Positions 1 through 34,397 of a stretch of 34,397 nucleotides of DNA are shown here, in pieces. The first letter of the stretch is position 1; each line of letters starts with the position of its first letter. The notes under the pieces were generated by a model. It searched no databases. It was not told where the DNA came from and saw nothing but the letters and a program-made list of their open reading frames with translations. Location of the stretch: positions 1-34,397 of the IMG/VR virus record IMGVR_UViG_3300037487_001412, one strand, 5' to 3'. The DNA comes from a virus. The position numbers were made by a program, and so were the translations under genes.

Positions 1-1
1 T

Positions 2-850
2 TACCTTCAAGTTGAAAACGCGCTCGTTATGCGGCCTGTCAGCGTGTCTGTTTCCAAGTCGGTGCTTGACACGCATTTCGAGACGGCTATTGTGCCGTTG
101 GTCGAGCGCATCAAATCTGTCGTGTCCGAGAAGGACGTGAAGAAGGTCACGGCAGACAGGAAGAAGTGTTGGAACTGCCCCCACCGTAGTTACTGCCCTA
201 CAGACAAGGAAAACCCGCTCATGAGCATCTTCGACAAGTTCGCCAAGAAGACCGGCGCTGCCGCCTCCATCACCCCCTCTGACGCCCCGAAGTCGGACCC
301 GGCCCAGGCCGCCAAGCCCGTCGAGGGCTTCACCGCCGTCCCGCCCCCCAAGACCGAGGGCGAGAAGAAGCGCCGGATGCTGATCGTCGATTCGCCTGCC
401 ACCGCCCCGGTCGAGGAAGGTGACGACGAGGAGAAGGCGGCGATGGCCGCGCTCGCCGCGATCAAGGCGAAGAAGGCCGCTGCCGTGCTCGCCGCGGCTG
501 CCGCTGCCAAGGCCGCCGAGGAGAAGGCCGCTGCCGAAGCCGCTGCCGCCGAGGAAGTGCAGGACGACCAGATCGTCCAGGACGACTCGAAGGAGGAGAA
601 GAAGTCGAAGGGCGGCCGTCCCCCCGGCGCCAAGAACAAGCCCAAGACGGACGGCGAGGAGACCACCGAGGTGGCGTACGGCCTGACGGTGAACCTCGGG
701 GTCAGCGTGGGCGCGGTGCGCTTCGACGTGCGCCGCAGCAAGCGCCACACCGCGGAGCAGGCCGACGCGGTGTACGAGGAGTTGTTCAACGAGGTGAAGG
801 GCCTCGTCGAAGCGGAGCTGGCGAAGTATTCCGAGAGCAAGTCGTCGTGA
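2..850 (+). CDS. Partial: C-terminus of Cas4/RecB-like Fe-S exonuclease read through into an AT-hook, Ala/Lys-rich protein
   Basis: The reading frame is open from base 2, so the gene very probably begins before the window; the first ATG at 29 need not be a start. The first part ends in a CX2CX5C cluster (CWNCPHRSYC, bases 167-196), the C-terminal iron-sulfur signature of Cas4/RecB-family PD-(D/E)XK nucleases. Its catalytic core would lie upstream. The frame then continues without a stop into a different kind of protein. An ATG at 221 with an AAGGA-like site 10 bases upstream could start it separately. That part has a low-complexity Ala/Lys/Glu helix (about bases 430-560), an AT-hook-like GRPPGAKNK (about 610-640) and a compact C-terminal domain of about 55 residues beginning YGLTVNLGVSVG. 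It may be a natural fusion or two proteins from one frame. Exonuclease tail: fairly sure. Function of the second part: unknown, probably DNA binding. Confidence 0.7.
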   Translation, partial: YLQVENALVMRPVSVSVSKSVLDTHFETAIVPLVERIKSVVSEKDVKKVTADRKKCWNCPHRSYCPTDKENPLMSIFDKFAKKTGAAASITPSDAPKSDPAQAAKPVEGFTAVPPPKTEGEKKRRMLIVDSPATAPVEEGDDEEKAAMAALAAIKAKKAAAVLAAAAAAKAAEEKAAAEAAAAEEVQDDQIVQDDSKEEKKSKGGRPPGAKNKPKTDGEETTEVAYGLTVNLGVSVGAVRFDVRRSKRHTAEQADAVYEELFNEVKGLVEAELAKYSESKSS

Positions 851-1044
851 CCGGCTTCCTCCTCGTCATCCTGTTCGTCCTCGTCGTCCTCTACGTGCTG
901 GCGGGAGAGCCGACGCACGAGGAGGTGGAGCAGCTCGAGGTCCAGAAGACCCGCATGGTGGACGTGGAGCCGTGGGGGCGTGAGGTGAAGCTCGAACAGC
1001 CGAAGACCCTCGGCACCATCAACTCTCACGATTCGGTGGACTGA
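847..1044 (+). CDS. Small single-pass membrane protein
   Basis: A 65-residue protein starting at GTG 847, overlapping the previous stop as GTGA, so translation is probably coupled. The N-terminus (TGFLLVILFVLVVLYVLA) is one hydrophobic segment with no charge, followed by an acidic, polar tail of about 45 residues that would lie on one side of the membrane. There is no recognisable domain. It sits between a nuclease/AT-hook gene and a helicase gene, an odd place for a membrane protein. It could anchor replication proteins to the membrane, or be a small holin-like or superinfection protein; nothing in the sequence decides this. Confidence 0.6.
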   Translation: MTGFLLVILFVLVVLYVLAGEPTHEEVEQLEVQKTRMVDVEPWGREVKLEQPKTLGTINSHDSVD

Positions 1045-1045
1045 C

Positions 1046-3058
1046 GTGGCGCTCCCTTTCGCGAAGAAGATCATCCCCAGTGCTTCTCCGCGAAGGGAGC
1101 CCCTCGTTCTCACGATGGAGTCCCGCGAGTCCACAAGCTGGCGGGACATGAAGGGCGATGCAGTCAGCGACTCGGCAGACCTCAGGCGCATCCTGGAACT
1201 GCCGAAACGTGAGCTGCATTCGCCCGAGTTTCTGCAAGACGTGGCGGGCTACCTGAAAGAGGAACTCGGCCGCAAGGACATCACCCGCGAGACGTGCCGG
1301 TGCCGCGACTACTACCCGCACCGCAAGGACCCGCACTGTGACAACCTGCTCCCCACCCAGGCGTGGGCGCTCTACGAGGGCGCGCTGGTCGGTGGGCTGC
1401 TCGGTCCCATAGGCGTGGGCCACGGCAAGACGCTGCTCAACTGCCTGATGTCGATGGTGGTGGATGGCGCGAAGACGGTGCTGCTGCTGCTGTCGGCGCC
1501 GCTCAAGCGCCAGTTCCTCGACGTGGACTGGCACTACTACAGCCAGCACTGGCAGCTCCCGAACCTGTCGGGTGCGAATCCGTACGTCTCCGGCCGCCCG
1601 TTCCTCCATGTGCTCTCGTTTCCTGAAATCAGCAGCGCGAAGAACACCGACTTGTTGGAAAAGCTGAACCCCGACATCATCATCGTCGATGAGGCGCACA
1701 ACCTGCGGAACACCACCGCGGCGCGTACCAAGCGCTTCAACAGGTACTTGGCCGAGGCGCAGAAGGTCATCGCCATCTACCAGGGCCGGATGCGCCCGAA
1801 GGTGAAGCTCTTTTGCTGGAGCGGCACGCTCACCGACAAGGGCATGGAGGACTACGCCAAGCTCTCCGAGTTCTCGTTGGGCGACGGCTCCCCGGTGCCG
1901 CTCAACTGGTCCACGGTCCAGGAGTGGGCGTCCGCGCTCGACCCGTCCGACAACCCCAACCCGCCCGGCCACCTGCGCAAGCTGGGCGGCGCCACGCCGC
2001 TGGAGGGGCTGCGGATGCGCATCGCCGCCACCCTCGGGGTGGTCTCCAGCGGCGACAAGGCGAGCTGCAACGCCCAGTTGCTCATCAACGAGCGCGTGGT
2101 GACGATTCCGCACCTTGTCCAGGGTGCGCTCTCCAAGTTCGACGCAGCGGCTAAGGAGGAGGCGTGGCAGCGTCCTGACGGTGAGGAGCTGGTGGACGCG
2201 CTCCAGGCCGCACGCTGCGCACGAGAGCTGAGCTGCGGCTTCTACTACCGCTGGCACTGGCCCAAAATCAACGGGCAGGCGCAGCAGGTGAAGGTCATCG
2301 AGCGCTGGCTCGAGGCGCGCAAGTCGTGGCATCGGGAGTTGCGCTCGAAGCTCAAGGTCGGCCGCGAGCACATGGACTCGCCGCTGCTCGTCACCAAGGC
2401 CGCCATCAGGTGGCAAAAGGGGTTCATTCATGTCCACAGAAACGAAGAGACTGGCGAAGTCCTCGGGCGCAAGGAGTACCCGCCCCACACGAAGCACGGC
2501 CCTCTCCCTACCTGGGACAGCGAGTTCTGGCCCCAGTGGGAAGAACTCCGCGACACCGCGCACCCCGAGAACGAAGCCGTCTGGCTCGACGACTTCCTCG
2601 TCGATGACGCGCTCGCGTGGCTCAAGGAAGGGCCGGGGCTCTGCTGGTACGAGTTCAACGCTTTCGCATCTCGCCTTGCTGAGCGAGGCCGGAGCGCTGG
2701 ACTGGTATTCGCTGGTCCTGGAAACTCGGGCTCAAACATCATCCTTTCGCTCAAGGGCAGCGAGCGAGTTATCGCTTCAATCCGTGCGCATGGAACTGGT
2801 CGAAATCTCCAGATGTTTGCGCGAAATCTCGTTGCGAATCCGCCAGCGGGTGGGGGCACCTGGGAGCAGCTCCTTGGCCGCACGCACCGGCAAGGGCAAG
2901 AAGAAGACGAGGTGATCTGCGATGTGTACCGCCATACGGAGGCGTTTCGAAACGCGGTCACTACGGCGCACGAGCTGAGCGAGCACATCGAAGGGACGTT
3001 CGGCGCGAAGCAGCGGCTCGCGTCGGTGGCGAAGTGGAACGTCGTCAAGTACAAATAA
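1046..3058 (+). CDS. SNF2/SF2-type DNA helicase-like ATPase
   Basis: A 670-residue superfamily 2 ATPase. Visible motifs in order: Walker A GVGHGKT (about residues 123-129), Walker B VDEAHN with D215-E-A-H, motif III SGTLTD, and motif VI LGRTHRQGQ (about 610-618), whose RxHRxGQ form is characteristic of SNF2/Rad54-like translocases. A Cys/His cluster, CRCRDYYPHRKDPHC, lies just before Walker A and may bind zinc. Such proteins remodel or translocate on duplex DNA, and in phages they sit in replication/recombination clusters, as here beside an exonuclease, polymerase and resolvase. The start is GTG 1046, one base after the previous stop; an ATG at 1115 is an alternative. No DnaB-type helicase or primase is seen in the window, so this may be the replication helicase or a branch-migration enzyme. 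The family call is secure; the exact role is inferred. Confidence 0.88.
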   Translation: MALPFAKKIIPSASPRREPLVLTMESRESTSWRDMKGDAVSDSADLRRILELPKRELHSPEFLQDVAGYLKEELGRKDITRETCRCRDYYPHRKDPHCDNLLPTQAWALYEGALVGGLLGPIGVGHGKTLLNCLMSMVVDGAKTVLLLLSAPLKRQFLDVDWHYYSQHWQLPNLSGANPYVSGRPFLHVLSFPEISSAKNTDLLEKLNPDIIIVDEAHNLRNTTAARTKRFNRYLAEAQKVIAIYQGRMRPKVKLFCWSGTLTDKGMEDYAKLSEFSLGDGSPVPLNWSTVQEWASALDPSDNPNPPGHLRKLGGATPLEGLRMRIAATLGVVSSGDKASCNAQLLINERVVTIPHLVQGALSKFDAAAKEEAWQRPDGEELVDALQAARCARELSCGFYYRWHWPKINGQAQQVKVIERWLEARKSWHRELRSKLKVGREHMDSPLLVTKAAIRWQKGFIHVHRNEETGEVLGRKEYPPHTKHGPLPTWDSEFWPQWEELRDTAHPENEAVWLDDFLVDDALAWLKEGPGLCWYEFNAFASRLAERGRSAGLVFAGPGNSGSNIILSLKGSERVIASIRAHGTGRNLQMFARNLVANPPAGGGTWEQLLGRTHRQGQEEDEVICDVYRHTEAFRNAVTTAHELSEHIEGTFGAKQRLASVAKWNVVKYK

Positions 3059-3072
3059 CTCGACCGTGGCTG

Positions 3073-3100
3073 TTGACATAGGCTGCGGACTAGTTAGTAT
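3073..3100 (+). promoter_or_regulatory. Sigma-70-like promoter for the 3159 gene
   Basis: A perfect TTGACA at 3073-3078, a 16-base spacer and TAGTAT at 3095-3100 (4 of 6 to the -10 consensus). Transcription would start near 3107 and give a leader of about 50 bases with a good ribosome site (GAGGAG, 3145-3150). It is one of the few non-overlapping gaps in the arm, and the leader fits strong separate expression of the next gene. Confidence 0.6.
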
Positions 3101-3158
3101 GCAGGTGTCCCGGAATCCTCCGGGCAAGAACGAGCGCGGTACACGAGGAGAGTAGAAG

Positions 3159-3731
3159 ATGAGCGAAGCGAAGCAGAGCAAGGTGGAAGCATCGGGCCTG
3201 TACGGCCTGTTGGCGCGAGCGAAGACCCAGGGTGGCAGCGATGGCGAGTTCATCAAGGCCAACACCCAGGGCTCCGTCGTCATCGAAAAGCTGATCGTGA
3301 AGACGACCGGCCTGAAGAAGACGGTGATTCTGGTCGGAAGCATCCTGACGGCAGACGCGACCGAGGCGGGGGTTTCTCCTCAGTTGCCGGGGTGCAAGGT
3401 CAAGCAGTTGTACATGCTCACCAAGTACGACTGGGCCATCGACGCGCTCAAGACCGATCTCGTGAACATCATCGGGATCGACGAGAAGGGCATGAGTCCC
3501 GAGCAGGTGGAGGAGATGATGGCCTGCGCCTTCGAGGGCGAGATGAACGAGAAGACGGGAGAGCGTCCTGGCGTGAGCGCCTTCAAGGGCTGCGTGGCGA
3601 ACTTCCGGGGCTACCTCGTGAAGGACCGTGGCGCCGGGAAGCCTGACTTGTCCAAGGTCTCGTTCTCCCACGCCGAAGGGGAGATCAACTCCGAAGCGAA
3701 CATCGCGAAGCGAGCCGCTGCGATTCAGTAA
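3159..3731 (+). CDS. Probable ssDNA-binding-like phage replication protein
   Basis: A 190-residue soluble protein with its own promoter and a strong ribosome site (GAGGAG 9 bases before ATG), so probably made in large amount. The order of segments (an N-terminal polar region, a beta-rich core with VVIEKLIVKTT and TVILVGSILTADA, then a segment describing a compact domain ending in charged residues) recalls the proteins that many phages carry in place of a classical SSB. I see no catalytic motif and no membrane segment. Its position between helicase and polymerase genes fits a stoichiometric ssDNA-binding role. The assignment rests on context and fold impression, not on a diagnostic motif, and could be wrong. 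Confidence 0.45.
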   Translation: MSEAKQSKVEASGLYGLLARAKTQGGSDGEFIKANTQGSVVIEKLIVKTTGLKKTVILVGSILTADATEAGVSPQLPGCKVKQLYMLTKYDWAIDALKTDLVNIIGIDEKGMSPEQVEEMMACAFEGEMNEKTGERPGVSAFKGCVANFRGYLVKDRGAGKPDLSKVSFSHAEGEINSEANIAKRAAAIQ

Positions 3732-3844
3732 GCTTGAGCTTCTAGGCAAGCGCTCGAAGCGGTGAGCGCGGCATGTCCCTCAGTGCCAGTTGTTTGGGAC
3801 CTCTGCCACTCATGATGCGCAGGAGACGCGTCAGAGGTAGTGGA
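3732..3844 (+). other. Gene-free structured stretch upstream of the tRNA-like element
   Basis: No credible ORF. Several hairpins can be drawn: GCGCTC/GAGCGC (3750-3769, 8-base loop), GTCCC/GGGAC (3775-3800) and TGATGCG/CGCGTCA (about 3813-3833, one G-T pair), partly overlapping CCTCTG/CAGAGG (3800-3837). None is followed by a T run, so a simple terminator is unlikely. It may be a structured leader of the following tRNA-like element or a small RNA. I could not fold it as a second tRNA. Confidence 0.3.
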
Positions 3845-3916
3845 GTACGAGTAGCTCGGTCTGGTCGAGCACCCTCGCGGAGAGGGAGGTCGCAGGTTCA
3901 ATTCCTGCCTCGTATT
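3845..3916 (+). tRNA. tRNA-like element with an atypical anticodon loop
   Basis: A clear cloverleaf: acceptor GTACGAG (3845-3851) pairs with CTCGTAT (3909-3915, one G-T pair); TA; D stem GCTC/GAGC (3854-3857, 3867-3870) with a 9-base loop containing GG; anticodon stem CCCTC/GAGGG (3872-3876, 3882-3886); variable loop AGGTC; T stem GCAGG/CCTGC with loop TTCAATT; discriminator T3916. CCA is not encoded. The oddity is the anticodon loop: with a perfect 5-bp stem it has only 5 bases (GCGGA). Drawn with a 4-bp stem, the 7-base loop CGCGGAG would give anticodon CGG (Pro), but position 33 is G, not U. So this may be a degenerate tRNA, an unusual tRNA, or a tRNA mimic used for RNA processing. The next gene starts at 3918, one base after the discriminator plus one. 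Confidence 0.6.
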
Positions 3917-3917
3917 T

Positions 3918-4121
3918 ATGGACGACGAAGACGACCTGAAGACGTACAAGAAGAAGAACGTCCGCGAGCTGGACGAAATCTTTCACGCCAACGGGTGGAT
4001 TTCGGCCGGTGGTGTGGCTGCTGCTTCCAACTCGTACAAGAACGCGCAGTGCTGGTGCGCGTGCGGGCGCCTGAAGTCGGTGGGTGACTTGTGCGCGAGG
4101 TGCGCAGAGAAGGCTCCTTGA
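3918..4121 (+). CDS. Small Cys-rich (zinc-ribbon-like) protein
   Basis: A 67-residue protein. The C-terminal half has CWCACG and then CARC (pattern CxCxC...CxxC over about 18 residues), which looks like a small metal-binding ribbon; the N-terminus is acidic then lysine-rich (DDEDDLKTYKKK). There is no ribosome site at the usual distance from ATG 3918, because the codon directly follows the tRNA-like element. A GGGAGGT at 3884-3890 would come within about 11 bases if the T-arm hairpin folds. The C-terminus overlaps the next gene by 31 bases. Function unknown; a DNA- or RNA-polymerase-binding adaptor is possible given the sigma-like neighbour. Confidence 0.55.
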   Translation: MDDEDDLKTYKKKNVRELDEIFHANGWISAGGVAAASNSYKNAQCWCACGRLKSVGDLCARCAEKAP

Positions 4122-4639
4122 TCCTCAACCTGCGGCAGCTCAAGTTCCTGAACCGCTCGGAGCGCGAAGACCCCGAGCTGCTTGCGGAGGTCATCGCGAT
4201 GCGCCCACAAACGCGCTCACAGTGCGTGGACGGTCCCCGGCCCTGCATCTTCGTTTCGTGCAAGCACAACCTCTACCTGGACGTGTCCGAAATCGGCAGC
4301 GTCAAGCTCAACTTCCCCGACAAGGACGTAGACGAGCTGGAAGAGACGTGCGCGCTGGACGTGGCCGGGCGCGGCGGCATCACGCTCGAGGTGGTGGGCT
4401 CGCTGATGGCGCTCACCAGGGAGCGCGTGCGGCAGATCGAGGAGCACAGCTCTGCCAAGCTGCGGGACGAACTCGATGCCGACCTCGAGCCGAAGTCCGA
4501 GATTTTTCAGCCGAAGCTCGTTTCTGCCGAGCGCCGAGCGCAGCTTCGGGAAGCGAAGAAGAAATACCGGCAGGGCATCGGCCGGGAGAAGACCAACGAA
4601 GCACAGGCGCGCTACCGCGACAGGAAGAAGGCAACGTGA
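4091..4639 (+). CDS. Sigma-70 region 4-like DNA-binding protein
   Basis: A 182-residue protein starting at GTG 4091 inside the previous gene. Residues about 97-126 (ITLEVVGSLMALTRERVRQIEE) are a clear match to the region 4.2 helix-turn-helix of sigma-70 factors, where the TRERVRQIE segment contacts the -35 element. A Cys cluster at residues 45, 52 and 57 (CVDGPRPCIFVSC) followed by NLYLDV precedes it. I recall similar Cys-cluster plus region-4 proteins in Deltaproteobacteria/Myxococcota, from general knowledge only. Regions 2 and 3 of a true sigma factor are missing, so it is more likely a transcription regulator or an RNA polymerase appropriator than a complete sigma factor. The C-terminus is lysine/arginine rich. 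It could act at the repeat-rich control region near the right end of the window, which is inference. Confidence 0.75.
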   Translation: MREVRREGSLILNLRQLKFLNRSEREDPELLAEVIAMRPQTRSQCVDGPRPCIFVSCKHNLYLDVSEIGSVKLNFPDKDVDELEETCALDVAGRGGITLEVVGSLMALTRERVRQIEEHSSAKLRDELDADLEPKSEIFQPKLVSAERRAQLREAKKKYRQGIGREKTNEAQARYRDRKKAT

Positions 4640-5043
4640 GTTCGATGATTGCAGCGCTCCAGAAGCGCGTGAAGCACCTCTCCGAAACGGTCGCGATTCA
4701 GAAGTTGACCTTCGACCGGCTCCTGTCCGACCTCGAGATGACCGAGAGCGTGGGCTGTGGCTACGCCTGGGACCTCTCAGCTTCGGAGTGGGAGTGGGTG
4801 AAGACCGAGACGGGGTACGACCTGCACTCTTGTCCGGTTGACCGCGGCGTCCTCTTCCGCGAGTGGAAGTCCGCCCTCGCTGCCGGTGAGGCGTACCAGG
4901 AGGCGAAGAAGTGGCTCCGCGACAGGATGAGGACGGACCCGGTGTGGCGCAAGACGGCCATCGAAGCGGCCGGGAAGAACCCCGACATGCTCATCGAGAC
5001 GCCGCACGGCTCCTACTCGCTGCGCCTGCTGAGCGCGACGTGA
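4636..5043 (+). CDS. Hypothetical replication-arm protein
   Basis: 135 residues from GTG 4636, which overlaps the previous stop as GTGA; an in-frame ATG lies at 4645. The first 35 residues (IAALQKRVKHLSETVAIQK and onward) look like an amphipathic helix or short coiled coil, followed by a Trp-rich mixed domain (YAWDLSASEWEWVKTETGY) and a C-terminal helical part with SLRLLSAT at the end. No known domain is recognised. Tight coupling to both neighbours places it in the same transcript as the polymerase gene. The longer frame that runs upstream of 4636 is only the shadow of the sigma-like gene. Confidence 0.6.
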   Translation: MSSMIAALQKRVKHLSETVAIQKLTFDRLLSDLEMTESVGCGYAWDLSASEWEWVKTETGYDLHSCPVDRGVLFREWKSALAAGEAYQEAKKWLRDRMRTDPVWRKTAIEAAGKNPDMLIETPHGSYSLRLLSAT

Positions 5044-5351
5044 ACGAGTCCATCATGCCGCTGGTCGAGGAGAACCGAAAACTCCACGACGAAGTGAAGC
5101 TGCTCAAACACCTGCTGGACGAGCAGAGCGTGCGTGTTGACAGGATGCTGGAAGCTGGTCCGAGGACGTATTCGCGGGTGAGCGTGACGGTCAACGCCTT
5201 CAAACGAATGGTGATGTTTCGCGAGGACCTCAACCGAGAACTGATGACTGAACTCGCTGCGAGTCTGTTGACCGCTAACTTGCTCGCAAAGGTGGAAGAA
5301 GCTGATGGCATGGTTACGTTCACGGCCTACTTCATCGGGGTGAAGAAATGA
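5040..5351 (+). CDS. Hypothetical small coiled-coil protein
   Basis: 103 residues from GTG 5040 (GTGA overlap with the previous stop; ATG 5055 is an alternative). Residues about 7-35 (VEENRKLHDEVKLLKHLLDEQ) have heptad character and should form a short coiled coil. The remainder is a mixed alpha/beta segment without a known motif. The stop overlaps the polymerase start as ATGA, so it is translated immediately before the polymerase. This could be a small polymerase-associated factor; that is based only on position. Confidence 0.55.
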   Translation: MNESIMPLVEENRKLHDEVKLLKHLLDEQSVRVDRMLEAGPRTYSRVSVTVNAFKRMVMFREDLNRELMTELAASLLTANLLAKVEEADGMVTFTAYFIGVKK

Positions 5352-7369
5352 GCCTGTTTAGCTACGACCTTGAGAGCCACCTGATTCAGCCCGGCCTGCT
5401 GACGCCCCCCATCGTGTGCGCGTCGTGGGCCACCGCGGTGGGTGCGGGTAGCTACGGCTCTGACCTGACCAGCGCTGGCGAGGATCGGCTGCTCCAGAAC
5501 GTTGAGCACTTCGAGGAGGAGATCAACAAGCTCGACAACATCTGGACCGGAGCCAACATCGCGTTCGACTTCGGGTGCCTGCTCGCGGTGCGCCCCGACC
5601 TGCTGCCGCTCATCTGGCGTGCGTACAAGGAAGCGCGCGTGTTCGACGTGCAGATCGGCTGCTCGCTCAACGCCATCTACGACGGGCGCATGAAGGAAGG
5701 CGACCTGTACCGTTACGACGGCTCGAAGATCCAGAGCGGCCGGTACTCACTCGACGAGGTGGTGAAGGAGACGCTGGGTCGCACCGACGCGAAGGGGCAT
5801 GACCGTTTCCGTCTGAGCTACGCACTCCTCGAGCACCTCCCCATCGAGCAGTGGCCCTGGGATGCGCGCCAGTACCCGCTCGACGACGCCAGCAACACGC
5901 TCGAGGCGGCCGAGGTCATCTTGGCGAAGTACAAGAACCAGCACGACCTGCCCGCGCAGGTCCACAGCGCGTTCTGCATCCACCTGGGGGCCATCTGGGG
6001 CCTGCGCACGGACCCCAAGCGCGTGGACAACTTCGAGCGCGAGGTGAATGCCCACCTGCTCGAGCTTCAGGACTTCGCGAAGGAGCAGGGCTTCATGCGC
6101 CCGAAGTCGAAGAAGCCCGACGCGAAGTGGAGCGTCCACACGAAGGCCGTACAGGAGGCTGTCTTCACCGCGTACGACGGGAAGCCGCCCGGCACGCCCA
6201 CCGGGGAGATCAGCATCAGCCGCGAGACGCTGATGGACTCCGGCGACGCCATCCTCGAGCGCTTCGCTGAGATGGGGAAGTGGAAGAAGCTCACCACCTA
6301 CGTGCCGACGTTGAAGGCTGCGGCGACGCACCCGCTCAACATCTACTCGAACCCGCTGCTCTCCACCGGGCGCGTCTCCCAGGACGGTCTGCTGCTGATG
6401 ATTCCGCGGCAGCCCGCCAAGGACAAGAACAACTGCGTCATACCGAACACGAACGTGCGAAACGCCTTCGTGGCGCGCGACGACACCGCCATCAGCTCGT
6501 GCGACTACGCGGCCGTCGAGCTGTCCACCCTGGGCCAGTGCTGCATCTGGACGGTCGGGTACAGCGACCTCGCGGACGTGATCAACGCAGGCAAGGACCC
6601 GCACTGCGTCCTCGGCGCCGACCTGTTGGGCATCGAGTACGACGAGTTCTTCCACCACTACAAGGTGCTCAAGGAGAAGCCCTACTCGCTCATCCGGCAG
6701 GCCGGGAAGGCAGGCAACTTCGGGTTCCCCGGCATGATGGGTCCCGAGTCCTTCGTCGTCGCGCAGAAGAAGCAGCAGTTCTCGGTGTGCGAGTGGTTCT
6801 TCCACGACGGCGCCTGCTCGTGGCAGAAGCGCGTGGTCTGCGAAGTCCAGGGGGCCGAGGTGCGGCTGTGCTCCCGGTGCATCGAGCAGGCAGCGGTGGT
6901 GAAGACCACCTACCTCAAGCGCTGGAGCGAGGTCCCCAAGTATTGGAACTGGACCATGAAGGAGCTGCACAACAACGGCTCCGTCACGCAGTTCATCTCG
7001 CAGCGCGTGCGCGGCGACCCGAGCGGCCCGGCCGCGGCGAACACGCTGTTCCAGGGGCTCGCGGCGGACGGTGCGAAACGCGCCCTCGTCGCCCTCACCG
7101 AGGAGATGTACCTGGACCGCGACTCCGCGCTGTTCGGCTCGCGGCTCCTCAACTTCATCCACGACGAGACGTTGCTGGAGATCCCCCTCTCCAAGCTGCA
7201 CGATGGGGCGTACCGGCAGGCGGCCGTCATGGTCGAGCAGATGAAGACCGTGGTTCCGGACGTGGCGATCAAGGTCGAGCCCGCTGCGATGTTGTTTTGG
7301 GACAAGGAAGCCGAAGCGGTGCATGACGAGAACGGCAAACTCATCCCCTGGCAGCCGAAAGCGGCTTGA
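5348..7369 (+). CDS. polA-like: DNA polymerase, family A, with 3'-5' exonuclease
   Basis: 673 residues. The N-terminal proofreading domain shows Exo I D7-L-E9, Exo II N70...D74 (GANIAFDFG) and Exo III Y176xxxD180. The polymerase domain shows TGRVSQDG, motif A CDYAAVEL (D386, E391), motif B RQAGKAGNFGF (R450, K454, F458-G459) and motif C HDE (605-607). All catalytic residues are present, so it should be an active replicative phage polymerase. Between motifs B and C it has an unusual Cys-rich insertion with C481, C490, C498, C508 and C511, which probably binds zinc. There is no 5'-3' exonuclease domain. The ATG overlaps the previous stop (ATGA). The gene ends inside the putative promoter of the resolvase gene. 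Confidence 0.95.
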   Translation: MSLFSYDLESHLIQPGLLTPPIVCASWATAVGAGSYGSDLTSAGEDRLLQNVEHFEEEINKLDNIWTGANIAFDFGCLLAVRPDLLPLIWRAYKEARVFDVQIGCSLNAIYDGRMKEGDLYRYDGSKIQSGRYSLDEVVKETLGRTDAKGHDRFRLSYALLEHLPIEQWPWDARQYPLDDASNTLEAAEVILAKYKNQHDLPAQVHSAFCIHLGAIWGLRTDPKRVDNFEREVNAHLLELQDFAKEQGFMRPKSKKPDAKWSVHTKAVQEAVFTAYDGKPPGTPTGEISISRETLMDSGDAILERFAEMGKWKKLTTYVPTLKAAATHPLNIYSNPLLSTGRVSQDGLLLMIPRQPAKDKNNCVIPNTNVRNAFVARDDTAISSCDYAAVELSTLGQCCIWTVGYSDLADVINAGKDPHCVLGADLLGIEYDEFFHHYKVLKEKPYSLIRQAGKAGNFGFPGMMGPESFVVAQKKQQFSVCEWFFHDGACSWQKRVVCEVQGAEVRLCSRCIEQAAVVKTTYLKRWSEVPKYWNWTMKELHNNGSVTQFISQRVRGDPSGPAAANTLFQGLAADGAKRALVALTEEMYLDRDSALFGSRLLNFIHDETLLEIPLSKLHDGAYRQAAVMVEQMKTVVPDVAIKVEPAAMLFWDKEAEAVHDENGKLIPWQPKAA

Positions 7370-7393
7370 CAACTAAACTGTAGCGTATAGATA
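7366..7393 (+). promoter_or_regulatory. Putative promoter giving a near-leaderless resolvase mRNA
   Basis: TTGACA at 7366-7371 overlaps the polymerase stop codon. TAGATA at 7388-7393 is a weak -10 with the same 16-base spacing as the 3073 promoter; GATACT at 7390-7395 is another choice. The expected start point is about 7399-7402, right at ATG 7401. No Shine-Dalgarno sequence is visible before that ATG. The perfect -35 is what supports the call. Confidence 0.42.
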
Positions 7394-7400
7394 CTCAGAC

Positions 7401-7907
7401 ATGATCACCATCGACCCGAACCTGCGCGGCTGCGGAGTTGCCCTCTGGGAAAAGGACAAGCTGGTAGAGGCCGTCTACGTGAAGAACCCCGTGTCGTCGA
7501 CCGGCTACGGAGCGTTCGTGTCGCTGGGCACCGCTGTGGGCGAGTTCCTGCTCGGTCGCGTGTTCCTCGAGAACAAGGACCTGCTCATCATCGAGCACCC
7601 GCGCGTGTACCCCGGAATGCCGAACATCGACCTGAACGACCTGATGGCCGTGTGCGGCGTGGGTGCGGCCGTCGCGCAGCGGCTCAGCGACCTCAAGCTC
7701 CAGACCGTGTTTCCGTCCGAGTGGAAGGGCACGATGAAGAAGCAGGCCATGCTCGAGCGCATCGCCTCGAAGCTCACTCCCGGCGAGCAGCTCGTAGTGC
7801 AGAAGACGAACAAGTCGGACACCGAGGACATCCTCGACTCCGTTGGCATCGGATTGTGGAAGCTCGGTCGCCTTTCCACGAAGGTCTTTCCAGGAGCAGA
7901 ACAATGA
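7401..7907 (+). CDS. RuvC-like Holliday junction resolvase
   Basis: 168 residues with an RNase H-like RuvC fold: first acidic residue D5 in MITIDPNLRG, second in LLIIEHPR (E65), the family's FPSEWKG motif (about 104-110), and a final acidic group in NKSDTEDILDSVGIG (D140, D143, D146) followed by LWKLGR. This matches phage RuvC-like endonucleases that cut four-way junctions and branched replication intermediates before packaging. It lies directly after the polymerase and probably clears recombination intermediates made with the Cas4-like exonuclease and the SNF2 helicase. The start context is unusual: there is no ribosome site and a promoter lies just upstream, so the mRNA may be leaderless. 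Confidence 0.85.
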   Translation: MITIDPNLRGCGVALWEKDKLVEAVYVKNPVSSTGYGAFVSLGTAVGEFLLGRVFLENKDLLIIEHPRVYPGMPNIDLNDLMAVCGVGAAVAQRLSDLKLQTVFPSEWKGTMKKQAMLERIASKLTPGEQLVVQKTNKSDTEDILDSVGIGLWKLGRLSTKVFPGAEQ

Positions 7908-8215
7908 AGAAGCTCGAGAACAAGACGGAACCGAAGAAGAACCGCGAGCACCGCGTTGACGGCAAGAAGAAGAAGAACCGGGGCAAGGTGATCAAGCCGG
8001 AGCACATCGAAGCCGTGAAGAAGTGGCTTCCCCGCGGCCTCGCCAACGCGGTCACGATGGCGTCGCTCGCCAAGCGCATGGGCTGCTCGAAGGGTGCGGC
8101 CGAGCGCAGGTTCAACGCCTACCTGACGCAGTACGGCGGACTGGACCAGAAGGTCAAGTTTGTCCCGGTGCGCGAGGGTGAGCGCGGCCCGCTGAGCGCA
8201 GGTTTCTACCTGTGA
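7904..8215 (+). CDS. Small basic helix-turn-helix-like protein
   Basis: 103 residues from ATG 7904, with an AGGAG site 9 bases upstream and an overlap with the resolvase stop. The first 35 residues are almost all Lys/Arg/Asn/Glu (NKTEPKKNREHR, GKKKKNRGK), a nucleic-acid-binding tail. Residues about 49-75 (AVTMASLAKRMGCSKGAAERRFNAYL) have the spacing of a helix-turn-helix, with MASLAKRMGCS as the first helix and turn. It probably binds DNA and may regulate the arm or assist the resolvase. The family was not recognised. Confidence 0.6.
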   Translation: MKKLENKTEPKKNREHRVDGKKKKNRGKVIKPEHIEAVKKWLPRGLANAVTMASLAKRMGCSKGAAERRFNAYLTQYGGLDQKVKFVPVREGERGPLSAGFYL

Positions 8216-8607
8216 GCACCACTCCCGAGCCGAAGCACTACTGGTCCTCGGGAATGAGCCCGGAGGTCGCTCAAAAGTACCTGCTCGACCTCTGCGGCTC
8301 GGAGTCGCAGAACTGGACCGAGAACGCCGCGGAGGTGACCTGTGCGAAGTGTACTGCCGCATTACGAGCTGGTCGTGGCGCTGCGGGAATTGGACCGCAG
8401 GAACCGGCAGCGAGCGTTGCTCCGTCGCCGGTTCCTGTCGATGCGGACCCGAATGGTGTGCTGGCTCGTGAAGTGCGCGCTGCCGTTCTGAAGGAGCGCG
8501 AAGACATCATCGAGTTCATCCAGGGGATGCTGACGCTGGGAGCGCGAACTCCGGTGTCCTCGTACGTGCTTCGACAGGTCGTCGAAGAGATCAAGAGGAG
8601 GCCGTAG
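8212..8607 (+). CDS. Hypothetical protein, last gene of the rightward arm
   Basis: 131 residues, with a start overlapping the previous stop as GTGA. The N-terminal part has one CAKC pair and an isolated Cys (DLCGSESQNW), too few for a confident zinc site. The middle is Ala/Pro-rich linker, and the C-terminal 45 residues (LAREVRAAVLKEREDIIEF and onward to VVEEIKRR) form a charged helical region. No domain is recognised. The gene converges tail-to-tail with the leftward block, five bases apart, so this is the end of the rightward transcript. Confidence 0.55.
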   Translation: MSTTPEPKHYWSSGMSPEVAQKYLLDLCGSESQNWTENAAEVTCAKCTAALRAGRGAAGIGPQEPAASVAPSPVPVDADPNGVLAREVRAAVLKEREDIIEFIQGMLTLGARTPVSSYVLRQVVEEIKRRP

Positions 8608-8612
8608 CTACT

Positions 8613-8903
8613 TCAGGGTGACGGCTTCTTCTCCGTCACCTTGACCAGCACCACGCTGAGCACCACCGAGACGACCACCAGCCCCGCGGCACCGGCCACG
8701 AAGCCAGCCGTGGGGATGATGACGTTGCCCTTCTTGAGGTCGGCCAGTTCGTTCTGGCACCTCGTCATCGCCTTACCCTCGTTGAGCCGCTGCCCGTCAG
8801 GCACGCAGGTGAAGCCGGGCGTGAGCGGGACGGCCAGGGGCGCGTCGTCGGCCGCGTGCGCCAGTGACGACATCAGCAGGGCGACCAGCATGAGCTTCTT
8901 CAC
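8613..8903 (-). CDS. Small exported membrane protein, lysis-cassette candidate
   Basis: 96 residues from a GTG start that overlaps the previous stop. Residues 1-17 (MKKLMLVALLMSSLAHA) are a textbook Sec signal peptide with an AHA cleavage site. Then comes a short periplasmic part with two Cys (FTCVPDG and TRCQNELADLKK), a stretch that could pair by disulfide and form a short helix, and a C-terminal membrane segment (about 63-88, AGFVAGAAGLVVVSVVLSVV) ending in KVTEKK. Position at the end of the late block, after a holin-like gene, suggests a spanin-like or other lysis protein, but no lipobox is seen and its topology does not match a standard Rz/Rz1 pair. Confidence 0.55.
   Translation of the reverse strand: MKKLMLVALLMSSLAHAADDAPLAVPLTPGFTCVPDGQRLNEGKAMTRCQNELADLKKGNVIIPTAGFVAGAAGLVVVSVVLSVVLVKVTEKKPSP
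8617..8640. terminator. Possible bidirectional terminator between convergent arms
   Basis: A perfect 8-bp hairpin, GGTGACGG (8617-8624) and CCGTCACC (8633-8640), with an 8-base loop. It lies exactly where the two transcription units meet, inside the last codons of the leftward 8613 gene. No T run follows on the plus strand (TTGACC) or the minus strand, so it may be a weak or factor-dependent terminator. Confidence 0.4.
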
Positions 8904-9163
8904 TTTGCCTCCTCAACCGCCGCAGCGGCCTTGAGAACGTCGTTCGCTTCTTCCACCGTGGTGACGGCCGCAGCAGCAGCGGCGCCCGCGGCGGCAGCCC
9001 GCTTGAGCGACACGCCGCCCAGCCAGCCCACCAGCACGAGGACCAACTCACCAGCGAGCACCACCTGCTCGGGCGTGAGCTTCACCTCGAGCCCGGTCGA
9101 GCGCAGCGCCTCGATGACCCCGTTGACTCCCTGCACAGCAGCATCGTTCGGATCGTTGTTCAC
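8900..9163 (-). CDS. Small membrane protein, possible holin
   Basis: 87 residues from GTG 9163, which overlaps the previous stop as GTGA and has a perfect AGGAGG site 6 bases upstream. This fixes the start; the longer frame to 9355 is a shadow. A hydrophobic segment (about 31-50, VVLAGELVLVLVGWLGGVSL) is followed by basic LKRAAAAG and an Ala-rich second segment, then an acidic helical tail. Small size, one or two membrane segments and location beside a possible cell-wall protein fit a holin. It is not a recognised holin family. Confidence 0.55.
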   Translation of the reverse strand: MNNDPNDAAVQGVNGVIEALRSTGLEVKLTPEQVVLAGELVLVLVGWLGGVSLKRAAAAGAAAAAAVTTVEEANDVLKAAAAVEEAK

Positions 9164-9582
9164 AGTTCCTCCTGGATGGTGACGAAGATGGGACCGGGGG
9201 CGCGCTTGAGCTTCTCGTACAGCTCGTTGTATGCCAAGGTGGAGTGCTCCACGAAGTCGGCGCGGGCGCGGGTGCCGGGCAGCCAGCACGCCTCCGTATC
9301 CTCCGGCTTGTTCCCGATGTGGATGCGCACGCCCTGGAAGCCGGGCACCTCGCACAGTATGGGCATCAGCACGCCGAACCTGGGCGAGGTGGTGATGCGT
9401 ATTTCGTAGCGCCCCGCGGGGATGCAGCGCGGCTTCACGTCATCGGTGCGCCGCGGGGGCTCGAGGATGAAGCACTCGGGCTTGCCCTCGAAGAAGAGGG
9501 ACCCGATGGTGCTCCGCGGCGTGAAGCGGTTGCGGAGCAGCAGCAACTCGGTTCCGTTTCGCGGCATCACGACGGGGCTCAT
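9160..9582 (-). CDS. DUF5675-like protein
   Basis: 140 residues that resemble the DUF5675 family found in phage lysis and tail regions. Diagnostic stretches are FTPRSTIGSLFFEG, ECFILEPP, CIPAGRYEIRITTSPRFG, PGFQGVRIHIGNKPEDTEAC and the C-terminal helix before VTIQEEL. The ordered His, Asp, Thr and Cys in IHIGN-EDTEAC look like a conserved active-site-like group. No activity is firmly known to me for this family. The gene sits between two membrane proteins, exactly where an endolysin would be expected, and no other lysin is recognisable in the window, so a cell-wall role is plausible but inferred. Confidence 0.7.
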   Translation of the reverse strand: MSPVVMPRNGTELLLLRNRFTPRSTIGSLFFEGKPECFILEPPRRTDDVKPRCIPAGRYEIRITTSPRFGVLMPILCEVPGFQGVRIHIGNKPEDTEACWLPGTRARADFVEHSTLAYNELYEKLKRAPGPIFVTIQEEL

Positions 9583-9926
9583 CGGGCGATCTGCTCCGAC
9601 AGGTGCGAGAAGGCGCCCTCGAGCTTCGCAAGCCGGTCCATGACCTGCCGGTGCTCATCCTTGATTTCGTCCATGTCGGCACGGGTGTTGGAGACGCGCT
9701 CGGTGAGGATGCCGAGGGAGGCTTTCAGCTCGGCTACGCCCGAGTTGAGCAACTTCATCTCGCCCAGCATCCCCTCGAGCGCCTTGGCTTCGCGCTCGTC
9801 GTCCACTTCCACCTTCTTCGAGAACCGTTGCAGCAGCATGAGGCCGATGGCGAGCAACCCGCCTGCCGAGCCAACTGCCTTGCCGCCTTCGATTGCTGCG
9901 TCGGTCGTGACCAAGGGGTCGCTCAT
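9579..9926 (-). CDS. Membrane protein with coiled-coil tail, possible holin
   Basis: 115 residues. One hydrophobic segment near the N-terminus (about 17-33, AVGSAGGLLAIGLMLLQ) is followed by a basic stop (RFSKK) and a long helical region to the C-terminus (LGEMKLLNSGVAELKASLG, RVSNTRADMDEIKDEHRQV and so on) with heptad spacing. The layout resembles holin/XhlA-like proteins that pair a membrane anchor with a coiled coil. It is the first gene of a four-gene cassette (9926 down to 8613) that looks like the lysis module. The stop overlaps the DUF5675 start (ATGA). Confidence 0.6.
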   Translation of the reverse strand: MSDPLVTTDAAIEGGKAVGSAGGLLAIGLMLLQRFSKKVEVDDEREAKALEGMLGEMKLLNSGVAELKASLGILTERVSNTRADMDEIKDEHRQVMDRLAKLEGAFSHLSEQIAR

Positions 9927-9977
9927 TTGGCTATTTCCTAGCAGACAGGGGTGGGTCTGTCACGAAGAGGTGCGGGG

Positions 9978-10784
9978 CTACAGCCACTCAGAGGGGACAT
10001 CGCCCGCGACGACCGAGCACTCGACCGGCACGCACTCAGCGCCAGCCGCGTACTGCGACGGACCCACGTTGAAACCGCGCCACCGAAGTCCACCGTCCAT
10101 CTCGCCGTAGGGCCCACCGAAACGGCAGTCCACGGGGCTAGACTCGTCCCACCCTCCGTCGCTGCGCCACCCGTTGGGGATGCGGCACGGGGCGTCCAAC
10201 ATCTGCAAGCGGTTGAGCCTGCCGCAGAAGTTCGTGCCGTCGCCAGCGTCGAAGGTGTTGCAGCGCGTGAGCAAGCACGACAGCAGGTCGTACTGAAGGC
10301 TGTCGTCCACCCCTTCTTCGCCTCCGTCGTCCATGCCTGCGTCCGTGTCGATGCCGATGAGGTTCTGCCTGAGCGAAGGCACGACGACCTCCGCGTTCTT
10401 CCCGACCGTCAGCACCTCCGTCCCACCGTCCTCCGTCGTCACCAGCACCTCGCTCGTGAACGGCCCCAGCGAGTCGCCGTTGGGCTTGAGGCAGTTGCCC
10501 ACGCCGCCACCGTCCAGCACTTCGCTCCCGAAGCAGCGCGCCACGCGAGCCACGCGGGCGTAGCTCTGCTTGGGCCGCAGAAGCCCCGGCTGGGCCAGTT
10601 CGATGCGGCGTCTGGTCTGCTTCGTCAGCCGCTCGGGGCAGATTGAAACGACGGGCTGCCCTTCCGCGATTCCGGCGTCACGCAGCTCCAACATCGAGCG
10701 CGTGGCGGGCTGCGGGGTCAACAAGAGGAAGCCGCCAGCGAGGACGCCGACAGCGACGAGCATTGCGGAGAGCTTGGAGTTCAT
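9978..10784 (-). CDS. Exported or membrane-anchored Cys-containing protein
   Basis: 268 residues from ATG 10784 (ATGA overlap with the previous stop); the longer GTG start at 10793 is less likely. Residues about 7-25 are hydrophobic (AMLVAVGVLAGGFLLLTPQ), a signal anchor or uncleaved signal. The rest carries about eight Cys spread through it (ICPERL, VARCFGSE, GNCLKPNG, SCLLTRC, NFCGRL, APCRIP, VDCRFGG, ECVPVEC), with Asp/Gly-rich linkers such as DAGMDDGGEEG. Such Cys content suits a disulfide-bonded exported protein. I do not recognise a family. Context, between adhesin genes and the lysis cassette, allows a virion surface or host-envelope role. Confidence 0.5.
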   Translation of the reverse strand: MNSKLSAMLVAVGVLAGGFLLLTPQPATRSMLELRDAGIAEGQPVVSICPERLTKQTRRRIELAQPGLLRPKQSYARVARVARCFGSEVLDGGGVGNCLKPNGDSLGPFTSEVLVTTEDGGTEVLTVGKNAEVVVPSLRQNLIGIDTDAGMDDGGEEGVDDSLQYDLLSCLLTRCNTFDAGDGTNFCGRLNRLQMLDAPCRIPNGWRSDGGWDESSPVDCRFGGPYGEMDGGLRWRGFNVGPSQYAAGAECVPVECSVVAGDVPSEWL

Positions 10785-12040
10785 CGCGAGCACCGAGAGG
10801 GCGAGAGGTCAGACTGAATGCGAGAGTAGAGACCGGGCTGAAGCGTGGCCGTGTCGCACCCGTAGGCGCCGACGCAGATGGTCGTGATGGTCCCGTTGCC
10901 GGTGACGCCCGCACTCGTATTCTCAACGCCATCGACGACGGAGCCATTGCCCCCAGGCCCCCAGTAGCCGACAAGTCTGCGCTGCCCAGTGGCGACGGCG
11001 TTGGTTACCGAGGCACTGAGCTGATTCACATACAGCGCCGAGGAGACAGACGAAGGGGTGCCGATGAGCGCGTTACGCCACGTCGGGCCAGCAACGGCGG
11101 CGGACATCCAGCCGAGGCCAGCGCCCTGTGAGTCGGCCGAAAGTTGCACGGACGTCGCAATGCAGCCGGAGGGCATCACGCCAAGCGCAGACGGGAAACT
11201 CGCCGTTTCCGCCACCCGCGTCACCGCCGCGCTCGTCGTGGGAATGTAGCTGGTGGCGTAGGCGCCTGCTTCGACCTGCTGACCCCACGCGATGAACGTC
11301 CCCGTGTCTCCGATGACGGTCCCGCCAGTAACCTGCGCGACGATGGCGACACCAGACGACGAGACGTCGGTGACACTGCATCGCGTCGCCGTGGTGGCGC
11401 TCAGGCTCGCGCAGGTGGCCGTGGTGCCGTCGAGAGAGAGCGTCACCGAAGAGAGCGTCCCGGCCTTCACGAAGACGCTCATGGTGTACGCGGCGGCGGC
11501 TGTGACGGTGACAGTCTGTGCGCGGCCCTCAAGAGCCGCCGCAGAGTTGTCCTGAATCGTCGTCATGGTCGTCGTGTTGTCGGGAGCGACCGTGGTGTTT
11601 GCCGTGACGGTCGGCGCACCAACGGACGCATAGACAGCGTTGGCGAGGTCTGCGCTCTGGAGGTTGACGTTCTGTCGGCTCGACTCCACCAGCAGCCCCA
11701 GCGTCCCCGCCGAGTCGTACTCGACGCGAGGCTGACCGCTCGACATCACCACGAGGTCGCCGTTGGCGATGCCCGTGGTGGCGAGCCCGCCCGCTGCGGT
11801 CTTCGTGCAGGTTGCCGTACTGGCTCTGCCGAAGGTCAGCGCCTCGCCCTTCGCGCCGGTCGGTGGGGTCGTACTGCACGCGCCGAAGGTGCCCGCGCCG
11901 GACGCGGGGAAGGCTTCGAAGAAGGCGTAATCTACTCCGCTTCGACCGGCCCCCCGGTAGCCGCACCCGTGCCCAGCTCGAGGGGTGCGGTAGCACGGCT
12001 CGCCCTGAGCGAGCACCAACAGAGCGAGCGCGTAAATCAT
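10781..12040 (-). CDS. Adhesin/tail-fibre-like protein with carbohydrate-binding beta domains
   Basis: 419 residues from ATG 12040, which overlaps the previous stop (ATGA); the longer start at 12079 is rejected. It begins with a signal-like segment (MIYALALLVLAQG) followed by a Cys-containing region. Two beta-sandwich domains are visible. The first (about residues 100-280) contains AAYTMSVFVKAGTLSSVTL and ends in QQVEAGAYATSYIPT, a signature common in phage tail and carbohydrate-binding-like modules. The second (about 285-419) is LamG-like and ends LYSRIQSDLSPSRC. Function is probably receptor or polysaccharide binding. A signal peptide on a phage fibre-type protein is unusual. Confidence 0.7.
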   Translation of the reverse strand: MIYALALLVLAQGEPCYRTPRAGHGCGYRGAGRSGVDYAFFEAFPASGAGTFGACSTTPPTGAKGEALTFGRASTATCTKTAAGGLATTGIANGDLVVMSSGQPRVEYDSAGTLGLLVESSRQNVNLQSADLANAVYASVGAPTVTANTTVAPDNTTTMTTIQDNSAAALEGRAQTVTVTAAAAYTMSVFVKAGTLSSVTLSLDGTTATCASLSATTATRCSVTDVSSSGVAIVAQVTGGTVIGDTGTFIAWGQQVEAGAYATSYIPTTSAAVTRVAETASFPSALGVMPSGCIATSVQLSADSQGAGLGWMSAAVAGPTWRNALIGTPSSVSSALYVNQLSASVTNAVATGQRRLVGYWGPGGNGSVVDGVENTSAGVTGNGTITTICVGAYGCDTATLQPGLYSRIQSDLSPSRCSR

Positions 12041-12411
12041 CGGAAGGGCCGACGAGTCGAGACCGTCATGAACTTGCACGTACCGGCCGCGGTGACTTGC
12101 AGCACGGAAATCACCTTATCCCGCGGCTCGAGGTAGATCAGCACCGGGTCCTGGTTCGAGGAGAACAGCACGGGCTGGTGGCTCGAGGTGGCGACCGGCG
12201 CCACGCCTGCCGTGGTGGTCGAGTTCACGTACACGTCGGCCGTGCAGGTCATCAGCACGGTGCTGCCCGCCACCCAGGTACACGTCCCGGTGGTGGGGCT
12301 CGCGGTGGACGCCGCGGTGCCCGAGGTGGTGATGGAGCAGACCACCGGCTCGGCGGCGAAGACGGGCTGCGAGGCGGCGAGAAGAATGAGGACTGCGAAG
12401 AGGTTTCTCAT
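12037..12411 (-). CDS. Small exported beta-rich protein
   Basis: 124 residues with a clear Sec signal peptide (MRNLFAVLILLAASQPVFA, then AEP). The mature part is Thr/Ser/Val-rich with alternating hydrophobic residues, typical of a single beta domain: four Cys (VVCSITT, GTCTWV, MTCTAD, GTCKFM) could make two disulfides. It overlaps the genes on both sides by ATGA, so it is translated with the adhesin gene and the internal virion gene. No family was recognised; likely partner or small receptor-binding accessory of the neighbouring adhesin. Confidence 0.55.
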   Translation of the reverse strand: MRNLFAVLILLAASQPVFAAEPVVCSITTSGTAASTASPTTGTCTWVAGSTVLMTCTADVYVNSTTTAGVAPVATSSHQPVLFSSNQDPVLIYLEPRDKVISVLQVTAAGTCKFMTVSTRRPFR

Positions 12412-14762
12412 GCGGGTTCAGCTCCCTTGGACTCGATGCGCTGCGCCTGTGTGAGCGCGTTCTTACCACTGTCGATCTGCTCACGTCCATCTGGACGCGT
12501 GCCCCCCTTGCTCGGGGACGCGTCCCCGTCCTTCGGCGCGAAGCTCTGCTGCATCACCTGCATGGCGCCGGGCTTCAGGCCCAGCACCGTGCTCCCGAAG
12601 AACTGAGCGAGCATCGCCCGCTTGCCGTAGGGCAACGGCTTGTTCCACTCGGAGAGCCGCTCGTACATGCGAGTTTTGATGTCGCCGTACAGCTCCGGGT
12701 AGACCTTCTCGAGGGCTTCCTTGTGCTCCAGCGTGAAGGTGCCCTGCGCCATCTTCTCGAGCATCCGCGCAGGCTGCTCGACGGCCTCGACGTACCTGTA
12801 CCAGCGCGCCACGTCGGCCATGCTCGGCTTCCACATCGGCTTGAGCGCCGCGGGCATCCCGGCGTTCGGGTCCTTCGGCGCCTTGCCCAACAGGAAGACG
12901 TTCGCCTCGAGCAGCTTGTTCACCAGCGCGCTGGTGGTGCCGGGGGCTCCGGCCAGCAACTCAGGGGGCGCGCTGGAGAACGCCGACTCGGGGTCCTTGA
13001 GGGTGAGTTTGATGCGCTCGATGCGCTTGTCGAAGGTGCTCACGTCCGACGACTTGTACCGGACGGCAGGCCCCACCTTGGTGCCCAGCACCGCGTCGAT
13101 GCCGTGGTCGATACGCTGGTCGAGGTCGGCCTGGGCGGCGTGCAGCGCGTCCATCGCTGCGAGCCGGGCGCCGACACCCTCCACCTGCTCCGGCGTCTCG
13201 TTCTCCATGCCGATGCTGGAGAGGTACGCACCCCCGTCAGGCCCGTTGGCGATGCGAACGTGCTCCTCGAGCAGGTCCATCGCTCCGCGGCCGAACGCCT
13301 GCTCGATGGGAATGCGCGCGGCGCCCAACACGGCCGGGGCCGTGGCGAGCACCTGACCGATGCGCGACTGGAGGCCCCCGGCGATGGAGTTGAGCGAGCC
13401 CGAGTTCCCGAGCTTGCGCAGCACGCTGCCGAGAACGAAACCGCCACGCCGCGTCATCTGGTTCTTTGCGTAGTCGCCCAGCATCCCTCCGACGACCGGC
13501 GCAGGCCCGCCCGTAGCCAGGGAGGCGATGGCGCCGAGCGAGGTGCCCCCCGTGCTGCGCTCGATGGAGCCGACCCGGTTGGAGATGGCCTTGCTCAGCG
13601 CCATTGAGGCTCGAGCTTCCTGCCCCGTCTTGCGCATCGCGGCGCCGAAGCCCGGAGCCACGTTCGGGTGCTTGGCCCCCACCTCGTCGAACACGAAGTC
13701 GCGCATCGCCTGCCGCAGCGTCTCGCGCACCTGTTTCGTGGCCGGGGGCGCTTCGATGCCCGCGAGGTCCTTGAACAGGTCGCTCTGGGTCTTCCAGGCG
13801 CTCTGCCACGTCAGGTCCACGTCGCTCACGAGCTTCGCGGTGAGGTTCTTCGCCTCGAGCCGCGCGCTGTCGAAGACGGGTCGGCCGCCGTACTCCTTGT
13901 CGAGTGCGTCGTCGAGCGCCTGGATGAACCCGGCGCGCATCTTGTCGTTGCCCTTGAGCGGCGCCATGCGCTCGAGGTCGTCCATCTGCCCGGCAATCTT
14001 GCCCGACATCTGCAACGCGTCCGCGGCGGCCTTCTTCGCGGTGGTCTCGTCGAGCGCGGCGGCGCCCCCGATGATGCCCTTGCGACGCCCGTACTCGAGG
14101 ATGTCGTCGATGTAGGGCTCGTTGCGCTTGGCCCATACCGCGTTGCCTTCGGTGAGCATCCGCTTCTCGGCGTTGTTCGCCGCGGTCTTGAGGGTGCCAG
14201 AGAGGGTGCCACCACCGAGCTTCTTCATGCCCGCGGATACGAGCCCCCCGGCACCCTTCATGACCCCGTGAATGCCCCCCGAGGCGAACGCACCACCTGC
14301 CATGCCCGCGGCCATCTTCTCGAGCGTGAGCGGGGACTTGTCGAGGCTGCTCTCCGAGACGACGGCCCCGAGCCCGGCCAGCCCGCCCTCGAGCATCGCT
14401 CCGCGGAAGCCCCCGCCGATGAGGGCGGAAGGACCGCCACCCGTCGCCACGGACATGCCCAGCGTGCCGCCGACTTCACCGGCCAGGGCAGCGCTCGGGT
14501 TCTCTTGCCTGCGGAGGCGCATGGCCTCCATCACGTCGTCGCGCGAGTTCCCGGTGAACTCGGCCTCGACGTTGCCGAGCAGCTCCTCACCGAAGCCGAG
14601 CGTGGCACCTCGAACTACGCCCTCGAGCGCGGCCTGCCCCGTCTGCTCCCCGGCATCGGCCTCTGCCTGCGTGACGGGCGTAAACCCGTCCGCGAGCGCC
14701 TGCTGCGCCTTGTCGTCGGGGATGTCGTAGACCTCCCCGTCAGTCCACTTGAAGATGGCCAT
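12408..14762 (-). CDS. Large internal virion/ejection protein
   Basis: 784 residues. The N-terminus, MAIFKWTDGEVYDIPDDKA, is followed by an acidic helix and then long Gly/Ala-rich segments (GVVRGATLGFGEELLG, LAGEVGGTLGMSVATGGGPSA, MAAGMAGGAFASGGIHG) that look membrane-active. RLRRQENPSAALAGEVGG is typical of phage internal-protein families that follow the tail genes of podoviruses. The C-terminal half is helical and charged. Such proteins are ejected into the host envelope with the DNA to form a channel. It is one of four such genes here, and together with the absence of a tape measure supports a short-tailed phage. Family assigned by pattern and location. Confidence 0.65.
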   Translation of the reverse strand: MAIFKWTDGEVYDIPDDKAQQALADGFTPVTQAEADAGEQTGQAALEGVVRGATLGFGEELLGNVEAEFTGNSRDDVMEAMRLRRQENPSAALAGEVGGTLGMSVATGGGPSALIGGGFRGAMLEGGLAGLGAVVSESSLDKSPLTLEKMAAGMAGGAFASGGIHGVMKGAGGLVSAGMKKLGGGTLSGTLKTAANNAEKRMLTEGNAVWAKRNEPYIDDILEYGRRKGIIGGAAALDETTAKKAAADALQMSGKIAGQMDDLERMAPLKGNDKMRAGFIQALDDALDKEYGGRPVFDSARLEAKNLTAKLVSDVDLTWQSAWKTQSDLFKDLAGIEAPPATKQVRETLRQAMRDFVFDEVGAKHPNVAPGFGAAMRKTGQEARASMALSKAISNRVGSIERSTGGTSLGAIASLATGGPAPVVGGMLGDYAKNQMTRRGGFVLGSVLRKLGNSGSLNSIAGGLQSRIGQVLATAPAVLGAARIPIEQAFGRGAMDLLEEHVRIANGPDGGAYLSSIGMENETPEQVEGVGARLAAMDALHAAQADLDQRIDHGIDAVLGTKVGPAVRYKSSDVSTFDKRIERIKLTLKDPESAFSSAPPELLAGAPGTTSALVNKLLEANVFLLGKAPKDPNAGMPAALKPMWKPSMADVARWYRYVEAVEQPARMLEKMAQGTFTLEHKEALEKVYPELYGDIKTRMYERLSEWNKPLPYGKRAMLAQFFGSTVLGLKPGAMQVMQQSFAPKDGDASPSKGGTRPDGREQIDSGKNALTQAQRIESKGAEPA

Positions 14763-14765
14763 CGC

Positions 14766-17105
14766 TTACCGCCTCTTGGCGTACGACGGCGCTGCGCCGT
14801 TTTGCTCGAGAATCGCGGCGAGCCGGTTGCGCTCCCCGACAGCATCGGACACGTCCCAGCCCTGCTGCGAGTGCATCCGGATGGTGCGGTCGAGCTGCTC
14901 CAGGGCCAGCTTCCCTGCGAGGTTCAGGTTCGGCACCGGGTCCACCTTGATCTGCCCACGCTCGCCCAGCAACGGCTGGAGGCGCTGCACCTCTTCCTTC
15001 TGGAGGGCGCCCTTGGCCGCGTTCGTCATCCAGTTGTTCTTCGCGGCGTTGAACTGCATCTCCGCGCCCTTTTCATCCGCGTAGCCGAAGGGTTCGTTCT
15101 GCGCGACCTTCTGCTTCGTCCGGTCCCACCAGCCGCCGTTCCGCGCGAGGTCGCGCATCTGCACGATGCTCTGGAGGTTCCCCGCGTACGCGTCCAGCGT
15201 CTTGATTGCGGCCTCGGGCATGAGCTTGCCCTTGCCCCCGGCACCGCCACCGGCCGCGGAGATCTTCGCGCTCGCCTCCATGCGGTTGGTGTTCGCGTTC
15301 ATCATCGCCACGCGGTCCTGGACGTTCTGGTGCGCAGCCATCTGCGTGGCCTGCTTCAGGGTCATCAGGTCGCCAGCGAGCTTTTCGTCGATTTTGGCCA
15401 TCTGCAACTTCGCCTGCTCCTGGAGCATCGGGTTCTCAGCAGCGACCTTCGCGATCTGGTCCTGCACCGACTGGAAGAACGAAACCCGAGCCGCGGCCAG
15501 CGACTCAATCGCGTTCATCCCCTGCTCGCGTGCCATCGCGATGACGTTCTTCTTGTCGCCCGCGATGAGGCTCAGCTCTCCGCTCTTGCGAGCGAGTTCA
15601 TCCTGCTGATTCTTCACTTCCTGCTGAGCGAGGTTGTCGAGCCGCTGGAGGAACTGAGGACCCTGGCCGACCCAGCCGAACAGCGCTCCCGAGATGACCG
15701 ACAGCACCCCGCGCCCAATGCCGCCCTTCGTGAAGTACGCGTCGGGGTCCACGGACGTGTTCATGAGCGCACGACGCTCATCCGCGATGGAGTTCATCGT
15801 GGTCTGACCGCGGGCCAGCGTCTCCTCGTACGCGTTCATCGCCGCGAGCCGCTTCTCCTCGTTCTTCGCGGTGAACGTAATCTTATCATCGAGGATCTTC
15901 GACTCGGCCTTGAGCCGCGACTCCTCCACTTTTCTCAGTTCGTCGTGGGCCGACTTCGCGCCATCGGCCGCAGCAATCATCCGCTTGCGCTCCTCGGCAA
16001 ACGGGTCCGCGGGAGGTGGCAGTTCGCCGGAGCCGGGCGTGGAGGTCTTCACGCGGGCCGAGAAAGAACCACCAGCACCCGGAGGGGGGGCTTCAGATGC
16101 CAGCGGAGGTGGAGCCGGAACAGGCGCTCCGACTTGGGTGGGTGCCGCGCTCGAGGGCATGGAGTCCTCGCGTGCTGCGAGCTGCTGCTCGTTGGGAGCC
16201 TGGGAGGGTGTGAAGATGCGACCCAGAGCAGCCGCACCGTCACGCAGGGGCGCCGCGAGGTCGTTCCCGAACTGGTCGATCCGCTGAATGAGCGAGGGCT
16301 CGACAGTCGGGTTCGGCTCATCCACAGGCACGCCGCTCTGGCCGAACCGCTGCACAGGGCGCGTGACGGAGGTGTCCTGGTTGTCGGTGACCGTGCCGGT
16401 GACCGTGGCGGGGCTGGCTTCCGTCACCTGCTCGAAGCTCGGGGGCTCGCCAGCGCGCTTGTGCGCAGCAGCAGCGAGGTTCGACTCGGGCGTGGTGAAG
16501 TCGATACCCTCCTTCATCTGGGCAGCGGCTTCGTTCTCCTTCACCGACTTCGCGAGCGCCTTGCGCGTCTCGAACGCGTCCACGTCCTCCTGGGTGATGT
16601 CGTTGGAGGGCGAGATGTCCAGCTCGGGCATCCTTCGCGTCTTCTCGTGCGCTGCTGCGCGGTCACCCGCAGGGGAGATGTCCAGTTCGGGCATCATCCG
16701 CGACTTCTCGTGCGCCGACGAACGACCCGTCGAGGACTTCGTACCCTCGGACGGCTTTGCACCCGTCACGATGTCCGCGGCCATGCGCGCAGCCCTCGCC
16801 ACGAGCGAACCGCCGCCGCCCTCGGACTTCGACAACTCGAGATCCTTCATGTCGGGGTTCTCTCGGTCGTACTTCTCCCCGAGAGACTTCTCGATTTTCT
16901 TCCCCATCCGGTCAATGCGCATCATGTCGTCGTTGGAGGGCGGCAGCTTGTCGCCGGTCATGTCCTCCACGAGCGTGCCCGCATCGCGTGCGTTCTTCTT
17001 GACCTTCTCCCACTCGGAGTCGGTCATGTTGCCGCGCTTGATCTCGACGGGCACCTTCCCCATCTCGATCATGATGTAGTCACCCAACTTCTTCTTGTCG
17101 GCCAT
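14766..17105 (-). CDS. Large internal virion/ejection protein with tandem 21-residue repeat
   Basis: 779 residues, starting at ATG 17105 with AAGGAG 7 bases before it. The N-terminal 200 residues are polar and Gly/Ser-rich and contain two tandem 21-residue copies with the shared core MPELDISP. A Pro-rich linker follows, then a long helical region (about 370-680) with one hydrophobic segment (GGIGRGVLSVISGALFGW) directly followed by amphipathic helix QGPQFLQRLDNLAQQEVKNQ. That hydrophobic-plus-long-coil layout is common in internal proteins of short-tailed phages and in tail-tip proteins. The C-terminal part (YAGNLQSIVQMRDLARNGG and beyond) is a helical domain. Likely ejected with the genome; a tape-measure role seems less likely. 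Confidence 0.65.
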   Translation of the reverse strand: MADKKKLGDYIMIEMGKVPVEIKRGNMTDSEWEKVKKNARDAGTLVEDMTGDKLPPSNDDMMRIDRMGKKIEKSLGEKYDRENPDMKDLELSKSEGGGGSLVARAARMAADIVTGAKPSEGTKSSTGRSSAHEKSRMMPELDISPAGDRAAAHEKTRRMPELDISPSNDITQEDVDAFETRKALAKSVKENEAAAQMKEGIDFTTPESNLAAAAHKRAGEPPSFEQVTEASPATVTGTVTDNQDTSVTRPVQRFGQSGVPVDEPNPTVEPSLIQRIDQFGNDLAAPLRDGAAALGRIFTPSQAPNEQQLAAREDSMPSSAAPTQVGAPVPAPPPLASEAPPPGAGGSFSARVKTSTPGSGELPPPADPFAEERKRMIAAADGAKSAHDELRKVEESRLKAESKILDDKITFTAKNEEKRLAAMNAYEETLARGQTTMNSIADERRALMNTSVDPDAYFTKGGIGRGVLSVISGALFGWVGQGPQFLQRLDNLAQQEVKNQQDELARKSGELSLIAGDKKNVIAMAREQGMNAIESLAAARVSFFQSVQDQIAKVAAENPMLQEQAKLQMAKIDEKLAGDLMTLKQATQMAAHQNVQDRVAMMNANTNRMEASAKISAAGGGAGGKGKLMPEAAIKTLDAYAGNLQSIVQMRDLARNGGWWDRTKQKVAQNEPFGYADEKGAEMQFNAAKNNWMTNAAKGALQKEEVQRLQPLLGERGQIKVDPVPNLNLAGKLALEQLDRTIRMHSQQGWDVSDAVGERNRLAAILEQNGAAPSYAKRR
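16590..16715 (-). repeat. Tandem 63-bp (21-residue) duplication within the 779-residue virion protein
   Basis: Two adjacent 63-base units (16653-16715 and 16590-16652) encode AHEK(S/T)R(M/R)MPELDISP plus six variable residues. About 16 of the 21 amino acids match, and the nucleotide identity is also high, suggesting a fairly recent duplication. Confidence 0.85.
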
Positions 17106-17113
17106 GATGCTCC

Positions 17114-17812
17114 TTAGAGAACGATGTCGAGAGCGGTGGCGCCTGCTGCGACCGCATCTTTTCCGGTCTGACCAGCAGTGCCCGTGTTCTTCTTCTGGAG
17201 CCGCTGAATCAGCTTGTAGTATTCCAGGTCCGCGTTGCGTGTGGCGTCGTTGAGCGCGGTGCCCTGACCCGCGTAGAACTGACGCATGGCGTCGTCAAGA
17301 CTTCGCTGCTGCAAGCCCGCGCTCGACTGCGCACCGGCCACGTTGAGGTCGGCCCCGCGCATCCCGGCCGCCACGTTGCCGAGCCCCTGCGAGGAGAGCA
17401 TTTGCTCCGCGAGCACGCCTGAGCCTGTGTCGGCCGCGAGCCCGGCGCCGATGCTCCCGGCCTGCGCCATCACCGGGCGGCCTGCGCCTGCCCCGAGAGC
17501 TGCCTGCACGTTCTGCCCCTGGGCACGCGCCCCCTGCATGGAGGCAAGCGACGGACCCGCCTGCTGCGCGCGCATCTGGGCGTACAGAGCTTCCTGGGCT
17601 GGTCGCGCTTGATTCGCCACGATGGTGGAGTACGGGTTCGCGCGAAGGGCGGCGTTCGCCCCGGCGAGAAGCCCCGGCTGGCGCGCACCGGCCGCTGCGT
17701 GGAGAGCATCCTGGGGGCGCTTGATCCCCGCGGTCATCGAATCCGTAGTGCGATCCGCCCAGGAGTCGGGAAGGAAGACCTGATCCATCGTGTTCGTGAA
17801 CCCGTCAGCCAT
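17114..17812 (-). CDS. Internal virion protein, paralogue of the 17822 gene product
   Basis: 232 residues, rich in Ala, Gly and Gln, with no charged clusters until the C-terminus. It is dominated by predicted helix and small residues (QARPAQEALYAQMRAQQAG, GLAADTGSGVLAEQML). Near residue 175 it has SLDDAMRQFYAGQGTALND, shared in modified form with the next gene (SLEDAMQQFYTQGGIGRDL), and the DNA retains a 15-of-16 match (GCATGGCGTCnTCAAG on the plus strand at 17285 and 18076). It is very likely a diverged duplicate of that gene. The end contains KLIQRLQKKNTG. Location in the internal-protein block suggests an ejected or structural role. Confidence 0.55.
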   Translation of the reverse strand: MADGFTNTMDQVFLPDSWADRTTDSMTAGIKRPQDALHAAAGARQPGLLAGANAALRANPYSTIVANQARPAQEALYAQMRAQQAGPSLASMQGARAQGQNVQAALGAGAGRPVMAQAGSIGAGLAADTGSGVLAEQMLSSQGLGNVAAGMRGADLNVAGAQSSAGLQQRSLDDAMRQFYAGQGTALNDATRNADLEYYKLIQRLQKKNTGTAGQTGKDAVAAGATALDIVL

Positions 17813-17821
17813 GTTCGCTCC

Positions 17822-18859
17822 TTACTTGTCCCAGTCGGGAACGATTGAGTTCTTGCCGTCCACCTGACGGTACTTGGTGTTGTCCCCGCCACCACTACTC
17901 GCCCACTTCGCAGCCGCCGAAGCAGCGGTGCCCGCAGAGGTTGCAAGCGCCGCGTTGCGCTGCGCCTCCAGGTCCTTGGACTCGAGGTCCATGCCGAGCT
18001 GCGCGCTGGTCAGGCCCGCTCCGTACTGGTAGTTGCTGAGATCGCGCCCGATGCCACCCTGCGTGTAGAACTGCTGCATGGCGTCTTCAAGGGACGTGTT
18101 CGCCAGCGCGTTGCTTGCCATCGCTCCGGCCTGCTGTCCGTCCTGTCCGCGCTGCGCCGCGAGCTGCTGAGCGAGCAACGACTGCGCTGCCACCTGCTCC
18201 CGGTTCATCAGCATGGCCGAATCGCCCGCGAAGCCGCGCTGCACGTTGCCTGCCCCGAGCACTCCGGCTCGCAGACCGGCGCCACCCCCCGTGCCTCGCA
18301 TCGACGAACCCAGCGCGCTCTGCCCGGCCCGCGCATCCGCGTAGCCAGCCTGCAAGCCCTGCTGAGCGCGCGAGTTCGGGTTGCCCGCGGCCGCTTGCTG
18401 GAGGTCCTGGATCATCTGCGTCTGCCACGCTCGAGAGGCATCTGCGTTGGTCGCGTCGAACGCGACGTTCGAGCGTGTGGGGGCTCCGGCCGAGAAGTAG
18501 TCGTCCCAGGCGTTGCGCCTCGTACCCTGCTGAGCACGGTCTCTCGAGCCCATGACCGCGTTCGAGGTGTTGGTGTGCCCCCCGTTCGCGATTGCTGCTT
18601 GCTCCCCGGCCTGCTGCGCGTTTGCGGCGTAGTTCGGGTCCGCAAGCCGAGCGGCTTTGGCCTCTTCGTCGGCCTGGTACTCAGCCATCGTCTGATCCTG
18701 GTAGTTCGGATCAAGCGAGCGGTTGGCCGCGTTCGACGAAGCGAGCGCCTCTTCGGGCGTCTCGGACATCTCCCCAGCGCCGTTGGCGCGAATGTAGTCG
18801 AACCTCTCGGACTCGGGGATGAACTGCCCAGCCTTTGGTCCGTACTTGGGAATCGGCAT
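17822..18859 (-). CDS. Internal virion protein, paralogue of the 17114 gene product
   Basis: 345 residues, overall Ala/Gln/Gly-rich. The N-terminus is polar (MPIPKYGPKAGQFIPESER), then come Asn/Gln/Ala-rich helices and Gly-rich turns (GTGGGAGLRAGVLGAGN). SLEDAMQQFYTQGGIG near residue 255 is the stretch shared with the 17114 product; after it comes another helical region ending QRNAALATSAGTAASAAAK. The ATG lies three bases after the large tail gene stop. The protein probably sits inside the head or channel; no enzymatic motif is visible. Confidence is in the coding call and the paralogy, less in the role. Confidence 0.55.
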   Translation of the reverse strand: MPIPKYGPKAGQFIPESERFDYIRANGAGEMSETPEEALASSNAANRSLDPNYQDQTMAEYQADEEAKAARLADPNYAANAQQAGEQAAIANGGHTNTSNAVMGSRDRAQQGTRRNAWDDYFSAGAPTRSNVAFDATNADASRAWQTQMIQDLQQAAAGNPNSRAQQGLQAGYADARAGQSALGSSMRGTGGGAGLRAGVLGAGNVQRGFAGDSAMLMNREQVAAQSLLAQQLAAQRGQDGQQAGAMASNALANTSLEDAMQQFYTQGGIGRDLSNYQYGAGLTSAQLGMDLESKDLEAQRNAALATSAGTAASAAAKWASSGGGDNTKYRQVDGKNSIVPDWDK

Positions 18860-18862
18860 GGC

Positions 18863-21800
18863 TTACACGTTCTCCGGGGTCCGCGTGGAACCGTACTTGA
18901 CGCCGACAGCAAGAGCCAGATCCGTGATGCGCACTCGGCTGAGCCCGTTCTGGTCGGAGAACGTGAGCCGCAGCAGCATCGACTGGCACTTCTGCTTGAA
19001 GAACTGGTGCTGGAACTGGAACACCCCGGCGACGGACACGACCGGGGCCGCGCTCGAGACTTCAGGCGTACCGAGGATCTGCTCGCCGTCGTACGCCACC
19101 TCGATGTCGAAGGCCGGTGCGCTTCCGTAGTTGGCCGCCCCGAGCGCCAGCATCCGGCGCACGCGCTGGAAGCCCTGGAGACCGGCGACCTGAATCGGCG
19201 CCGTCTGGATGAGCCCGCGCACCACGGTCGTCTCCCCCTGGTCCTGCACTACGGCCGGATTTCGGTACTGGAGGCGAGGCACGCCCGCGTTGTTCTGGAG
19301 AAAGAAATAGACCCCGCTGACGAGGCAGGCGTCCACGCTCGAATGCCTAGTGAAGATGACGAACTGGCCCCAGGTCTGGTCCCACACGAAGCAGTACGAG
19401 TTGTTGAAGAACTGCGTCTGCTGCGTGGCGCCACCCGACAGCGCGACAACGGGCGGGTTTCCTGTAGTGGCGATCATCGGGTCCAGGTCCGAGCCGACGA
19501 AATCCCCCGTCTGTGCACGAGACACGCCCGCGCTGGTGAACAGCCGCAGACCGTACTTGCTCTGGAACCAGATGCCCTCGGTGGCGAGCTTCACGGACTT
19601 GGGGGCGGTCCACAGCGCACCGATGCCGGTAGCGACCGTTTCCACGGACGCGTACCTGCCCACGCCAGAGGAGTTCGGCCCGGTGCCGAACAGCACGCCG
19701 AACGCGTTCTCCCCGACCACCACGAGCTTGCCCGACATCTCCGCGGTGGCGACGACTCGGCCAAGTTCCGACTTCACCACCTGCTGAAAGGACACCTCGT
19801 CGGCCACGAACTCGGCCGAGAAGCCAGGAGACACCTGCTTCGACCAGTAGAGGCGCGAGCCGTCACCGCAGCCGGAGAGCACCATGCGCTCGTCGAACAC
19901 GGACATGTGGCGACACGACGGGGCGGGCGTGTTTCCAAGGATGCCTCCCTCGGTGTAGAGCACCTCGCCGGAAGGCAGGTTCGCCTCCGAGATGTAGGCG
20001 CCCAGTCCGTACTGGTCCGACTGTGCCAAGTAGAGCGTGGTGTTCGTACTCGATTGGAGCGTGCGGTAAATCTGGAGCTTGCGCGTCCCCTTCAGGCTCG
20101 GCGGCCGAAGAATCGTCGGGTCGATGTCGAGGTTGCCACCCGAAGTCGCTACGGAGCACAGCGAAGAGATGCCCGATTCGTGCCAGTTTCCCTGTGCGTC
20201 TTCCCATGAGTCGGTGAACGCGCAGATGAAGGTCCCGATGCCGGGGAAGGTGAACTTGCCCGTACCCGTAGGAAGCGGAGGGATGACGACGAGCCCGCTC
20301 ACCACGTTCCCCACGACTTCAGGGTTGAAGTGGAACCCCTCCTCTACGAGCTGCATGCCGTCCGTGATCATCGGAAGCGCACCGGCCAAGTACGTCAGGC
20401 CGTTCCACTTCGCGTCCCCCAACTGCTCGATGGGCGAGAACCGCGCCGCAGCGACGCAGATTTCGGTGTTGTTGGTCACGCCAGCCAGACGCGTGTTCGT
20501 CTCGAACTTCACGTAGGGCAGCAGGCTCCCCGAGCAACTCGGGATGCGGTGTCCGGAGTTGAGCGCGAGCGGGCTCGGAGCTGCTGCCTCGCCCCAGTCG
20601 AGTCGGGCCACGATGGACGTGGGGAACTTCAACGTGTTCAGGCCCGTAGCTGCCTCGGTGAGGTCGAACACGAGCAGCACGCTCTGGAACTTCGTCGAGG
20701 TGAACAGGACCGGAACGAAGTCGCGCCCACGCATCGTGAAGCTGCGCCCGGCAACGAAGCCGGTGATGGACGTGGCGTTCACCTGGGAGACCAAAACGTG
20801 AGCGGTGGTGCAGCGCAGTACGTTGGTGAACGCGTAGCTGTTGGCGGTGCTCGTGAAGCCGTCGAACGTCAGCAGCATGTCGCCACCAGTGAAGTCCGTG
20901 ACGACGATGCGACCTACGCGTGTCGTGGCGAAGGGTCCGACAACCGTCACCTCCGCGGACTGCACACTGGCTACGTGCCTGTAGCCTCTCAGGTTCAGCC
21001 CTGCTCCGTAGAAGGCGTGCGCGGTGAACGTTGCCCCGTCGAAAGTGGCGTGCGCCGTGAGCGACACAGGAGGAGCGGCAGGTGCGGCGTTCGTCACGGT
21101 CGTGATTGCGACCAGTCCCAGGCCGACCAGCACCATGTAGATGTTGCCCGCAGCGATGGTGCCTCGAGCAACAACTGCGTAGCCAAGTCCCTGCACGATT
21201 GCGACATCAAACAGAGCCGTAGACGCCACCGTGGACTCTACGAGCACCCCGTTTGCTGTCGTGACGAGCAGGCCCCCGTAAACGAGAGCGCCACCTGCCG
21301 CAGGTACGTAGTGGCCGATCACATCGAAAGAGACTGCCCCGGCCTTATAGCGGGCGTAGAAGATGGAAAAGCGCGCGTTCGTCGAGTCGTAGATGACGCG
21401 AGGGTTGACGAACTTGTCGCTACCTGCGGAGAACGTGCCTCCCGAGATTTCCGCATCGGTCGCGAGGTCTCGCACAGACCACTTTGCGTAGCCGAAGCGG
21501 TCCTGTTCCCACGCGAGGCAGTACGTGGACGCGCCAACGGCGCAGTCGAAAGACACGCCGTACAGCGACGCACCTACGCCCGGCTCTTTGCGCGTCAAGC
21601 CCTGGATGCGATTTGTGACGACACCGACTCGAGTAAACTTGTTCGTTCCGTTGTCGTACGCCGTATCGGTGGCGTACTGGCTCACGAACGCGGACCCGTT
21701 GGCGCGCACCGTCGAGCCATCCAGCATCTCGATGTTCGGCACGTTGTTGTGCTCGAACATGCGGACGCCGGTTGAGAAGCCTCCGGGGATGGTGCGCACG

Positions 21801-21949
21801 CTGGTGCCAGCTCGCGTGATGATATCCATCCCGTCCAGATCCACGTCGTACGCCTCCGTCAGCTTCGACGGGATGACGAGTCGCTGGTCGGTTTTCTTGT
21901 CAACACCGCCACGAAGAGAGATGCGCACCGGCAAGTCTTGAAGCGCCAT
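18863..21949 (-). CDS. Large beta-rich tail protein (nozzle/stabilisation type)
   Basis: 1028 residues, mostly beta, with few charges. The N-terminus, LRGGVDKKTDQRLVIPSKL followed by AYDVDLDGMDIITRAGTS, has the form of the podoviral tail stabilisation/nozzle family (a GGVdtkTdp...lveaeNv...pGs segment), which binds below the adaptor and forms the distal tail tube. Further blocks of alternating hydrophobic residues continue to residue 1000, with seven or more beta-propeller-like stretches. It follows the adaptor in the expected gene order (portal, scaffold, capsid, adaptor, nozzle). The call rests on N-terminal motif, length and order. Confidence 0.65.
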   Translation of the reverse strand: MALQDLPVRISLRGGVDKKTDQRLVIPSKLTEAYDVDLDGMDIITRAGTSVRTIPGGFSTGVRMFEHNNVPNIEMLDGSTVRANGSAFVSQYATDTAYDNGTNKFTRVGVVTNRIQGLTRKEPGVGASLYGVSFDCAVGASTYCLAWEQDRFGYAKWSVRDLATDAEISGGTFSAGSDKFVNPRVIYDSTNARFSIFYARYKAGAVSFDVIGHYVPAAGGALVYGGLLVTTANGVLVESTVASTALFDVAIVQGLGYAVVARGTIAAGNIYMVLVGLGLVAITTVTNAAPAAPPVSLTAHATFDGATFTAHAFYGAGLNLRGYRHVASVQSAEVTVVGPFATTRVGRIVVTDFTGGDMLLTFDGFTSTANSYAFTNVLRCTTAHVLVSQVNATSITGFVAGRSFTMRGRDFVPVLFTSTKFQSVLLVFDLTEAATGLNTLKFPTSIVARLDWGEAAAPSPLALNSGHRIPSCSGSLLPYVKFETNTRLAGVTNNTEICVAAARFSPIEQLGDAKWNGLTYLAGALPMITDGMQLVEEGFHFNPEVVGNVVSGLVVIPPLPTGTGKFTFPGIGTFICAFTDSWEDAQGNWHESGISSLCSVATSGGNLDIDPTILRPPSLKGTRKLQIYRTLQSSTNTTLYLAQSDQYGLGAYISEANLPSGEVLYTEGGILGNTPAPSCRHMSVFDERMVLSGCGDGSRLYWSKQVSPGFSAEFVADEVSFQQVVKSELGRVVATAEMSGKLVVVGENAFGVLFGTGPNSSGVGRYASVETVATGIGALWTAPKSVKLATEGIWFQSKYGLRLFTSAGVSRAQTGDFVGSDLDPMIATTGNPPVVALSGGATQQTQFFNNSYCFVWDQTWGQFVIFTRHSSVDACLVSGVYFFLQNNAGVPRLQYRNPAVVQDQGETTVVRGLIQTAPIQVAGLQGFQRVRRMLALGAANYGSAPAFDIEVAYDGEQILGTPEVSSAAPVVSVAGVFQFQHQFFKQKCQSMLLRLTFSDQNGLSRVRITDLALAVGVKYGSTRTPENV

Positions 21950-21967
21950 TACGACCTCGTAGCAAAA

Positions 21968-22357
21968 CTAGCCCTCCGTGTCGAAGGACTTGCAGTTCAG
22001 TACCCCGGTGGTGCCGGAATCCACGCTGACGACTCCGAGCGGCGAGATGATCAGCGGGAAGATGTAGACGTAGTGGCTGGGCCGGTAGCCCGCAGGGAGC
22101 GTGAAGATCACCTGATCCACACCGCTCGTGCGTGTCACCCAGCCACGGAGATGAACTCGGCCGAGCGGGTCCTTCTTGTACCCAGGCTGGAGCGGGTCGT
22201 CAAACAGGCCCGTTGCCGGGTCCAGTACCCACCCCGCGTTGAGCGTCGGGCGGTGCCACGGGTCGGGCTCGTCGAACGGTCGCAGCAGCTTCAGCACCGC
22301 CTGAAGCGAGGTGATGACCTTCTCGAGCGTGCCCGGACGGTCTACCTGTGGCAGCAC
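21968..22357 (-). CDS. Small virion/adhesion-domain protein
   Basis: 129 residues from GTG 22357, directly after the stop of the previous gene. Residues about 38-100 have WVLDPATGLFDDPLQPGYKKDP, GRVHLRGWVTRT and IFTLPAGYRPSHY, the pattern of a small beta domain found at the C-terminus of many phage fibre and structural proteins (xGRVhLrG...LPaGYRPs). This suggests a minor tail or receptor-binding component. It sits between the adaptor and nozzle genes. The exact part is not determinable. The stretch 21950-21967 between it and the nozzle gene is too short for anything but a ribosome site. Confidence 0.6.
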   Translation of the reverse strand: MLPQVDRPGTLEKVITSLQAVLKLLRPFDEPDPWHRPTLNAGWVLDPATGLFDDPLQPGYKKDPLGRVHLRGWVTRTSGVDQVIFTLPAGYRPSHYVYIFPLIISPLGVVSVDSGTTGVLNCKSFDTEG

Positions 22358-23023
22358 TCAGAACCTCCAGGGTTCGAGTTCGTTGCCTTCCACGAGGTCC
22401 AGGTCCACGGACTGCTTCGGCGCCGCCGCGTCGCGCGACTCCACGAGCGACTTGAGTTCGACGTTCCACTGCTCGAGGAGCTGCTGCGCCTTCGTGGTGC
22501 TCGTCTCCTCTTTCTCCATCATCTGGATGGCCGCGTAGAGCACCACGTACTTCTCCCAGCCGTTGGGGAAGCTGATGGAGTCCGCGATGTTCACCAACAG
22601 CGTGGCCTCCGGCGCGTAGGTGATCTCCACCAGCGTGCCGTTCGCCTGCACGGGCAGCAGCTTCACGTTGCCCGCCACGAGCTTGTAGCGCGGCTTGGAG
22701 CCCGTACCGAGCGCGTTCTTGTAGGCGTTGCGCTCCTGTTGCGTGTACGGCAGCAGGGTGCAGGTCGAGCCACCGATGTTCATCTCGATGGTCTGGAGCT
22801 TGAAAAACGAAGCCGGTAGTGGCGCCACACCGGCCGCCACCACCAAGCTCGCGCTCGTGGACACGTACTCTTCACCGTACGCGGACACGAGCTTCTCATG
22901 GAGCTGCTGCACACCCTCGTTGATCCAATCCGTCAGCTCGGCTTCCGTGACGAAGCCCGCAACGGGCTGGTCGGCACGGGACCGAGCACGACTTCTCAGC
23001 GTGGCGAGGGTGACAGTTCCCAT
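22358..23023 (-). CDS. Head-tail adaptor protein
   Basis: 221 residues. The N-terminal segment TLRSRARSRADQPVAGFVTEAEL followed by DWINEGVQQLHEKL is a good match to the phage head-tail adaptor pattern (R...AD......vT.aeL..wINeg...L), with the later stretches ASFFKLQTIEM and NGWEKYVVLYAAIQMMEKEE also typical. These proteins form the ring beneath the portal. The start at ATG 23023 follows the previous stop by three bases. It lies directly after the small capsid-linked protein and before the tail genes, which is the usual order. Confidence 0.75.
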   Translation of the reverse strand: MGTVTLATLRSRARSRADQPVAGFVTEAELTDWINEGVQQLHEKLVSAYGEEYVSTSASLVVAAGVAPLPASFFKLQTIEMNIGGSTCTLLPYTQQERNAYKNALGTGSKPRYKLVAGNVKLLPVQANGTLVEITYAPEATLLVNIADSISFPNGWEKYVVLYAAIQMMEKEETSTTKAQQLLEQWNVELKSLVESRDAAAPKQSVDLDLVEGNELEPWRF

Positions 23024-23026
23024 GAC

Positions 23027-23428
23027 TTAGTTTCCGTTCGGGACCTGAAGCGTGTTGCTCAGCTTCACGCCGATCAGCCAGATGTCGGTCGTCGCGAGGT
23101 TCGCCAGCGTCGGCGCCACGGCGGTGGCCGCCGCGAACACCTTGACCCGGATGACCTTGGTGGTGCTCACCGTCTCCGAGACGATGGTGAAGCAGTAGTG
23201 CCGCAGGCCGGTGGAGTCGATGACGTGGAAGTCGGCTCCGAGCAGCGCCGCCCACTTGTCGCTCAGCGTGATGTCGTAGAGCCCGGTGCTCACCCAGGCG
23301 ATGCTGGCGACACCAAGACCCTTGAGGCCGGTGGGGCTCGCGCCCGCGGCGCCCACGCACTTCGCGGTGATGCCCACCTCGTCGCGGTTGAACGTCTTGG
23401 CCGTGTCCGTCAGATTACGTGCGCCCAT
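23027..23428 (-). CDS. Small capsid-associated beta protein
   Basis: 133 residues with AGGAG 9 bases before ATG 23428. It is beta-rich with a distinctive GLYDITLSDKWAALLGADFHV stretch. Proteins with this pattern often follow major capsid genes in uncultured phages and may be decoration, cement or head-closure components. No membrane segment or enzymatic motif. A transcription terminator lies immediately upstream, so it may depend on read-through from the capsid gene. Confidence 0.6.
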   Translation of the reverse strand: MGARNLTDTAKTFNRDEVGITAKCVGAAGASPTGLKGLGVASIAWVSTGLYDITLSDKWAALLGADFHVIDSTGLRHYCFTIVSETVSTTKVIRVKVFAAATAVAPTLANLATTDIWLIGVKLSNTLQVPNGN

Positions 23429-23443
23429 GTTCTTGTTCTCCTG

Positions 23444-23487
23444 AAAAAGGGGTGAGGGGAGCGAGCCAGTTTCAGCCCGCTCCCCTC
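23444..23487 (-). terminator. Terminator downstream of the major capsid gene
   Basis: Read on the minus strand: 10-bp stem GAGGGGAGCG/CGCTCCCCTC (23478-23487 with 23454-23463), a 14-base loop, then ACCCCTTTTT with the T run at 23444-23448. It is nine bases after the capsid stop. It would partly end transcripts after the capsid gene and let capsid mRNA dominate, a common phage arrangement. Confidence 0.75.
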
Positions 23488-23495
23488 GAAGGTGA

Positions 23496-24728
23496 TTACG
23501 GCATCACGAGGCGCGCGTTGCGGCCCGGCCCGGTGCAGGTGAGCTGACCGTAGAAGCTGATGCGGCCTTCGTAGGCGTCGCTCGAGGCCTTGCGGGACAG
23601 GGTGGCGCCGTCGAAGTCCTGCATGATCGCCAGCTCGCGCATGTAGCGCAGCTTCCAGGTGTCGAGCTGGAGCAGGCGGCCCACGCCGGAGGGGGCGTTC
23701 TGGTCGGCGTAGATCATCACGTCCTTGCCCTTGGGGCCGAGGATGCGGATGCCCGAGAAGCCGATTTCACCGATGCCGGTGTACTCGACTTCCGCCTTCG
23801 ACCCGAGCGACACCTGTACGTTCTTGGCGTCGATGTTGTTCATGAACAGGTGCGAGGGGTTGCCACCTTCACGCGCCAGCCGGTGCATCGCGGTCGTCAC
23901 ACCCTCTTCGGGGTTGAACGACGAGATGTTGATGCGCAGACCGCCGAGGCGGCTCGGGTGGATCGAACGGTCCACGCCGAAGAACGCCGCCGAGGTGGGC
24001 GCCGTCGCCGGGTTCCACGACTCGAGACCCGAGAGCCGGAGGTACTGGCTCTGGAGGGTGATGGCCGCCACCTGACGGTCACCCTTCACGAAGATGTGGT
24101 CGCCCGTGGTGATGGTGTCGGTGTTCGCGTCGATCACGAACGTGCCCGCGTCGGTATCCACCGACAAGATGGTCTGGCCGACGCCCGAGTTGCGCAGGAT
24201 GGCGGTGTTGGTGGCGCCCGTCGAGCACACGATCTTCATGCCCGGCTCGACGTTGGTGATGTCGTTGACGTTCACCATCGTGAGCGTGGTGCCCGCGACG
24301 GACACGGTGCCGAGCGAGCCCACGCCGTCGCCGTAGAGCGAGATGGCGCGCGAGCGGCCGAAGTTGTTCAGCGCGGAGCTGACCTCGGTGTCGAGCGACT
24401 TGAGGAACGACGCCTTGCCAGCCTCGTCGGCCGCGAGCATCGCCTCCGTCTCGATCTCATAGACCTGGTAGTCCTTCACACGGGTCGTGAGGAACGCCAC
24501 GCCCTTGAGCGCACCAGCCACCGCGCCAGCCTGCGCGTCGGTGAAGCCCGCGCTGCGACCCTGGGTGTCGGCGTAGCGGACGGCGATGACGCTGCCTTCG
24601 CCGCCGAAGCCGCCTTCCTTCGCGATCATCGCGAGGAGGGGGTTGTCCTGGTACACCATGTTCTCGACCCGGTTCTGCGGGTAGAGGCGCTTGAGCGCGA
24701 AAGCAATCGAAGCCGTCGAAACAGTCAT
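23496..24728 (-). CDS. Major capsid protein
   Basis: 410 residues. The N-terminus (TVSTASIAFALKRLYPQN, VENMVYQDNPLLAMIAKE) and the sequence IAVRYADTQGRSAGFTDAQ have the pattern of HK97-fold phage coat proteins of the scaffold-assisted type; later stretches such as VDRSIHPSRLGGLRINI, THE MHRLAREGGNPSHLFMN segment and TWKLRYMRELAIMQDFDG fit the same fold. Gene order is portal, scaffold, capsid, terminator, the standard block. The ATG at 24728 follows directly on a perfect hairpin that contains its only Shine-Dalgarno-like GGTGA. Very likely the most abundant virion protein. Confidence 0.9.
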   Translation of the reverse strand: MTVSTASIAFALKRLYPQNRVENMVYQDNPLLAMIAKEGGFGGEGSVIAVRYADTQGRSAGFTDAQAGAVAGALKGVAFLTTRVKDYQVYEIETEAMLAADEAGKASFLKSLDTEVSSALNNFGRSRAISLYGDGVGSLGTVSVAGTTLTMVNVNDITNVEPGMKIVCSTGATNTAILRNSGVGQTILSVDTDAGTFVIDANTDTITTGDHIFVKGDRQVAAITLQSQYLRLSGLESWNPATAPTSAAFFGVDRSIHPSRLGGLRINISSFNPEEGVTTAMHRLAREGGNPSHLFMNNIDAKNVQVSLGSKAEVEYTGIGEIGFSGIRILGPKGKDVMIYADQNAPSGVGRLLQLDTWKLRYMRELAIMQDFDGATLSRKASSDAYEGRISFYGQLTCTGPGRNARLVMP

Positions 24729-24771
24729 GAGTTCACCGGAGGTATGCCCCCGGTGAACTCGTCACCGGAGG
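24729..24771 (-). promoter_or_regulatory. Two mutually exclusive hairpins before the capsid start codon
   Basis: On the minus strand three segments alternate: segment 1 (24771-24762), segment 2 (24760-24747) and segment 3 (24742-24729, ending at the base before ATG). Segment 1 with 2: 10 bp including one G-T, 5-base loop. Segment 2 with 3: 14 bp including one G-T, CATA loop at 24746-24743. Both use segment 2. The capsid Shine-Dalgarno candidate GGTGA (24737-24733) lies inside the second hairpin. The scaffold stop codon directly precedes segment 1. It could control capsid translation, or act as an RNA processing site; no T run follows, so it is not a typical terminator. Confidence 0.7.
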
Positions 24772-25722
24772 TTAAGGAAGCTCGCGGGCCAGGGCGTCGT
24801 AGTCCGGGCCAGCAGGTCGGGTAGCGCGCGGAACCGTGGGGGCTCCGGCCTTGTTCGTGAGGGTCTTCGCGGTGCTCACTGGTGCGTTACCCGGCCGGTC
24901 TCTGGTGGCCTCGGGGGCAGTAGAGCCAGAAGCGGGGGCAGCCGTCAAGTTCTGCATCTTCTCCCACTGCTTCTTCGTGAGGGTGACCTCGCCCTCGCGC
25001 AGCCTGCGCTCGTACTCCTCGGCGGCGATCTGGATGACCTCGACGCCCGTGGCGCCGCCGACGAACGCCTTGGCCTCGGGGTCCCACATCGAGTCGATGA
25101 TGCCTCGCACGCCCTCGAAGTCCTCGAGCCCGGCGATGTGCTTGAACTTGTCCGCGGCCTTGAGCACGGCATCCTTGATGCCCCCCAGGATGACCGACTG
25201 CTGCTCGCGCATCTTGGTCTGCTTCCAGTGCTCCTTCATCGCGACCAGCTCGGGGTCCTCCTCCCTCGCCTCCGGCTTGGCCTCGGGCTCCGGCTTGGCC
25301 TCGGCGGGCTTCGCGGGCGCACCAGCCACGCGCGAGGCGATGTCCGCGTACGAGTAGCCGAGCGCGTTCATCGCGGCGAGCGGGTCGTTCGAGTTCATCG
25401 CCTTCTCGAGCGCGGCGGCCTGGATGGGGGACACGACGCGAGCGAGGTTCAACCCGTGCTTCGCGGCCTCCTTCTGCTGCCGGAACTCCGACTGCGCGGT
25501 GGCGAGCCGGGCGAACCCCTTCTCGAACGGAGTACCGGCGCCTTCGCCAGCGGGCTTGTTCTCGGGCTCAGCGGGAGCGCCCTCAACGGGCTGCTCGGCG
25601 GGGGCGCCAGCGGGGGCAGCGGCCGGAGCGGCAGCGGGCTTCTCAGGGGTAGAGGCCGGTGAGGGCATCTCTTTGGCGATGGCGGAATAATCGGGGGCAA
25701 CGGGGGCAATTCGTTCGGGCAC
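24772..25722 (-). CDS. Scaffold protein
   Basis: 316 residues from GTG 25722 with AGGAGA upstream. It is acidic, Ala/Pro/Glu-rich and has no stable globular part, as usual for phage scaffolds: a Pro/Ala-rich N-terminal third, a helical Glu/Lys-rich centre (EFRQQKEAAKHGLNLARVV, EEYERRLREGEVTLTKK) and a Pro/Ser-rich C-terminal linker. A short motif appears at both ends: PDYSAIAKEMP near residue 10 and PDYDALARELP as the last residues. The location between portal and capsid settles the role. Confidence 0.8.
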   Translation of the reverse strand: MPERIAPVAPDYSAIAKEMPSPASTPEKPAAAPAAAPAGAPAEQPVEGAPAEPENKPAGEGAGTPFEKGFARLATAQSEFRQQKEAAKHGLNLARVVSPIQAAALEKAMNSNDPLAAMNALGYSYADIASRVAGAPAKPAEAKPEPEAKPEAREEDPELVAMKEHWKQTKMREQQSVILGGIKDAVLKAADKFKHIAGLEDFEGVRGIIDSMWDPEAKAFVGGATGVEVIQIAAEEYERRLREGEVTLTKKQWEKMQNLTAAPASGSTAPEATRDRPGNAPVSTAKTLTNKAGAPTVPRATRPAGPDYDALARELP

Positions 25723-25740
25723 GTTTCTCTCCTGTGGGTG

Positions 25741-27726
25741 TTAGGCAGCGATCAGCGGCGCAACGGCGGGCACTGGAGCCGCTGCGTTCATGGTGTTGGT
25801 GATGTTCGTCGGGCCACCGGGACCGCCCGGCATCGGGGGCGGACCCATCGGGGCGCCGGGGGCGCCGGGCATCCCCATCGGCATCGGGGGAGGCGCCATC
25901 GACTCCGCGAGCATGTTGGAGGCCATCTCGATGAGCGAGCGCAGCATGTCCAGGCGCTCCGGCTCGATGTCCTTGAAGTGGCGCGCGAACAGGTAGTTCG
26001 AGATGCCCCGCTCGACGAGGAGCTGGAGGTTCTGGAACGGCTCGGGCGGGTGCAGCTCGGGCTCGTCGTCGTCGAGGATCGCGCTGATCGTGGCGTCGCA
26101 GTCGTCGAGCGCCGCGTTGCCCAGGTCCATCTCCGCTTCCACGTCGGGGAAGCCGAGCAAGCGCTTCGCGACGGTGGCGGTGATCATCCCGTCCGCCTGG
26201 AGTTCCTTGACGAACTGCTTACGCGCACCGGGCGTGTTCGGCAGGCTGCTCGCGGAGAGCATCTGCATCACGTACGAGTCGGAGTCGAGTTCGATGTCCT
26301 TCCAGTCCACCTCTTCGGCGCGACGACGGCCCGAGACCTTGACCTTGTACCCGTTCTGCATCTGGGGGTACTGCTTCGTGACCAGCTCGATGGAGATGCG
26401 CGCGCACTCGAGGAACAGGTTGTCCCACGCCTGATGCACGAGGGCGAAACGCTCGCTCTCGATCTCGCTGTACTCGCGCAGCGCCACGCCCGCGTCGAGC
26501 CCGGCAGGCTTCTTCGACGCGGCCGAAAGCATCGACACGCCGTAGTCCTGGAAGCAGCGCTGGTAAATCTTGTCCACCTGCGCGAACTCATCCGCAGACA
26601 CCACGTTCGCGTTGTCCACGACGGGGGGCGAGCCCGTGTAGTAGACGTGATCCGAGAAGCCGTTGGTCAGGTGGTTCGAGTTCACCTTCGAGCCGTGCTG
26701 GATGAAGATGCGCCCCTTGCCCTTGCGGCGGATCTGCTCGCTGATGGACTTCATCGTGCGGTTCAGCTCGAGCTGGCCCCCGGTGAGCGCTTCGGCGGCG
26801 CCCTTGCCCCAGAACCCGACCACGCGGGGCTTGCCCTTAAGCACCGCGAACGGGAATCGGTTGAGCTTCCAGTCCTCGCACTCCAGCTCGCAGCCCTGGA
26901 TGGCGATGATGTGGCGCCCGTCCTTGGCCTTGGGGCTCGAGGGCAGGTGCCAGCCCTCCCAGACCTCGACCATCAGCACCGGGGCGGTGCCTGACTTCGG
27001 GTCCGGGCCGTTGAGGATCTCCTCCGCGTAGTCCGGGAACATGGACGCAAGCACCTCGCGATGCATCATCTTGCGACGGAACAGGCGCCGCGGCGCCCCG
27101 TTGAGTCCGTCTGCGTCGTCCACGTACAGCTCGCTGGGGAGCACGCGCTCCACCTCGAGCCGCAGCGTCCCGTCCGCCTGCTCCTCGGGGTAGAAGTGCA
27201 GGAAGCCGGTGCCGAACACCTGCGCATCGACGAACTGCTGCTTCGCCTTCTCGTAGAGGTCCACCTCGTAGAAGAAGCCGCGCGACCACTTGTCGAGCTT
27301 GCGCGCCTTGCGCTGCGACTTCCACGACGCGCCGCTGGTCAGGAACTCAGGGCGCGGCTTGTTCTTGGAAATCTTCGCGGCCAGGGTGTCCACGCAGGCG
27401 GCGATGACGTTCAAGGTCATGATGCCGGTGCCGATGATGGCCTGCCGCACCACCGCGGTCGCGTAGTCGCTCGTGGTGAGCGAGTTGATCTCCACGTTCT
27501 CGTACAGCCGCGCGTGGCGCACGTTGGATTGCTCACGCTCGGTCGAGTTGTTCTTCACCCGCTCGCACTCACCGATGAAGGCCGCGCAGCGCTGCCCGCG
27601 GCTGTCGTCGGTCTTCAGGTCCTTCGACAACCCCCACCAAGTCGAACCAATGGACGAGTTTTGAGCCCCCGCTTTGGCGGCCTTCTCGTTCTTGTAGCTC
27701 TTGGCATCTTTCCAGGAGGGGGGCAT
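25741..27726 (-). CDS. Portal protein
   Basis: 661 residues. The N-terminus is helical and polar. The middle has the portal-family layout of a long helical and beta core (LNVIAACVDTLAAKISKNKP, FGTGFLHFYPEEQADG, VLPSELYVDD, MVEVWEGWHLP), a stem-type region and a long C-terminal helix with Gly/Pro/Met-rich tail (PMGMPGAPGAPMGPPPMPG). NKPRPEFLT and VERVLPSELYVDD are typical of dodecameric portal proteins. It lies downstream of the terminase and upstream of the scaffold, the usual order. The Gly/Pro/Met tail is a little unusual and may be an internal-facing extension. Confidence 0.88.
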   Translation of the reverse strand: MPPSWKDAKSYKNEKAAKAGAQNSSIGSTWWGLSKDLKTDDSRGQRCAAFIGECERVKNNSTEREQSNVRHARLYENVEINSLTTSDYATAVVRQAIIGTGIMTLNVIAACVDTLAAKISKNKPRPEFLTSGASWKSQRKARKLDKWSRGFFYEVDLYEKAKQQFVDAQVFGTGFLHFYPEEQADGTLRLEVERVLPSELYVDDADGLNGAPRRLFRRKMMHREVLASMFPDYAEEILNGPDPKSGTAPVLMVEVWEGWHLPSSPKAKDGRHIIAIQGCELECEDWKLNRFPFAVLKGKPRVVGFWGKGAAEALTGGQLELNRTMKSISEQIRRKGKGRIFIQHGSKVNSNHLTNGFSDHVYYTGSPPVVDNANVVSADEFAQVDKIYQRCFQDYGVSMLSAASKKPAGLDAGVALREYSEIESERFALVHQAWDNLFLECARISIELVTKQYPQMQNGYKVKVSGRRRAEEVDWKDIELDSDSYVMQMLSASSLPNTPGARKQFVKELQADGMITATVAKRLLGFPDVEAEMDLGNAALDDCDATISAILDDDEPELHPPEPFQNLQLLVERGISNYLFARHFKDIEPERLDMLRSLIEMASNMLAESMAPPPMPMGMPGAPGAPMGPPPMPGGPGGPTNITNTMNAAAPVPAVAPLIAA

Positions 27727-27729
27727 CGC

Positions 27730-28104
27730 TTACCTTTTCGCGTCCATGACGCGGCCGAGAAGTTCTTCCTGCATGTCAGCATAGAGGCCGTCTGCCCCTA
27801 CCTGCGGATTCGTCTTCGGCGTGTCGCTCGCCTGAACTACCGTCACTTGAGGGGTTGACGGTGCCACAGAACTGGGATCCGAGGCAAGCGCAGACGCGAG
27901 CTGGAACTTCACCGTTTTCGACGTACCCGGAACCTCGCCGTCCCACTCGAGCACGCCGTAGCGCCGAGCGAGCTGAAATAGCCCCTCGAGCCGCTCCAGC
28001 GGAGAGGGCTCAGGTACGCATGGCGCCGGGATGCAGTCCACCCCCAGGTCGCAGTCGAGCTTGTGGACTTTCACCTTACGCTTCGGATTCGTTTTCTTCA
28101 CCAT
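27730..28104 (-). CDS. Small hypothetical protein between terminase and portal
   Basis: 124 residues. The start ATG 28104 overlaps the terminase stop; GTG 28101 is equally possible, and the longer frame to 28155 is rejected. The N-terminus is strongly basic (VKKTNPKRKVKVHKLD) and followed by two or three Cys (DCDLGVDC, PAPCVPEP). The C-terminal half is Ser/Thr/Val-rich. There is no recognised domain. The position, between terminase and portal genes, suggests a packaging accessory, for example a protein that helps dock the terminase. Weak evidence beyond the coding call. Confidence 0.5.
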   Translation of the reverse strand: MVKKTNPKRKVKVHKLDCDLGVDCIPAPCVPEPSPLERLEGLFQLARRYGVLEWDGEVPGTSKTVKFQLASALASDPSSVAPSTPQVTVVQASDTPKTNPQVGADGLYADMQEELLGRVMDAKR

Positions 28105-29684
28105 TCTTCGTTCTCCTCTGCTTGTTGGTCTGCGCCGGGCGCGCACTCCCACCACGGTCCCTTAACGGGCGCCTTTTCCATTCTCTCGTCGTGCTCCTTC
28201 TGAGCGAGCAGCGCCGCCTCGGGGGTTCCGGGCTCCGGCCGCTTTTCGGGCGCCTTCGTAGCGAGAAACGAGTAGGCGTAGCGCCATGCGTACAGCGCGG
28301 CGTCCGTAGTGTGCGAAAACTCGTGCGCTGACTTGTCCGACTCGGGCGGTTTTCCAGAAGTGGGGTCCCAATCGCGGTCCTTGATCAGCCCACCCAGGTC
28401 GCGTGACAGCTCCGAGCCGATGAGCGTGCGAATTCGCTTGGTAATGAAGTCGTCGTTCATCAGCGTGACGAACCCGAACTTGTCCGACTTCTGCGCGGGC
28501 TCGAAAACGAGGCTGTGGCGGCTCTGCACCTCTTCGACGAACGCCTTACCCGAGCCGCCCGTGTCGGCCACCATCTTCACGATGTTGAAACGCGACTGGA
28601 ACTCGCGAATCTTGTCCACCACGGGCTGCGACGTTACGTGGTTCTCGCTCCAGCTCGCGACTTCGTAGAGCACGTTGTCGTTCTCGTGCCAGCCCCACAC
28701 GACGAGCGCCATCGCGTCGTTGAAGCCCACGTCCCAGCCCAAAACGTGCGTCCAGCCCGTGCCCCAGGGCTTCATCTCCTCGAACGAGTAGCCGTTACGC
28801 GCGAGTTGCCACTTGTAGTAGAGCGCGTCGTTGTCCGTGACCCAGACCGCGCACCACTCGCGCAGGTAGGTTGGGTTCTTCACGTCCCAGCCCTTGCGCT
28901 GCATCGTACGAACGAGTTCCTGCTTCGCGTTCGGCAGGAACGGGTTGTCGAGAACGTGTAGCCGGTGGCAGCTCCACCCCAGACCCTTGATTTCCTCGTG
29001 GTCCTCGTCGTATTTCAGCTTGCGGCCGACGCCGACCCAGCGCTTCTTGCGCTCGGATCCATCGTCGCCGGTACACCAGTACCAGTAGCCGGTGCAGACG
29101 GGGCCGGGCGTGCCCTCCATGATGATGACGCCCTGCATGGGGCGCCCTTCCGTGCCTCGAGCGCTGCGCGCATCGAACAGCGACGGTTCCACCACGTCTT
29201 CGACGAGCTTCTCCAGGAACGGCCCGAAGCTCTGCGACTCGAGGATGATCTCGAGCATGGTCTTGTCGCCCCGCTTCTTCTGCGCTTCCTTGTCCTTGTC
29301 GGCGCCGACGAGACGAATCTCCGAGCGGTTGTCGAAAGTGATGCGTAGCTCGGTCTCGTGACTCTTCACCTTGATCAGGTGCCGGTTGCACACGTCGAGC
29401 AGCTTGAGCCAGACGAGTTCCTTGCAGCGCATCCGCGAGGCCGCCCAGATGCGCACGATGCACCCAGGGTTCTCCAGCGCGGTGCAGACCGTCGCCCGCG
29501 GCCACGTCTCCGTCTTACCGGCGCGACGCGTGCCGACGACGGCGATGTTCATGGCCGGGTCGTCCATGATCTCGATCTGCCGGTCGTAGAGTTCCTTGCG
29601 GATCTCCTTGACCGTCTTCTCGGCAAGCTCGGCGGCCTGCTTGCGCCGAGCCTGCTCGAGAAGGGCCTCGCGCTTCGTTACCAC
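28098..29684 (-). CDS. terL: Terminase large subunit
   Basis: 528 residues. ATPase half: Walker A VVGTRRAGKTET with K57-T58; a Walker B-like LEIILESQSF in which E149 is the likely catalytic acid but the usual preceding Asp is Leu148; and the coupling motif VIIMEGTPGP (about 186-195). Nuclease half: RNase H-like acids D318 (LGWDVGFNDAM), D374 (MVADTGGSG) and D461 (TTDAALYAWRY). Length and order of motifs fit a large terminase that cuts concatemers and pumps DNA. The next gene in the transcript is the small basic protein and then portal. The missing Walker B Asp is a mild oddity. Confidence 0.92.
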   Translation of the reverse strand: MVTKREALLEQARRKQAAELAEKTVKEIRKELYDRQIEIMDDPAMNIAVVGTRRAGKTETWPRATVCTALENPGCIVRIWAASRMRCKELVWLKLLDVCNRHLIKVKSHETELRITFDNRSEIRLVGADKDKEAQKKRGDKTMLEIILESQSFGPFLEKLVEDVVEPSLFDARSARGTEGRPMQGVIIMEGTPGPVCTGYWYWCTGDDGSERKKRWVGVGRKLKYDEDHEEIKGLGWSCHRLHVLDNPFLPNAKQELVRTMQRKGWDVKNPTYLREWCAVWVTDNDALYYKWQLARNGYSFEEMKPWGTGWTHVLGWDVGFNDAMALVVWGWHENDNVLYEVASWSENHVTSQPVVDKIREFQSRFNIVKMVADTGGSGKAFVEEVQSRHSLVFEPAQKSDKFGFVTLMNDDFITKRIRTLIGSELSRDLGGLIKDRDWDPTSGKPPESDKSAHEFSHTTDAALYAWRYAYSFLATKAPEKRPEPGTPEAALLAQKEHDERMEKAPVKGPWWECAPGADQQAEENEEW

Positions 29685-29688
29685 GGGT

Positions 29689-30018
29689 TCAACCCACCCA
29701 GGAGGGGATCTGCCGGTACTCGACGTGTCGCCCTTCCAGCAACGCGCGAGTAATCCCCATCTTCATGCCTTCGCTGATTCCGCAGTCGGTGTAGACCACG
29801 GTTCCGGCGCTCACCCGGCCCCACTGGAGCCCTGCTTCGATGCCCAGCACGCGGTCACCGAGAACGCCGTCGTCGAGAACCCCTTCCTGCGTATAGAGGA
29901 GGTGCGACGCGAACGGAGCCTCACCCCTCCGCAGGCAGTCTGCCAGTGCCGCGCGAGCGTAGCGAATGTGTTTCGCCACATCTCCAGCGAAGGGGCTCTC
30001 GACGCTGACGAGGTTCAT
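29689..30018 (-). CDS. DUF7768/nucleoside deoxyribosyltransferase-like protein
   Basis: 109 residues with a clear small-domain pattern: VSVESPFAGDVAKHIRYARAAL, GEAPFASHLLYTQEGVLDD, VLGIEAGLQWG, VVYTDCGISEGMKMGI and a final VEYRQI. This resembles the DUF7768 type of nucleoside 2-deoxyribosyltransferase-like domain found singly in phages; the conserved Ser, His, Asp and Glu-Gly-Met residues are visible. The exact reaction is uncertain; nucleoside or nucleotide scavenging is usual for the broader family. It lies just upstream of the terminase, a common place for such small accessory genes. Confidence 0.65.
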   Translation of the reverse strand: MNLVSVESPFAGDVAKHIRYARAALADCLRRGEAPFASHLLYTQEGVLDDGVLGDRVLGIEAGLQWGRVSAGTVVYTDCGISEGMKMGITRALLEGRHVEYRQIPSWVG

Positions 30019-30326
30019 TCGGGCTTGCTCGCATCCAGGTAGTAGGCGACCTGCTTGTCGTTGAAGTCGCGTTTCCCGTCCGCTGACGTGTCCGCGATGA
30101 TGAAGCCCTGCTCGGCGTGCTTGCGCGCCTTCTTGGGGTTGTCCGCGGAGTCGGGCTGCGCAGCCGAGAACGCCCAGCCCATCACGGCGTACTGCTTGCC
30201 CAGGGCTGCCAGCCGCTCCGTCTTCGAGAGCCCTCGAGCGCTGCGGTGGTGACGCGCGGAGAGGGCCACGGCCACGAGCGCGGCCACGGAGTTGAAGCCG
30301 AGAAGAACAAGCTCTAAGGTGTTCAT
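30015..30326 (-). CDS. Small single-pass membrane protein
   Basis: 103 residues. The N-terminal 24 residues (NTLELVLLGFNSVAALVAVAL) form one membrane helix followed by ARHHR, so the rest is probably cytoplasmic. The remaining part is helical with charged ends (LSKTERLAALGKQY, KARKHAEQGFIIADTSADG). The final part faintly recalls phage LL-H-type holin C-termini, but no match can be claimed. It overlaps its downstream gene by ATGA. It may be a second holin, a packaging accessory or a superinfection protein. Confidence 0.5.
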   Translation of the reverse strand: MNTLELVLLGFNSVAALVAVALSARHHRSARGLSKTERLAALGKQYAVMGWAFSAAQPDSADNPKKARKHAEQGFIIADTSADGKRDFNDKQVAYYLDASKPE

Positions 30327-31019
30327 TTAATACTCACACCATTCAACGGAGATCGAAGCCACCCACGTTCCGGCGGCGTCAAAGAGAGCGCCCGCCCGGA
30401 CGCCCAAGACCTGACCGGGCTCCAGCTCGAAAGCGTGCGTGTTCACATCCTCGCCGGGGGTCCACGCGAGTTGCCTCGACCCGCCTGCCGTACCCACCGC
30501 AGTCGTGCCGAGAGGCATCTCCACGAGGGGGCCGACCTCCCAAGTGATGCCCGTGATGGTGAGCGCCCCGGTAGTGGAGATTCGCGTATCCCCGCCCAGC
30601 GCGATGTTCGTCTGGGAGTTCGCCCCGCTAGCTGGGTCCTTCTTGTTGACGCTGGTGTCGAGCGAGGTGCCGCCAGACGTAGCCGCCCCGGACCCCCGGT
30701 AGACCCCGAGCCTGCGAATGGCAGAGAGCGGAACCGTGTAGGCGACCTGCGTGGTGTACTCCACGAGCACCTTGTAGATGTACGCCATCTTGCCTCCCGT
30801 GGGGCTTATGCGGATGGCGAAGACTGTACCGCCGGAAGCGAGAGCGGCAGCCACGACGCCGGTCGTGCCTGCCACCACATAGCAGTCACGAGTGCGGGGC
30901 TGCACGTTGACCCGGAGGGTCTTGTAGCTGGGGTCCACGGTGGCGAGGTCCGAGCCTACGCCAGACTTGAGCGGGATGCCCTGTGCGAGAACGAGTGATG
31001 CAGCGAGTGCGAGCAACAT
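30327..31019 (-). CDS. Exported beta-rich virion-type protein
   Basis: 230 residues, starting at ATG 31019 with AGGAGG 5 bases upstream (the longer frame to 31058 is rejected). Residues 1-15 (MLLALAASLVLAQG) form a short signal peptide. The mature part is beta-rich with a G/T/A-rich middle (GSGAATSGGTSLDTSVNKKD) and ends in VASISVEWCEY. It looks like a beta-sandwich virion surface or adhesion protein; the family was not recognised. Its signal ends in LVLAQ, as in the 10781 gene. Confidence 0.55.
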   Translation of the reverse strand: MLLALAASLVLAQGIPLKSGVGSDLATVDPSYKTLRVNVQPRTRDCYVVAGTTGVVAAALASGGTVFAIRISPTGGKMAYIYKVLVEYTTQVAYTVPLSAIRRLGVYRGSGAATSGGTSLDTSVNKKDPASGANSQTNIALGGDTRISTTGALTITGITWEVGPLVEMPLGTTAVGTAGGSRQLAWTPGEDVNTHAFELEPGQVLGVRAGALFDAAGTWVASISVEWCEY

Positions 31020-31020
31020 G

Positions 31021-31851
31021 TCAGCCTCCTGTGCAGTGAACGGAGACGGTGCCCTCAAGGCCCGTCAGATTGAGCAGCGAAACGGTGAAACCGACTCCGG
31101 GAACAAGGTCGCTGACGGTCACGCGGACGCTGGCGAGACTGATGACTTCCACGGTGAGCCCTGCATCATCCGTGCCCAGCACTTGGCACATAGCATGGCT
31201 TGCCGAGGTGATCCACGTCGCCACCACGGTCTGGCTGAAGAGGCCCGCCCCCGTGAGCACGATCTGCGCGTCAGCCCTATTGACACTCCACGGGGGGCCT
31301 CCCCCGCCTCCACCCCCTGAAGGTGTGGAGCAAGTGAGCACCCCGGTGGGCGAGATGTCGCTCACGTACTGCCCTACAGCGCACGCAGCCGGGTCGTGGT
31401 CGAACGCGGCGGTGTAGACCGAGGCATCGGCCGAGTAGGCAGTCTGAGCCACCGTGGCGACCTGCGCGAAGTACGCGGCGTCGGCGCTGTAGGCGCTCCC
31501 GGCGGTCGTCGCGACTACCGCGTACACGCTGGCGTCAGCCGAAAACGCCGTGCCCGCCACTCCAGCCGTCTGCGCGTAGTAGCTCGCGTCTGCCGAGTAG
31601 GCGACTGCGGCGACCTGCGCGGTGATGCTGGCATCGGCCATGTACGCCTCCGCGACCTTCCCGCTGGAGCCGCCGCCCGTGGCCGACAGGTACAGCACGC
31701 CGCCGTCCACGCCGCAGGTCATGTTGGTGCGGCAGTCGATGACGTACTGGCGCTGCACCACGCGCTGGGGCACGCGCACGCCGTTCTGGCGCGTCTCGAT
31801 GGGGGTGACGTTGATGTTCTGCGCCAGCAACAGCAGGGTGAGCCACTTCAC
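31021..31851 (-). CDS. Fibre-like protein with 18-residue repeats
   Basis: 276 residues from GTG 31851 (GTGA overlap). The N-terminus is signal-like (MKWLTLLLLAQNINV). Residues about 69-150 carry five copies of an AYSADASxYAQ unit of 15-18 residues, typical of a trimeric fibre shaft. A Gly run (PSGGGGGGGPP) follows and then a beta domain of about 80 residues (ADAQIVLTGAGLFSQTVVA and so on). Two Cys pairs (DCRTNMTC, and CTGG at the end) may form disulfides. It is probably a short fibre or receptor-binding protein. A fibre with a signal peptide is unusual. Confidence 0.65.
   Translation of the reverse strand: MKWLTLLLLAQNINVTPIETRQNGVRVPQRVVQRQYVIDCRTNMTCGVDGGVLYLSATGGGSSGKVAEAYMADASITAQVAAVAYSADASYYAQTAGVAGTAFSADASVYAVVATTAGSAYSADAAYFAQVATVAQTAYSADASVYTAAFDHDPAACAVGQYVSDISPTGVLTCSTPSGGGGGGGPPWSVNRADAQIVLTGAGLFSQTVVATWITSASHAMCQVLGTDDAGLTVEVISLASVRVTVSDLVPGVGFTVSLLNLTGLEGTVSVHCTGG
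31402..31647 (-). repeat. Five tandem fibre-shaft repeats
   Basis: Units begin AYMADAS, AYSADAS, AFSADAS, AYSADAA and AYSADAS, spaced by 15, 18, 18 and 18 residues (54 bases where regular). Residue pattern with small residues at fixed places fits trimeric fibre shafts and similar repeats. Confidence 0.85.
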
Positions 31852-32201
31852 GGAGTAGCCGTCTTTCTCGAGGCGCCTGCCTCGACATCGCCGCCGAGCC
31901 CGTCGAGCTGCCCGCGGATCTCCATCTCGTCGAGCCCCTCCACGTCGATGTGGGCGATGGCGGTGGCGCCTGGGGCGACGTTCGCGAAGTCGGGCATCGT
32001 GCTCGGCGCGAGGTCAGGCATCCCCCGGACGCGCGAGTAGACGAGCCCCGCGAAGGTCTGCGCGGTGGGGTTGTGGACTTGGTAGGTGACCCGCTTGGCC
32101 GACCGCAACTCCTCGCGGGTGAAGGCGTCCAGCGTCGTCTCCGTGGGACCCACGGTGACGAGGTGCGCTGTCCGAAGAGTTGCGGTCGGGTTGATGCTCA
32201 C
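31848..32201 (-). CDS. Small structural-type beta protein
   Basis: 117 residues from GTG 32201 (GTGA overlap). The N-terminus is polar, the middle has alternating residues (KRVTYQVHNPTAQTFAGLVY, GATAIAHIDVEGLDEMEIR), and the C-terminus is basic and short. The single beta domain with VTYQVHNPTAQ resembles phage minor structural or baseplate-type beta sandwich proteins. The family was not recognised. Translated together with the fibre gene that follows. Confidence 0.5.
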   Translation of the reverse strand: MSINPTATLRTAHLVTVGPTETTLDAFTREELRSAKRVTYQVHNPTAQTFAGLVYSRVRGMPDLAPSTMPDFANVAPGATAIAHIDVEGLDEMEIRGQLDGLGGDVEAGASRKTATP

Positions 32202-32464
32202 TTCTTCTTCTCGGCACCGAGCGTGTTCTTGTCGCCCACGACGCGGAAGAAGGCCACGTTGGTGATGGGCACGTAGACCGGCAGGTCGTTGGGGTTGGGC
32301 AGCGTGGGGCGCAGCGACTCGATGCGCACGAACTTCGCCTCGTCGTCCAGCTCGATGTCGAAGCCGTAGGTGTCGCTGGCCTTCGGCTCGGCGGAAACTG
32401 CCCCCTGGAGCTTGAGCACGGGGATGTGCGTCGGAACGACGAACTTAATGTGAGCGAGTTTCAC
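32198..32464 (-). CDS. Small hypothetical protein
   Basis: 88 residues from GTG 32464, with AAGGAG 8 bases upstream. It has a single beta-type domain (HIKFVVPTHIPVLKLQG, FVRIESLRPTLPN, VPITNVAFFRVVG) and a Lys-rich end (GAEKKK). No domain is recognised. It is the first gene after a terminator, so its expression would depend on read-through or on a promoter not found here. Confidence 0.5.
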   Translation of the reverse strand: MKLAHIKFVVPTHIPVLKLQGAVSAEPKASDTYGFDIELDDEAKFVRIESLRPTLPNPNDLPVYVPITNVAFFRVVGDKNTLGAEKKK

Positions 32465-32483
32465 TTGCGTCTCCTTGTTGCGT

Positions 32484-32517
32484 TAAAAACGAGCCCGTAG
32501 GGAGTCGAGCCCTACGG
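32484..32517 (-). terminator. Rho-independent terminator
   Basis: On the minus strand: stem CCGTAGGG/CCCTACGG (32510-32517 with 32495-32502), 7-base loop, then GCTCG and TTTTT (32485-32489). Eight perfect pairs and a T run five bases later. It ends the transcript of the three genes 33716-32527 and separates them from the structural block. Confidence 0.8.
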
Positions 32518-32526
32518 ACCCGGCTG

Positions 32527-32766
32527 CTACTTCTTCAGAGCGCCGCGCTCGTCGAGACCGTCTTCCTCGAGCCGCTCCGCGATCTGCTTCGAGTAGCGCG
32601 CGTGGAGCAAGTCCATCTGCTCCTCGGGCTTCTCGCAGTTGAAGATGGCCTGCTGCACGTTCTTCTCGGGCTCCTGGCCTTCCAGGTGCTCGACGAACTG
32701 CGCCGCGACCTCACGGACGGCCTTGAGGTCCTTGCTGAAACCGTTGATGGTGATGGTGAACTTCAT
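32527..32766 (-). CDS. Small acidic helical protein
   Basis: 79 residues. The ATG at 32766 has AGGAG 9 bases before it. MKFTITINGFSKDLKAVREV at the N-terminus is a short beta-helix unit; the rest is helical and highly charged (EHLEGQEPEKNVQQ, EQMDLLHARYSKQIAERLEE). No family was recognised. It is the last gene of the first leftward unit, followed by a terminator. Position and size allow a packaging or regulatory accessory role. Confidence 0.5.
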   Translation of the reverse strand: MKFTITINGFSKDLKAVREVAAQFVEHLEGQEPEKNVQQAIFNCEKPEEQMDLLHARYSKQIAERLEEDGLDERGALKK

Positions 32767-32796
32767 GGCGTGCTCTCCTGGCTGGTGAACGGGCTC

Positions 32797-33237
32797 TCAC
32801 CCGAGTCTGGGATGGTACAACAACCCCATCGCCGTGGCGAACTTCTTTCCGGCGCCCGGAGTCGCAGGGTGGGTGAGCACTTTCACGTCCCCCAGGAGGC
32901 TCCGAGCTACGCCTTGGCGCCGCCACACCGACTTCGTGTAGATGTGGTGACAAACAGGCACGCTGATTGTCCCTTCCACGCCCGGCACCCGCTCTTTTGC
33001 CTCGTCGAGCACCACGTAGCCGAGGATCTCGTCGGGCTGCGCCGCCGCGAAGGCCACGCGCACCTCGGAGCGCTTCAGCAACCGCTGAATGTTCGCCTCC
33101 ATGCCCTCCCGGAAGATGGAGAAGGGCATCTGGTTCACGGGAATGCCCGACTCGAACACGGAACGGAACCACGTACTGGCGACGAAGCGCATGTCCTCGT
33201 CGGTGGCTAGGCGTACTCCTACGGGCGAGTTGCTCAT
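32797..33237 (-). CDS. GNAT-family acetyltransferase
   Basis: 146 residues. The acetyl-CoA motif (YTKSVWRRQGVARSLLGDV) has R106-R-Q-G-V-A in the classical (Q/R)xxGx(G/A) position, followed by a helix, and the preceding strand VCHHIYT matches motif A. Many tailed phages carry such a protein beside packaging genes. The substrate is unknown; protein or small-molecule acetylation, possibly of a host factor. The start overlaps the previous stop by ATGA. Confidence 0.75.
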   Translation of the reverse strand: MSNSPVGVRLATDEDMRFVASTWFRSVFESGIPVNQMPFSIFREGMEANIQRLLKRSEVRVAFAAAQPDEILGYVVLDEAKERVPGVEGTISVPVCHHIYTKSVWRRQGVARSLLGDVKVLTHPATPGAGKKFATAMGLLYHPRLG

Positions 33238-33716
33238 CCTTCATCCTCTCGGGCTGCTTCGGTTTCCGGGGCTTCCTCTCCCCCACCGACCAGCTTGTAC
33301 TCCCCGTTGATGTACGACTGCAACTGCTCATCGCTCATCGACTCGAGCTGCTTCGCCTTCTCGGCCTCGCGCTCGCTGGAGATGACCTCCGTTTCGGCCA
33401 CGGCCTTGCCTCGCAGCATCTCGTGCAGGTTCATCGCCGCCTGCCTGCGCACCTCCGCGGTGGGGATGATGACCTCGCACTCCTTCGTGAGGTCCTCCTT
33501 GCCGAACCTGTCGTAGACCCGCGGCGTGTACGCGTTGCCGTGCATCAGCGAGTAGAGGCACTCGAGCATGTCGTTGCCATCGTTGGTGAGCTTGCTGAGC
33601 GCGCGACGCCACGTCTGAGGCCGCTGGTCGGCCTTCTGGGCGATGGCGTGCGCCTTCACGGTGCCGTCTGCCCGGCGAGCTACGAGGTGCGCACCCTGGC
33701 GCTTGAGTGGAAGCAT
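33234..33716 (-). CDS. Possible terminase small subunit
   Basis: 160 residues. The order of segments (a basic N-terminus, a Leu-rich helical core NDMLECLYSLMHGNAYTPRV, and EVRRQAAMNLHEMLRGKAV with a following TEVISSEREAEKAKQLES) resembles small packaging-initiation or terminase-small-like proteins of phages; the C-terminus is acidic and Ser/Glu-rich. A helix-turn-helix is not clearly seen. As first gene of the leftward block, ahead of a GNAT gene, it lies some 4 kb from terL, which is unusual for a true terS. The ribosome site before ATG 33716 is weak. The call is tentative. Confidence 0.35.
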   Translation of the reverse strand: MLPLKRQGAHLVARRADGTVKAHAIAQKADQRPQTWRRALSKLTNDGNDMLECLYSLMHGNAYTPRVYDRFGKEDLTKECEVIIPTAEVRRQAAMNLHEMLRGKAVAETEVISSEREAEKAKQLESMSDEQLQSYINGEYKLVGGGEEAPETEAAREDEG

Positions 33717-33810
33717 CGGAGAAGCAGCCCACGGTTGCGCAGTTCTGTCAAGGTCGGCTGGTTCTCTAGGTTTAATACTGGTTCTGGATATAGCGGGGGC
33801 CTACCTGACG

Positions 33811-33828
33811 GGCTAAACCCCTGAAACC
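33811..33828 (+). repeat. Long element copy c (short form)
   Basis: GGCTAAACCCCTGAAACC resembles the first half of the long element. Confidence 0.45.
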
Positions 33829-33847
33829 AGACTTAAGTAGTTATTAA

Positions 33848-33862
33848 CTAGTATTATACTGT
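33848..33862. repeat. Palindrome copy 1
   Basis: CTAGTATTATACTGT: 13 of 15 matches to CTAGTATNATACTAG. Minus strand contains TATAAT. Confidence 0.75.
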
Positions 33863-33941
33863 GATGTCTAAAACTGGGTCCAGACATTTGAGGAGTAGTA
33901 ATAAAACTCCACCCCCACCCCCCGACCAGTCGATCGAGTTT

Positions 33942-33956
33942 CCAGTATCATACTCC
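33942..33956. repeat. Palindrome copy 2 (degenerate)
   Basis: CCAGTATCATACTCC: central 11 bases intact, ends changed. Lies 19 bases start-to-start before a copy of the long element. Confidence 0.65.
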
Positions 33957-33960
33957 AATG

Positions 33961-33992
33961 GGCTAACCCCTTGATTTCATTGAGCTTTCTGG
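33961..33992 (+). repeat. Long element copy a
   Basis: Starts GGCTAACCCCTTGATTTCAT and continues TGAGCTTTCTGG. Between palindrome copies 2 and 3. Confidence 0.75.
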
Positions 33993-33995
33993 ATA

Positions 33996-34010
33996 CTAGT
34001 ATCATACTAG
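33996..34010. repeat. Palindrome copy 3 (perfect)
   Basis: CTAGTATCATACTAG, perfect arms. Start is 22 bases before copy 4, about two helical turns, so two dimers could bind side by side. Confidence 0.9.
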
Positions 34011-34017
34011 CCTGGTA

Positions 34018-34032
34018 CTAGTATTATACTAG
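34018..34032. repeat. Palindrome copy 4 (perfect)
   Basis: CTAGTATTATACTAG, perfect arms. The minus strand has TATAAT at 34028-34023. Confidence 0.9.
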
Positions 34033-34038
34033 ACATGT

Positions 34039-34070
34039 AGCTAACCCATTGATTTTACTAGGCTTCTAGC
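34039..34070 (+). repeat. Long element copy b
   Basis: Starts AGCTAACCCATTGATTTTAC and continues TAGGCTTCTAG. Between palindrome copies 4 and 5. Confidence 0.75.
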
Positions 34071-34084
34071 GGCGCCGACGCTAG
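34066..34084. repeat. Inverted repeat CTAGCG/CGCTAG
   Basis: 6-base arms at 34066-34071 and 34079-34084 around a 7-base GC-rich spacer. Confidence 0.6.
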
Positions 34085-34087
34085 ATA

Positions 34088-34102
34088 CTAGTACAATACT
34101 AG
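34088..34102. repeat. Palindrome copy 5
   Basis: CTAGTACAATACTAG: one arm base changed. Plus strand contains TACAAT. Confidence 0.85.
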
Positions 34103-34136
34103 CCCCTCCAGGGTGCCTAGCGCACTGCGTTACGTT

Positions 34137-34167
34137 CCTAAGCACCTGATTTCATTGGTGTTTTCTG
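34137..34167 (+). repeat. Long element copy d
   Basis: Starts CCTAAGCACCTGATTTCATT and continues GGTGTTTTCTG; matches copy a in TGATTTCATTG and in the TTTCTG end. Confidence 0.65.
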
Positions 34168-34182
34168 AAATGTGTAAGGTCA

Positions 34183-34202
34183 TTTTACTATTTTAAGTAA
34201 AA
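34183..34202. repeat. Inverted repeat TTTTACT/AGTAAAA
   Basis: 7-base perfect arms (34183-34189, 34196-34202), spacer ATTTTA. AT-rich; possible DNA-unwinding or operator site. Confidence 0.65.
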
Positions 34203-34215
34203 CCTACCCGAATAG

Positions 34216-34230
34216 CTAGTATAGTACGTT
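34216..34230. repeat. Palindrome half-copy 6
   Basis: CTAGTAT is intact; the second half is diverged (AGTACGTT). May be a half-site. Confidence 0.5.
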
Positions 34231-34241
34231 CCAGGACGTAC
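34224..34241. repeat. Inverted repeat GTACGT/ACGTAC
   Basis: 6-base perfect arms with spacer TCCAGG; a related palindrome CGTACGTACG lies at 34288-34297. Confidence 0.6.
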
Positions 34242-34252
34242 CGAAGACGTGA

Positions 34253-34282
34253 CCTAACCATAGGAAAGCATTGGTCTTTTCG
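34253..34282 (+). repeat. Long element copy e (diverged)
   Basis: CCTAACCATAGGAAAGCATT continuing GGTCTTTTCG; ends like copy d (CATTGGTNTTTTC). Confidence 0.5.
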
Positions 34283-34311
34283 TTCAGCGTACGTACGTCA
34301 CTACTACTCTC

Positions 34312-34324
34312 CTCTTTAGAAGAG
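34312..34324. repeat. Short hairpin CTCTT/AAGAG
   Basis: 5-base arms, 3-base loop TAG, followed on the plus strand by ATTTGATG. Confidence 0.45.
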
Positions 34325-34330
34325 ATTTGA

Positions 34331-34357
34331 TGTATGTATGATCCTGAGATACATACA
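34331..34357. repeat. Inverted repeat TGTATGTAT/ATACATACA
   Basis: 9-base perfect arms around a 9-base spacer (GATCCTGAG), just before the purine-rich AAAGGGAGGGAGG. Strong enough to be an operator or RNA hairpin. Confidence 0.7.
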
Positions 34358-34397
34358 AAGGGAGGGAGGTAGTTTGGCATAAGGGGCGTGACGTAGA

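Follow-up and report, generated by a model that had tools for sequence, protein, structure and literature searches.

The window, i.e. the whole stretch of DNA analysed here, is the record of an uncultured bacterial virus, 34,397 bases long, with genes for a DNA polymerase of family A, a portal of the P22 type and a probable terminase. On its minus strand, the portal gene (25741-27726, phrog_156) is followed by an open reading frame for a probable scaffold protein of 316 aa (24772-25722, with the TAA stop codon at 24774-24772), and then by the gene for the major capsid protein, 410 aa long (23496-24728; phrog_14242 major head protein, E 4e-10). The ATG at 24728 is the true start of the latter, as the capsid proteins of relatives align from residue 1. 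A strong intrinsic terminator (23454-23487, minus strand), with a stem of 15 pairs plus CCCCTTTTT, lies immediately 3' of the capsid gene, and the capsid transcript ends there. The capsid genes of two related loci, L083 and L084, are likewise trailed by comparable hairpins of different sequence. A family search with the upstream protein gave no match. Its gene is homologous to the one that takes this position in L083 and L084, and a KTLTN-like C-terminal motif with a short charged tail after it was found in the upstream proteins of the window, L087, L089, L142, L099, L001 and others. Judged by its position between portal and capsid and by this homology of the C-terminus with its counterparts, the gene probably encodes the scaffold. 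Elsewhere in the window, five ORFs of 232-1028 aa without a PHROG match occupy 12408-21949 (minus strand), downstream of the capsid region, and an inverted repeat of 19 nt, 79% complementary and with an 8-nt loop (CACCTCGCACAGTATGGGC / GCCGAACCTGGGCGAGGTG), is found at 9346-9391.

The scaffold stop and the capsid ATG are separated by 43 bases (CCTCCGGTGACGAGTTCACCGGGGGCATACCTCCGGTGAACTC), and the minus strand here reads CTT CCT TAA CCTCCGGTGA CGAGT TCACCGGGGG CATA CCTCCGGTGAACTC ATG. Three segments make up this junction, all on the minus strand. Segment 1 (CCTCCGGTGA, 24762-24771) starts at 24771, directly after the stop codon, segment 2 (GAGTTCACCGGGGG) occupies 24747-24760, and segment 3 (CCTCCGGTGAACTC, 24729-24742) holds the SD-like GGTGA at 24737-24733, with its last base adjoining the ATG; SD assignments here assume a standard anti-SD. 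Segment 1 forms the 5' arm of a first hairpin, HP1 (24747-24771), with the TCACCGGGGG part of segment 2 (24756-24747) as its 3' arm. This hairpin has 10 bp, one of them G-U, a 5-nt loop (CGAGT) and a stability of about -17 kcal/mol, and is predicted to leave the capsid start open. In the second, HP2 (24729-24760), an inverted repeat, the whole of segment 2 (24760-24747) is the 5' arm and segment 3 the 3' arm. It has 14 bp, including one G-U, a CATA loop and a stability of about -26 kcal/mol, and is predicted to close the capsid start. As segment 2 is common to both, HP1 and HP2 are mutually exclusive, and the score of the window, i.e. of two competing helices of this size sharing one segment, was matched by 0 out of 2000 dinucleotide shuffles.

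Most of this arrangement had been anticipated in a preliminary description of the sequence. The two alternative pairings of segment 2, of 10 and 14 bp, are read directly from the letters as claimed there, and so are the stop codon placed immediately before segment 1, the end of HP2 at the base before the ATG (24729), and the duplicated sequence, ACCTCCGGTGA at 24772-24762 and 24743-24733, from which both alternatives are formed. RNAfold, proposed there as a check, returned HP2 as the best fold of a 91-nt region (z = -3.9), with 0 of 200 shuffles equally stable. The claim that HP2 buries the sole SD-like GGTGA has to be amended: the motif occurs twice, at 24766-24762 in segment 1 and at 24737-24733 in segment 3, and it is the second copy that is both buried and well spaced for the capsid ATG.

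Simpler accounts of these repeats were considered and rejected. HP2 does not qualify as an intrinsic terminator, since it is followed by ATGACTGTTTCG without a T run and a terminator scan finds only the hairpin at 23487-23454. A scaffold-capsid fusion through frameshifting or bypass was discarded because the capsid proteins of relatives begin at their own ATG, several of them with free SDs. A mere tandem duplication of ACCTCCGGTGA leaves segment 2, as well as the recurrence described below, unexplained, and a dispersed repeat was rejected as no further copy of the exact hairpin pattern was found in viral contigs. Rfam 15 gave no match at gathering cut-offs for the window and eight relatives, and none with E<=5 in window positions 24600-24900.

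Relatives were collected by IMG/VR searches with the capsid and portal proteins, giving about 300 loci, all metagenomic; the capsid start was located in each locus and the junction upstream of it was then read. The capsids closest to that of the window are found in L083 (60%), L084 (54%), L088 (50%) and L089 (44%). Among annotated phages (50,697 records), the capsid proteins of the window, L084, L016 and L098 had no relatives, and the distant capsid protein of L001 had only matches of 23-26%, to Microbacterium and Cellulosimicrobium phages. Bacterial and archaeal genomes searched with capsid and portal yielded no relatives.

The three-segment layout, running from scaffold stop to capsid ATG, was found in two separate clades with major capsid proteins roughly 40-60% identical to that of the window, while the letters of the three segments are largely or wholly different between the window and those two clades. 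A lack of conserved pairing in relatives was the refuting outcome set beforehand, and the preliminary description survives this test, as both hairpins recur with changed sequence. L084, for example, reads CTGTGACTCTC-CATGT-GAGAGTCACAG-CAACAAG-GTGACTCTCAC-ATG, which is the plan of the window in different letters; its segment 2 can form 12 bp with segment 1, or 14 bp with segment 3 and the start codon. HP1 and HP2 have the same lengths in L087 (12 and 14 bp), and measure 11 and 13 bp in L016 and 11 and 11 bp in L089. The layout also occurs in L137, L142, L193, L235 and L243, and in weaker form in L240, L241, L245 and L069; the HP1 of L069, L240 and L241 does not stand out well from shuffles (33, 135 and 105 out of 2000, respectively). 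The scaffold stop lies just before segment 1 in the window and L016, within segment 1 in L084, L089 and L137, and in the HP1 loop in L193. In most members, the core of segment 1 is identical or nearly identical to segment 3, because both must pair with one and the same partner. That both folds are kept in distant relatives though the letters have changed suggests that evolution maintains a switch.

Three members of clade A have their capsid genes present without a complete switch, namely L083/L086, L088/L244 and L085/L172. L083 has a single hairpin, whose loop contains the scaffold stop, and L088 another single one, just 5' of the stop, while in L085 the gap measures 5 bases and a hairpin is missing. 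Other hairpins were seen at these junctions as well. In L219, a 10-bp hairpin (GCGTTTAATC/GATTAAGCGC) extends up to the base that adjoins the ATG and has no strong competitor, i.e. it corresponds to HP2 without HP1. Many AT-rich relatives, among them L031, L047, L053 and L059, have a short recurring hairpin, AAACTTAAAGGAGTTT, around the capsid SD, which is weaker than HP2 and lacks a clear competitor. In L146, L148, L157 and L166, a single hairpin is situated between scaffold stop and SD, leaving the SD outside; its loop begins with ATGGA and its arms vary (TTGACCC/GGGTCA vs GTGGCGC/GCGCCA).

The second clade (clade B) consists of loci within L091-L100 (incl. L091, L094-L096 and L098-L100) together with L103 and L183, and its two hairpins have 10 and 10-12 bp. 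The SD sequence is different here and the plan is the same (e.g. CGCTCGGAGTAAGATAAACTTGCTCCGATAAGGAGTAAGTT-ATG in L099), with HP1 spanning the last scaffold codons and the stop, and HP2 ending with the base that adjoins the ATG. Over the eight distinct HP1 sequences, which are close to each other, 100% of the cells are paired and three pairs are altered on both sides (UA/CG, AU/CG and AU/GC); the covariation score was reached by 0 out of 500 shuffles, and slid controls were 34-46% paired. HP2 is 96% paired without two-sided covariation, because segment 3 also serves as a ribosome site and is constrained by that role. In L183, the scaffold stops two codons sooner (SSLFR vs SSLFRSE), through a TCG or CAG turned into TAG, and HP1 is nevertheless kept, as segments 1 and 2 have changed in step, one of the changes breaking an HP2 pair. 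Matching changes in HP1 at the cost of an HP2 pair suggest that RNA pairing, rather than protein, is what selection acts on, and among the sequences compared L183 is the cleanest sign that points to such selection on HP1.

The frequency of such arrangements was estimated by giving each junction the score of whichever of its competing helices was the smaller. Strict helix scoring was employed, since scoring paired hairpins by energy only let too much through in GC-rich sequence, with 15 kcal/mol reached at four control junctions. A score of at least 8 was found in 17 of the 161 capsid junctions and in 2 of the 307 other junctions on the same contigs (Fisher p 6e-7), numbers to be read with the relatedness of the members, which makes the counts non-independent events, and the crude control gene calls in mind. 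At a score of at least 9, there were 14 capsid junctions against one control. The two control junctions scoring at least 8 (in L287 and L060) resemble strong terminator-like intergenic hairpins. On the capsid tree, the two clades are supported at 100/99 and 100/100, and the switch is found in 13 out of 16 members of clade A and in all eight of clade B. The switch label, carried by 21 members including four weak ones judged by eye, changes 5 times on this tree, compared with 18.4 times when labels are shuffled. Very probably, the junction holds a real and selected switch over the capsid start.

According to the computed energies, exposing the capsid SD and AUG of the window costs 14.0 kcal/mol in the free RNA, 23.4 kcal/mol when a ribosome occupies the scaffold stop and 4.2 kcal/mol with HP1 formed, the last of these being 3.7-5.5 kcal/mol in most members; the start would therefore be open in HP1 and closed in HP2. 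In a growing window transcript, the minimum free energy fold changes from HP1 to HP2 once the 3' end is at ATG-6. HP2 is ~9 kcal/mol more stable than HP1 in the window, so that a highly expressed gene would be mostly closed at equilibrium, which counts against the switch model. HP1 is as stable as or stabler than HP2 in L016, L137, L193, L183 and clade B. The barrier from HP1 to HP2, in a rough direct-path estimate, amounts to ~9 kcal/mol in the window and 11-18 kcal/mol in most others, and barriers of this size suggest that the fold is changed by an outside agent.

The ribosome finishing the scaffold gene is the obvious candidate for this agent, because in all members the 5' arm of HP1 falls between -12 and +14 relative to the scaffold stop, i.e. 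in the place taken by a terminating ribosome, whose presence there would thus exclude HP1. HP2 of the window starts at +14, just beyond the leading edge of the ribosome, and closure would therefore be favoured while a ribosome is at the stop. The same geometry, with the ribosome ending before an intact HP2 and an opening cost of ~18-23 kcal/mol, was found in L016, L069, L235, L240, L241 and L243 as well as in the window. A ribosome on the scaffold stop of clade B, L142 or L193 would instead cover 5-8 nt of the 5' arm of HP2 and unravel it, the computed opening cost falling to 5-7 kcal/mol. Given this difference between members, one direction of coupling cannot hold for all. The earlier suggestion that a ribosome ending at the scaffold stop blocks HP1 and favours HP2 thus agrees, in its first half, with all members and, in its second half, with the window and about half of the relatives, but not with clade B, L142 and L193.

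We propose a bistable, cis-acting mRNA switch over capsid translation initiation that is reset by ribosomes, a reading to which we give an even chance. On the emerging RNA, HP1 would form first and constitute the open, productive state, in which segment 2 is engaged with segment 1 and the capsid SD and AUG are free; with segment 2 paired to segment 3 they would be buried. A ribosome arriving at the scaffold stop would have to melt HP1, since segment 1 lies beneath it. In the window, segment 2 would thereby be freed and HP2 would shut the capsid start, unless a ribosome were already on the start. Scaffold termination, which breaks HP1, and capsid initiation, which breaks HP2, would therefore compete on one mRNA. 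A view fitting all members is that segment 2 would go to whichever partner is free. Whether ribosomes at the scaffold stop are what sets the switch seems to us evenly poised, and a net negative effect, in which scaffold translation lowers capsid initiation, is a tentative suggestion that we lean somewhat against. It is doubtful that a widespread and hitherto undescribed class of phage RNA switches exists in which the scaffold-terminating ribosome resets the capsid start between two near-balanced folds, the mRNA alternating between scaffold and capsid (negative coupling of two adjacent structural genes). Control of the scaffold-to-capsid ratio by the switch, raised as a possibility from the sequence, is conjecture.

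The geometry at the stop codon also bears on positive translational coupling by RNA unfolding, in which HP2 would shut the capsid gene, ribosomes finishing the scaffold would open it and HP1 would then trap segment 2. This unfolding model is established for neighboring genes, with coupling to ~+40 nt spacing at reduced efficiency (PMC12548453), and it suits clade B, L142 and L193, where the overlap of the terminating ribosome with HP2 brings the cost down to 5-7 kcal/mol. It is harder to reconcile with the window and the six loci that share its geometry, where HP2 is untouched at ~18-23 kcal/mol, and reinitiation by scanning would need to cross a 14-bp stem; we regard unfolding coupling as a doubtful account. 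The folding order, in turn, could make a timer that works without scaffold ribosomes, nascent HP1 holding the capsid start open for a while and slow refolding into HP2 silencing old mRNA. The preference for HP1 until the 3' end is at ATG-6 agrees with this, and barriers of 9-18 kcal/mol imply, roughly, times from ~1 second to far beyond the mRNA lifetime. Where HP1 is at least as stable as HP2 (L016, L137, L193, L183 and clade B), no spontaneous shut-off is expected, however, and the position over the scaffold stop would be a coincidence, which leaves a timer unlikely in our judgement.

HP2 alone would nearly silence the capsid gene, so that some escape is needed, and a T4-type timing could supply it if HP2 silenced read-through RNA while a late promoter or processing made capsid mRNA start in or after segment 2, with the SD freed. 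There is precedent in T4 I-TevI, soc, e and others (PMC2988022). Such timing leaves HP1, its compensatory changes and its conservation in two clades unexplained, and no sigma-70-like promoter was found in 23300-26000, though promoters of phages may be of another type; we consider it quite improbable. Another reading, which would dispense with a pairing switch and to which we attach very little probability, takes the element as a processing site or as a double-strand or protein binding site, whether for RNase III or a phage protein or in the form of a DNA operator whose half-sites are repeated. For RNase III, a stem of only 10-14 bp is short. Control of phage genes by RNase III binding does occur sometimes, as in lambda cIII (PMC2777011), and the half-sites, being repeated and inverted, could belong to an operator. 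Against this, the paired letters differ so greatly that no recognition sequence is shared, and what the members have in common is the pairing and its position relative to stop and ATG.

Returning to the proposed ribosome-reset switch, its possible significance lies in head assembly, which needs scaffold and capsid in suitable proportions; to our knowledge, it is mostly unknown how tailed phages set this proportion on a shared transcript. In phage T7, a low scaffold-to-capsid ratio leads to aberrant polycapsids (PMC3185693). An element at the scaffold-capsid junction that is kept through extensive sequence turnover as pairing only makes the question of proportion testable with small reporters. 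If true, the switch would add a form of coupling between neighboring genes whereby a ribosome on the first gene can close the second. Furthermore, comparing structures at a fixed gene junction exposes regulatory RNA that is missed by sequence-based family models.

Among known systems, the erm translational attenuators (the ermC and ermB leaders), in which a drug-stalled ribosome on a short leader peptide opens the downstream gene, likewise have exclusive mRNA hairpins, one of them over the downstream SD and AUG, the choice being made by the position of the upstream ribosome. Here, in contrast, the upstream ORF is full-length (316 aa, ~300-340 aa in relatives) with no short leader peptide, there are three segments with the stop codon in or next to segment 1, no stall signal was seen, and the ribosome in the window would favour the closed form instead of opening the gene. 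Coupling by unfolding, with the examples trpE-trpD and galT-galK (reviewed in PMC12548453), also involves neighboring genes and a structure over the downstream start, here HP2, and the spacing of about 30-45 nt is similar. The classical case has one inhibitory structure that is opened by the ribosome, whereas here it has a competitor in HP1, located at the upstream stop, and the ribosome of the window stops short of HP2. In T4, hairpins hide the ribosome binding sites of the late genes I-TevI, soc and e, and relief comes from late transcripts without the 5' arm (PMC2988022). A stable hairpin over both the SD and the start of a late gene, on a polycistronic phage transcript, is a common trait, but no competing hairpin is described for the T4 cases. 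Lambda cIII similarly has phage mRNA conformers that block or allow ribosome binding, two in its leader, with the choice also made by temperature and Mg. There, inhibition is relieved by RNase III binding (PMC2777011). The conformer is set by RNase III and not by the ribosomes of an upstream gene, and both gene and sequence are unrelated. Competing hairpins at a scaffold-capsid junction are not described in the open-access part of the literature that was searched. The known principle is thus that of alternative hairpins set by a ribosome, and what is new is the place, i.e. a hairpin at the upstream stop competing with one at the next start, at the junction between scaffold and capsid.
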